From Phlegmacium glaucopus (lineage: Eukaryota > Basidiomycota > Agaricomycetes > Agaricales > Cortinariaceae): DNA of 64,000 nucleotides. Position 1 is the stretch's first letter. Each line of letters starts with the position of its first letter. A model generated the notes under the pieces. That model was not told where the DNA came from and searched no databases. It saw only the letters and a list, made by a program, of their open reading frames with translations. Location of the stretch: NCBI GenBank assembly GCA_015039465.1, contig MU130625.1, positions 371,959-435,958 of the forward strand, in the 5' to 3' direction. A program made the translations under genes and the position numbers. Of the stretch, positions 1 through 64,000 are shown piece by piece.

Positions 1-2166
1 GCATTCAAAAGGACCGGCAAATTAACTTGCGCGTATTGCCTGCATGATTCAACTTGAAGTCTTCTTGGCGAAAATAAAGTTTTGAAAGATTGAAGGCTGT
101 ATAGAACAGTTTGAAGGAAAAGAGTAAGGCATCCTGGGTTTTTCGTCTTCTATACAGTATTTTTACCCCTTGTTAACGATCATGGGGTTATAACTTCGAT
201 GGGGTTTCCCTACACAAAAGAGGAGTCCTCTGAGGAAGAGGTTAGCCAGGAAGTTTTTCCAACGTAAGTACTTACCCTACTAAAACCCAACGACCACACG
301 CAATTGGCCGCATCATGAAGTAATGTCAGATGGAGTAATTTCGCTGTCTTTAAGAAGGACTGTAATAATTTTAGATCAATCAAATCTTTACTTTTGCAAC
401 CAACTGGCAGGCGCCTAAGCGGTTCTATAGTACGTAACCGCTTCTGATATGAAAGGTACAAAGAAGAAAAACCATTTTACAACTTACAAGCACAGCAAGC
501 GATGTCAAGGGCGTTTGTGGATAGATTCAGGTTCAGTTCAGGTTGGATGCATCGCGGATGCACAACCTGGTGATGGTGTGTGGATATAGCGGGTTAGGTC
601 GATTTTACCCACGGCAAATCCCGCTCTCGTCGAAAGATCTCAGTGACTTGAGTCACTTTCCAAAGCGCAAACCAAAACCCCCAAAGGGTCAACGTTGTCA
701 AACATTTAGCCTGTCTGTATGCCAAGACAATCTTTCGGAAGGATTTGTGTCCACACACAGTGTGATTAACCATAAATGCCTTCCAGTGTCAATGAGTTAG
801 TAACGCCAAACGCGTCACTCAGGTCAGTATCAAACAATGGTAACCGACTTCAAAGGATGAAGTGGGAAATATATTATTAGGGTCTGTTCAAACGTCAACT
901 GCTTTGGTTAGGACAATTAGATTTACCTGAGGCTTCTAAGTTCTGGGTCGAGAACATGTCTAATAGTAAGTGGACGTGGGAGCTGGATAAGGAGAACGTT
1001 AACAGGGCTCTAGGCTTCTGATATTCGTTTGAGAAATTTAATACGCGTGCATACACAAACAAATCAAGGCACTCGCTTATTTCAAATTCACGATTGACAT
1101 AAACAGCCTTAGATGTGGGGATGGATGTGAAACCAAAATTTCTCAAGAGAGATATGACTCTGTCAGCTCCGGTGTTTAAGATATTTGCCTATGTTTGATT
1201 GGAGTGAGGCTTGGCAATCACATCTAACCAAGTTTTATAAGTTACGGGGATTTCACCCCATTCAAGTTCGTTGGGTGTATGGCTAGAAATACAGAAAAGG
1301 AGCACGCGACCCGAAGATCGTCGTCTCTCATAATCACATTCGAAAGGACGTGGATAATCCCGATTTACAAGTTCAATCTATTCCGTTTTGAAGGTGGGGT
1401 GCCCATGCTATATCATGGGGATATGATCAACTGAGCTGGCTTAAGTTCGACAGAGAGTTTCCCTTCGCGGCGATTGTGAACACCCGAAGGTACAAAAGCC
1501 CTGCCCAAAATGTAATATTACGCAGTCAGATGAATACCTGTACTTAGTAAGTAGACCTTTAAAAAGGCAAATTTTCTCTCACTAGTAGTATATCCGGATA
1601 TCAGGGTCTCCTCCAGGTATTGTTGGCTGCAGACTGTGATAGTAATCAAGAGGAGTAAAAAGTCTCTGAACTGGATCCACGGTTTGCAGTGTTGCCAAAA
1701 AATGTATGTGATTGCCACATTGACATAGCCTGACGTCTATAAGAATCCTTTTTGAACTCTATGTGGCGCGTATCTCAGTACATACGCTAGTCGGATGCGA
1801 TCGGATAGGGCCTATAGGTGTGTATAATTACGTGCCTTATCATATTACTTGGAATGGCATGGTAGCAGGGCGTGTTTGTAATACATAATACCAAAAAACT
1901 GGATGAACTTGGAGTAAAAACTCGGTCTCATATACGTCCGAGTCGCGGGTACTACGTAGCTGTCCGATTGTCGTCATGTGTGTGCCTTGCTTTTTGAATT
2001 GATTCGAGAGGCGCTAGTCAATTTTAAGTTAAAGTTAGATATGAACGCGTTATGAATATTATTTTGGTTTTTTTCTCGAAATCGTAAATGGTTAAATGAA
2101 AAGTTATGACCGTGAGAACGGCGTGGAAAAAATTGCTTCAATTGAAACCAAGAATACCCTTTGGTG
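1..2166. other. No supported gene; possible decayed minus-strand coding traces
   Basis: I find no gene that can be modelled here. Short minus-strand stretches look as if they were once coding. One lies around 895-1280, where a fragment reads NELEWGEIPVTYKTW, and another leucine-rich frame lies at 210-461. They are separated by stops and no plausible splice structure joins them. The leucine spacing in the second fragment recalls F-box/LRR proteins, but this is a weak impression only. Promoter elements for the ATP23 gene that follows are probably in the last few hundred bases, but no clear TATA box is visible. Confidence 0.4.
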
Positions 2167-3094
2167 ATGAATAATAACTCGGAAAAGGCAGACAGCACCT
2201 CTGCTCAGGCTCTTCAGGACCCCCCTACTGCTTCTGAACCCCAAAATGCTACCGCCTTCGAGAGATGGAGAAAGAAAGCCTGGCGAGCTGCTGGCTTTGG
2301 CCTCTCTGAGGACGAACAGCTGGAATCCATGACCAGGAACTGTGAAAAGCAGAGAGACTACCTCATGAACTACAGTGCGTACAATGACCTGATGCTTCAA
2401 GGGTTTAACGTTTAAATACATTAACTAGGCCCAATCGTCGTGTTTATGCTCAAACATCTGAAATTGTCAGGATGCGAAGTCCCGCCGTCCAACATCCTCT
2501 GTGCGCCGTGTGATGAGACACGAGCTGGAGGGTTTGCTCCTGATCCTGGCGCTGTTGTCTTATGTGCTGGTCGCTTTTTCAGTGAACAACATATGGAAAG
2601 CACGATTGTTCATGAGCTTATGCATATGTATGATCATTGTCGCTTCAAGGTTGATTGGAGCAATCTACGGCATCATGCATGCAGTGAGGTAAGTTCGATG
2701 TCAATTGTATCGTCCTTTGTCATGGTGATATACAACACGGCAGATCCGTGCTAACAGCTTGAGTGGTGACTGTCGGTATACACGCGAACTCAACCGTGGC
2801 TTTGTGCGGTTCTCGAAACAGCATCAGGTAAACAAAAATATCCCTGTTTTCTCTCGGTTTTGGCGTCGTCTGATCCTTTTTCTTTCCCCCAAGGCATGTG
2901 TACGCCGTCGGGCTATAGAGTCCGTTGCAGCAAACCGAGCATGTCCCAATGAAGCTGCTGCGGAACGTGCCGTCAATGAAGTTTGGGAGAGCTGTTTCAA
3001 CGATACACGACCGTTTGATGAGGTGGGAATGGAAGCATCTGTTGTCTGTCTCAAACTAAAATTTGATACTCCATCAGATCTATTGATAACCTAG
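2167..3094 (+). CDS. ATP23: Mitochondrial inner membrane metalloprotease ATP23
   Basis: This is a four-exon gene (2167-2374, 2429-2688, 2744-2827, 2894-3094) with introns of 54, 55 and 66 bp, giving about 250 residues. The zinc-protease motif HELMH is at residues 131-135 and is followed by MYDHCR. Cysteines at 85, 94 and 97, the block SGDC in exon 3, and CFNDTRPFDE near the end are typical of the Atp23 family (M76). In yeast Atp23 acts in the intermembrane space, where it processes the precursor of ATP synthase subunit 6 and assists FO assembly. The start is the ATG at 2167; a GTG and a TTG lie just before it in frame. The C-terminus is uncertain. Most family members stop soon after the FDE motif, so a fourth intron starting at 3023 is possible and would replace the last 24 residues. 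Confidence 0.9.
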
Positions 3095-3321
3095 GGCCAG
3101 GCTAGCCTGCGACGGATGCAACTGTTCACGACTGACTCCCTTTTAGACATTGTTTTGTGAGGAGACTTGCGTCTGTTACTGATCCTCAATCGCGGACGGG
3201 TAGGCTGGCCTGGTGCCGTCGTAGTAGTTAGCTTCGTCATATCAAAGCGGGCGTTAATGGCCTTGAAACCCCTTGTAAGTAATTACTATTAGTTTGCACG
3301 TGTTTGTGCTCCAAGGAACTA

Positions 3322-3328
3322 TATATAA
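3322..3328 (+). promoter_or_regulatory. TATA box of the GPI-anchored wall protein gene
   Basis: The sequence TATATAA lies about 113 bp upstream of the start codon at 3441. It is followed by a pyrimidine-rich leader (3355-3430), as is common in fungal core promoters of well-expressed genes. Confidence 0.55.
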
Positions 3329-3440
3329 ACTTTGGAAATTTCTGTTGTTGTTAAGGCTTCTCTTCTCTCCCTTATTTGTCCTCCAAACCAAATATCGTTC
3401 CCTTCACTAATTCCTTTCCCTCGCCTTTGACGATCTCAAA

Positions 3441-4293
3441 ATGTTCAGCAAGCTTAGGCATGTTACATTTACGTTTTCATGTCTTTTTTTTACTTATAAA
3501 GAAATTTGTAATTTGTCTCAGCCTCCTCGTGCTTTTCGCTCCTTTTGTTTCCGCCCTCACCATCTTAGCTCCAACTAATGTTACCAGTGGAGGGTTTTTT
3601 ACGATTAATTGGACGTCGGCAGCAGGTGACCCGTATGAAACTTTCAACCCCTTTTCCCTTTGCGCTTCTCACGGTGTTCTAGTGCCACCTGGACGTTTGA
3701 GTTGACCAACCCGTCGTTCAACAACGCAATCGCCATCTCCAACAATGTTGACCCCTCACTTGGTAGTATTACTATACAGTGCCCGGTTGTTACTCCTGGG
3801 TATGTTTATGGTTACTATATCCGTGCTCTGATTTCTGAGTGGCTGTCTCGTAGTGGCGCCTTTACCATCCAAGCTGTCGATATCGGAAACATAAACATGG
3901 TTTTTGCTGAGAGCCCTATCTTCTCTATTGGTGCAACTATCACCAGCTCTAGCTCTGGTGCCACTGTTTCGACAACTGCTTCTGCCACGGCCAGTTCACA
4001 GACAGGCGTGGCCACGTAAGCTATTTCCTTTTCAGCTATACGAATAAACTAAACCAAAATCTATCAGGACTGCCGCCAATTTACCGGCCACTACTTCCAT
4101 CCCATTGACTACTGTTCCAACTGGTGCTTCTACTTTGGCTGGCACAACCAGCGGAACTAGCAGTGGCACTGCTGCTGGTACCACCGCCTCTACAGCCTCC
4201 GCTGCCTCCACTCGTCTCGCTTTGACCAACGCTGGTGGTTACGCCGTCTTGATACTGTCTGTCGTTGCTGGGGCTGCGGCTATTGCGCTCTAA
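3441..4293 (+). CDS. Kre9/Knh1-domain GPI-anchored Ser/Thr-rich cell wall protein
   Basis: Five exons (3441-3457, 3522-3632, 3683-3799, 3854-4015, 4068-4293) give 210 residues. The first intron is of the GC-AG type and splits the signal peptide, which reads MFSKLSLLVLFAPFVSA after splicing. It is followed by a single Kre9/Knh1-like beta domain. The block TWTFELTN and the block AVDIGNINMVFAESPIFSI match the 'TFxIxLxN' and 'NxxDVxAxSxxFxI' pattern of that family. Residues from about 125 to 185 are Ser/Thr/Ala-rich and probably O-mannosylated. The tail has a small-residue site (NAGG) and a hydrophobic end without charge, as in GPI-anchored proteins. The family is secreted or wall-linked in basidiomycetes, but the exact role is unknown. 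Downstream, 4294-4704 holds no gene. Confidence 0.85.
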
Positions 4294-4704
4294 AATTAGT
4301 CTTGTGACTGGTATATACCACGCACTATTTTGATCGATTGCCTCATTGGATATTTTTTTGCTATCTTTCACATACTTTCGAAATCCATTTGGACTTGTGT
4401 TCCTTCCTGCCTTGTTACGATTTTATAATCGGCACTTAAGGTTCTCGCTCTTCCATCCGCACAATCTGTTCTTTATAGGAACATTGATTGAACGTTCGCT
4501 TATCCACTCTTTTGCACCGCCCTTAAAATTTCTTGAAATACATTGTGTAGACATGAACTAGTTGTTGTCAATAATAGCATAAGTAGAAACAGATTGTGCC
4601 TTTTTGGAGGAACTTGGAAGTCGTATACCTTGGGTAGACTGAAGTCTTTTTTTAGTTCCAGGTTGACACCGACTGGCAATGTCAAACGTCCATGACCATC
4701 CCGT

Positions 4705-6257
4705 CGGATAAGTTGGAACTTGGCTGTGTTTCTACTATCGGTACCCTTTCAAAGCACTCGGTTTACTCCAGTTTAAAATGAAAACTACTTGAAGATAAAC
4801 TAGTAGGCTGCAATTTTGTCTTTGTCTACATAATACGAATCGCCAAAAGCCCATGTTAATCACGATACCGCCAGTAAGATGGTGGCGGAGGCGGAGGTGG
4901 TGGCCAGGAAACCCATAAATCAATACGATCACCACTCGTTAACAACAAGATCCTATAAGCATCAGGAGTTATCACAGACCAAGAATCCGAAGCTCCATAA
5001 CGTTCTGTCCCACGTCTGGACTGCAGGGTGGCGGTGCTGTGCTTTGCGTGAGACAAGTTGGGTTTATCTTTGAAGGCATTGTAAGCCGCGACCTGACATG
5101 CCTATAAGGATTATCATTTCAATATAAACAGTCCAACGTCATTTGGATGTTTAGTACCCGAGTCCTTCCATAAGGGATATGTATTAACTTGCCTGGTAGG
5201 TCGCAGGAACCTTTATCATTATGCTATCTTCCTTGCCTATGATTGTATCCCCGGTCTTCAAGGTCAAGTACATGATTTTTCTCTCCATCTGAATCCCAGG
5301 AGTGTGCGAAGGATGGTTATCGTACTGTTGTTGTGCCTAGATGTATCAAGAGGATAGGCTTTCCTATCAGTTAGGCAACTAAGCGGAACACGCACTGTCA
5401 CGGTGGACCTTTGACTACCGGCTTCGCTGCTTTCCATAGGTTCGTATGGTAAGTCCAGGGAGTCTTGGGATATGAAGACACCAACTTCATCTCCATCTGG
5501 ACGTATTACACTCCTCCAATCAGTGGGACGTAGAATCCCCCAGGCCCCAGTTCCATTAGCTCTCTTTATCGCATATTTGAGGACGATCTCGCTAGCTTGA
5601 AATTGCCAACCTATGTAAGGTTTGAATACCACTCTGGCCTCATTTACAGCAGCCTACAATCGGATAAGAGATAGAATAATATGATGAATTGATGAGGTGA
5701 GAAAGACTTTTTACTATGTCCAAAAGTGGCAGACGAACCTCATACGACTTAGGTAAAGGAATCATAGCATGATGGTACGATCCCCTTGCATCAGACTTGC
5801 AAAGTGTTAGGACTAATCTGGCTGAAATATTTTCAACAATTGTTCAATGAATTCAAATGTTTGAATTGTAGTTGTAGCTCACCACCGCTGCTATCCATCA
5901 AATACTACAACTACTCTTCTGCCTTTGATATCGATTTGTGCTAGCAGATTTGGGGCCGCTATTTGGAAAATTGGAGACAGTTAAGTAAAAGTGATGATAT
6001 ATGCTACTACTGAGGTTGCGTACTATGGTGAATACGAAGTGTATGTGAGAAGATGAGAGCAATCACTTGGATTAGCGCCCAGCTTGCAACGCTCGGACCT
6101 GAGAAGGTCATGAGATGGCAACTCGGCATCTATGATCTAATCATACCACAAGTTCATTGAAGCATCAGGATTCAAGAAAAGTGCATGTACCCCTGCCTTT
6201 GACTCAGGAGGATGTTTTTGGATTTACATAACAGTTTTTGAGATGTTAACTTTTAAT
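4705..6257. repeat. Unit 1 of a tandem gene duplication
   Basis: This block is repeated in the same orientation at about 6668-8107. Homology covers the whole gene below, its introns, about 350 bp upstream of the start codon and about 150 bp downstream of the stop. Left ends share GGAACTTGG and right ends share GATGTTTTTGGATTTACAT. Both copies carry many substitutions and small indels, so the duplication is not recent. Confidence 0.85.
4856..5898 (-). CDS. Uncharacterised two-repeat protein, paralogue A
   Basis: Five exons on the minus strand (5898-5883, 5821-5739, 5653-5396, 5288-5193, 5101-4856) give 232 residues with consistent phases. Intron 4 is GC-AG (CAG/gcaagt). I do not recognise the family. 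The protein has an internal repeat. The N-terminal half runs from IPLPKSYEAAVNEARVVF to DWRSVIRPDGDEVGVFI. The C-terminal half runs from IKVPATYQACQVAAYNAF to SWSVITPDAYRILLLTSGD. Each half therefore has a strand, a helix beginning with (S/T)Y, a basic linker and a closing W-x-V-I-x-P strand. The tail is proline-rich (eight prolines). There is no signal peptide or membrane segment. A compact alpha/beta or ubiquitin-like fold is a guess. The adjacent paralogue keeps the same exon structure. Confidence 0.8.
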
Positions 6258-6667
6258 GTCTGTTTTGAAAATTTGTCAAGCTTTCTGAGGTTTTCTGGAG
6301 CAGAGGTGAGAGAATGGGGTCCCGGGATTTTAGTCCCCAAGGGCTTAAAAAAATTTACTAACACTTTGAACACGCATTTTCTGTTACTAGACAGCCTTTT
6401 CGACCTCGTATCATCATAACATAGCTATATACAGTTGATATTTACCTTGAGGGAAATTTAATTTTTATGTTTTTCAATGATACAAGATTGTAAAAAAAAT
6501 ATGGAGATCACCTATAACTTAATGATCCGACCACATCCCATCAAAACATACCTAATTTGGACGAAAACATACCCTTTTTGGCAGGAGTGGAGGGATTTCG
6601 GTTGTCTGAATGAACATCAACAAAGCCATGTTGTTGCTCGGAGTGCAATCCTTGAGCAGGTTCAAGT
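6258..6667. other. Spacer between the two duplication units
   Basis: AT-rich, with no gene, repeat or recognisable regulatory element visible. It would hold the promoter of paralogue A and the region downstream of paralogue B. Confidence 0.4.
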
Positions 6668-8107
6668 TGGAACTTGGGTGTGTTCATACTACTCGGGGAT
6701 AAACTGGGCTGCAGTTTTGTCTTTGTCTACATACTAGTATACTTCTGAATTACCGAAAGCCCATGTTAATCATAAGACATGATCGGCACTCGATGAGGGA
6801 GAGGGTAGAGATTGTTAGAGGATCCCTAGGCTGTCGTCCACATTACACTATAAAAAAATACACGAAAATTCATTCTCTAATTATAGGAGACTAATCCTAA
6901 CTTGTCTGCTTTGGTGGGTCATCAACCCACAATTCAATATAATCACCACCCTCTAACAAAAAGAGGTCATAAAGCTCAGGCGTTATCACAGACCAAACAT
7001 CCCGATCTCCATAACGTCTGTTGGATTGCAGAATGATTTCGCTTTGCTCTTTGACAGTGTCGAAATCATATTTGAAGGCATTGTAAGCCGCAGCCTGACA
7101 TTCCTATAAGGATTATTAACATCATTTGGATATTTAGTACCCAAGTCATTCCATAAGGGATATGTATTAACTTGCCTGGTAGGTCTCAGGAGCCACTATG
7201 ATGACGCTTTTTAGATTTCTCAAGATTGCAGGCCCGCGCTTCAAGGTCAAGATCTGAATCCCAGGCGTGTGTGAAGGATGATCGTTGTACTGTCGTTGTG
7301 ACTAGAGGTATCAAGAGGATGGGCTTTCCTATAGGTTACAGCAACTAAGGGGAACACGCACTATGGGCCTTTGGCTACCGCCTTCATCGCCTTCCATAGG
7401 TTCGTATGGTAGGTCCAGGGAGTCTTGGGATATGAAGACACCAACTTCATCTCCATCTGGACGTATTACGCTCCAATCAGTGGGAGGTAGAATCCCCCAA
7501 GCCACAGTTCCATTAGCTCTCTTTATCGCACATTTGAGGACGATATCGCTAGCTTGAAATCGCCAACCTATGTATGGTTGGAATACCCGTCTGGCCTCAG
7601 TTACAGCAGCCTACGGTTGGAGATGCACGGATAAGAATACGACGAGTTGATGAGTGAAAAAGACTTTTTATGTCCAAAAGTGGCAGACGAACCTCATACG
7701 ACTGAGGCAAAGAAATCATGCTATGATAGTAGGATCCTTTTGCATCAGACTTGCAAAGTGTTAGGACTAATCTGCCTGGAACATTTATAAGAATTATTTA
7801 ATGAATTGAAATGTTTGAAATGTAGCTATAGCTCACCATTGCTGCTATCCATCAAATAACACTTTGTGTGGAGATTTGTGCTAGCAGATACTATGGCGAA
7901 TATGATATGTATGTGAGAAGATGAGAGCAATCAATCGGATTAGCGCCAGCTTGAACAACGCTTGGACCTGACGTCATGAGATGGCAACTCGGCATCTATT
8001 GATCTAGACCTTGAAAACATCAGGAAAAGTGCACGTACCTTGCCTTTGACTCTGGAAGATGTTTTTGGATTTACATGACAATTTTTGAGTTGTTGTTAAC
8101 TTTCAAT
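6668..8107. repeat. Unit 2 of the tandem gene duplication
   Basis: Second copy of the 4705-6257 unit, in direct orientation. About 120 bp of extra sequence (around 6775-6896) separates the stop-codon region homologous to unit 1 from the stop actually used by paralogue B. Confidence 0.85.
6897..7852 (-). CDS. Uncharacterised two-repeat protein, paralogue B
   Basis: Five exons (7852-7837, 7775-7693, 7610-7362, 7253-7176, 7103-6897) give 210 residues. All introns sit at the same positions and phases as in paralogue A, including the GC-AG fourth intron, which argues that both genes are under selection. Exon 4 starts six codons later than in A. The C-terminus ends WVDDPPKQTS and lacks the polyproline tail. 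The internal repeat is clear here too: ISLPQSYEAAVTEARRVF matches IVAPETYQECQAAAYNAF, and TDWSVIRPDGDEVGVF matches DVWSVITPELYDLFLL. Function is unknown. Confidence 0.78.
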
Positions 8108-11100
8108 GGCCAATAGGGTAGGCGGCGCCAGGAATGGGCACTGTCGGCCAAATGTGAGGCTCGGAATTTTTTCCTGTGGGAGAATGGGCGCATAAATAAA
8201 TAAATATCTATATATGTTTATTGGACTCAGGATATTCTTTTCATACTCCTATTTGAGTTGCTTTAGTACATCTGTGGGAAGTGTTGTGGTGATCATGGTA
8301 CTTTCGATTTGCCCCCTTGAGGCTACCAGTGATTAGTGAGATGCAAACGGCTAAGCTAATAAATTTCAAATATTTTTGACCTGTAGCTTTAAATAAATAA
8401 ATTAGCTGAGAATATCTGAGTGGATCACCTGGTGGGTCCCCTGTCAACACTAAGCAAATTAAAACAACACATGTAGTTAATTTTAAAAATATTTGACAGG
8501 CTACAAATTCGAACAGAATTATCAGTTGAATCGCAAAGGAATCAGATTCAAGGGCAGATGGTCCTGAAGAAAGAAGGAAGGGAAGGACATTATTATGTCA
8601 GGGCGAAGCGAGGATCGTCTAGGTATTTTTGAACCTAGCGGGCGGTAAATTCATTTCATCTCACACTGTTCTCCCATCGTTCAAATACAGTTCGTATACA
8701 TACTGGCAGCCTCAATGAATTAATGCCAAGGAATTTTCCACGCTAGATGCAGAAAGGACAGGCTGCCTCTCTCACGGCTTTGGAAGTTTGAGAGTTCTTT
8801 CGACATTGACGGCATCATGATCAGCCGTCCAATGAATGAATGTTTTTAGGGTGGCCAGTGTTGGAAACCTTCAACCTCAGGCTCATGACTAGTATTTCTA
8901 TTGCTCATATGATGCCTTGTTTTCGTTTGTGTGCTACCGGTATCATCCAGTCCAAACCAGACCTAATAAAGAAACTCCTCTAAAATCTGATAGTCCGTTT
9001 TTGGAGATTCGGGTGGTCAAGTGGAAAGAACACCTGACCCATGGTACAAGCACCAAAAAACACATGGCACACAGAAGGACGAACATTTTTCATGTTAAAT
9101 GCTACCGCAAGAAAGCGGGTGAAACGCACGGTAAAATGGTTTACCGCCGGCTTGTACTATGCTTGGGCACAGAAGTCAATGGCTTCCTTGAAAAAAAAGA
9201 ATTATAGTAAAGATGCCCAGTCGTTTCGGCGGCTTTTCATTGTGTAGGATTAAAGAACGAGGCCGTAGATTCGAAGAAAACGGCACATTTGAAACGCGAA
9301 CGAACATTTCGAGCTCAACGATCGGATATAACACTGTTCATTCACAAGTTAAGACCTCCCCCCTCAAAAATATAATCACAAAGCTAGAAGAGGAGCAGCT
9401 GAGAAATCTCATGCGGATGCAGATAGACATACCCCATTGATTCAAGAAGGGATACGACTCGTGATCTGACACGAGTCACCACGAGTCACCACTAATCATG
9501 GAAAAAACTTTTGATTTTTGTGTGCTTATCACAGAAAACAACCAAAGGTACTTCCACACGCGGCCAGTGATTTCCGAACAGTAACTTGAAGAAATGAACA
9601 AAACGAGGCCGACAAGTTCAGAAGTCTATCCCTGTGGAGCGCGAGGGAAGTATTACCCAAGCACGTAGCTAGGGCTCCCTTTACACATGATTTCGAATGA
9701 AGGTCACAAGGTAGCAAATGACAATGTCATGACCTCGACCCTGTCGTCACCATGTTTGAGCTTCTCAAACAAGGTGATACCGCACTTCAAGGCAAGACTT
9801 GAAAGTTTGAACCCCAAAACTCGGGCACTGTGGACGCTATGTTACCTAGTGCATCTGCGCGTATCGCGGTAAGCGTTTGGTCCGTCATAGACTAAACCGA
9901 GAGTGCCACTGACGTAAAACCAAGGGTTATCTCACTGAACACGTTTATGAGCTGTATAAGAGCATGTTGATCGCAGTGCTTCTGCTTCTGAGATTTCAGC
10001 ATGTATGTCCTAACAGACCGGTCGATGTTAACCTCCGAAGAACTTTGGTGACATCCAACTGAATAAGTTCGTCAGCAGGAACTTGTATTTTGCGCCTGGT
10101 GCCAGTTTTAGGGTTGGCATCGAGTCTAACATTCGTCCGGTAACTTCAGCACGTTAGAGCGCTGATAAATGTACGGCGCACAACGGCAACGAGTTTGTGA
10201 CAGCGTGGAACTTAGCACGACTGCGCTTATACATTCAATAGTTTTGAATGGATTTTATGGCTAGTGGAGAACGAGGTTGACTTACCACCTGAATCGCATC
10301 GAAGATCCCCGAATGACCCCTCATGTGTTTTAATTAGTGCGCGTGATGGTTTCGTGACGTTCAATGCTCAAGACATGACAATTTCCAATCGAATGTCAAA
10401 TAACTTTTTTTTTGAGCGTTCATACGATCCTGAAAGTGGAGGAACTGCGCTTCATGAAGAGAGCAGTTGTCACTTTATCACTAGGCCATGGTGATGGACA
10501 TGGAGAGGTCTGATGCCATATTGGACCAGGTTTGTACATGTTGTGAAATGCCGATCGGCGACTTTTGTTCTGCGATGGTGGGCGGCGGAAGGCTTTTGTG
10601 CTGTACATAAACAGGAAAAAGTCGTGGGCTTCGAGTAAGATGAGCTTCGAGAGATTGCATCGTCAAAATTGACGTGACAAAGAAAAACTCCCGGATGTAC
10701 GTAAGGGTACTTAGTATCTTAACCCCTGGAGAGCTCGACAATGACATTTACGGCAGAAGACCACTGACATGGAACGGATATAAGTCGTGTTAAACGCACT
10801 GGTATAGCTCGCCCAGTGGTTCGTTATGGTTCACAAGCGAAGAGACCCGTCAAAAAGTCCGGATCGCCAGGACACAGTTCGTGAAGCGGACGGTTCGCAA
10901 GTCCTTATTAGAAAGTATCCGAAAGAAGAACATCCCGCGATGAGTGTAAGGACGAAAACAGTAGTTAGGCCCAACTCAGGAAAACGATGACCCATATGCA
11001 TGAAATATTAGTCATGGGTCAGATTGATGACCACATTCTACAGTGGGTTTTGAGTCTTGACTCACAATTCCTGACCTGTCGACTTGTGGCATCATTTTTT

Positions 11101-11315
11101 CCTCAAACCATCGGCATCATGTCCGATGCCGCCTGCTAATAGATTGACGAGAGACGTCACGCTGCAGGACAGAGGTTTGTCGGTGGTCATCCTGGTCATC
11201 GTGCTCGCTGCTCTATCAGCCGTGGCACGTGTTGCTTTGGCATGCTTGACTCAGCGGCGTCACATGGCGCAAGCACCACAGCACTGAGAGTGCGAAAAGG
11301 CAGCCCATAAACTTT
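8108..11315. other. 3.2-kb stretch without a supportable gene
   Basis: Several short open frames occur (for example 8917-9207, 9213-9440, 10264-10494), but none has a recognisable motif, codon pattern or splice structure. A weak imperfect inverted repeat lies at about 8367-8505. The last 250 bp should contain the glutaredoxin promoter, but no obvious TATA box is present. Confidence 0.4.
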
Positions 11316-11949
11316 ATGATTTCCCGCCTTACTTCAGCTTTATCTCGACTCCCATCATCTCTATCATCCGCTTTCTTTTCATCATCTAATTCCTCAGCGA
11401 CTCAGCTTCAGAGGATGAGCGTCAAACAATTTGTCGATGTATGTGTTGTGGCCGACTATCCGTTAGATTCAATTCATGTTTTAATGTCAATATCGTGTAG
11501 GACTCCATCGCAGAAAACAAAGTGATCATCTTCTCAAAGTCGTACTGCCCTTACTGCACAAGTGTCAAAGCACTTTTCACCAACAACTTCCCGGGTGTTA
11601 AGTTCCATGTTATTGAGTAAGGTTGGTTTGGCTTCCATGACATGTTTCGCCAACCTTGTACTCCCAGGTTAGACGAGTTAGACGATGGTGCTCCTATACA
11701 ACAGTATTTGAAAGAGGAGACAGGCCAGCGTACTGTTCCCAATGTCTTTGTTAGTGAGTACGCCATCCTATGACTTCCTATTCATAGAGCTCATTGGGTC
11801 TTTTGGTCCAGACAAAGAACACATTGGAGGTCAGGCTCTTTACAGCGAATACTGTGATGCACATGCTAATCATTTTGGATCTTTCAGGAAATGACGATAC
11901 CACAGCAGCTTGGAAATCGGGCAAACTCGGCAAACTTCTTGAGGAGTGA
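11316..11949 (+). CDS. Dithiol glutaredoxin (CPYC class), probably dual-targeted
   Basis: Five exons (11316-11438, 11501-11616, 11668-11753, 11812-11829, 11888-11949) give 134 residues. The active site CPYC is at residues 57-60. The TVP loop (RTVPNVFV) and the glutathione-binding GGNDD block at about 114-118 are intact, so this is a class I glutaredoxin of the yeast Grx1/Grx2 type. It would reduce disulfides and mixed glutathione disulfides using GSH. The first 33 residues are rich in Ser, Arg and Leu with no acids and look like a mitochondrial presequence. A second in-frame ATG at 11415 (MSVKQFVD) would give a cytosolic form of 101 residues. Exon 4 is only 18 nt. Confidence 0.93.
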
Positions 11950-12253
11950 GATTTATTTTAACTTCCATCCACTATTCGAAACGACAATCGGTCTTGACTT
12001 CAATATAAACAGTACTACTAGATCTGTGTCCCGTCTATAAGAGTCTCCTATGGATAATGTTTTCTATTCCATATCTTGTGATATAAGATCAAAAGTGCAT
12101 TTTCCAAACTAAGAAGTATTGGGTAATCGCCACGTTTCCTGGCTAGCTGGCTCTTCATAACCACTCATCTTCGAACTCGGGTTTCTAAACCGCCATTATA
12201 CGCTCGAAACAAAACATTTTGTCTCAACTGTTTTGACAATAATAAACTAATTC

Positions 12254-13053
12254 ATGGCGCGCGCACATCGGGTTGCACTACTAGCAACAATTACTACCGT
12301 TGCATACTTGCTATTATTCTTCAATATGCTTTCCGTGCCTCTGCTGGATGCCAAAATCGCTGGACAAATATTACCTGTGGTGCGAATCTATCTTGTTCTC
12401 TAGCATCTAAGCGGTTAATACTGATATCTTCTCTGCATCATTCTGCTCATACCCACATTCACTGAATCATGAACTGGAACCGGAATTCCCAACCCTTTCT
12501 TACATTTGTCTAAATTGGTCTACAGATCCCTTGGTGGCTTCTTGTGACATTTGGATCGTATTGTTTATGGTCAATTGGGATGGGTCTGGTTACTTTGAGA
12601 GAATGTCCTGAAGCGTATAATGAGCTGCTTGGGGTGAGTTTCTTCCCTTGCTTTGTCCAGTTTCACCATTTCTCCAATTTGAAACCCTGTCCATCGATTT
12701 GGGGCAAAAGCCAGTTAAACTTTGGACCCTCCTTTTCTACTGCTTCTCTGTGAACGCGTCATCGTTAGCGTTTACGCATGAGATCTATATCCTGTTGCTA
12801 TTGCATAATCTCCTTTAAAGGTGGCGTGCGTCCGAGATCTTTCATGACCGTCCCCTTCTGGTCATCCTTTCCCATTGCATCAGTCCAAAATAAAATAATT
12901 TCTACTACTTGTCCTATCATTTCGCAGTGCTTCCGTTTCTTTTTTTTTCCCTCCTGCTATCTCATAAATCCTGATCCGCGCTTTTCCTTTTACATCTAGG
13001 AAATTACAGAAGCAAAAGATGACTTGAGAACGAAGGGAGTGACAGTTGATTGA
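12254..13053 (+). CDS. DPM3: Dolichol-phosphate mannosyltransferase subunit 3
   Basis: Three exons (12254-12379, 12526-12633, 13000-13053) give 95 residues, the usual DPM3 length. Two hydrophobic segments (residues about 7-28 and 43-62) are followed by a conserved amphipathic tail, read as CPEAYNELL then EITEAKDDLRTKGVTVD. DPM3 tethers the catalytic subunit DPM1 to the endoplasmic reticulum, where dolichol-phosphate mannose is made for N-glycosylation, O-mannosylation and GPI anchors. Intron 1 (146 bp) and intron 2 (366 bp) are unusually long for this window. Confidence 0.92.
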
Positions 13054-16000
13054 AGATATCAAGAATAAAATTTATCTATTTGTCAATGAGTACTCCGAGT
13101 CGTCGCACATGTGCCGTGGAGGCTGAGGATATACACTGGGTCGGTCACGAATTTGATATTCAGATCACTGACAAATATATAAGACTCGGGTGGCGAATTG
13201 AGGCAGGATATCACTTGTATGTTCCCTGATACATTTGACAATTGATTCTTATTACTTAGCACATGCTTTCATATCCACAGCCCTTGATCTTCGCTGGTTC
13301 AATGTCAGCGAGTGCAACGAACGATTAGGCCTGTACGCAAATGTATTAATCCAATGTTTCTCCGCAGCGTTAATCAATTCTCCGAATTATCTCCAATGGC
13401 TATATTGATTTATCTTCTGCCGTCAAAGTTTCAATACTGCAGCCTCTCTTTTAGGCAGTACAACCAGGATCTCCAAACAGTCCGTCTTAGTCGATTTCAT
13501 TCTCGTTTCAACTGTGTACTCAATCTCAATCTGTTTGGTTCGTTAGGGTGCGACTTGTCTCTCTTTACAGCACTCATAGTAGCATATGGAATTTGCTATC
13601 GATATATGATTTCCCGAGCCCAACGGCAGGCTTAGGCGAAGAGGTTAAATATTCTGCCATCACGCAGCTCGGCTCTACTTCCCCTTCGTTTAAATTATTG
13701 TGTGCAACGCCACACATTAGGTTTCAAGCAAACTAACCGACGTCGCCACGTTAGTGTCTGAAATTCACGCGTCCCGTCGGGACTGCTCGACCATGCGGAG
13801 GCGGGTCTTCTCTTACTAAATGTCACGAAACGCATAGCCCCCAATAAATTTTACTGGACCAAGGCCTGAAGACTCCGAGTTTAGGATCTCACAAAGACAA
13901 AGGAAGCACTAATAACTGTGGTCCGTTGTACCCGATTCATCCCATCGGCATGATTCCTCCTCGACGTTCGATGCACAATCTCCACGGAACCGAATGACCG
14001 TCTTATTGAGATTTATTGAGAGATTTTGAGAGCAATGCGCTTCCTCCGAGTCGTTTTACGTCGTAGTTATTATTTTCCTTTCGCTCGGATTGATATTCAT
14101 GACACTTACAAAAATACTCTTTACATCTTCCAAAAACCACGTCTACTACTACTAGATTTTGAAAGACCATATTATCAATATTATGTTCTCTTGTCCGGCT
14201 GGCCATGGTTGCTCATTATAGGTGACTCGTCATCCATGCTTCCCTTCAAGGATTTTCCGACCCGTTGCTCTTGAACACAAATATCCACCTCGGCAATTAG
14301 TGCCGATTTCGAGTCTTCGTCTCGGAGACTCGGGCCACTAATTGATTGTACATAGGTTATATCATTATCGGTGAAGTAGAAGCTTGAAGCTTGAAAGTTT
14401 ATAGCAAGTTTATAGACGCATATTTCAAGTTAACTCAGTGACAGCGGCGTCTTGCGATTTTTAGAATATTTACTCAGGAGTGACACCGTAGTTATTCGGC
14501 AAGATAAGCTGAGTTTTAACTTGAAGCTCGGCCTATTCTAACGAGAGCCCCAAAAACCGCGAGTTGAGGCGAATCTTCAATAGATTGATCTGTTTTCGTA
14601 AGGAAAAAGTACGTGCGAAGTACGCGGTACATTGTTGTCGGCAGGTCAGCGTCTATTTTTCAATTTTCACAGTCTGGCTCGGGAGTTCGCCCCGAGTCCG
14701 TATTTTTCAATTTCCGCGTTTACTGCTTCGCCAAGTGGTTTGGTTTGGGATGTGATTATATCTCTTTATTTATCTAGTTAAAGGAAGAGCTTATCTGCCA
14801 CGTCCGAGTCCAGCGCTTTCATCAAGCAAATTTGAACTTTAGTAGTGTCTATATTCTTGTTGGCAGGTTCTAAGTAGAACCATGCAATACAGCAGTGAGG
14901 CACATTAAAGACATTCTAGACTCTCTCCGGCTTGATTATTTTCCGGTTCTGATACAAAGCAATTTGTCCCCCCAAAAAAAATGTTTCTTTTCTTGTTTCA
15001 GCTTCTGAAATGGCATGGCCCTGCGATGAATCTGCAAGGCCCCCAACGCTGAATGGATAGGGAGCCCGGAGAATAGTAGATATCCGTTCGACCGATATGG
15101 ATGTGGCTTGACACCTAAGTGAAAAAAAAAAAACTGGCATGGCAAATGGATGCCAGTGGTCTAGATATTTATTCCTAGTTCCTCCGGGCCTCGGAGATTT
15201 CTGTTCGTTCGAAGGTAGTAATGTTTGAAATCTTACCCAAGTCTTATTTGCCGTTTATTGCGGCTTTTTTTCTTTGTTGGCAACAATATTTACAGCAAAA
15301 GGTACTGACACACGCACGACGTGGTCGCACCACCTCCTACCTGATCGAACTTTATCTGTTTGCAAATTTATTCCCTCACCTATTTCCTCCTATTTCACGG
15401 TCTGACTTAGGACCATCAAAAGGCCGGGAGATTAGAGATAAACATCTGAGCAAGCTTACAGTTGAACAATGAACAGGTCAACGTTTCAACCTTCTACTTC
15501 TTATTGAGTAACATGTCGTGGTGGACCTGGAAATGGCGGAAAATACTTATTTCGGAGTGTGTATTAGCTACCCAGTGTTTTTTGCCTTACGCCTGAGTCA
15601 AGGTCTTTGACATTTACATTGGCTACGCAGTAATCCACTAGATGTGGTCAAATTTTGGCATCTATACTGTTGCCATGGACCGGCTGGACAATGTATTCTA
15701 CGATGTGCCTTGAAGGCACATCGTATTTATACATAAGTGGTAGCTTTCCACTTAAAGTATCCCATGATAGGACTAGGGGACTCTGTAACATTGAATCTGT
15801 AAATAGAAAAACGACATGTCGTAGCTGCAGACGCCATACATATCTACAGACAGATCGCTAGAATTAATAGAACATACTGTACGCTATACGAGAGCTTTCT
15901 AGTTGAACACAATACAAGTGCAGAAGAAAAGTAGAAGTCCGATTCCGAAAAATGTCGAGTTATTCTGATAAATGCCTAAGTGATCCGTCCATAGTAATGA

Positions 16001-16068
16001 TCCCAAAATAACAAGGAGGTAAAAAAAGAAAGGAAAAAAAAAGGAATGATTCACGATCAACAGTGCCC
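13054..16068. other. 3-kb stretch without a supportable gene
   Basis: No coding pattern, transposon end or RNA gene is evident. A short frame from the ATG at 13087 encodes about 47 residues with no recognisable feature. A 27-bp near-perfect palindrome lies at 15699-15725. Confidence 0.4.
15699..15725. repeat. 27-bp palindrome
   Basis: Arms of 13 bp (TACGATGTGCCTT and its exact reverse complement) are separated by a single G. It stands alone in non-coding DNA. It could be a terminator-like hairpin or a protein site, but no neighbouring gene makes either reading compelling. Confidence 0.6.
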
Positions 16069-18164
16069 TCATTTCAAACCATTCAAGCTGCCCTTTTCAC
16101 CCATGAAATGGATACTATTGGTTCTCTTGGAAATTTTATCGCTAGGATGAGTATACCCAGCTGACGTAAGGTATGCACCAGAAATTCCTCGGGGCATGCT
16201 GACTTGCATCTGACCGAACTCCGAAGCTAGATCATAAGGTGATGGCAAGCGTGGCATGGAAGGAGAAGAACTCAATCGAGGAGTCATAGCACCAAACGCA
16301 AATCCAGCGTAATGCATGTTCGGACTTGGTGCTCCGCAGTTCATCATCATCGGGCTCATGGACCCCACGGCTGCGGCTCCACCGTTAATCATAAGTGGGC
16401 CAGGTATTCCAGGCTTGAGGGATCGATTTTTCTTGATGGTTGGGACCAATGTTGGGGCGGGCTCGAGGAGTGTTTGGAGAGCGAAAAGACACATAAATGC
16501 GTCATTGCCAGCATTGTGTAAGGTGCATTTAGGGAGGACAATGGGCATGATAGGCTGGGGCTGCGGTGATAGCGATCGCTTCTCTGTATTCGGGGAGTTG
16601 GGTGCAAATGGGACCGTCAAAGAGTACAGAAAAGTCTCAAAGGATAAATTTGACCCGCTGACACGGGGCTTCTCAGTTTTTGGATCTATCATAACTCCGC
16701 GAAGGCCAGAAGAATATAAAGCCCGCTCGTAGACCATTGTGTCAACGATAAGCAGGTTATTTGGAAGTTCTAACCATAAAAAAAAATCGGGATCAGTTTT
16801 CGAAAAATATGTGGAGATAGATGGAACTCTCACTGATCTTCATTTCTTCTAAACGAGCCAAATCGCCCTGAATGTTGTGAGCCACCAGAACGAGATGATT
16901 GGGAGTCGTTTCTGAATCTGGACTGGCAAGACTACTGCACACCGATCCACCTGTTCAAACATCCCCATGTCATGGATATAAACGACTCACCTGATCACGG
17001 CTTGAATGATTTGAGGCAATTTGGGCTTCGTTGCTACTTGGCTCTCACCGAACTTCATGAGCAGGTCAGATGAGTTGGGGAAGATCATTTGATAAACAAA
17101 AAAAGCATACCGAATACTGGAAGAATGATGAGGTGTTAATTTTGTTGCGCAGTGATAGTATGATCAACATATACTTGCCTGCCACGGATAATTTGGACAG
17201 TGCTTGTTGGTGACCTTGTCAACATACTCGGCAACGATGTAATGGCCTTTTCTTATTAAATTAGGGGAAGGTTAGATATATAAGGCTCTCGATATGTTCC
17301 TCAATATACCTGTAATTAGTGTCCGGTACTGGCGGCCAATGTCCAAGTCTAGCAGAAGATGGACATCGTCAAATTTTACAAACCATTGAGCTGGTTTTGA
17401 TTAGACTCACGCTTCAAGATGGCCGCAACGTACAGCTGCATAGCCCCATTCTAAAACACTTTTTTCGTTCCTCTCACTCCACTCGAAATCGATAGCCAAA
17501 AAAGTTTTATCCTTTTTGCTCCACAACTCCTTTATAGTTTTAGGTTCTCCAGCTCGAACACGTGCTTTGAGGGCAGAAAGCAGTGCCGCCGGCAGTGTCG
17601 AATGCAGTTTCTTATATGATGCATAATCAGAGACGTGGCGAAGATGGCGATTGACAGTCTCAAATGGAGTAACTTGCAGGATATTTGGAGCCTGTGGGAG
17701 AGTCTCACCGAACCTATTCAGGGGTAAAAATGCGTAGTCATGAAACGAAAGAGGGAATAAAAATACCTTGTTTTTATCATTTTCAGAAACGCGCCAACAG
17801 AATTAAGGCGGGTGACGATATGGGCTCTGCCTGTGCATGCATCTGTTACCGTAATCACAGGCCAGGAGAATGCTAGGAAGGCATCGAATGATTCAAAAAG
17901 ATGACCCCAAGATCTTTCGTACCTTCATAAGAGAGATATATGTCAGTGATTTAAACAGAATTGTTGACCATTTCGGCGAGGCTAGGAATAAGCACCAAGG
18001 CACATTGTACATCTGGAAATATCCAATATAAGCGGAGTAGACCTTGGGAAGTATAACAAGGGTCAGCAAAGCAGGACAAGAATAGCCCAATAGTGCCGAG
18101 GTCAACTCACAGAATGAAGGTCATATTCCCAGCCTTTGGGATCAACGAGAGTGAAGTCAGTCAT
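16069..18164 (-). CDS. Gfd2/YDR514C-like DEDDh 3'-5' exonuclease family protein
   Basis: Ten exons on the minus strand (18164-18111, 18042-17996, 17922-17767, 17713-17411, 17348-17310, 17251-17179, 17116-17111, 17052-16991, 16934-16834, 16769-16069) give 513 residues. The RNase H-fold catalytic set is complete: D161 and E163 in AIDFEWSER, D271 in VAHNIQGDL, and H365/D370 in LHNAGNDA. This is the DEDDh layout of the fungal Gfd2/YDR514C family, linked in yeast to mRNA export factor Dbp5. The N-terminal domain (FSWPVITVTDACTG) is conserved in basidiomycete members as I recall them. The C-terminal 130 residues are low-complexity (Pro, Ser, Met, Gly). Intron 6 is GC-AG, and exon 7 is a 6-nt microexon that could be skipped without shifting the frame. 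Confidence 0.82.
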
Positions 18165-19043
18165 GACAGAAAGGAATCGGTTTCTGTGATCGTGGTAGTC
18201 GTCGTAAAGAAAAAGGAGGCTCCTAAGAAATAGGAATCGTTGAAGAGGAGAGGAAGGGTACCTTCATGTCACACTAATTTATGCTTACGCGATGAGCAGT
18301 TCTGTTCGCTCCCCTCCTCCCGTTTACACGTACTGGCGCACTAAAGTCACTAAAAAGTCAGAGTAAACGTCTGCTACGTTGAGCTCCTCCGAGTCAAGCG
18401 CTAATATACAAAGGGAAACCTTTTATAGAACTTCAGATTTCAGCATGGCAGCATGATCAACAATAAGCCAGTGCTGGCCTTCCCTTTAACGCTTCTTTCT
18501 TGATTATACCTTGGTAAGAGAGAGAGAGAAAAGGCGTCCCACATGAGACTGTCTGATACATTTATCTCTCATTTTATGTGATAATAATGTTGCTGCAAAA
18601 CGGAGTGCTCATCAAGGTCATTCTCGTTTGAAATCGTTTCAATGAGTCTACGAAGGTCTGAATAACTGCAACCCCTCTGGCCAAAAGGACTCAGTCGCCG
18701 TCGGGATCGGGTTTACTAATACTAGACTGTCGTCGATTATCGCCGTAAGTCATACAGCCAATCCCAACGAATTTGCCAAGGCTATCTGTAGTGCCCGTCA
18801 ATCAACACCGAGAACCCAGGGTATACAGGTGGTCCTCTGAATCATTATGCAAAGACACCACAAGAAAATTAATCCACGATGTCTGCAAGAGAGAGCCGTT
18901 GGGCCCGGATCTAGGCGCACGCGCACGGTATATGGATCCCAAATTTAAGTGTTGCTTGTTCAAAGTCCTGATTTGCGGCGCCCCCAGCCCCTTATCAATG
19001 AATTCGCAATGCAAAGCATATAGACGGATTACATATGACAGTT
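18165..19043. other. Intergenic region upstream of the exonuclease gene
   Basis: Lies between the delta-COP stop and the exonuclease start. A GA-rich run (GAGAGAGAGAAAAGG) at about 18520 is the only notable composition. Open frames at 18773-19072 (both strands) have no recognisable content. Confidence 0.4.
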
Positions 19044-21017
19044 TTAGACGACGAGATACTCGTCTGCCGTGACAAGTGCATCTACTGAGTATTCTGGGCC
19101 TTCTGCACCATCAATTCTGCTAACAGAGGCAACAGCGACACCAGCCAAGCTGCCTTGGCCAATAAAAGAGACATCAACAGGGAAGAAAGCCGTAACATCG
19201 ACTCCTCCAACATTGAATATTAGCGAACCAGACTTGCTGTCGTCCTCTGCAGTGAGAACCGGGATGGACCAAGCCAACGAGTGAGAAGCAGGCTCAAGAG
19301 ACCATTCGCCTGAATGCGACGTAACGGTGGGGTATGAACCATCGCTGCATAATTGGCGATGTACGGCGTCAGAATGGTGTAAAGTATACACGTGAACAGA
19401 TACGTACGGCAGAGGTATGGAGATGACGACGTCATAAAGAGTGACATTTTCATTTTCGAGTTCGTACTCGATGCTCACTTCACATGTTCCATCATTTGAA
19501 GGAGACGGCCAGCAGTTTACTAGAAAGAGTGGTATAAACTTCTGGCAGATTTGGAGATAGAATGGAAGAAACTCACTGGAAAGTGGCACATTACTCTCGT
19601 CCGTCCCGGCATATCTCCATTTCAGTACCGCCAAGCTTTGTCCAACCGGGAAAGGCCTCGAGGAATCCTTGAGTGCTACGACTCGTGGCTGTCCGGAAGT
19701 GAATTTTGCAACGTTAGGATGTTGCTTGAATTGAAGATTGGAACCACCAAAGTCCGTCGATGGTGATGCCAGCGTGATTCGGAGATGCGCTTGCGCGGGG
19801 TCGGTAACTTGGAGGTTCATATCTCCCTTGAGCTCCATCGATTGGACCCCACCATCACGAAGTAAAGACAGAGAGATCTGTTCTTTGATGATAATATGGA
19901 CACTAGACCAAAAAGAACAATCAGTTTAAGACCTTGGAAAATGGGAAGGAATTCACCTTTGGGGCTCAACTTCAGGTAAGCTACCTCGACCGCTTACTTT
20001 TTGAACAGTTGGGGGTTGCTTAACATCGGGTGTATCTAGAGCAGACGCATTCGAATTGCTAATTGTCGACGCCAAAACATCTCCACCGAGAGCGTCCAGG
20101 AGTTCAGCTTGCTTCGTTTTCTTCGATCCAAGTTTCATGCCGCTACCCTTGAATGCGGGACTGCGAGTAGTTGCAGGTGTGGATGAGGCAACGATTCGAG
20201 CAGGCGAGGCAGATACATCTGGAGCTTCGAATCGAGAGACAGGAGAATAGCCTGAGACACCACCACCAAGGTAACTGCTTCCACCACCGGTGCCAGCTGT
20301 ACGACGTTGTTGTTCGCGACGTTGCATTTCCAATTGCTTGGCTCGGCGTTTAAGTTCCTCCTTTGCCTCAGCTTCCTTATTCTGTTTGGAAAAAAAGAAA
20401 AACAGGTTTAAATAGTGTCTTAAAGAAATTTGAAAACACAACTCACTCTGGCGATGATTTCTTGAATCTTCTCTTCGTGACTCTCCATTTCGAGAACACT
20501 CCGTACTTGCATCAAGTTAACCTGCTCTCTATAACCCATACTGACAATCTCATCAAATGCACCCAAAAGTTCAAAAGCATTCTTTGAGATTTCTCGCTCA
20601 TCTGCACTGCGGCACATATCAGAAACCACACGAGCAAACAAATGTAGAGTGTCGATGTCTTGTAGAATATTAGACGCCTTATTGGTGATTAAGAGGATGT
20701 ATAGATCTTCTAGGGGCTGGTACACATATCGGACTTCAGCAGTTTCGACAGAGGTGTGTTGTGTATTGGTTGGGATGAGCTTTGGAAATGATGCAAGGAG
20801 AGATTCAATCCTCGTCCTACTCATATCACGAAATTGGCGAGAGATAACGGCTGGTCGCGATAACAGCTTTCAGTTTAACTTTATTCAATAAAAATGAAGA
20901 TATGAACTCACCTTTGCCGCCTTTTGTACATATGGACGCTGCTAATACAACCTGATCGTAAAATTATCAGTTCAAAAGTTTTTTTAAGTTTGTGGGTCGA
21001 TCCCCGTGACGAACCAT
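19044..21017 (-). CDS. RET2: Coatomer subunit delta (delta-COP)
   Basis: Seven exons (21017-21015, 20951-20912, 20850-20447, 20381-19957, 19902-19577, 19519-19408, 19344-19044) give 536 residues. The N-terminal longin domain begins VVLAASICTKGGKAVISRQF and continues to about residue 145. A charged coiled coil follows (KEAEAKEELKRRAKQLEMQ, about 151-170), then a Gly/Ser-rich linker. The C-terminal mu-homology domain runs from about 290 to the end, with PLSINCWPSPSNDGTC and GEWSLEPASHSLAW typical of delta-COP. The protein is the medium chain of the COPI coat for retrograde Golgi-to-ER traffic. The first exon appears to be the start codon alone (3 nt). In exon 3 the acceptor after GACCAG, not the nearer GAAAG, keeps the frame. 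Confidence 0.95.
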
Positions 21018-21397
21018 GGTGTCTGGCTAACAAAATGCAAATCAGAGTTGGTTCCCAAGCGTTACAGCGTCCTCGTGTTCCTTAATAGATATTTGTGAAG
21101 GCAGGTATCGGTGTCGTCGATATCCTGTACGTGTCAGGACTCAGTGTACATCGAGATTCAGGGCAGGTTCTCACGTGATACACTCACTGAGAAAGGATAA
21201 TAATAATGTCAATTTACATCTTGACACTTGATCATTCCTTTATTTTTCAATATGCTTGTGACCCATTGAACGTAGATATTAGTGTCCCTCAGAGTTGAGC
21301 TGCGACTTTTGCAGTTCTTGCAGTTCTGTAATAATTCTGCAGAATTCAGGAGATTGCAAATATATTTAATGAAAGTCCTCTTGCAAAATGAGAGGGT
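21018..21397. other. delta-COP promoter region and start of the repeat-rich zone
   Basis: No coding content is visible. From here to about 56,000 the sequence changes character, with lower gene density, many stops in formerly coding DNA and abundant repeats. Confidence 0.4.
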
Positions 21398-21820
21398 TTG
21401 ATCTTCAAAGTTGATGATTTTGCCTACAAGCTCATTGGAACATCAGGAAACCATGCTGCAAACCAAAAGAAAAGCCATACCATTTTGAAGGAGTGGAAGC
21501 TTGATATAATTTTACAGCAACTTGGAGAGGAGGCCCTCTTCAACATGTCTGTAACACGGTCTATGAACACATTGGAACCAACAGCTGCTGAAAGTGCTGC
21601 AGAGGTGTCAAAGAGAGGCACAAGCCATGCAATGATGCTGGGGGGCTTGATCTGCCATAACAAGGACAAGAAGAAAGGTCAGCAGTGTTACGGCGACTAT
21701 AAGCTTGCACTCGCGTTCGGTGCTGGGCCGATAGACCAAGTAACTATGGACTGTTATACAACTGCAATCGTATTCAACAAGTTGAGACTGAGGACGGCAG
21801 GTTCTGAGCAAGCTGTGTAG
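21398..21820 (+). pseudogene. Decayed transposon-associated ORF, fragment 1
   Basis: An open frame of about 140 codons with ordinary protein composition (FKVDDFAYKLIGTSGNHAAN onward) but no start context or partner exons. I do not recognise a domain. It ends at 21820, and an unrelated segment (about 21821-22140) separates it from the next fragment, which could have belonged to the same element. Confidence 0.35.
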
Positions 21821-22144
21821 ATTAAGACCGTAGGAATACAAAGGTCTAAACTAGGGATCATGGCTATGGGTATGGCTCTTATATACTAAGGGGTCGAGTC
21901 AGAGATAAGGGAATGGTCCGTGCTGGGAGTATGAGTCGGTACGAGTCAGAGATAGAGGGAACGGAAGCGATAGCTAAGTATAGTACATGGAAGGTTCAGG
22001 GCAAAGGGTAAGTAGGGAAAGAGGTGGTGTAAGAAGGGAACGATGAAGGAAGATGCAATGTACAGTAAAGAAAGGGGAGAAAAAGGAATGGGGGCCATGC
22101 GCATACCAGACGTTCATAACAAGCAGGACACATACAATTAGTAT

Positions 22145-22790
22145 ATGGAAGAAAAAGTTGGCACCTGTGTACCTTATCCTGATGTCAGCAACACCCATTA
22201 TGGTTCTCATGGAGAAGCTTCAGCAACCTTGATTGTGTATTGTGATCACTTTGTCCACTTCATGGAGTTTGTGCATGATGCAAAGGATAAGCCTGGCTTG
22301 ACAAATATTGAGAAGAATTTCTTGGATGCAATTCAAGACACCCACACTCACTGAGCTCTGTGTTTTGGCAATGTATAACATCAATGTCTCTCATCCTTTT
22401 ATGCAGCATGTCCACCTCCATGATAACTTCATAGAGCTTGAATTTTCTCAAGGCTGTCGCTGCAGATCCAATCATTTAAAATGCCTTGCATAAATGAGGA
22501 CCCCAATCTAGAATTACTGCCTGACTTTAATTCCCCAGTCTTCTTACTCATATTCAATCCATTAGTCACTGTTCTGAATCCCCTAGAAGCCATCATTCAA
22601 CAGTTCAATGATGCATGGACACTAGACCATAATGCTTGGATAGCAGCCTGGAACATCCAGCAAGAGGAAGAAGCCAATGCAGAGGAGCAAGCACAACAAG
22701 AAAGAGAAGCTGATGAACTTGCTCAGCAAGTTCTAATACAGAAGCAGGTAGAGTGTTATGACTTCGAACAATTCAGATGTCTCTGATCGT
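22145..22790 (+). pseudogene. Decayed transposon-associated ORF, fragment 2
   Basis: Two overlapping frames join through a frameshift near 22345. The first reads VPYPDVSNTHYGSHGEA and VYCDHFVHFMEFVHD, and the second continues TLTELCVLAMYNINVSHPFM. These motifs match a repetitive protein family of agaricomycete genomes (pattern 'PYPDTSNTRYQSH ... TELCVLALY') that I associate with mobile DNA. A further piece (22481-22786) encodes an acidic, glutamine-rich coiled coil with EEEANAEEQAQQEREADE. The reading frame is broken, so this is debris. The family name is unknown to me. Confidence 0.5.
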
Positions 22791-22908
22791 AAACAGTTGT
22801 AAAGAAGAGTTCATTCATTCATTCACAGTGAGCTCAAAGAATACCAAGAGAGACGTCTCAAGGAATTGTCTTAGAGTTTGAGGAAGATTCAAGAAGAAAG
22901 TAGTCGAG

Positions 22909-23158
22909 TACAATTCTCAAGAATTAGCTAAGGTTTACATGAGTTGTAAATACAGTATTTATAGTAGAATAAGGGAGTTGTGCATAAAGTGAAACGTCCG
23001 CATGTAAGAAGGTATGCATGGTTAAGAATAGGTGAAACAATGAAAGAAGTGAGGTAGGCATGTGTAAGTGGAAATGAAAAGAGGAAGTGAGGTGCATGTA
23101 AGTGAAACAAACATGTGTTTGGAGGAGTTAAGAAAAGAAAAAATAATAGTTTGTAACA
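22909..23158 (+). repeat. LTR-like repeat, family D, copy 1
   Basis: About 250 bp starting TACAATTCTCAAGAA and ending GTTTGTAACA. A second copy lies at 30661-30940 with the same ends and roughly 75-80% similarity by eye. The shared middle includes GTAAATACAGTATTTATA. This looks like a solo LTR or LTR fragment. No target duplication could be made out. Confidence 0.55.
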
Positions 23159-23393
23159 TTACCCCTGTTTTATGTCAAAGACTCTGAATTCAACTCAGAT
23201 TCTATGTTGAGTCCTTCCCGTTCTTCATGTGGACAGTGTTGCCAACCATGACCTTCTTCATAGCAATTGTTGCAGTGTCAGTATTCAGTTCGTGGTAGAT
23301 CGTTCTGTAAGATAATCTGTTCACCACTGATCGTGAAATAGCATTGTTGAGAAGTATGGCCATTGGTATCACAAATAGAACAGTGACATTGTA

Positions 23394-24156
23394 TAGGGAT
23401 GCCGAAGTTCAGTTCAGTTCAGTTCAGTTTGGGACCCATTTTCTCAGAACCAGAACCAGAACACTTAGGAAAACCAGAACCAGAACCAGAACCAGAACCA
23501 AACCAACAGAACCAGTTAAAAATAGATTTTTGTTAGGATATCACCAATTAGACAAGAAATTCTCATTTTGAATTTGATTTTCTAAAATTACATCTTATTT
23601 CTTAGAAATAAATATATCTTGAAATTTGAGGCCAGAAGTTTGTAGTATTGGTGTTATAACTATGACATCACTAAAAGTAAACATGAAAAGAAAAAAATAC
23701 TACTAAATCATTTTGCCAACTAGTGACAACTTTGAATTGGATTCTTGCAATAGGAGTATATTAATATTAATAAAACCTGAAGTTATAAAGTAAATGAGAC
23801 ATATTATTGATTATGTACTATGCCAGACCAAAAAATGATGCACTTCTGATTGGAAATATATTGTGTTGGTGACTTGAATAAATTTTTTCATTACAGGTAC
23901 AGGTACATTGTGCCATTTAACCTGTAAAATAATGCAAATAAGTAAATATATTACTTAAATGTTTGCCTTGGGATATAGTGGTTCAGAATGGTTTGAACCG
24001 GTTCAGAACCGGTTCTCAGATTTCTGGCCAATCAAGAACCAGAACCAGAACCAGATGGCTGAGGCCGAACCAGAACCAGAACAGAACCAATACTTCATCC
24101 GGTTCGGTTGGTTCTGGTTCTCTGGACTGGTCCAGAACTGAACTTCGGCATCCCTA
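23394..24156. mobile_element. hAT-type MITE with 8-bp target duplication ACATTGTA
   Basis: Terminal inverted repeats start TAGGGATGCCGAAGTTCAG at both ends. The element is flanked by identical 8-bp copies of ACATTGTA at 23386-23393 and 24157-24164. An 8-bp duplication with TAGxG ends is the signature of the hAT superfamily. The element is 763 bp and has no transposase frame, so it is non-autonomous. Both ends carry runs of an AGAACC hexamer unit. Confidence 0.9.
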
Positions 24157-24164
24157 ACATTGTA

Positions 24165-24823
24165 AAACAATTTCATCTTCATTGTCATTGATGATGATAG
24201 GGTCCAATCTTGTTCCAGAAGCAGTCGAGTCAGGAAGAGGGAGAGGAGAAAATTATTGTCGTTGAGGATAAGGAGAATGTCATTGAGAACCAATGGGGTT
24301 TCATCATTTGAGTGTGATGAACAGTTCAATATGTTGGACTAGACCACAGCTGGCCATGTTGTCGTATAACATGTCTGCTTGTGTCTGTAGGTATTGGAGT
24401 TCTCGTTTAGCTCGTTTGATGCTCTGGTCAACATGGTGGAAGTAAAGAAATTTGACATATAGAACAGGATTAGGTTGAAGGAAAGGAGTAAGGTTGTTGA
24501 TGTTGTGTCGGTTTTGTACATAAGAAGGGAATTCTTCATGGGTGAAATCAAAAATTGGGGATTGAGGATGAGTGGAATGAGAGGAAGAGGATGAAGAGGG
24601 GATTCAAGGCATGGTTTCAAAAAGAAAAGGTGTAGATTCGGGAATATTGAAGTTCAAAATCAAATTTGGGAAGTACAAAGTTGTTGTCTTTCTGTTTCTC
24701 GAGGGCGAGTCTTATATCCTCAAATTTGTCTCCAATTTTGGCGATGACATCGATGAATTTTAAGAACTCCCAGTCGACACATTCGTGTTGGTAGGAAGTG
24801 TAACATATGTTATAGAAGTTGTC
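24165..24823. other. Repeat-rich flank downstream of the Gypsy remnant
   Basis: On the minus strand a stretch around 24690-24780 reads like decayed coding sequence (for example DWEFLKFIDVIAKIGDKFED). It cannot be extended. It probably belongs to the mobile DNA on either side. Confidence 0.35.
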
Positions 24824-27330
24824 TTAGTTGAGGTGATGGCTTTGTTTATAAAGTGACAATGTGTTGTTTGTGTTTTTGATGTGTGATTCCGGTTCCCACA
24901 TTGCTTCGGAAATCGGGTAATCTTTCCATCAGATTTTGAATTGGTATCCGCGTTCTCATTTTCTGTGTCCTATGATGGATTTGACTTCATATTCTTCCTC
25001 TCCGTTGTCAATTTCGGCAGGTGGTTTAAGAAAATTTGGTCCGTGTACTTCATTTTTGACATATGGCATGAGGAGGTATGCATGAAAAACATTGTGAATC
25101 TTCCATGTTTCAGGGAGTTTCAATCGGTAAGTGAGGGGTCCAAGGACTTTCTTGATTTGGAATGGCCCTTCTCGTTGATGTAACTGCACAGAGGTTGTTG
25201 AGAAAAGGTGTATTTTCAAGATTATAAAAATCTCTACTCAAAACAATAACTCAATCAATACTTTATACAATCTTAATAATGCAAGTTGGGTTTTCTAGAA
25301 AGTATAACCTTTCCAAGACTTTGAAATTCACTTCAACTAATACACACAACAACAACAATAATTTGGATCAATTGAAGGATGATCAAACTTTTAAGTGGTT
25401 TTGCAATTTATGGCTTGCACCAACAATCAGTCAAAGAATTCCTAAGACTTTACTGATTGATTTACAATTTGTGTACACAAAAGTCCAAGACTTTGTTACA
25501 ACTTCAACACAATTGCATACACAAGAAGACTCAAACTTCTGCTATGACTTTAACACAATTGCATACACAAGAAGCCCTCTTGCTTCTGCTATGACTTTAA
25601 CACAACAACAACTTTTACAACAATTCAACAATTATTGCAACAAGTCAAACAACTCTGAGAAACTGATTTATTTTCAAGTCCACTACTCAAAGACAAGTGT
25701 TCTTGCTCAATGTCTAAGACAGTGAGCTGTACTAGGTTGCAAATGAGGGGGGGAAAGAAAGAATCCAATTTTCTGACTATTTACAAACCCTGGGAGGTAT
25801 TTTATACATTTGAGATATTTAAAAATAGATAATGTCCAAAAATAGATATACTGGTTCCTGGTACCCTTACTTTGGTTCTGGCACCATGTGCACTCATTGT
25901 TCCTGGAAACATAGGGGTTGTTCTATTTTTAGCCCCATGTTCCTAATTTTAGGTAGTTTCCACCCCTCTTGGTGGGAACTGTGCCTATTGTGCCTGGAAA
26001 CAATCTTTATGATTGTTCAGCACTCCCCCTATCCTTAATCATCATGATTCCCACACAATCACATGGTTCCACTATCTTGGTTATTCTGCTTCCACTGTTG
26101 CTAGGGCACCAACTTCCCCTGCATATTTATTAATAATATTCTGTTGCTCCACAATCACACCCCATGACATTTGCTAACCCAATATTGTTTATTTAACTTT
26201 TCCTGTGCCAAGTCTATAAGGATATTCATGGATTTATTGGTTTTAATCCAGACATGCAATTTGTAGTGTAACAAATGATAGTCTATTGACCACACTTATT
26301 AACTATATGCATTTAAGTCACACAGTAATAGGTCTAATCAGCAGTTGTAGGGTAGACAACTCTGATTCCCTTGTTTATTATCAGTTGTATTAACCAGTTA
26401 TTGGTGCATTAATTAATATTTATGCTGAAATAATAGATAAAAATTGCAAAAACCATGCTTATGCAGATTTAAATCATATCATCGTCGTGGAGCGATCTTT
26501 TTGTTGTATTTTGTCCGTAGGTTCCTAGAGTCTAACCAGACTAGTTGTCCTTCTTGAAACAGTTTGAAATTAGATTTGATCCTATTTTCCATTCGGTGTC
26601 TTGCCAGTTCGTGTGCTGCTAGAGCTTCTTCTTGGTCTTTGAGTAACTTCTGTGTTCATTATTCAACGGCAGGGAATTGTGTGTATGGAGATAGGAGATG
26701 ATCCCATGATGAGTTTGAAAGGGGTTTGTGTTCTTCCAGAATGTCTTTGATTGTTATGGGTAAATTCAAGTGTCGGTAGAGCGGTTAGCCAGCTTGTTGG
26801 ATTGTCGAAACAATAGATGGAAAGGTATGCTTCAATTTCTTGATTAAAGCATTTGGTGGTTCTGTCTGATTGTGGATGGAAAGCCGTTGTCTTCGCATGT
26901 TCTATTCCAAGTAATTTGAAGAGGTTTTCAAAGGCTTTGGCAGTAAATTGGGGATCTCTGTCTGAGATCATCTTGTCTGGGAGTCTGAATCATTTGTAAA
27001 GATTGTCAAGTAAAAATTGAGTGATGTCTTCTGAGGTGCAGGTTTTTGTGCAAGGGATAAGAATCACCCCCTTTGTAAGCCCATGGTTGACCACAACCAA
27101 TACAGCATCTTTGCCATTGATAGGTGGTAAGTCTGTGATCAAGTCCATGGAGCAGTTCACAAAAGGTCTAGAGTCTTTTGGTCCTTCAATTGGTAGAAGA
27201 GACAGTTTTGATGGGTTTCTGTTTATCTTGAATTTTTGACAGTCAGAACATCCTTTCACATAGTTTTTCACAAAGGTGCAAAGCCCAGGCCACCAGTAAT
27301 GTTGGGAGATCGAGTTGTACAGGGTATTCT
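24824..27330 (-). pseudogene. Ty3/Gypsy retrotransposon pol remnant: integrase and chromodomain
   Basis: On the minus strand, fragments in order are the integrase zinc/core region (CSDCQKFKINRN, then MDLITDLPP with the first catalytic Asp, at 27271-26990), the core continuation (ISDRDPQFTAKAFENLF, ending with the Glu of NQEIEAYL, 26971-26663), and a C-terminal part (EGPFQIKKVLGPLTYRLK, VHGPNFLKPP, 25219-24956). A chromodomain end with MWEPESHIK stops at 24824. The order and motifs are those of chromoviruses in fungi. Frameshifts and stops make it non-functional. It is split by the insertion at 25176-26481 and lacks reverse transcriptase here. Confidence 0.85.
25176..26481. mobile_element. LTR-like insertion, family C, with target duplication TCGT
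   Basis: A 1306-bp insertion interrupts the Gypsy pol remnant inside the block corresponding to APRREGPF. It begins TGATGT and ends ATATCA, and is flanked by TCGT at 25172-25175 and 26482-26485. Removing the insert and one TCGT rejoins the pol reading frame. The TG...CA ends and 4-bp duplication fit a solo LTR. It contains an open frame (25279-25725) rich in Asn, Gln and Thr with short internal repeats, probably not a gene. Confidence 0.8.
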
Positions 27331-27679
27331 AACTATACTGGCTGGAACATTGTTTGAGCTTAATGATGATTTTGATGGAGTGCACAGACCATGTTTAGGG
27401 CTGGTCTGTTGAACTGAGGTTAATGCAAAAACAAAAAAAAAAGCTTGATATATTTAAAATAGTGTGTATATGATGAGATTAGCTACAAAGTATTACATAG
27501 TTTCCCTTTATCACTACATAGCAACATGAGCTGTCTACATACTACTACACAGCACTCCGCTATAGGCTTAGCCTATTTGTTATGGCATGTTATGACTCAA
27601 AATCAGAGTTTGCTGATGTGTAAATAAGGTAAGATAGCCAGAAAGTATAGATGATGATGAGGATTGAGGGTGATGAGGA

Positions 27680-28375
27680 TTGCGAATACCAAACTGACTG
27701 AAAAGGTAAAACCAGATCCTGAAAGAGGCAATCATTAGCTTTCAAATGTGCCATCGAACATTGAAAACAACCTGAAAATAACCAATATTGCTCCATTTCA
27801 ACATCAGCAAACTCCAATTTTTTGTCATAGTGAGTTATAGCAAAATATAGTAAGGTATAGCAAAAATCGGAGTTTGCTGATGAATCTGCCTCCTATTAAT
27901 GGGGCCCTTGTATCTGCAGTGTGTATAATGGAATGAATACCAAACCAACCAAAAAGGTAAAACCAGATCCTAAAATAAAAAATTGTTAGCTTTTGAACAT
28001 GCCATTGAACATTGAAAAAGACCTGAAAATGACCAACATTTCTCTATTTCAATCTACCTCCTATTGATAGGGCCCTTGTATTTGCAGTGTGTATAACAGA
28101 ATGAATACTGAACCAACCAAAAGAATAAAACTGGATCCTGAAAGAGGTAGTTATTAGCTTTTAAAAACATCATTGAACATTAAAAATAACCCAAAAATGA
28201 CTGACATTGCACCATTTCAATCTACCTCCTACTGATTTGGCCCCCTGCATTTGCATTGTGTATAACAGAACAGATACCAAACCAAAAAGGTAAAACCACA
28301 TCCTGAAAGAGGGAATCATTAGCTTTCAAATGTGCCATTGAACATTGAAAACTACCCAAAAATGACCAACATTAT
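27680..28375. repeat. Tandem satellite of about 168 bp, four degenerate copies
   Basis: The marker ACCAAACCAACCAAAAAGG recurs in diverged form at about 27687, 27939, 28106 and 28271, each time followed by GTAAAACC, GATCCTGAAA and later TGCCATTGAACATTGAAAA. The spacing of the last three is about 167 bp. The first copy is separated from the second by additional sequence. Confidence 0.7.
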
Positions 28376-28893
28376 GCTGCTGCTATTGTTGTACCTGTAG
28401 ATTAAAATAAGTAAAGTAAATAAAATTAAAATTAAAAATAGAAAGGACTTACCCTGGCACTACTAGCACTACTTATTATTGTGGTTCATTGCTCATTGTT
28501 CATTGTTCATTGTTATTGCAGTTGTTGTTGTTGGGTATTAATGATTGTAGTCATCAGATGTTGGTGATGGCAGTGGTATATGAAATGATGAGCTTGGTGG
28601 GAACAAAAGTTGGAGTTGAACTTATATATTTAGTAATTTTAGTCCACTTGTTGCGCAGACTTTGTTTTGGGTTGGTTTATTGAACTTAATGAAAAATGAT
28701 GTACTCTAGTGTGACATAGTGGTGAAGATAAACTATGCTGGACAGCGCTGGTGTGCACTACATGGATGCTATGGAACTATGACTTACTATAAGTGTGAGG
28801 GTGAAGGATATGTCCTGCTGGCATGAAGTTCCCACCAACCTTACTGCTAGTAAAGCAATCATCAATGGTGCAAAAACATCATAGGTGGGATTC

Positions 28894-28930
28894 GTGGGAA
28901 AGTTAGGACATGGTGTCCTAACTTTCCCAC
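28894..28930. repeat. Perfect hairpin, 17-bp stem with 3-nt loop
   Basis: GTGGGAAAGTTAGGACA is followed by TGG and then its exact reverse complement. The stem is uninterrupted, unlike the decayed repeats around it, so it is either recent or maintained. No gene adjoins it. Confidence 0.75.
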
Positions 28931-29534
28931 CTTCACCTGAATGTTGAACACTGATGTTTTAGATAATGCAGGTGCATTTTTGATAATTGACTGGCTTAAT
29001 AAGTATTCTTATCAAACAATATGGTAGAGATTAGTAGTATAAGGGATATTGTAACTTTTAGCTATAATACAGGCAGTCAGACAATAGAGAGATTCCCTGG
29101 TAGGGCTGTGCACCATAACTGTCACAGGCATGGGCCACCATGTCACGGTCCATGCCCATCAACTTTTCACCATAGATGGTTATGGGTTCAGGTTGTCTAA
29201 GAGTGTGGCAGGATGGGACAGGTTAAATAACAGTCATTGACGGGTAGTGATGGGTTATGGGTAGGATAGGTATCAAAAACAAATTTCATAGTAAACTCTA
29301 CAATTTAGGGTGTGTAGCATGTTTAAGTCATAAGTGTTGCTTAAGAATCATAAGACGGTGGAGGGATGAAGGCTTGCTTAATGCAAGGAAATGATGTCGC
29401 AGCCACCAGAGAAAATCTGCTCAATGGCCACAGCAGACAAATAAAAGTTAGACATGTCAAGAAACAACAAGTACATAATCTAGATAGTAAATTTTACTGC
29501 TGATCTCAACTGCTGATAATCTGATTGTTGGTTA

Positions 29535-30315
29535 CATCAGGAAAAATGATTTTGGCCCTAGGTAGCCTTGGGTAATTTGTATCCTGGTGCATTGACGATC
29601 TGGATTAAATCACATCAGGAGGCCCTGGGAGTCCCTTAGAATTTATGAATTTTGCTAGAAAATCTTTAACCACCATGTCCAGGAAAGTATTTTGCAGTTT
29701 TCTCAATAAGGAGAGCTGCTATTAATATAATTTAAACATATTCAGGGTCCTAAAACAATTCTCTACCATCTTTAAAAAATTTCCTTTTTTGGAATTTATG
29801 TAATCTACCCTGACCCAGCACCATACATATGCTTGAAATCATGCTTATCTGTGATCATGTAACCAATGGTCTGTGCGCCATCCAAAAGATATATAAACCA
29901 CCCACAATTTTGTTTTCTTATTTCCTACTTCCCCAGTATTATACTAGTATATTTATGTATCACTATTTTATTATTATTATTATTATTATTCTGTTGTGTG
30001 AGACCACTCAAATATCTGGTTTATATATATTTTCTAGCATCAGATCCAAAGGGACTAAGGCTGCCTCAGGATGCCCTCAGGTTGCCTTAGGATGCTCTCA
30101 GGTTGCCTCAGGACACTCTCAGGTTGCCTCAGGATGCTCTCAGGTTGCCTCAGGACACTCTCAGGCTGCCTCAGGTTGCCCCAGGACAGCCTAAGACTTT
30201 TCATACATAGGTAACTTGCACCCCAGGATGACCTCTTGACCTGAGCGCCCTGAGCTGCCTGGGGCACCCCAGGACACTTCAGGACAGCCTAGGGCAGAAG
30301 TCATTTTTCCTGATG
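29535..30315. mobile_element. CATCAGG-terminus element nested in the hAT MITE
   Basis: Ends are CATCAGGAAAAATGA and its inverse, and the inverted match extends inward with gaps to CCCTAGG on both sides. The internal part contains a TTA microsatellite (29970-29990) and a minisatellite of about 30 bp built from CTCAGGTTGCCTCAGGA (30080-30195). A partial direct copy of the right portion lies at 30961-31282. Other elements with the same ends lie at 60974-63159 and 62243-62564. The superfamily is unknown to me, and no clear target duplication is present here. Confidence 0.7.
30080..30195. repeat. CTCAGGTTGCCTCAGGA minisatellite
   Basis: A compound unit of about 15-30 bp (CTCAGGTTGCCTCAGGA plus CRCTCT) is repeated about five times inside the CATCAGG element. 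The copy at 31105-31150 has fewer units, so the array varies in length between element copies. Confidence 0.75.
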
Positions 30316-30660
30316 TCACTATCACAATGATCAATCTCTAAAATTAGGTTTTGGCCATCATACCGTTGCAACTCACTGATGGCTGTTTTTTTGGGGGGTG
30401 ACGACAGGTGGTGGCTGTCAATACAGCAGCTGCCAAAAAGGTCAGATCAAGCACCAGTAGTACAGGTCAGGTCACCCATCAGGCCAAGGCACTGGCCATG
30501 ACAGTTATGGTGTGCAGCCCTATTCCCTGGGCCTCCTGGGTTGCTCTGAGACATCCAGGGATGCCCTGGAATGCCTCTCAGGGTTGTGGGAAGCTTGGCG
30601 CTACTCTGACAAATGCCACCTTCCTAAAGTGGCCTGAGATCAAAAGGCATTTTCCTGATG

Positions 30661-30940
30661 TACAATTCTCAAGAACTAGCTAAAGAATACAAGTGGTGTA
30701 AATACAGTATTTATAAGAAAAGGATGAGTCACATGTGTGTATGAGTCGTCCACATGTAAAGAGTGAGTCATAAGTGAAAATAGAAGTGACTCATGCAATG
30801 AGTCATATGCATGTTGGTGAAACAATGAAAAAGGTGCAGTAAACATAAGTAAACAGAAATGAAAACAGGGTGTGATGCATATGTAGGCAAAACAACATTG
30901 TGTTTGGTGGAGCTTAGAAAGAAAAAGAATGTTTGTAACA
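30661..30940 (+). repeat. LTR-like repeat, family D, copy 2
   Basis: Starts TACAATTCTCAAGAACTAGC directly after a CCTGATG terminus and ends GTTTGTAACA. It is homologous to 22909-23158, with several extra short GAGTCA-containing segments. It is probably an LTR or LTR fragment. Confidence 0.55.
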
Positions 30941-30960
30941 CTTCTGGTGATGGTGAGATG

Positions 30961-31282
30961 TATTTCCTACTTCCCCAGTATTATACTAGTATATTTATGT
31001 ATCACTATTTTATTATTATGATTATTATTCTGTTGTGTGAGACCACTCAAATATCTGGTTTATATATGTTTTCTAGCATCAGATCCAAAGGGACTAAGGC
31101 TTCCTCAGGATGCTCTCAGGTTGCCTCAGGACACTCTCAGGTTGCCCCAGGACAGCCTAAGACTTTTCATACATAGGTAACTTGCACCCCAGGGTGACCT
31201 CTTGACCTGAGCGCCCTGAGCTGCCTGGGGCACCCCCAGGACATTTCAGGACAGCCTAGGGCAGAAGTCATTTTTCCTGATG
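30961..31282. repeat. Direct copy of the right part of the 29535-30315 element
   Basis: Matches 29921-30315 closely from TATTTCCTACTTCCCCAG through the right terminus CATTTTTCCTGATG, but with a shorter minisatellite. It ends exactly where Gypsy pol sequence begins (31283), so the element had inserted into that pol gene. Its left terminus has been lost. Confidence 0.75.
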
Positions 31283-31830
31283 TGGAGACACTACATTCTT
31301 GGATCTGAACACATGACAACAGTCTATTCTAATCACAAGAATTTAACTTATTATTGAACTGCACAGAAACTGAATAGATGACAAGCTTGATGGTCGTTAT
31401 TCCTCTCTGAGTTCAATGTCAACCTGATCCATCTACCAGGAACCAAGATGATTCAATCTGACGCCCTTTCCCGACGAGCTGATTTCTGTCCTAAAGACGA
31501 TAACGACAATGAAGACATCACAATGCTCCCTGATTCCCTATTTGTTAATCTTGTCAATCTTGATTTGCAACAACAAATAGCTGATTCTACTGATATGGAC
31601 ACTGACGCTGCCAACACATTATGCTCCTTACTTGAAAAGGGACCTTCTAATTTGAGAAGTGATCTTGAAGATTGGTCAACTGAAGAATTCATGGGGAAAC
31701 TAATTCTGTTTTACAAGGGAAAGAACTACATTCCTCAGAACCGAGAGCTTTGTCAGAAACTAGTAAAACAATTTCACGACGCACCAACTGCAGGACACCC
31801 AAGAGAATTAGAGACATCAAAGACAGAGGA
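31283..31830 (+). pseudogene. Ty3/Gypsy pol fragment (RNase H end to integrase zinc domain)
   Basis: On the plus strand it reads WRHYILGSEHMTTVYSNHKN, then a stop, then FNVNLIHLPGTKMIQSDALS and SRRADFCPKDDNDNED. It continues to KLVKQFHDAPTAGHPRELET, the start of the His/Cys integrase zinc domain. These are standard Gypsy motifs in order (RNase H C-terminus, tether, zinc-binding HHCC start). At least one stop is present, and the fragment loses homology after about 31830. It is opposite in strand to the 24824-27330 remnant and covers adjacent parts of pol, but the two are not joined. Confidence 0.8.
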
Positions 31831-31979
31831 GAAAAATGTAAAAATGTACCATCATAGACCCAGCAGTGGACTAAGCTGATGCTGGGAATATGTCCATCAT
31901 TGACCCATAAGCTGATGCCCCTACACATATGGGGGTAATGGATGCAGGTGAGCGCTAATCGGGTACCCAAACCAATTAT

Positions 31980-32165
31980 CTACTCAAAAACTAGCCAGAA
32001 AACAGTTTCTGGTACCCCAGGACCAGCCAGAAAACACGTTCTGGGCTGGGCACTTGGGCATTTGGGATACCACCAGAATACCAACCAGAAAAGATGGTTC
32101 TGGCTGGGTGTTTGGGATACAACCCAACGACTGGCCAGAACACACATTTTCTGGCTGGGCATTCA
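31980..32165. repeat. CCAGCCAGAAAA palindromic minisatellite, array 1
   Basis: Variants of CCAGCCAGAAAA and its reverse complement TTTTCTGGCTGG alternate, separated by GGGCATTTGGGATACCA-like spacers. The same units form a larger array at 33395-33790. Adjacent pairs can fold into hairpins. Flanking sequence (TTATTTGCTTACTGATCAGT at about 32240) recurs inverted at about 33800, suggesting the two arrays are ends of one element into which the LTR at 32540 later inserted. Confidence 0.7.
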
Positions 32166-32539
32166 GGGATTCAGGATATCATGTGCATATTCTTTGTAGT
32201 CCACCCAATCAAAATTTAATTAATTAATTAATATTATTGAGTTATTTGCTTACTGATCAGTACTTGCCATTTTTATCTTCACACCATGCCAACATTCAAA
32301 TGTGGTCAAAAAAATTCAATATCGGGTGCAGCCGAATCAGCCATGGAAACCAGGTGTTTACATTGCACCCTACATTAAGAAAATGTGGGAGCAAAAATGC
32401 ATGTGAGAATACTCTCTTTTTGCCAAATATTTGCTAATTGATATCTGATCTTTTTACAAGGTCAATGAGAGGTCTAAGGTATTTCTTTGTCTTCTCATCC
32501 GTTCTACACATTCCAAAACCATCCCTGCAGATGATACAG

Positions 32540-33150
32540 TGATGTACCTGTGGTGAGGACAGACCACAAGTAGTTATGTAGTTTGTGGGGTTGATGTAGT
32601 TCTCTTCAATAGGTGAAAGTGAGCTTTTATAAGGTGTGAAGGTTTGATTTAAAGTGCAAGATAATGCACAGAAAAAGCGAAGTTTGCAGGATGATTTTAA
32701 AGGAGTGCAAGAGTAACTTAGTACGACATTCCAAAGGTGGGATCAAAACTGTGGTAATTTTGTCCGTTCTCCTCTGTTGCTTTTCCTTACTTGCTACTGC
32801 TAATAATATAATAACTAGCAAATAGCTAGGTGTGGAAAGGTGAAACAGAAATGTAAAATGCAGGTTAAAGCAGAGTCACATGGATCTGGTAATTTGGTAA
32901 TGAAACATAGGAGATAAGAGCCAAATAAAAGGAGACAAGATAAAAATAAAGGTGATGAGTAATACAGTCACCTGAGTGGCCTTCGTTGGAGTTGTGTTTT
33001 AAAGATTGTAAGAACAGCTGGCAACTGTGAATGATAATGCAAATGTTGGTGATGACTGAAAGTATCTGCAATGATCTGCGAGTATTCTGCAATGATCTTC
33101 AATGACCTGGAATGACCTGCAATGATCTAGACATCTCCTGGGTCCTATCA
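32540..33150 (+). mobile_element. Solo-LTR-like insertion, family A
   Basis: The 611-bp unit starts TGATGTACCTG and ends GGGTCCTATCA, matching copies at 39972-40742 (reverse), 46361-47080 and 49449-50174. Flanks are ACAG on the left and ATGG on the right. Both are one CpG-type transition away from ACGG, consistent with a decayed 4-bp target duplication. The right part contains short tandem units (TGCAATGATC), fewer than in the other copies. No internal retroviral genes are present. Confidence 0.75.
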
Positions 33151-33394
33151 ATGGGTAAAAAATGAAGTAAGCTCATTTCCTAGCTGATAATAGTGATTGC
33201 CCAACATTTTTGTTATGAAGAGATACATTGGCAATAAGATTGAGTTTGGGGTGGAGAAGGAGAGACTTGTAGTTCCGCTAAACTGCATTAAACAGTGTTA
33301 AAAAGTGTAGTTTACAGTCTGTATTGTGGTTGAAAATACCTGGCTTGAATTGTGTCAAACGGTCACTAAAGCACCCATAGTGGGCTAGATCTCA

Positions 33395-33790
33395 CAAGAT
33401 CACCTGAACACCAGCCAGAACATGTTTTCTGGCTGGTTTTCAGATAATATCCCGAGCACCAGCCAGAAAATGTGTGCTCTGGTCGTTGGGTTGTAGCCCA
33501 AATGCCCAGCCAGAACTGTCTTTTCTGGCTGGTACTTGGGTGATATCCCAAGCACCAGCCAGAAAATGTGTTGTGGCTGGTTGTTGGGTTGCATTCCAAA
33601 TGCCCAGCCAGAAAATGTTTTCTGGCTGGTTTTCAGATAATATCCTGAGCACCAGCCAGAAAATGTGTGCTCTGGTTGTTGGGTTGTATCCCAAATGCCC
33701 AGCCAGAACTGTCTTTTCTGATTGGTATTTGGGTGGTATCCCAAATGCCAGCCAGAAAAGACAGTTTCTGGCTGGTATTTGGGTTTGAAC
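33395..33790. repeat. CCAGCCAGAAAA palindromic minisatellite, array 2
   Basis: At least ten CCAGCCAGAA/TTCTGGCTGG units alternate with GTTGGGTTGTATCCCAAATG-like spacers, with a period of about 60-65 bp per half unit. Open frames cross the array on both strands only because the unit lacks stops. The encoded repeats (SGWCSGYY and similar) are not credible proteins. Confidence 0.8.
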
Positions 33791-34559
33791 GGTGTGAACA
33801 AGTACTGATTGGTAAGCAAATAATTGAATGAGCATTGATCAGGTGGCCTAGTACTCAAAGAATATCCATATTGGCCCAATCGGTTGCAATGAGCAACCTT
33901 CAATGGAATTGAATCTGCAATATAACCAGTACTACACAAATTGGGGATGAACTGATCCAGTCAGTACACTAGCTATACCCAATTCTCCTCCTGTCAACTG
34001 ATCATTGTTGACTGCAGTGGTTTCAGGATTTTTAAATATTTTGACAGATTTATGATGCTAAAGGGTAAAATAATGTAATGTTAACTTCATTTTGTGATGC
34101 GGTTGCAATGACTTGACTTGCCAAATACAATGGGCAATCTTCCTTTTGCGGCATGAGATTCCAGCCTTGGCCACTCACCACCATGTCAATCTTGCTGTTT
34201 TGCAAGATGCCTGCATTGTTGCTGCTTACATGAAGAGAAAGCTTCCCAGTGTATTAGTTAGCACCCTAGATTTGCAAGGCCCTAATGTTGAGATAGAACA
34301 CCCACCTGGCTGGTCAGTGGAATTTGCATTGGAGGTTGATCTGGCATTGGATGTCATCGCACATGCCTTCCACAACCAAGGTGCTTTATTGACTGTTACA
34401 GGAATGCACTTGATTGATTTTAATTAGTTTCAACCGAGTGGGATGTCAGGTGATATGCAGATCATTGTGGGGTCAAATACCTGGGGACCACCAGCGATTG
34501 AGAAGACATAATGTGAAAAGGGTTTGAGCCATTGAAATTCAACTACCTTGAGATCAGAC
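33791..34559. other. Repeat flank with an unassigned open frame
   Basis: A plus-strand frame at 34113-34427 has protein-like composition (ALATHHHVNLAVLQDACIVA, then PPGWSVEFALEVDLALDVIA) but no recognised domain or start context. It could be an upstream piece of the dioxygenase pseudogene that follows, or separate transposon debris. Confidence 0.35.
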
Positions 34560-35321
34560 CATGCACCATCACCGATCATCATGGCCGGATGTTGGTCTGG
34601 TACCTGCCAAATATTTTGTGACCTGAACGCCAGGTGCTGTCAAAAACTTGTACATTTGAGGATGGACACACTGATGTGAAGACAGGAATCAATGTTTGTG
34701 GACCTCAACATGTTAGATTGGGCATTGAAGGTGGACCCGAAGCTGTCAAATAACTGGCAAACCTCTCCAGAGTATTTTCAGTTGGTTGAAGGGGGTTTGA
34801 AATGTGGGACCTTGAATATTTCCCCTGCTCGGTTTGAGCAAGGACATGAGGTATTTAGGTGCTTATTGCATGTCTGCATGAATCTAATTAGTACAACAAA
34901 CCAACGAGCACTTCCTGAAGGTGTTGTTAGACCTTATGAAGGGGGCCCAACTTGCGAGTGGTTGAGAAAAAGCAGGTCATTATTTGCATTGATGGGAGGT
35001 ATCCTCAGCATTGTCCAACTGGAACTATTCGACTTGGGTGTGCAGGCCCTACAGCTGTTAGAATCTGACCCGGAAGTGTGTGATAACCCAGAGAGGCTCC
35101 GGGAGCTTTTGGGTATTTGGCATATGCCATTTTCTGCACTCTCAGTCATCAGCAATTGGGTCACCCCATTACACTGTGATACTGGTGGATGGGCAGAGTG
35201 GATGGACTTGATGTTAGCATTGGGTGAGTATGACAATGGCTGATTTGGCGTCCCAGCCTTTGGGTACACCTTCAACTATAATCCTGGAACAGTAGTTGCA
35301 TTGTCATCGAAGATCTTCCGG
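34560..35321 (+). pseudogene. TET/JBP-type 2-oxoglutarate dioxygenase pseudogene
   Basis: Motifs in order are GRMLVWYLPNIL, LNISPARFEQGH, a helical core (LRELLGIWHMPFSALSVI), the Fe(II)-binding H-x-D in VTPLHCDTGG, WMDLMLALGEYDN, and YTFNYNPGTVVALSSKIFR. This order and wording match the basidiomycete expansion of TET/JBP dioxygenases, which oxidise 5-methylcytosine in characterised members and are often carried near DNA transposons. A frameshift near 34585, a stop in NIL, and a TGA at 35242-35244 show decay. The LTR at 35322 cuts the gene just before the position of the second iron-binding His. The assignment rests on motif memory, not a search. Confidence 0.7.
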
Positions 35322-36089
35322 TGATGTACCTGCGGTGGGATCAGACCGCAAGTAGTAACATAGTTCGGAGGGGTTAATGTAGTTTTCCTTGTTAGAGTTA
35401 AAGAGAAGTTCGCGGTATTGAGATACGCAAGAAGAGTAGACCGCGAAGATAGCAAAGTTCGCGAATGACAACGCAGTATGTGAAGTAGCTTAAAGAATGA
35501 GACTTATTGACTTAGAACGTTGCTGCAAAGTTTATGGGATCAAAACTCTGGCCGTCTCTTGTTCACTTTGCCTCCTACTTGCTACAGGTACTTAATACAA
35601 GAGCAACAAGCTAGCCAGGTGCGGATATGCGAAACAGTAATGTAAAAATTGAGCTAATGCGAAGTCACATGGGCTCAGTAGTTTGGTAACAAAGAAATAG
35701 GAGATAGAATAATAATAGAAGTGATGAGTAAGGAGGTCAGTTGAATGACCTCCTGTTTCAAAGGAGATGATAAAATAATAATATATATAGAAAGTTAAAA
35801 GAAAGTAAGTTGAAAACAGCACGGACCATGATCAAACCAGTGAAAGGGATGTGTATGCGAGACGTGAAAGACCGCGAGATTAAAGAGAAGCTGTACAAAG
35901 GTGTGGTTGCAAAGGAAAGAAATGGCTAAGTCCAGTATTGATAGAGAGAGTTGAAGATATGTCAAAGTATGAAGTGCGAAGAGGAATGAGGGTGCGTTGG
36001 ATAGTCAGGAAGGTTGTAGAAGTGATGTGCAAAGGTTATGCGAGGATTATAGTATGTTGTGCGAGATGCAAAGGATGTGCGAGAACCGC
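35322..36089 (+). mobile_element. Family B LTR, 3'-truncated, left arm of the inverted repeat
   Basis: Starts TGATGTACCTGCGGTGGG directly after CCGG and follows the intact family B copy (41087-41966) for about 760 bp. It is then replaced at 36090 by the reverse-oriented LTR. The last shared sequence is GATGTGCGAGAA. Confidence 0.75.
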
Positions 36090-36981
36090 TGATAGGATCC
36101 ATATAGCCTCTAGGTTCGTAAACTGGTTATTTTTGCGATTTAACAACTTCGCAGTTGTTACGTCGGATGCCTCGCGGGTTTACGAACTTCAGTGGCTATA
36201 TGGATCCTATCAGCGGTTGTTGCACATCCTTTGCATCTCGCACAACATGCTATAGTCCTCGCATAACCTTTGCACATCACTTCTACGACCTTTGTGACTA
36301 TCCAACGCACCCTCATTCCTCTTCGCATTTCATACTTTGACGTATCTTCAGCTTTCTCTATCAATGCTGGACTTGGCCATTTCTTTCCTTTGCAACCACA
36401 CCTTTGTACAGCTTCTCTTTAATCTCGCGGTCTTTCACGGCTCGCATACACATCCCTTTCACTGGTTTGATCATGGTCCGTGTTGTTTTCAACTTACTTT
36501 CTTTTAACTTTCCATATATATTATTATTTTATCATCTCCTTCAAAACAGGAGGTCATTCAACTGACCTCCTTACTCATCACTTCTATTTTTATTCTATCT
36601 CCTATTTCTTTGTTACCAAACTACTGAGCCCATGTGACTTCGCATTAGCTCAATTTTTACATTACTGTTTCGCATATCCGCACCTGGCTAGCTTGTTACT
36701 CTTGTATTAAGTACCTGTAGCAAGTAGGAGGCAAAGTGAACAAGAGACGGCCAGAGTTTTGATCCCATAAACTTTGCAGCAACGTTCTAAGTCAATAAGT
36801 CTCATCCTTTAAGCTACTTCACATACCGCGTTATCATTCGCGAACTTCGCTATCCTCGCGGTCTACTCTTCTTGCGTATCTCAATACCGCGAACTTCTCT
36901 TTAAACTCTAACAAGGAAAACTACATTAACCCCTCCGAACTACGTTACTACTTGCGGTCTGATCCCACCGCAGGTACATCA
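36090..36981 (-). mobile_element. Family B LTR, reverse orientation, target duplication CCGC
   Basis: An 892-bp unit begins TGATAGGATCC and ends GGTACATCA, flanked by CCGC on both sides (36086-36089 and 36982-36985). An internal segment near 36175-36200 carries an extra GGATCCTATCA, so this copy differs from the 41087-41966 copy there. Confidence 0.8.
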
Positions 36982-37279
36982 CCGCGAATGAAGATGCGAT
37001 GACAATGCAACTACGGTACCAGCATTATAGTTGAAGGTCTACCCAAAGGCTGGGACGCCAAATCAGCCATTGTCAAACTCACACAATGCTAACATCAAGT
37101 CCATCCACTCTGCCCATCAACCAGTATCACAGTGTAATAGGGTGACCCAATTCCTGATCACCGAGAGTGCAGAAAATGGCATATGCCAAATACCCAAAAG
37201 CTCCCGAAGCCAATCTGGGTTATCACACACATCCGGGTCAGATTCTAACAGCTGTAGGGCCTGCACACCCAAGTCTTAA
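36982..37279 (-). pseudogene. Inverted partial copy of the TET/JBP pseudogene
   Basis: On the minus strand it repeats the 3' part of the dioxygenase (ALQLLESDPDVCDN, the H-x-D block, YNAGTVVALSS). It shares the TGA found in the left arm and adds further stops. Sharing that stop suggests inversion-duplication after inactivation. Confidence 0.75.
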
Positions 37280-37488
37280 TAGTTAGCTAATGTAGTGAAT
37301 GAAATAAAACAAATGCGCTCACGTCTCAACTTTGGAATAAAGTTGAGACTTGTAATAAAAAAGAAATCCGTGACTAAAAGAAAGTTATTATGTAATACGC
37401 AAGATATCGTGAACAATAAACAAAAGAATGATAAGATAAACAGATACTTAAAATAACAATCAACGACTGAAACTCGCACAGTTCAACA
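37280..37488 (-). repeat. 3' LTR of the Copia element (possibly truncated)
   Basis: About 209 bp, ending on the plus strand in CAGTTCAACA next to the purine tract (37489-37500). It contains the inverted pair GTCTCAACTTT...AAAGTTGAGAC. Its outer end abuts the inverted repeat at 37279 without a proper TG/CA end, so the LTR was probably cut by that rearrangement. The partner LTR is in the reversed block. Confidence 0.75.
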
Positions 37489-37641
37489 CTCCCCCTCAAG
37501 TGAAACACCGTTGATTCCCATTATCATGCACGCGATCATCAGGTGACGATGAGCGTGCTGATTGCGTTATCGATGGTTATTGTTCTTGCTTCTCGAACTG
37601 AGTTTAAAAACCGCTACTTCTTCAACTCCCCCAATCCTAGT

Positions 37642-38218
37642 TAGTGTTTGGAAGTCCAGTTGCAGGACTGCAAAAAGACTGCAAAAAGACCAGACCAGAC
37701 TGCAAAAGACCGGACCAGCAGTCCGGTTTTTTGGTTTTTGAGAAGCAAAGACTGGAAAAAGACTGGTCTTCGGTCCTAGGACCGGTCTGAACCGGTAGTC
37801 TTGTAGCGCCTATTTTTCCCTTTAAAACAAGATAAAGACCGTATTTATTGGTCAAATATTCACTGAGAAAAAAATAAAACAGTAAAAATGTACACAAAAT
37901 AGTAGGAAACAAATAATATCACCATAAAATTGTCAATTCCCAACGGAATTTAACGTTCTTGGGCTTATTCTAAAGGTATAGATCACATCTACATATTTGT
38001 TTGATGTTATATATGAAAATATGACTGGTATTTGTCAAAAGTCCGGTCCTGGACAGTCTTGGACCAGGACTGGTCCAGGACTGCAAAAAACCGATGTGGA
38101 CCGGTCCTAATTGGTCCAGTCCGGTCTTTTGACCTTTTAGAAGCTTAGTGGACCGGTTTCAGTCCCGGTCCTGCCCAAAAATACCAAAAACTGGACTGGA
38201 CCGGACTTTCAAACACTA
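37642..38218. mobile_element. hAT-type MITE with 8-bp target duplication ATCCTAGT
   Basis: The 577-bp element has ends TAGTGTTTGGAAGTCC and (inverse) TAGTGTTTGAAAGTCC. It is flanked by ATCCTAGT at 37634-37641 and 38219-38226. The interior is built from variants of GACCGGTCC and ACTGGACC. It sits in the Copia element just past the RNase H coding region. A relative lies at about 55510-56010. Confidence 0.92.
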
Positions 38219-39971
38219 ATCCTAGTCTCTCGATGAATTGCACAAATTTTGGTCTCGCTAACGCTTTGGTGAAGATGTCCGAAACATTTTCGTCGGTCGG
38301 TATGTAACTTATTTCCATCTTGTTGTCTTGGATGAGTTCCCTAATGAAATGATACCGAAGGTCGATATGCTTGGTCCTGGAATGGAATTTGTTATCCTTC
38401 GTGAGCGCTAGTGCTCCTTGGTTGTCGCAGTTGACTTGGATAGGTCCCGATTTCGATCCTCGCATCTCATCTACAAAACTCCTCATCCACAATGCTTCTT
38501 TGGCTGCATGAGTAAGTGCAATATACTCTGCTTCCGTGCTTGACAATGCGATAATGTGTTGTTTCTTCAAGCTCCAGGGTATCACTCCCCTCCCGAAATG
38601 AAAGGAATACCCGGATATTGAGTGCCGATGCTTTTGGCTTGCCCAATCTGCGTTGCAATACCCCTCCACAAGAACGTCTGATCAACCTCTGAATGTGAGC
38701 CAATATCCTTTCGTAGTCCCCAAGTATGTAATGACTCGTTTTAACCCTTCCCAGTGTGCTGGTCCCGGATTTCGGATGAACTGGGATAAGATGCCAACCG
38801 CATACGCTGCGTCAGGCTGCGATACGACAACCGGCCATAAAACGCTTCCAATGGCTTCATTGTATGGTACGCCTTGCATTCTTGATACTTGGTTCATGGA
38901 CGATGGGCATTGGTCAACCGAATATTGGGCACCCGGTTCCATGGGGGTGCTTACCGGTTTGGCATTGGTAAGTCAAAAATTTTCAACTATACTTTCGATA
39001 TACGCTTGTTGATTAATGGATATCATTCTAGCAGTCCTGTTTCGTCAAATTTCAAAACCCAAGAACCACCCGATAGGTCCGTTATCAGTAATGTCCCAAT
39101 GCCTTTTGATTTCTGCTTTAAACCTTTCAGCATCGATCATTCATTTTGATGTTACGGCCATGTCATCGGTTGCCACTGCAACAATCATATGTTTGTCACC
39201 AGAGCATCAATAGAAGACCGAATGATCAGCCACGGATCGCTTGAAGCCTAGATTGTCCATGAAGACCTTGCTCATTTCCTTATACCATCCTCTCCCTGCT
39301 TGCTTTAGGCCATATAAGCCCTTCAACAGTCTCAACACCTTCCCTTCCTGTCCTGGTTTTAAAACTCCACGCGGTGCTTTCATATAAACAGTCTCTTCGA
39401 GAGGCGCATTTAGGTAAGCGCTTTTCACGTCAACATGTTCAATCTCCCAATCTTGTTCTGCAGCATTTCCAAGGACTGCGCGAACAGTTGGCATTTTAGC
39501 AGCAGAGGAAAAGGTTTTGGTGTAATTGAATCCTTTGACTTGCCTGTGGCCACCTGCTACGATTTGTAATCTGTAGCTTTGTACTTCTCCACTTGGTCCT
39601 CGTTTTACACAGAGAACTTCACCACATGGTATTGCTACTTGGCCCTTAGGTAAGTCTTCAACTGCCCAAGTTCCAAACTTTTTGAGCTGATTTATTTCGT
39701 ATTCCAGGGCTGCTTGCCATTCCTTCGCATTAGGGCCACGTAACGCTTCATCAAGCGATCGAGGGTCGGATGGATGAGAGCTTACAAGGGCAAAATCCAG
39801 GGGCAATGAGCTAAGTTCGTTATCCTCGTCGATAAATTGATCTGACGAGTCGACTTCAGCAGTTACGTCCTCGCAATAGGCTACAGCTGCTATTAGGCCA
39901 TCATTCATTGCCTTATATGCACCTCGGGGTTTGCGTGCACAACGACCATGTCCATACTGTTGAACATTCAG
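38219..39971 (-). pseudogene. Copia pol: reverse transcriptase and RNase H
   Basis: The first reverse transcriptase part (39971-39207) shows HVDVKSAYLNAPLEE with the first catalytic Asp and LLKGLYGLKQAGRGW. A TGA follows FY at 39207. The next part carries the ATDDM active-site pair at about 39170, then more stops. The polymerase tail (GSVLWPVVVSQPDAAYAVG) and RNase H follow, with CNADWASQKHRHSISG, LSSTEAEYIAL, NQGALALTKD and RTKHIDLRYHF, all typical of Copia. The enzyme is not translatable as a whole. Confidence 0.88.
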
Positions 39972-40742
39972 TGATAGGACCCAGGAGACGTCTAGGGATG
40001 TAAACACACCATTTTCGTGGTTTCACAACCTTCGCAGTATACTTGCAGATGCTCACATATCATTGCGGATACTTGCAGATCATCGCAGGTCATTGCAGGT
40101 CATCGCAGATCATCACAGATCATCACACATCATCACACATCATCACAGATCATCGCACATACTCGCAGATCATCGCAGAATACTTGCAGATCATCGCAGA
40201 ATACTCACAGATCATCGCAGATACTTGCAGTCATCACAAACATTCACATTATCATTCACAGTTACCAGCTGTTCTTGCAATCTTTAAACACGGCTCCAAC
40301 AAAGGTCACTCAGGTGACTGTATTACTCATCACCTTTATTTTTATCTTGTCTCCCTTTGTTTGGCTCTTATCTCCTATGTTTCATTACCAAATTACTGGA
40401 CCCATGTGATTCCGCTTTAACCCATATTTTACATTCCTGTTTCACCTTTCCGCACTTAGCTATTGCTAGTTACTATATTATTAGCAGTAGCAAGTAGGGT
40501 AACAGAACAGGGGAGAGCAGATGAATTACCACAGTTTTGATCCCACCTTTGGAACATTGTACTAAGCTACACTTGCACTCCTTCAAAATCATCCTGCGGA
40601 CTTTGCTTTTTCTGCGCATTATCTCGCACTTTAAAGCAAACCTTCGCACCTCATAAAACCTCACTTTCACCTATTGAAGAGAACTACATCAACCCCACGA
40701 ACTGTGTACTACTTGCAGTCTGTCCCCACCGCAGGTACATCA
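39972..40742 (-). mobile_element. Solo-LTR-like insertion, family A, reverse orientation
   Basis: 771 bp from TGATAGGACCC to GGTACATCA, flanked by TCAG (left) and TCGG (right). Deleting the insert with one flank restores an open pol frame (HADDPNVQQYG) across the site, which confirms the 4-bp duplication. It contains a 10-bp tandem array (ATCATCGCAG units, 40070-40230). Confidence 0.88.
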
Positions 40743-41086
40743 TCGGATCATCCGCATGTTCAAGAGTTGGTTCGGTTGTGGGCTCGACTACAGGAATTTC
40801 TACTGTGTCTTCGTGCATATTGTCAGGATTATGTTCAAGTTGAGATTCACTGATAGTTTCTGTATGAGATTTCTCAGTTTCTTCGGCATTTTCAACAATA
40901 TTTGAAGACTGGTGGATGATTTTATGTTTCTCCCCCTCAGACAGTGAGTCTCCAGGTATGTCAAAATTTACATTGGTATGTACATCGTCGTCGTTGAAAA
41001 CAACATTTCTCTCAACAGTGATTGAGCGTTTTTCAGGCCAGTAGATGCGATATCCTTTCGATTCAGAGTCATAACCCACGAACCAT
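40743..41086 (-). pseudogene. Copia pol: integrase-to-RT linker segment
   Basis: Encodes VGYDSESKGYRIYWPEKRSI, then an acidic spacer. It lies between two LTR insertions and is in frame with both outer pol parts once these are removed. This is the usual region after the integrase core in Copia. Confidence 0.85.
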
Positions 41087-41966
41087 TGATGTACCTGCGG
41101 TGGGATCAGACCGCAAGTAGTAACATAGTTCAGAGGGGTTAATGTAGATTTCCTCGATAGAATTTAAAGAGAAGTCCACGGTATTGAAATATGCAAGAAG
41201 AGTAGACCGCGAGGATAGCGAAGTTCGCGAATGATAACGCGGTTCGTGAAGTAGCTTGAAGGATAAGACTATTGACTTAGAACGTTGCTGCAAAGTTTAT
41301 GGGATCAAAACTCTGGCCGTCTCTTGTTCACCTTTCCTCCTACTTGCTACAGGTACTTAATACAAGGGCAACAAGCTAGCCAGGTGCGGATATGCGAAAC
41401 AGTAATGTAAAAATTGAGCTAATGCGCAGTCACATGGGCCCAGTAGTTTGGTAACAAAGAAATAGGAGATAGAATAATAATAGAAGTGATGAGTAAGGAG
41501 GTCAGTTGAATGACCTCCTGTTTCAAAGGAGATGATAAAATAATAATATATATAGAAAGTTAAAAGAAAGTAAGTTGAAAACAGCACGGACCATGATCAA
41601 ACCAGTGAAAGGGATGTGTATGCGAGACGTGAAAGACCGCGAGATTAAAGAGAAGCTGTACAAAGGTGTGGTTGCAAAGGAAAGAAATGGCTAAGTCCAG
41701 TATTGATAGAGAGAGTTGAAGATATGTCAAAGTATGAAATGCGAAGAGGAATGAGGGTGCGTTGGATAGTCAGAAAGGTTGTAGAAGTGACGTGCAAAGG
41801 TTATGCGAGGATTATAGTATGTTGTGCAAGATGCAAAGGATGTGCGAGAATTGCGAATGAAGATGCGAACGAAACTGGTACCAGCGAGGTATCCACGTAT
41901 ACTGCAAAGTTGTTAAAACACAAAAATAACCAGTTTACGAACCTAGAGGTTATATGGATCCTATCA
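41087..41966 (+). mobile_element. Solo-LTR-like insertion, family B, complete copy
   Basis: 880 bp from TGATGTACCTGCGGTGGG to GGATCCTATCA, flanked by CCAT (left) and CCGT (right). The pol frame reads AKRGRFVGYD when the insert and one flank are removed. It serves as the reference copy for the arms of the inverted repeat at 35033-37279. Confidence 0.88.
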
Positions 41967-43090
41967 CCGTCCGCGTTTGGCTCGAGCATCTAGTTTTCCG
42001 GCTTGTAGATCCTTGACATAGGCGGCTGCACCAAACTCTTTGATACCACCAAGGTACGGTTTCTCTTTGTTAATCATTTCGTATGGAGTCTTTCCATCTA
42101 ATGATCGAGCAGGAGTTCTATTTTGAAGCCAGGTTGTATGCTTCATGGCCTCTTCCCACAAGAAATGAGGTAAGCCGGATGCAAGAAGTAAGGCGCGAGC
42201 TCGTTCAGCTTGCGTTTGCATTCCTCTTTCAGCAGTTCCGTTTTGGGGTGGTGAATCGTGAACAGTGAGTTCGTGTTTCGTACCTCTTTCGTCTTGGTGC
42301 TGAATCATTTGCTTTGACAGAAACTCTCCCCCTCAATCAGACCGTACCATCTTTATGCGGTTGCCGGTTTTGAGTTTCTATGAACGCTTCATCCTGTTTA
42401 TAGGATTTAAACGTTTCACTTTTCTTCTCTTGGAAGTAAAGCTTGGTCTCACGAGTCGTGTCATCGATACGAGCTGCTACATAGTGATGACCATTTAAGC
42501 TTTTGACTGACGCAGGACCCCATAGATCCCAATGGACCCTTTCACCATATTTTGTGGCTCGAGTTTCTGATTGTTGTGGATATGGTTGCCTTATTGATTT
42601 AGCTTTAGCACAGGCTTCGCAAAACTCAATCTTGGAATCATTATCCAAGTCAATTCCGGTGATATACCCCTTGGAGACAGCATGTTTGATAGCGGAGAAA
42701 GAAATGTGGCCGAGTTTTTGATGAGCCTCATTTATGTTCATTTTCTCAACTGCTACATTGGCATGATGCCCTTTTTGGACCTGTCTCGATATGGGGATTC
42801 GGTATAGATTATCAACACGAGGGATAGTCGCAATCGTACATCCATTTGCCTGTTTTATTGTGCATTGACCTTTATGGAATGTTACTAGGTATCCGGCCTT
42901 TTCGAGTCTGCTGATTGAAATCAGTGTAAAAGCCAGGCCTGGTGCGTGTATTGGGCCTTTAAATGTTGTCCTGGTTTTTGACGACCCATTTGGCAGGTCT
43001 AAATGCATATCTCCCATGCCAATGGCCTTTACCATTCGACTGTCGGCAGTTGTGATATCGCGATCAATTTGTTGATAGTTGGTGAAGATT
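41967..43090 (-). pseudogene. Copia pol: protease end and integrase
   Basis: Contains the integrase zinc domain (EAHQKLGHISFSAIKH, then CEACAKAK) and core (VHWDLWGPASVKSLNG, IDDTTRET). After a stop at 42337 comes SPPQNGTAERGMQTQAERAR with the catalytic Glu. The frame stops once just after the protease motif in the gag entry and again between 42309 and 42339. Confidence 0.85.
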
Positions 43091-43110
43091 GAGCGATCAG
43101 GAGAGTAGTC

Positions 43111-44217
43111 TCAGGTGGCTCCACTGTCAACGCATCCAGTTAATTGAGATTTCAAGGCAGGTACTGCATTTGCAACGTCGACATAGTCAGAACTGCAGGT
43201 AAAAGCAAATAATTTGTCTTCTTTGTCATCAACAGCTACAATGGCTGACTCCATTTTCTTAGGTTTCTTTTGATGCGGACCTTGACCTTCTTTGCCACCA
43301 CCCTTTGACCAACAGTCCGGTTCTTTGTGCCCTGGTTTCCCACAATTTCCACAGGTGTCATCGGAATTTGTTTTTCCTTGCTTATCAAACCTCTTTTGCT
43401 TGCCGTGTCGATGCCTTCCACCTCTTTTTGCTTGGGCAGCAAGCGCAGACTCAGCAGTCTTGCCACGTTCGTCATTTATGACACGGTGATGCACTTCCTT
43501 GATGATGAAGGAGATAAGGTCGTCGGATTTCATCCGCTGTGATTGACCTCCTGAGAGGGCGCTAGCACGTTCGGCAGCTGTGATGGTCTGAAGAGTTGGT
43601 CGGTAGGATTCCGGTAAGGACGACATTACAATGATGTTGAAACGTGTCTCGGATATGTCTGATCCCATCTTTAACAGGTCATCGCATCGTTGAACCATCA
43701 ACTGGGGGTGTTGTTTCAGCTCTGTTAGGTGAGCTTTTGGCTCCTCGTTTTCAGTCAGTTTCATATTAGAGAGCTGATCTTCTGCATCCAAGATATACAA
43801 GGTGCTTTTGGTGGTCGCGTCCGCTTTCACCATTTTCCACATGTCTTCAGCTGAGGTCATTGTGAGAATTTTAGAGGCAAGACGTGTTGAGACCGACGAG
43901 GGTATGATGTGCTGAGCTGAGTACTCGCATTTTTCAAACTCTGTCATTCTTAACTCTTTTGTTTCAATCTGCTCTTCCGTAGCACGTGTCTTTCGGTCTT
44001 CTAAAACCAGAACCGAGTCAACAAGTGCAAATGGTTTGGACGCTGTCGCGGTTCCTTCTATGTGTCTCCACAGTCCTTTCGATCCCATAGCCTTATGGAT
44101 TCTGGGTTCGTAATCTGCCCAATTACTTCTGTCGTCACGGAGTTTTGGTATAGCTAGATTTGCAAATTCGGAGTTGGAGTTCATTGTGAGGCTAGACAGT
44201 TTGTCTTTGGGGCCCAT
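43111..44217 (-). CDS. Copia gag polyprotein with zinc knuckle and protease start
   Basis: 368 codons from an ATG at 44217. A UBN2-type gag domain (NWADYEPRIHKAMGSKGLW, SSLPESYRPTLQTI) is followed by a basic region and the CCHC knuckle CGNCGKPGHKEPDCW. It ends in the protease active-site motif CVDSGAT immediately followed by TGA (43111-43113). In intact elements the frame would continue. The gag frame itself is open, so it may be the best preserved part of the element. Confidence 0.85.
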   Translation of the reverse strand: MGPKDKLSSLTMNSNSEFANLAIPKLRDDRSNWADYEPRIHKAMGSKGLWRHIEGTATASKPFALVDSVLVLEDRKTRATEEQIETKELRMTEFEKCEYSAQHIIPSSVSTRLASKILTMTSAEDMWKMVKADATTKSTLYILDAEDQLSNMKLTENEEPKAHLTELKQHPQLMVQRCDDLLKMGSDISETRFNIIVMSSLPESYRPTLQTITAAERASALSGGQSQRMKSDDLISFIIKEVHHRVINDERGKTAESALAAQAKRGGRHRHGKQKRFDKQGKTNSDDTCGNCGKPGHKEPDCWSKGGGKEGQGPHQKKPKKMESAIVAVDDKEDKLFAFTCSSDYVDVANAVPALKSQLTGCVDSGAT

Positions 44218-44342
44218 AACCTGTTGGGATAATTTTGCAGCTAGAGAAAATAGTAATGAGTCTCAACTTTGGAATAAAGTTGGATTTATATTAATGGTAA
44301 GTTACCTAGAGCAAATAGTAATGACTAGGTAATAGTTAGCTA

Positions 44343-45695
44343 AAAGGGAGGTGAGGTGAGATTACAGGTAACTAAGTCGTGGTGTTCTGGGACTGAGCCA
44401 ACGTAACGACCGGGAGGGTTTGTGTTTAAGTCACAAAGGACGAGTTGGGTTTCATGGGACCTTCCTTTGTACGACCTTTTTCGAACGGACTAGGGGGTTA
44501 GGTGGGTTCTTCGTTTTTTTCAATAAAGTTGACCTGGTACAGGGATGTTTGTGGTTACACGTAGTCCCGGTTCAGGAGTCTCTCTCTTTGCCCTGTATCC
44601 TCTTCTAAAGGCAGCAAACCCACTAAGTACACTCCAACTAGGATCTATAAATTTCCACTCAATAACAAAGTAACAAGCGGACAGACAGGTCCTAACTAAA
44701 CCAAGGAGATTTCGGCTGGGAACGCCTTTACGTTTTACGCATATGACGTTAGGCCGGTCTGTTACCAAGGGTGGAAGGTATGGTATAACCCATACTTGAA
44801 CGAGAGTTTCGACCCCTCCTTGTGGAACTGGTACACCTTATGTAACTCCTTGTCCGTACCTTACGACCACTTAGGGAACTCGTACAAGTCCCATTGGAAC
44901 TTTCTACCAACCTGTCGACCCTGGACATTTAACATCAAGAACGATCACAAGTTAAGAAAGAACTCAGAACAGAATATAACAGATATAAAATAGATATAAC
45001 AAATCTTAATCTTAATGTTCGTCGTCTAAGACCCATCCGAAAGTGAAGAGAGTTCTGGACTGAGTTTGGTCGAAAACTTTGTCGGGTCAGGACGGTTAAC
45101 TAATAGGATTGAATGGGCCAGTCGAATGTATGTTTAAACCAGTTAGATGAATGTAGCAGATTATAGTAGTCATTATTGAATCTCAATTCGTCGTCTTAGA
45201 TCATCCGAAGGTGAGAGTTCACTTATGGGTTGACTCTGGTCGGAAACTTTGTGGACTAGAACGGTTAAGTGATAGATGCGTATCGACGTCTCAGTCGGAT
45301 TGAATGGGGCAACCGAATGTATGTAGATAAATAATCATAATTATAATACAACTCTGTCGACTAAACGAGACCAATCTGTAGGTTTAAAGTATATAGACAT
45401 GGTTTGGTATTTACATATTTTCCGTCTTGTTTTGTAGTTCCCAGTCTTCGAAAACCATCAGCCGAACTACGTTGGTACAGGGTGAACCCTCTGGCTACAA
45501 CTTGACACGCTCAAAGTCAGTAACTAACAATAAAATTCATAGACAAATAGAATAGTAAGAAAACAAATAACAAGTGCTATAGAACACATAATGTATTATT
45601 GAAAGAAAATCAATGCCTAAAGAAAAAATAATGTTCAGAGTTGAAATAAGGTTTCAACTCTGCACTCGCGTAAACAAAATAAAGTAAGTGATGTA
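44343..45695. other. Sequence block stored in reverse without complementation
   Basis: Positions 45510-45695 are a letter-by-letter mirror image of 37283-37470 (the Copia LTR) with only a few differences. This cannot arise from ordinary recombination. The plain complement of 44363-44929, read left to right, contains coding-like sequence: an ATG (44363), a frame beginning MSIDSAPQDPDSVALLALP, and a later open frame with KPTLAEMQNAYTAIRPDN and GYELALKAGEEHLDHVEYIE ending in TAA at 44927-44929. Reversing the block in place joins TAATAGTTAGCTA to ATGTAGTGAATG, exactly as in the 3' LTR. The block ends at the N gap. Confidence 0.93.
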
Positions 45696-45795
45696 NNNNN
45701 NNNNNNNNNNNNNNNNNNNNNNNNNNNNNNNNNNNNNNNNNNNNNNNNNNNNNNNNNNNNNNNNNNNNNNNNNNNNNNNNNNNNNNNNNNNNNNN
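45696..45795. other. Assembly gap of 100 N
   Basis: Exactly 100 N, the conventional size for a gap of unknown length. The sequence to its left is the reversed block. Confidence 0.98.
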
Positions 45796-45814
45796 CATTG
45801 TAGGTAATTCATCT

Positions 45815-46110
45815 GAACCAGCAGGGAACACAGGCATTGCTGAGGTTGAGGCCAAGTCTGGAAATGCTGGCAACATTGGTGACATTGGGGCCAAGTCTGT
45901 AAATGCTGGCAACATTGGTGAAATTGGGGCCGAGTCTGGAAATGCTGGAAACGATGGCAAAGTCAGGGCCGAGTCTGTAAATGCTGGCAACACTGGTGAA
46001 ATCAGGGCCGAGTCTGGAAATCCCAGCAACATTGGTGAAATTGGGGCCAAGTCAGGGAATGCTAGTAGGGCTGGTGACATTGGGGCCAAGTAGGGGAATG
46101 ATGGCCAAAA
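45815..46110 (-). repeat. 39-bp coding-frame tandem repeat
   Basis: About seven units of 39 bp. On the minus strand they encode a 13-residue unit of the type FPDLAPMSPMLPA, continuous in a frame running into the gap (46179 to 45796). It could be a low-complexity domain of a gene lost in the gap or simply a minisatellite without stops. Confidence 0.65.
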
Positions 46111-46360
46111 AGTTGGGCCTGAGTGGTTAGGGCCATCATTACCTGAGAGTATTCTGTTGGCTTTTTTTCTGTCAGGCAAAGTCTGGCTGGATGATCAGAG
46201 ACTGGCCAACTTTGTTGGGAAGGGATAAAATAAAATAATGAAATTTACCTCTTAAGCATTGTGGTATTGTGTACCACCAGGCACTTGACTAATAGTGAGA
46301 TAGGATGGTCGTTTGTTTTAAGGAAAGAAAAAATCCCTAGTGGCGTTTATCAGGTCATGT

Positions 46361-47080
46361 TGATGTACCTGTGTGGGGACAGACCACAAGTAGTACATAG
46401 TTTGTGGGGTTGATGTAGTTCTCTTCGGTAGGTGATAGTGAGGTTTTATGAGGTGCGAAGGTTTGCTTTAAAGTGCGAGATAATGCACAGAAAAAGCGAA
46501 GTTTGCAGGATGATTTTGAAGGAGTGCAAAAGTAGCTTAGTACAATGTTCCAAAGGTGGGATCAAAAGTGTGGTAATTTGTCCGTTCTCCTCTGTTGCTT
46601 CCCCTTACTTGCTACTGCTAATAATATAGTAACTAGCAAATAGCTAAGTGCGGAAAGGTGAAACAGAAATGTAAAATGCGGGTTAAAGCAGAGTCACATG
46701 GATCCAGTAATTTGGTAATGAAACATAGGAGATAAGAGCCAAATAAAAGGAGACAAGATAAAAATAAAGGTGATGAGTAATACAGTCACCTGAGTGACCT
46801 TTGTTGGAGTTGTGTCTAAAGATTGTGAGAACAGCTGGTAACTGCAAATGAGAATGTGAATGTTGGTGATGACTGCAAGTATCTGCAATGATCTGCAAGT
46901 ATTCTGCAATGATCTGCAAGTATGTGTGATGATCTGTGATGACCTGCAATGACCTACAATGACCTGTGATGACCTGCAATGATCTGCAATGATATGTGAG
47001 CATCTGCAAGTATACTGCGAAGGTTGTGAAACTGCAAAAATGGTGTGTTTACATCCCTAGACGTCTCCTGGGTCCTATCA
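46361..47080 (+). mobile_element. Solo-LTR-like insertion, family A
   Basis: 720 bp from TGATGTACCTG to GGGTCCTATCA, flanked by ATGT (left) and ACGT (right), again differing by one CpG transition. It carries a 10-bp array (TGCAATGATC units) near its right end. Confidence 0.85.
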
Positions 47081-47646
47081 ACGTGACTGTGATTCTAACG
47101 TTTAAGCTTAATTGACATGTTCCAAATATTTTTATCTTCAACCACCACCACCACCACCACCACCACCACCACTACACCCATTGCATGCCAATGGTGTTAG
47201 GGAACAGTCACAAGGTTAAACCAAGCAACTCTCCTTACACTCACATTCTTGGATAACCCCATAAACATTGTTATTGACCAAGGTGCAGAACCTATATCTG
47301 CACCTTAACCATTTATACTAAGGTACATGGTCTGTGTGCATGTATGTACTTGTTTGTATAGTGATAATAATCAGTCATGTAATACTACACTATGTGGGTA
47401 CCTATCCAGGTCATGACTAAGGCATAGTGACTAAGACATGTGGGACAGAGCCAAAGAGACGGTAAGGGGGTATGCTTCTGTAGGAAACTTGTGATGGGAT
47501 GTCACATAGTGACAGAGGGTACAGGGTAGTGCCATAGGCATAGGCGATAACATAGGGTTGTCATATGATGGTGAGATCAGGTGACGGGTGGTGTTATGCA
47601 TAGGCTGGGAGGCATAGGGTAGGACCAAAGGGAGGTCTCCTGACAA
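47081..47646. other. Upstream region of the zinc-cluster-like gene, with a CAC microsatellite
   Basis: A (CAC)n run of about ten units lies at 47140-47172. The rest is non-coding and should contain the promoter of the following gene. No TATA box close to the start is obvious. Confidence 0.5.
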
Positions 47647-49228
47647 ATGGCTTCCATGTCCACTCAACCCTCCGGGAACTCAAAACCAGCCCAAACCCAT
47701 GACTCCCTTGTTTTAAGCTGGGGAAAGAGGCTGTGGACAGCCATCACCAAGGAGTCCATCTATGTCCTGGGTCATGACCAATTTTTCAAAGAGTTTGACA
47801 GTCTACATGATGTGGCTCAGGCCAACAAGAGCACTAAGATAACTCTGCTCAACCATGTTGCCCTGATCTACAATCATACCGCATCACAGGGCTACCAGCC
47901 CCATATCTATTACAAGCCACTCAAAGAGGCTGTTTTCAACTTCTGTAATAAGATGCCCATCGCCAAATGGATCGGCCCACCTGACCAGCACAGTCAGTCG
48001 CCTTCTCCTACTTTGGCTGCCCTACCCAAGGCATTGCCGTTGCCCAGGCCACCACTACCCCGACCCAAAATCAACTCACCCAAGTTTGCCCGTATGGTCG
48101 CAAGCAATTCAGGGCCATCAAAGAAGGGCAAGGCAAAGGCCCAAATTTTGGCCGAGTTTGTCCATTTGGACCTGGACAAGTCAGAAATTGAAGTGACGAA
48201 AGACCCCAAACCACAAATTATTCATTTGAAGCCCCTGTCCTCCACTCTTGGGATGGATCAGCATCCCACCCCATGTTTGTTGTGTGAGCAGAGGGGTCAT
48301 CTGTGTCACAGCAACCCGAAAGCCACCAGCACTCAGGCCGCCTGTTTCAAGTGCAACCACTGGAAGCTCAAGTGCTCCCTTGCACCTCCCCATGGGAAGA
48401 AGAAGGGTGAAACCCCAGCTCATCCAAATAGCGATGTTGAGGAAGTTCCACAGGAGACAGCTGAGAAGCCATCCAAAAACAAAGGGCATGCACACAGGAA
48501 GCTGACTCAGATTCCAGCTGGCCAGCCTGGCCAATACAGTGGTAAGTTATTTGTACTGCTTTTTGCTAATATATTCACTCATTCATTCTTTCTCTCTACT
48601 AGCTGCAACCTTGGCCCCCGAAATCCTCAAGAAGTTAGAGGACTATGAGTTGGGCAGGTGTCAACAGCTGGAGAAGATTGAAGAGCTGTCTCAAGCCATT
48701 GCCCAACTCACAGCAGAGAACAAATCCACCCGTGCATGGTTCAAAAGCCAACTCAAGTTGCTCTGGGACCATGCCAGTAAGCACGATGAGACTGTCAGAG
48801 CCGGTATGAGGAAGGTTGGAGAGCAGGCTGGAGAAATGTCCCAACAAGTTGAGAAGCCTGCTACAATTTCCTCAATGCCAGCGACGACTCTAACTCCCCA
48901 AACACCAGTGATTGAAAGCCTGGTCAGAACTGCAATTGCTGGTGCAACCGACATTCCGATAGGTGAGGAAGGGACTGTTGGAACTCCCAAGTTCAAAAGT
49001 GGCCTGGACCAGAATCAGGACTTCAGGGTAACATCAAGAAGCGCTGCAAACTTGGAGGAATTTAGAGTTGGGTGGGTTTTCTGGGTGGGCTCTTCATTGT
49101 ATTTTTGTACATATTCTATCATCCATCGCATCTTGGCGGATGGGCCACCCACTATTGTGGCCCCATTGTTTTGTTATCCAGGTCACTCAACAGTGGTGTT
49201 AGGGGACACTCATTGTGTCCACCTCTAG
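47647..49228 (+). CDS. Hypothetical protein with paired cysteine clusters and coiled coil
   Basis: Two exons (47647-48541, 48603-49228; 61-bp intron) give 506 residues. The N-terminal 110 residues look globular (SWGKRLWTAITKESIYVLGH). A Pro/Lys-rich linker follows. Cysteines then occur as CLLCEQRGHLC at about 210-220 and CFKCNHWKLKC at about 233-243, reminiscent of the C6 zinc clusters of fungal regulators but with different spacing. The second exon encodes a predicted coiled coil (EILKKLEDYELGRCQQLEKI). The last 40 codons may be intronic read-through. Similar proteins are, to my memory, multi-copy in agaricomycete repeats, so it may be a mobile-element passenger. It lies between two family A LTRs. 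Confidence 0.6.
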
Positions 49229-49448
49229 TATGCTTAGTACATCTACTTTCACTTATATCTATGATCGTATCCATACTGCATTACACCATCCTACACCTTG
49301 CGTACACCCCCTTATCGTAGTAGTAGTTATGCCCTCTGCCGATGACATCCCTGACTGTGGTCACATGTCAACTTCTATATTTGTTATCTCAACACACCAT
49401 ATGCCTTCTATCTGTACTAGCCGTATTTAGATGTAGTTACTCTCACGC

Positions 49449-50174
49449 TGATGTACCTGCGGTGGGGACAGACCGCAAGTAGTACATAGTTCATGGGGTT
49501 GATGTAGTTCTCTTCAGTAGGTGATAGTGAGGTTTTATGAGGTGCGAAGGTTCGCTTTAAAGTGCAAGATAATGCACAGAAAAAGTGAAGCCTGCAGGAT
49601 GATTTTGAAGGAGTGCAAGAGTCGCTTAGTACAACGTTCCAAAGGTGGGATCAAAACTGTGGTAATTCATCCATTCCCCTCTGTTGTATTGCTTCCCCTT
49701 ACTTGCTACTGCTAATAATATAGTAACTAGCAAATAGCTAAGTGCAGAAAGGTGAAACAGAAATGTAAAATGCGGGTTAAAGCAGAGTCACATGGATCTG
49801 GTAATTTGGTAATGAAACATAGGAGATAAGAGCCAAATAAATGGAGACAAGATAAAAATAAAGGTGATGAGTAATACAGTCACCTGAGTGGCCTTCATTG
49901 GAGTTGTGTTTAAAGGTTGCAAGAACAGCTGGTAACTGCGAATGATAATGGAAATGTTGGTGATGACTGCGAGTATCTGTGATGGTCTGCAAGTGTTCTG
50001 CGATGATCTGCAAGTATGTGCGAGTATGTGCGATGATGTGTGATGATGTGCGATGATATGCGATGATCTGCAAGTATCTGCAACGATATGTGAGCATCTG
50101 CAAGTATACTGCAAAGGTTGTGAAACCGCAAAAATGGTGTGTTTACATCCCTAGATGTCTCCTGGGTCCTATCA
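49449..50174 (+). mobile_element. Solo-LTR-like insertion, family A
   Basis: 726 bp from TGATGTACCTGCGGTGGGGA to GGGTCCTATCA, flanked by ACGC (left) and ATGC (right). It has the same orientation as the copy at 46361-47080, but separate target duplications indicate independent insertions. Confidence 0.87.
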
Positions 50175-50384
50175 ATGCTTGTAGTATATAGGTGTAAAGT
50201 GCTTATCAAAGATAAGCACCTTAGTATTCAACTTAATTCCCGGGTCTAACATCCTCTAACAAGTGGCCCATAATATATCCTTTTGGGCAACCCCGCCCCT
50301 AGTCTGAAATTTTCATGCAGCAAAACCTGGATTTGACCTGAGTAAAACCAAGTGAAAACCAAAACAGCTTCAGGCTTGCCACTG

Positions 50385-50640
50385 AGGAGGATTGGACCTG
50401 TGTGGACATTCTTTGAGTACTAGGCTGCCCAATCAATGTTTATTCAATTAATTCTTATTTGCTTACCGATCAGTACTTGGCATTTTTGTCTTCACACCAT
50501 GCCGGTGTTCAAACCACCTGACAGTAGGATCAGGATCGGGCCTATGTGGACATTCTCTTGAGCACTAGGCCACCCAATCAATGTTGGGTCAATTATTTGC
50601 TTACCAATTGGTACTTGTCTTCACACCTCCATATAGGCCT
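50385..50640. repeat. Two-copy tandem repeat of about 145 bp
   Basis: GTGGACATTCT...GAGYACTAGGC...CCCAATCAATGTT and TTGCTTACCRATYRGTACTTG occur twice in order. The second motif also occurs near 32240 and, inverted, near 33800 and 50675, linking this region to the CCAGCCAGAAAA element. Confidence 0.6.
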
Positions 50641-50904
50641 GATCCTCCAACATGGTGTGAAGACAAGTAAGCAAATAACTTGATACATAATTAATTGCAT
50701 AGACACAGGAGGAAAATTGGTGTACCAACTGGATCATATTCGTGTCCGTTTATATTGTGTTCACAATTCCATCGAAGGTTGCTCAGCAACCGATCGGGCC
50801 TGACCAAGGCTTGTTGAAACTTCTAAATTACTGCATTTATTTTTAGCAGTGGGCCAACAATTATATCCTACATAACCCAATCGGGCAGTACTTTTCTGTC
50901 CCCC

Positions 50905-51055
50905 ACCAGATCTGATCAGATCTGATCAGAACTGCTCAGATTCCAAGCAGTTCTGATCAGAATCTGACCAGAGCCTGACTAGTTCTGATCAGATCTGAGC
51001 AGATCTGAGCAGTTCTGAGCAGTTCTGATCAGAGTCTAGAATCTGATCAAATTCT
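50905..51055. repeat. TCTGATCAGA palindromic repeat, array 1
   Basis: Roughly 15 variants of the 10-bp self-complementary unit TCTGATCAGA (also TCTGAGCAGA and TCTGATCAGT) follow one another. A looser second array lies at 52475-52645. Self-complementary units make the strand ambiguous. Confidence 0.75.
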
Positions 51056-51284
51056 AAGGGCAACTTTCTTGGATCAAAATATTATTTATTTCATTAATAC
51101 TAATAGCCTATTAAAAAAATTAAAAAAATCCCCAATAAGGAGGGGTTGCTGGTCTCATTGTTGTAATCTACAAATAAATAAAAAATAAGCCCCCTGTTGG
51201 GGGGGGGGTTGTCATTGTTGTTGTCTTGACCTATTAAATTGAATAAAAACCCATCATTATCATTGTCATACATGTGTATTCGCC

Positions 51285-52175
51285 GTTGTATACCCATAAT
51301 TGTCGTTGTAGGCGCCTATTCATTGTCATACATGCATTTTTGTTGTTGTACACGCGTATTTGTCGTCGTACATGTGTTTTTGTCGTCGTAGGCGCCTATT
51401 CGTTGTCATACACGTGTATTCGTCATTGTACACGTGTATCTGTCGTTGTAGGCGCCTATTCGTCGTCGTATGCGTGTTTTTGTCGTCGTAGGTGCTTATT
51501 CATCGTCATACACGTGTATTCATCGTCATACACGTGTATTCGTCGTTGTACACGTGTATTTGTCGTCATAGGCGCCTATTCGTGGTTGTATACGTGTTTT
51601 TGTCGTCGTAGGTGCTTATTCGTTGTTGTACACGTGTATTTGTCGTCGTAGGCGCCTATTCGTGGTCGTATACGTGTTTTCGTCGTCGTAGGTGCTTATT
51701 TGTTGTTGTACACGTGTATTTGTCGTTGTAGGCGCCTATTCGTCGTTGTATACGTGTTTTCGTCGTCTTAGGCGCTTATTTGTTGTCATACACGTGTATT
51801 CGTCGTCGTACACGTGTATTTGTCATTGTAGGCGCCTATTCGTTGTCGTATACGTGTTTTCGTCGTTGTAGGTGCTTATTCATCGTCATACATGTGTATT
51901 TGTCATCGTACACGTGTAGGTGTCGTTGTAGGCGCCTATTCGTCATCATACATGTATATTTGTCGTCGTAGGCGCCTATTCGTCGTCCAACACGCGTATT
52001 CCTCGTTGTAGGTGCCTATTTGCCGTTGTACACATGTATTCGTCGTTGTACATGTGTATTTGTCGTCGTAGGCGCCTATTTGTCGTCCTACACCTGTATT
52101 TGTCGTCGTAGGCGCCTATTCATCGTCATACATGTGTATTTGTCGTGGTACACGTGCATTTGTCGTCGTTGACGT
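51285..52175. repeat. 20-bp minisatellite with alternating palindromic cores
   Basis: About 45 copies of a 20-bp unit of two alternating types: CGTCGTACACGTGTATT (core ACACGTGT) and CGTCGTAGGCGCCTATT (core AGGCGCCT). The common frame is TCGTYG at each boundary. Open frames through it only reflect the unit. C-rich poly-A-flanked sequences (AAAAAAATCCCC...GGGG) sit on both sides, at about 51110 and 52225. Confidence 0.9.
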
Positions 52176-52474
52176 CGTACATGACCTATTATAATCTGTA
52201 AGTAGAGGTAAAATAGAATGAAATAAAAAAATCCCCCTCTGGTGAGGGGGGGTTACCGTTGCTGGTTGTGAAAACGGGTGTGGTGGTGGTGTGAGAAACA
52301 GAAGACGAATTCAACAAACACTGATGTGCACATCACATGTGGTCATGTGATCATACCCCTCCCAATGAACAAAATACACAATTTTGATGGCAACAAGGCA
52401 TTGCCATCTGAATATTATATGATTATATTATTTTTCTAGTAAAGTCAGGTGATTCTCCAAAGCTTGATCTAACT

Positions 52475-52645
52475 CAATTCTGCTCGGATTCTGGTCAGAT
52501 TTGCTCAGAAATTGGTCAGATTCTGCTTAGAAATTGGTTGGACTTGGATCTGGTCAGAATCTGGTCAGATAAATTGGCTGTATTACTGCCATTTGGGGTG
52601 ATAAAAATTCTGACCAATTCTGATCAGATCTGATCAGATTAGGTG
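52475..52645. repeat. TCTGATCAGA-type repeat, array 2
   Basis: Degenerate units such as TTCTGGTCAGA, TTGCTCAGA and TCTGATCAGA are spaced by 10-15 bp. With array 1 they flank the 20-bp minisatellite, so all three may belong to one repetitive element. Confidence 0.6.
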
Positions 52646-52889
52646 GCTTACAGCAAAGACCTCCAATTGGGCCTGACCAGGACCTTATATCCAGACTGCT
52701 GGTCATATTCTCCACGTTCCCGACTCTCAACCAAGAGCCAGTTGAAATTAGACATGGAATAGCCTTAAATTGGAAAATAGGTTGGACCAGCCAGTGTGGA
52801 TGACTGACAAGTCCTGCCCACATTTGTGAACCGACAATTCTTTGTAGGCGTGGTTGACTGATGCTTGGCCAGCCAAAGTTCATGCACAA

Positions 52890-53165
52890 AACACCCTCAA
52901 AACCCACAAAATAGCTCCCTGTGATCCATTTACATACTTCAACCCCCTTGGTCTCCTGTCAGCATATATTAAACCATATTCTCTACAATATGATTGCCTC
53001 TCCACCCAGGGATGCCTATCAAATCAGACACCCAAAGTTCAACAAAAGTGTATATGTCAATGTACATAAACACCTTCAAAACCAACAAAATACCTCCCTG
53101 CGACCCATTCACATACTTCTACCCCTTGGTCTCCTATCAGCATATATTAAGGCATATTCTCAATA
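52890..53165. repeat. Two-copy tandem repeat, period about 180 bp
   Basis: Copy 1 (52890-53069) and copy 2 (53070-53165, partial) share ACACCYTCAAAACC, CTCCCTG, ATTCACATACTTC, CTTGGTCTCCT and CAGCATATATTAA. No gene is associated. Confidence 0.7.
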
Positions 53166-53185
53166 TAATGTTCTTCCCAGCCGTA

Positions 53186-53855
53186 TTTCATCGGGAGGAT
53201 TTGACACAAAGTGAGAATTACTGAAATAATGTGTTTTGGAGGACTCTCTGAAGTTGCAACATGGAACTATGTTGTCCTTTGGTCACTTTTCATTCAACAC
53301 ATTTTCCCTGTCAGTCTAGCAGCTGCCAAAACAAATTAAATTCAAAATATCAATGTCTAACAACTTGCCTATGCCCATAATCCAGCAAAAAATGACCATC
53401 TTCATGCTCATCATTATGTATATTGTCAATAAGCCCAGGGTGTGGTGGGATTACAATAAAGGTCCATACGGCCAGTGTTGGGGTCAATAAAGTATGCGAC
53501 AGACTTAGGATAACTCTCCTTTATTGCCTCATCTATTGTGGAGGTACTAAGCAAACACCAACCATTGCAGCGCGGTCAGATAGATTAGTGGACTGGTGAA
53601 CTTGGAATTATTTACATTCAGAGTGCACCAGTGTTCCTAGCTGCAGAAAATAGCACAGAGTCATAGCCCGAATATTCCTTATCATTTCTACCAAGCTTCA
53701 GCTTGCTAGGATGTCTGTGTGTCACTGACTGAGGCAGATTTTCAAACTCTTGTACGCACAGGCCAGGCCATACACACCCTTAAATGGCAAGGCCTTATCC
53801 AAACTTAGCCTATTCTGATGTGCCATCACATGTTGGGGTGGTTGAATAACCCCTT
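53186..53855. other. Non-coding stretch
   Basis: No supported gene, transposon terminus or RNA gene seen. Confidence 0.4.
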
Positions 53856-53929
53856 GTGGGTTATTCCCAGGTCTGGATGAATCAATTTTTACTGTCCCTG
53901 ATTTTTTACTCTCAACTGCCAGCTCATCA

Positions 53930-54646
53930 TATGTCTGTCCAATCCACTCCTCCTATCCCCAGCATGAGCGCACCGGCAGCCAATGACAAGGTTGCACTCC
54001 CACCTCTGGAACTCACTGAAGCGGAGATGCACATATGCCAGCAATGGCTAGGAGAATATGCAAAACTTGATAGCAAGACTGACCAGTCTTACATGCTGGG
54101 CACTAAAATATTACCTTGACTCAAACCCCTCAATAATACTCTAAGTCAGGATGCATGGAGGGTCCGAAAGTCAGTGAGTAGCACACAATAAATAATGTTG
54201 TGATTTATTAATTATAAACAGCAAGTAAATTGTTGGTTCCAGAACCACTGCTGCAAATCCAGTATTGCCACCTGCCTCTCCTTGACACAGAACATCTCCC
54301 TTAGACAGGTCGTGTGTCATATTTACAAGGCAGAAATTCAGACTATTGTGGCAAAGAGAGTGGATGGTGCAGAACCTGGGTCACAGCAGTATATCCAGGG
54401 CTTTCAAGGGGCTGTCAATGAGTTTATGGAGCGACTGGAACCAGAAAAATATTGGAATTGGAGCAGGTATGGGTCAAATGGAGGACTAGAGGTCAGCCAA
54501 GTGAAGTTCAAAGAAAGATTGTTGAAAGAAATGGGCACAGTTTCCTCGAAAGGTTGGCTGGAGTCCAATATAGGGAGATGGGCATGCAAAGTATCATCTG
54601 GGAGTTCCATGAGACCAGAGCAGGAATGAAAATTTTTCAACTGTGA
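53930..54646 (+). pseudogene. Unassigned ORF fragments, probably mobile-element debris
   Basis: A first frame (about 53935-54119) encodes LELTEAEMHICQQWLGEYAK. After a gap, a second (54282-54629) encodes HIYKAEIQTIVAKRVDGAEP and EYWNWSRYGSNGG-like sequence, with overlapping alternative frames at its end suggesting a frameshift. No domain is recognised. Composition is protein-like, so this was probably coding once. Confidence 0.35.
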
Positions 54647-54775
54647 GTTCATCTAATATAACTCTTGGAGCACTGATATAACATTTGAGTAGTCACAACT
54701 TTAATGAGAATCTGGGCAAGGTCAAAGTCCAGCCCTTTGAAGTCAAATTTCCTGAGGCTGTCGAACAGTTTGAAG

Positions 54776-55407
54776 TAGGGACTAGCATGGTAATGACCAG
54801 TAAATAAACCATGGTTTAACTAAATATGGTATGGTACGGTATGGTTACTGCGGTTACCGGTAGTACTGAGCCTTAAAGCCTTTCTGAGCCTCACAGCTCA
54901 AATATTGTAGCGCCCCTGCGTATTTACACATTTTTTCTTTTCTGGAGAATCATAAATTATTATATGTCATTTAGGCATACTTTTCCCCTTTTTTCATGCT
55001 TCAATTTAGGCCTACCCCCAAGCATTGTGCAAGCCTGGCTGTTGCCCCAAGTCAAAAATTCAAACCCCAGCAATGTTTCAATTTCAAGTTGGTAAAAAAA
55101 TTCCAAAAAAAATTGGGTTTATACTTTGTGATGTATTGAGTCAATTTTCACTTAAAACATTATAAATATCACCCAAGGAAAGGTGTAGAAAGGCAAAACA
55201 ATGAAATGTATCTGGATCATTAATAAATTTGTATACCATTATTTATTTGGACTAGTCACACTTTGTAACCCTATTAGATTTGCTCAGCCATCTCGGCAGT
55301 TCCAGAAAACTGTGGATTTCCATAGTTACCATGGTTCCATACTGAATGGTACTGGTAACTAAAGTACGGTAAAATCTGTGGTATTACCTAAACCAGGCTA
55401 GTCCCTA
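54776..55407. mobile_element. hAT-type MITE with 8-bp target duplication GTTTGAAG
   Basis: Ends TAGGGACTAGCATGGT and (inverse) TAGGGACTAGCCTGGT, length 632 bp. GTTTGAAG flanks it at 54768-54775 and 55408-55415. The subterminal regions contain repeated GGTATGGTACGG and inverse ACCGTA-type motifs. No transposase. Confidence 0.92.
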
Positions 55408-55509
55408 GTTTGAAGCCTCTTGGGTGCAGCACATGAGGTACTGTTATCAGGTTGAGTCTGGTGAGGAAGTGGACTTGGTTGCTCAGAGTTGGGCCACAAC
55501 TATCTTGAT

Positions 55510-56010
55510 TCTGCTTAATTGGGATGTGAAAAGACCAGAAAAAGACTGGTCTTGATTAACTGGTCTTTTGTGGTGCTGACCGGTCTGAACCAGCAAAAGT
55601 GTAGCCATAATTTACCATTTTCCAACGAGCTCAAGATCATAAAAATCTGATAACAACTAGCCGAGAAATAAATAAATCTGTAAAATAGTCTAAAATATTT
55701 GCTAAAATAAGACATTTTACTAATATTACTGTATTAAGTCCAAATCTTAACGGAATTCAACGTTCTTGGGCTCGTTTGGAATCTATTATTTAACTGAGCA
55801 ACCGTTTCTAATACAAAAATATATATTTGTGAGCAGAAGACCGGTTGCAGACTGGTTAAGACCACTTAGGACCAGGACTGAAAAAAACTGATGTAAACTG
55901 GTCTTAAGCAGTCCAGTCCAGTCTTTTGAGGTCCTAGGACCAAGATGGACTGGTTACGGTCTCGGTTAAAGGTCCTGATGGTCAAAAAACTGGACCAGAC
56001 TGGACTTTAA
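55510..56010. mobile_element. Relative of the 37642-38218 hAT MITE, left end decayed
   Basis: It shares GACTGGTCTT, the internal block ACGGAATTCAACGTTCTTGGGC, and a right end (CTGGACTTTAAATACTAA) comparable to the TAGTGTTTGAAAGTCC terminus. The left terminus and target duplication are not recognisable. Confidence 0.6.
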
Positions 56011-56415
56011 ATACTAAATAACAAATCACAGATATATTTATAGCACTCAAAAAAAGTAAACAGTTACATAAGACAGATGCTGAGATATTAAAGATAATCT
56101 CTTATTCTTCTGTTACTCATCTCTTGCTATATAAACCATAGACTTTCCTGTACTGTTTTTTACATAGTCTTTCATAGACTTTTCTCTACTTGGAATTTCT
56201 CTCTCAAACATGAGACAATACTAGTGAACAGATTAGCACTCTTAGGCTCAAAATACTGCAAACAAACCTTTGGACCAACTATTTATAATCAGACTCACTT
56301 TGAATGGTTTGAAGTTGTAACACATATATTTGCCTGTAAAATTAAATAAGGTAGAGTACAAATATTCTTTAGTTCCCCAGTATGGATTACTTTACTACTT
56401 TGATTGACACTATAC

Positions 56416-59400
56416 TCAGTTTCTTCCCATCCTTGTTCTTATATTCATAACTTCAAGTTTCAGCTGCTCTGCTTCAGTTGATCTTCCCATCCTGCTGTAT
56501 GTTCCTGCTAGATTTTCCATGCTTATGATGGTGTCTAGATGTTCTGCACCAAGCACCTTTTTACTCATGTCCATGACTTGAAGCTCAAGCTGCTCTGCCT
56601 CATCCAACCTTCTCTGCATATGGTATGTTCTTGCTAGATTTCCCATGCTTATGATGGTGTCTGGATGTTCTGCACCAAACACCTTTTTCCTCATGTCCAT
56701 GACTTGAAGCTCAAGCTGCTCTGCCTCATCCAACCTTCTCTGCTGACGGTATGTTCTTGCTAGATTTCCCATGCTTGTGATAGTGTATGAATGTTCTACA
56801 CCAAGCACTGCCTCATCCAACCTTCTCTGCTTATGGTATGTGAGTGCTAGATTTCCCATGCTTATGATGGTGTATGGATGTTCTGCACCAAGCACCTTTT
56901 TACTCATGTCCATGACTTGAAGCTCAAGCTGCTCTGCCTCATCCCACCTTCTCTGCTTACGGTATGTGCTTGCTAGATTTCCCATGCTTATGATGGTGTC
57001 TGGATGTTCTGCACCAAGCACCTTTTTCCTCATGTCCATGACTTGAAGCTCAAGCTGCTCTGCCTCATCCAACCTTCTCTGCTTATGGTATGTGAGTGCT
57101 AGATTTCCCATGCTTGTGATGGTGTATGAATGTTCTGCACCAAACACCTTTTTACTCATGTCCATGACTTGAAGCTCAAGCTGCTCTGCCTCATCCAACC
57201 TTCTCTGCTTACGGTATGTTCTTGCTAGATTTCCCATGCTTATGATGGTGTCTGGATGTTCTGCACCAAACACCTTTTTCCTCATGTCCATGACTTGAAG
57301 CTCAAGCTGCTCTGCCTCATCCAACCTTCTCTGCTGACGGTATGTTCCTGCTAGATTTCCCATGCTTGTGATGGTGTCTGGATGTTCTGCACCAAGCACC
57401 TTTTTCCTCATGTCCATGACTTGAAGCTCAAGCTGCTCTGCCTCATCCAACCTTCTCTGCTTATAGTATGTTCTTGCTAGATTTCCCATGCTTGAGATGG
57501 TGTCTGGATGTTTTGCACCAAGCACCTTCTTCCTCATGTCCATGACTTGAATATCCAGCTGCTCTGCACTGTCCAAATCTCCATTCTCCCTCATTACTAG
57601 TGAAAATTTGGTGTACTTATCATCATAGTACTGCTTGATAAGTCCTACTTGACTTCCATGTAACTCATTTGCCTTGATATGGGAAAAAATCATCCGTCGC
57701 AATGCATAATTCTGACTTGTGAATCTCCGTGGAATTGCACAGGACAATATTATGCTTCCCATCTCACACATTCTTTGTTTCTCAGATTTCAACATTCTCT
57801 CCCTACTCCAGCAATGCAGCAGAGGATGAACAGACAACATTTCAGGTGATTGTCCTCTTTTCATCAAGGAGAAGGAGAGGAGCACACCAATTCCTTGTCC
57901 AAATATAAAGTCATCCCAGTGACCATCACTGTCCAAGGCAAGCAGAGTGTGATCCAAAGAAGTGATTGCCTGAGGTAACTTTTTAGTCACCTTACTATCA
58001 ATAACAGATTTCCTTGACTGCTCTGCAGCAGATTGGAATAAATATTTAGAAATATTACTATGATGATAGAAAGCACATATTTGAAGAATTAGGATTGCAG
58101 CCTGAGCTGCTTGTGCATTTCCAGTAGTGGATTGTCCACTAGCTCTCTTTTCTATCTCTTTGAAAGATAGCTCCCAAGTACCATACACTGTTTTGTCATA
58201 ATCTGATGCTCCTGTAAATGTAGCATCTGACATAAGAGTCTGACGATGCAAGGAGAATTGCATCAGATATCTATTGATATCACATTTCCCAGCTTCTATA
58301 TAAGCACCAGCATGATCAACAGCAAGAGGAATGTAGCCAAGTACAGTGACAATCTGTTTAGCAGCCTGTAAATGGCTGGCTGATTGATCCAAACAGCTAG
58401 CTTTGAGAAGTAGAGTTATGGCATCTGCCTCCCCCATTTCATTGATCTCAATGCTGTTCTCAGATGATCCAACCCTCCCCATCATTCTGTTTCTACTAGT
58501 AATCAGAATATTACCTCTGTTACCTGGGGGAAAGAACTTGGCAACCCCCTCAGGAGGCAGATCATCAGCATTATCATAAACAATCAACCATTCCTCCTGG
58601 ATAGAAGATATCCACTGAAGGGTGGACTCAACTGAGCCATCCACACCAGAAGCTTGTGCAGCAGGAATGCTGGATATCCCCTTGAGAGATATTGTAATAC
58701 TCTCATAGGAGGAGGCATCAACCCAGAACACATGTGAAAAACTAGAACAAGAAATGAAATGAATTTAGTGTTGTGAATGGCTGAGGAGACTTACTTGTCA
58801 GACATTTCTTCTATGAATTTGAGACAGATCTGAGTCTTTCCAATCCCCCCCATCCCCCAGAGGAGACAAGAGCGCCTTGACATCAGTCTACTATTAGCGT
58901 GATGAACAAAAACCTTTCCAAGTTTGTCGAGTACAGCTTTCTGTCCGGTAAAGAATGGACTAGAGTTTGGTTTCTGAGGTAAAGGGACCTTCGTCTGCCG
59001 TTCACCTGTGTTGGCGGGGAGAACATTGACGTTATAGTTCTCGCAGTTAACCTAGGTACAATTATTGCTAAATCAATTTCACAGTACACGAAAAAGACTT
59101 ACAAGAGTGCTGCCAGTTATAAGTAAATTCTGTGCATTCGCGAAGAAACCCGAGCCGGAATGCTGAGTCTACTCATCATCAGCAAAAGCCGAGAACCCAT
59201 GGCGTAAGCAACTCACCGAGGGATTGTTTTCTGATTCTGTAGATCCCAAATTGGCTTGCGTTATGGTATCAGACGAGGAGTCTTCTAGATGTGCTATAGG
59301 AGCAAGATCATTGATTGCCAAAGCGGAAGCCGAAGCGGAGAGTTGGAATTCATGGGTAGTCTTATCGACAACAATGATTGAGTACTTCTATTGATGTGAT

Positions 59401-59628
59401 GGGGCTAACCCGGCTAAGTCGAACACTTACAGTAACGCCAGCGGCCTGACTAACTTGAATGCTCGCCGTCGCAGCGCTAATGGGAACGGATGGGATGGGA
59501 TCAGCGGTGCTCGTTACGATTGTTGAAGTCGAAGTCGAAGTCGATGCTGCAGAGCTTGAACCAAGAGTGGTCAGAGGTGGAGATTTTGGTTCCTTGGACT
59601 TGCCAAATCCCTTAACAATGCGCTTCAT
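56416..59628 (-). CDS. NB-ARC/TPR NOD-like receptor (fungal NLR)
   Basis: Five exons (59628-59431, 59360-59217, 59168-59103, 59051-58795, 58741-56416; introns 48-70 bp) give 996 residues without interruption. The N-terminal 135 residues are Ser/Thr/Ala-rich with no known effector domain, though NLLITGSTLVNCENYNVNV resembles the pre-NB segment of basidiomycete NLRs. Walker A is GMGGIGKT at 202-209, Walker B region is WLIVYDNADD at 273-282, the RNBS-B-like NILITSRNR follows, and GYIPLAVDHAG at 357-367 corresponds to GLPLA. The C-terminal third holds nine nearly identical 42-residue TPR units of the kinesin-light-chain type (consensus GAEHPDTIISMGNLA...DEAEQLELQVMDM). Such proteins are implicated in fungal self/non-self recognition. 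The unit after the sixth lacks 13-14 residues. The start ATG at 59628 is the first in frame. Confidence 0.9.
56450..57560 (-). repeat. 126-bp TPR-encoding tandem repeats within the NLR gene
   Basis: Nine units of 126 bp (one shortened) differ from each other at only a few positions. Shared blocks include CTCATCCAACCTTCTCTGC and TGCTAGATTTCCCATGCT on the plus strand. Units alternate between a few variants (GACGG, TTATGG or TTACGG before TATG), the pattern expected from repeat shuffling and gene conversion. Confidence 0.92.
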
Positions 59629-61502
59629 AGTAGGGTGTGGTGTTCGATGCGCAGAGGTCAAGGTGGGAGAAAGACAGAAGAATGTTGTTACATAAGACAG
59701 GTTCTCAAGTTCCCATGCATCGCCTTTGCGTCACAACATGCTATTAATATTTATTCTTTGTCACCAACTTAAATACACATCCTTCCCAAAGTGCTGAATC
59801 CATTGTGAGAGGCATATCCTAAGTTCCGTCGGATATTGCCCCTCTCGCTTTTCTACGCCAACTATCGTCCTTGTATGGACCCAAATTTGATGTCATACCA
59901 CCAGATGAATTCCATGAAAGTCTCTTGGACTCAAGGTAGGTTCGACGTCAGATGGATCACGGAAAAGATATGGATTGTCGACGGAGCTTGAACTTACAGC
60001 TTTTTGCCTTGGGCCTGCTGTAGTTGAAGATATAAAAGAGAAATAATGCCAGAAAGTCTACGTCGCAGGAGAACTAGTGAATTCAAGTACGGCACTCCCT
60101 TTGACACCAGACCAGGTCGAAAGAAGAGAAACAAGTTAATAATGCACCTTCTTCAACGTCTTGGGAGGCTTGATTTCAGTTCAGCATTGCCATCCTTCTG
60201 TTTCGCTTTAGGTTTCGGACGAGGTCTATCCACTTTGGTCAACATCCATCACATCATTATCCTTCATCGACTCGGACGTTGGTTTCAATAATCACGTTGG
60301 AGGCAGTAACACCTGAACTGGGTTTATGTTTCGGTCTTGGATTGGCTGGTCTGCTTTTGGCTACATTTTTTCATCTGCGTTCGTGGCGTCATCCAGACCC
60401 TTCTTCGCTTTGGGGTTGGACTTAGGCTGGGGTGTCAACGGTCCTTCCACACCACCAGCAGCGACCTTGGACTTGAGCCTTAAGTTCAGGTTTCGCCCTT
60501 TTCGATATCAGCAGCAGAAGCTGCAGCTTTCCTTTCGCTGGTTTCTTGACCGAGCACGTATCTTTAGGGCTGCACGCCGTGACCGTACAGTACGGAATGG
60601 ACGGACCCGTAGTACGGTTGCCGTACCCGTGCCGTCAAGGCTCAGCTTGACCAACTAGACGGACGGTGGACGGGACAATCAATGACCGTCCATTACCGTC
60701 GCAAAACGGCCGTTGACGGTATTGTACGGTATTGTACGGTATTGTACGGGTACCAATCCTTATTTTCTCACACCAACACCACCGTCTGTACGAGTAGTGC
60801 CTGCCTGTTTGACATACAAATACAGTTCTGACTTCCTGCCAGTCGAGAGACAACGATTGCGTGAAACGGCAGCAGTAAATTGTTGGAGTTGTTCAACTGT
60901 TGTAGCAGTTTTTGCAAGTGAGTAGACGATAGATTCTTGTGAGGCCAGGCTCAAGTGGACGAGTCTAGGTGTGCATCAGGAAAATGACATATTGTCTGAA
61001 CCGTCTGATCTGTCTTGCCACAGGCACATAAGACAGATTAAGACAGATTTGATGTGTCTTGTCAAAGCTATGTACCTTTCTGGTTAAGACATGAATGCCT
61101 GGGTTAAGGCACTTCAGACAGCCAGGCAGCACTGTCTTATTCCAGACTTAGTAGACATTTTTAGACATCCCCAGCCAGTTTCAGGGATTTTTCATGCTTG
61201 GTACTGTTATTATATTCACGTACTACAGTAATTACAGGGATATAGATAATAAACGACAGTAGACTACTACCCGGCGACATACACTGAGAACGTGAACATG
61301 GAGCTCCTATATACCTGCTCGTTCAAATGTACTACTGCCCTCCCATTTGTATGCAGGCCTTATGCTCTCCCACCCGTTTGTATGTACACCATCCCAGAAC
61401 AGCCGCGAGTGTCCATGCTGTTGTGGACAGGATTGCGTTGCTGTCGTTGAAGGTGATTGCGGGAAGATCTAAAAAGCAGGTATAACCGTATAAGGTTAGG
61501 AA

Positions 61503-61994
61503 TAGTGATGTTACGGCTCGGCTCGGCCTGAGTACCGTGGCTTAGGCTCGGCTTTTGACGGCTCGGGCTTGAGGAAATATGAAGCCCAAGCCTTGAGCCA
61601 TACCCTACAACGGCTTAGGCTCGGCCTTGGCTCAGGCCGCGGCTTGTTGATGGATTAGGTAATCTATTTCCCATGCGCTATTTCATGCCTATCAAGATGA
61701 CTTGCTTCAGTTCTTGGACACCGCAATTTAATTAGTATTAATGTCGAGTACACACACTATTGTGAGAACATATATAATTTCTTTGTAATTTATTTTTTTG
61801 TTATGAAAACAAGAATTCTAGTGGTAACTAATTATCAGAGAAAGCCGCGGCATGAGCTGCGGCTCACGGCTTCAAAAAAGACAAGCCCAAGCCGTGGGCC
61901 GTCCAGGCCGTCACCCAAGGCTTTCCACGGCCTGGGCTACCGCGGCTCGGCTCGGCTCGGCTTACGGCTTCAGGCCGAGCCTTTAACATCACTA
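61503..61994. mobile_element. hAT-type MITE with 8-bp target duplication GTTAGGAA
   Basis: Ends TAGTGATGTTA at both sides, length 492 bp. GTTAGGAA flanks it at 61495-61502 and 61995-62002. Subterminal regions carry GGCTCGGCTCGG-type repeats and GGCTTGAGG/CCTCAAGCC-like inverses. The ORF at 61803-62258 runs across its boundary and is not a gene. Confidence 0.93.
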
Positions 61995-62242
61995 GTTAGG
62001 AAACATAATTTATATATACAAATTACATACCTTTTAACAAGTCCTGGTGCTTGCCTGGCGCATCCAGCAAGACAGGAGGGGAGTCATGAAGGCACGTACT
62101 GGCCCCTACTGGGAAAGGTAGCAGGGAATACAATGTTAGTATATCTGTGGAGTCTGGACTTTTGGCATGGTGCTTACCTGACACCCTCAAGCGGCTCTAC
62201 GACGTACGTACCCACACTTCTGTTGGTCCCACCAGGTGCAGA

Positions 62243-62564
62243 CATCAGGAAAATATAGAAAAAACTTAAACAGGCTTATTCTTGGCTTAGTGGGCTTATT
62301 GCCTGCTAAGCACAAATAAGCCAAAAATAAGAAAATGACTTGGCTTACACAGGCTTAATGAGTACTTAAGGCTACTTATTTGAGCTTGGAATTCAAAATC
62401 TGGTGATCTAAGTTGAATTAAGTACAAATTAAGTGTGTTAAGTTGTAAATTAAGGCATCTAAGCCAAGTCATTTACTTATTTTTGGCTTATTTGTGCTTA
62501 GCAGGCAATAAGCCCACTAAGCCAAGAATAAGCCTGTTTAAGTTTTTTCTAGATTTTCCTGATG
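62243..62564. mobile_element. Small CATCAGG-terminus element with 105-bp inverted repeats
   Basis: The first and last roughly 105 bp are almost perfect reverse complements, beginning CATCAGGAAAATATAGAAAA and including TTGCCTGCTAAGCACAAATA. The core is about 110 bp. The dinucleotide GA flanks both sides. The whole element is a foldback structure of 322 bp. Confidence 0.85.
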
Positions 62565-63779
62565 GACTATGGTCAAGGGTGCACATCAGATACAAACCGG
62601 AACCTGGAATGAAGGTGCCGCACGTAGAAAGGTTGGTAGTAAAGTCAGATGTGAGCTATCGGTGGGAGTTGTAGTTGAGGGCAAACAATAAACACACGCT
62701 ACGCACGCACTATTTGGTTTCTATTTGCGTCATGTTGAATGAAGCGGAGTTTGAACGACCTTAGGATATTTTGAAGTTTCATGCGAGCTGTGCTGCTGCC
62801 ACGTCATCTTTTAGGATTATAATAAGTTATATACACTTGATACTAGTAGTATACAGAAGTCTCTGTTCAGCTAAAAACCTTAAGCCATGTTTTGCTGCTG
62901 ATATATTGCAATGATGCTATTCTGGCATCCAAGACAAATCCAAGGTACTTAGTCAGAAATTGTTAGGGAGGGCTTACCACTGTCTGAAAGTGTCTGGCTG
63001 TCTTAAAAGTGTCTGACTGTCTGGCTGTTTTAAAGCGTCTGACAAAATCAGACAAAACATCCAAAGTAAGCCCAAATAAGGGCCCAGATCAGATTCAGAC
63101 CGAAATCAGCCGCGATCAGACGTGTAAGCCCAATCAAGCAAGTTGTTATTTTCCTGATGTGTCAGGGATCATCTAAGGAAACTTCATACATCGTCTATAT
63201 TACTACTTGGACTGCTTACAGTAAATGTCATTTTTCCAAAGCTTATTTCCTTGCATACGACTCAGAATCCAGGACAGGCTCGAACTTGGAAATTTCAAGT
63301 TGAGCCGCGACCGAAAATCAAACCAGCGCTGGGTTGAAAATTTAGTGATTTGTCAGCATATTTCCATTTTCGGCAGGATTCAAGTGCTGTCTGGCCGTCT
63401 ACCGTACAACGGCCGTCTCCGTACCCGTCCCATAGCCGTTGGGGATCTGCCAACCAGACTTGACGGACGGTGGACGGGTGAACCGTACCCGTCCTCTGAC
63501 CGTCAATTGTACGGCCGTACCCATCAGACGGTACAGTGTGCAGCCCTACGTATCTTTACATTTTCCTCTGCTTTCCTTTGCCCTTATTTTTTCACTTTCT
63601 TGGCACCTCTAGCCAAAGCAAGATCTCTACTACCCAATGCTGTCTTAGCACCGGAAGAATCTGCTAGGACGATAGCATCAGCGTCCAAGAAAGTAATAAA
63701 CCACCGCTTACCCTCTTCCTCACTACCATCATCCTCGAAGCCATCTTTTATCCAGAACTGATGACACTCCATCAGGAAG

Positions 63780-64000
63780 AAATAACTTGTATATGTAGCT
63801 GTATATAGTCACAGTAGTTTGAATATTCTGGTACACAAGTCCCCCCATACATAGCTTCTTGCAAGGTCTCAGTAGACATGAGTAGACATAGTAGCTGTTT
63901 GCTTGGTATAGGTAGCTGTGGATACCTCTCAATAGATTCAGGCTATAGGAGCTACTGGTACTACCATGTTTAGATAGTTTCACCCTGCTGTATATATCCT
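63780..64000. other. Window end; no feature supported
   Basis: Contains repeated GTAGACAT/AGTAGCT-type words. If the lysine-rich gene continues upstream, its earlier exons would be here or beyond the window. Confidence 0.3.

What the first reader, a model, noticed from the sequence alone, without database searches (positions are those of the whole stretch)
44343..45695. A 1.35-kb block of the assembly is reversed without being complemented
Positions 45510-45695 are a mirror image (same letters, opposite order) of the Copia LTR at 37283-37470. DNA rearrangement produces reverse complements, not mirrors of this length. Two independent tests agree. The plain complement of 44363-44929 contains a coding-like open frame ending in TAA and GTGAGT-type splice signals. 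Reversing the block in place also gives an exact LTR junction with the sequence ending at 44342. The block touches a 100-N gap, so a contig end was probably mishandled. Any gene call inside it is false, and a real gene there is invisible to normal annotation.
Basis: seen in the sequence. Interest (0 to 1): 0.92.

Follow-up and report, generated by a model that had tools for sequence, protein, structure and literature searches.

The report
Backwards, uncomplemented block at assembly gap
A 1.35-kb stretch of a public mushroom genome is written backwards without being base-complemented, an error of the assembly software and not biology, and the same error recurs elsewhere in this genome, where it hides or breaks real genes.

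Summary
Observation and interpretation both hold. Window 44343-45695, against a 100-N gap, is stored reversed but not complemented. Its last 199 bases mirror a Copia LTR. Read backwards, the block continues the LTR cut at 44342 without a missing base and matches a native copy on contig C188 (score 969; 30.5-43 in the other orientations). Base-order statistics without homology agree.

The error recurs in this assembly (Phlegmacium glaucopus): mirrored blocks lie beside N gaps (C91, C105) and beside runs of 25-26 A (C188, C206, C15). Runs of exactly 25 A occur 157 times on the stored strand and once on the other; 26 A 72:1; 24 A 0:1. They are placeholders. 12 of the first 30 such loci hold a stretch called mirrored.

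Likely cause: a long-read gap filler, probably PBJelly, some of whose flank extensions were written reversed. Eight paper searches found no report.

The parts
44343..45695 (.). block stored reversed without complement
45696..45795 (.). 100-N gap that the block abuts; stands for about 130 bases by comparison with C188
45497..45695 (.). mirrored remainder (199 bases) of the element's right LTR
44222..44342 (-). native first 121 bases (plus-strand order) of the right LTR; probable end of the original short-read contig (inferred)
37277..37488 (-). left LTR of the same Copia element, lacking about 108 outer bases
38145..44217 (-). Copia coding pieces: RVT_2 39207-40007, GAG-pre-integrase 42337-43035, copia-type gag 43111-44217; 38145-38669 taken as RNase H by eye, no Pfam hit
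44345..44929 (.). C-terminal part of the hidden gene, readable only in the plain complement; intron about 44656-44713 inferred from the paralog
45796..46179 (-). normally stored repeat-rich N-terminal part of the same gene, resembling the paralog's start by eye (not aligned here)

Best explanation
The block is an assembly artefact. A short-read contig ended at 44342, inside a Copia LTR that is repeated elsewhere. A gap filler extended that end by 1353 bases, probably from long reads, and wrote the extension reversed but not complemented in front of the remaining 100 Ns. Reversing it in place restores LTR, flanking DNA and gene. Shown: the mirrored state, both edges, recurrence in the same assembly, and one-strand 25-A placeholders at several such joins. 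Inferred: that the tool was a long-read flank extender (PBJelly or a script around it) and that a reverse-complement step lost its complement half.
For: Mirror match and exact edges; reversed part has copies on C188, C120 and C14, stored part does not; base-order score -48.3 against 300 other window positions with minimum -1.9, -44.2 with its neighbourhood left out of training; further mirrored blocks beside N gaps and A runs; 25 A 157:1, 26 A 72:1, 24 A 0:1 by strand; Pfam families in 5 of 5 reversed and 0 of 5 stored frames of other blocks; JGI hybrid genomes patched with PBJelly (one passage, PMC7550596); PBJelly extends flanks, has overfilled gaps and counts 25 or more N as a gap (passages, PMC3504050).
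Against: Not every placeholder or gap has a mirrored neighbour: 18 of 30 A25 loci had no call, and L004 and L023, which touch Ns, had none. Whether this species was a hybrid assembly was not seen (supplement not available). Why only some extensions are reversed, and why the placeholder reads A, is unexplained. Raw reads were not available.
Confidence: 0.97

Rival explanations
1. An artefact of another origin: a contig or consensus mishandled by the assembler or a later script of the sequencing centre, not by a flank-extending gap filler.
For: PBJelly's use for this species was not seen, and the 25 placeholder bases read A, not N.
Against: Blocks lie between a contig end and a gap or placeholder, on either side of it, as flank extensions would: C105 both sides of an N gap, C188 both sides of an A run.
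Confidence: 0.25
2. A real mirror: the DNA of the fungus does hold this stretch in reversed, uncomplemented order.
For: Only that the public sequence says so.
Against: No known copying process yields it (established knowledge); the block ends at a gap, and similar blocks lie at gaps and at placeholders that are not DNA.
Confidence: 0.002
3. An ordinary inversion or a low-complexity mirror repeat.
For: Mirror repeats of simple sequence exist (recalled).
Against: The reverse complement scores like shuffles (35.5; shuffle mean 33, maximum 55), and about 1.1 kb including coding sequence matches only when reversed.
Confidence: 0.001

Closest known systems
PBJelly flank-extended and 'overfilled' gaps (PMC3504050, PMC9635638, PMC7757076, PMC4580222; passages seen)
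   Same: New sequence added to contig ends beside a gap that stays open; two extensions that do not meet; 25 N as smallest gap (PMC3504050).
   Different: The passages seen do not mention reversed, uncomplemented extensions or 25-A placeholders.
False inversion in a scaffold
   Same: A segment in the wrong direction with an edge at a gap.
   Different: A false inversion is reverse-complemented and can still be found and translated; this block cannot, on either strand.

Membership tests
Sequence reversed without complement (assembly artefact) | Matches relatives only when reversed | tested here: met
   969 against 30.5-43 on C188, 721 against 28.5-35 on C120, 199 against 18.5-31 on the LTR
Sequence reversed without complement (assembly artefact) | Base-order statistics reversed, without use of homology | tested here: met
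Sequence reversed without complement (assembly artefact) | Raw reads contradict the stored order | not testable with these tools
   no reads held
PBJelly flank extension | Added sequence sits between a contig end and a residual gap | tested here: met
   window, C91, C105 beside Ns; C188, C206, C15 beside A runs
PBJelly flank extension | 25-base gap unit | tested here: inconclusive
   25-A runs 157:1 by strand, but A not N; 25 N or more is a gap in PBJelly; the 25-base filler in overfilled gaps is recalled
PBJelly flank extension | PBJelly was run on this genome | tested here: inconclusive
   used for hybrid genomes of the project; the table for this species was not seen
Copia LTR retrotransposon (37277-44342 and block) | RVT_2, copia-type gag, GAG-pre-integrase, LTRs at both ends | tested here: met
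   the right LTR is complete only when the block is reversed, the left one lacks about 108 bases; integrase core not searched for apart

The most novel reading that the evidence does not exclude
The fault is a systematic bug of a widely used hybrid-assembly route, so that many public genomes built the same way carry reversed, uncomplemented DNA, flagged by one-strand 25-A runs, which aligners and gene callers cannot see and which has gone unnoticed.
Probability: 0.4. Interest if true: 0.6.

Novelty: not a real feature. Interest (0 to 1): 0.4.

Why it matters
As biology it is nothing. As data quality it matters: genes and transposons in such blocks cannot be found by normal searches, and a TPR-repeat gene on C41 carries a reversed stretch inside it (L052). 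Gaps are understated, because the 25-A placeholders do not read as N. The strand asymmetry of exact 25-A runs and the base-order score are simple tests that can be run on any assembly.

Tried and rejected
Real mirror DNA, simple inversion and low-complexity mirror repeats were rejected. A search for a deposited false protein (226-aa stored frame of L027, C5) found none among the 7992 candidates scored. Rfam found nothing in the window at gathering thresholds. Ten paper searches were made; eight of them sought a report of reversed, uncomplemented sequence and none was recognised in the listings. Passages were opened in PMC7550596, PMC3504050, PMC4580222, PMC9635638, PMC7757076, PMC6191289 and PMC8081667; the other listed papers were not opened. 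A first k-mer score trained on the window alone gave two other negative kilobases (10001: -19.2; 51001: -27.5); the fuller model called neither. A weak call at C188:172577-173900 (-16.7) was not followed up. In one search hits to the window in stored orientation were left out of the printout. L035 and L037, which repeat parts of L024 and L021, were left out of training but counted among the 30 loci. For the Pfam control I took 5 of the 11 blocks.

Full report
WHAT WAS CHECKED. The window is the last 64 kb of a 435,958-base contig (G000:C225:371959-435958) of an assembly of 60,534,613 bases in 259 contigs. One of its frames matches, at 100% over 89% of the query, hypothetical protein BYT27DRAFT_7217436 of Phlegmacium glaucopus, listed on a contig of the same length. 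The species is an agaric of the Cortinariaceae with a strain entry AT 2004 276. I take it to be the fungus called Cortinarius glaucopus in PMC7550596; that synonymy is recalled.

THE MIRROR. BLASTN of the reversed, uncomplemented window against itself gives one match, seen from both sides: 45695..45471 against 37290..37513, 94.2% over 225 nt. Positions 44222-44342 hold the first 121 bases of the element's right LTR. Appending the reversed block continues this LTR in register to its end; the partner is an independent LTR on contig C5. The left edge is thus 44343. At the other end, the reversed block's last 120 bases align to C188 up to 162641, and the sequence after the Ns begins at C188:162772, so the 100 Ns stand for about 130 bases if the copies are equal.

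FOUR ORIENTATIONS. Against C188 the block scores 969 reversed, 30.5 stored, 35.5 reverse-complemented and 43 complemented; 50 shuffles reach at most 55. Against C120 it scores 721 reversed and 28.5-35 otherwise; against the window's left LTR 199 and 18.5-31. In the whole genome the reversed non-LTR part has copies on C188 (91%, full length), C120 (79%, nearly full length) and C14 (95%, part), plus two 50-base matches. The stored block finds itself and five other places, all within its LTR part; these lie in other stretches that are themselves mirrored.

NO-HOMOLOGY TEST. A fourth-order base model, scored forwards against backwards and iterated over 167,281 bases of window and loci, calls 44276-45595 without any alignment. 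The block scores -48.3; 300 other (overlapping) window positions of equal length have a minimum of -1.9 and a mean of +39.2, 1 of 300 below zero. With its neighbourhood left out of training the block scores -44.2, and three 400-base pieces -16.9, -16.8 and -12.3; of 154 other 400-base pieces of the window 3 fall below -5 and 18 below zero. GC/CG is 1.56, AT/TA 1.28 and (CA+TG)/(AC+GT) 1.29 in the rest of the window, 0.39, 0.79 and 0.74 in the stored block, and 2.55, 1.26 and 1.36 in the block reversed.

THE HIDDEN GENE. On C120 a 375-aa frame (L023:5262-6389, minus) has an annotated paralog of 318 aa, BYT27DRAFT_7253963, function unknown; the only other match at E 0.001 among the 7997 candidates scored is a 402-aa Hebeloma protein (33%, E 6e-4). 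The frame matches the plain complement of window 44345-44926 at 64% over 195 residues, E 2e-66. By eye the N-terminal part lies in normal orientation beyond the gap. Within the block the frame changes near an A run and has an in-frame stop, so this copy may be decayed or the consensus rough; I cannot tell which.

RECURRENCE. Mirrored sequence, by homology or base order or both, was found at C206:65822-68551 (around an A run at 66194-66219), C105 on both sides of a 2566-N gap (about 202731-203909 and 206476-207665), C188:162856-166457, C91:119629-120397 beside Ns that end at 119628, and C15 up to 389530, where an A run begins. The base-order test missed C91 and C15. On C105 the left block, reversed in place, starts in the LTR and runs into the polymerase part, and the right block, reversed in place, runs from gag into the LTR: one Copia element entered from both sides with its middle missing. 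On C188 the order agrees with the window and with C14 if two blocks are reversed separately, and between the two lies a run of 26 A at 165175-165200.

THE 25-A PLACEHOLDER. Runs of exactly 25 A occur 157 times on the stored strand and once on the other; 26 A 72 times and once; 24 A never and once. Natural poly-A would be about as frequent on both strands and would not begin at 25. I conclude that 25 A is a placeholder and that the 26-A runs are mostly the same with one chance neighbouring A: some 229 sites, longer runs not counted. Of the first 30 listed 25-A loci (of 158 matches), 12 contain a stretch called mirrored by base order, 10 of them within about 210 bases of the run (L027, L029, L034, L036, L038, L041, L044, L045, L052, L055) and two further off (L039, L040); 18 of 30 have none by this test. 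The test misses some: L037 (the C15 site) is mirrored by homology, and L030/L042 and L042/L045 hold mirror matches between two stretches that are both uncalled. Of 60 flanks of 400 bases, 10 score below -5 and 14 below zero, against 3 and 18 of 154 control pieces. Seven LTR loci (L002-L008) and two others (L012, L013), all without an A run, had no call, nor did the rest of the window; L024, with an A run, and L004 and L023, which touch Ns, had none either. One block, on C13, is a 99.8% mirror of window 25173-25992 over 821 bases (L034).

PROTEIN CONTROL. For 5 of the 11 blocks I gave Pfam the longest stored and the longest reversed frame. Stored: 0 of 5 had a family at E 0.001 or better. Reversed: 5 of 5 (PIF1 helicase 5e-62; RVT_2 3e-4, below its curated cut-off; ankyrin 1e-47; TPR 9e-58; RVT_2 7e-46). 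On C41 (L052) a TPR gene is native to the left and right of a 470-base mirrored piece that ends at the A run.

MECHANISM. The mycorrhizal genome paper says that JGI hybrid genomes were assembled with ALLPATHS-LG and patched with PBJelly (one passage, PMC7550596); whether this species was one of them I did not see. The PBJelly paper describes extension of contig ends into gaps that stay open, 'overfilled' gaps where two extensions do not meet, and 25 or more N as a gap (passages, PMC3504050). That PBJelly leaves 25 placeholder bases in overfilled gaps is recalled, not seen. Why only some extensions are affected, and why the placeholder reads A, stays open; a failed complement table in one code path and a two-bit recoding of N are guesses.

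VERDICT. A real and correctly described artefact: confidence is very high that it is an artefact, moderate that it comes from long-read flank extension, lower that PBJelly itself is to blame. It is not a biological feature. Its interest lies in the extent of the fault and in two simple tests for it.

Noticed in passing
whole assembly G000; e.g. C188:165175-165200, C206:66194-66219, C15:389531-389555: Runs of exactly 25 A lie almost only on the stored strand (157:1; 26 A 72:1; 24 A 0:1): placeholders that do not show as gaps.
   Followed up: partly
L052:1028-1501 (C41): A TPR-repeat gene holds a mirrored piece that ends at a 25-A run, so its stored frame is broken by the artefact.
   Followed up: partly
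L034:421-1241 (C13) against window 25173-25992: A 99.8% mirror over 821 bases of a normal stretch of this window.
   Followed up: no
window 34692-35243; C188:160804-161353; C120:133085-133634; C14:210368-210917: A weakly Tet_JBP-like gene (E 1.3e-4, below the Pfam cut-off) recurs on contigs that also carry the hidden 375-aa gene family and relatives of the frame at 47647; perhaps cargo of one repeated element.
   Followed up: no
window 37277: The left LTR of the Copia element lacks about 108 outer bases and borders on a different repeat; a real truncation or a second assembly fault.
   Followed up: no
window 40026-40189 and 40707-41122: A 10-bp-unit tandem array and a pair of 43-nt inverted arms (86% complementary, 330 nt apart) within the Copia coding region.
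   Followed up: no
window 45811-46122: Six overlapping copies at 39-bp spacing, within the repeat-rich N-terminal part of the hidden gene.
   Followed up: no
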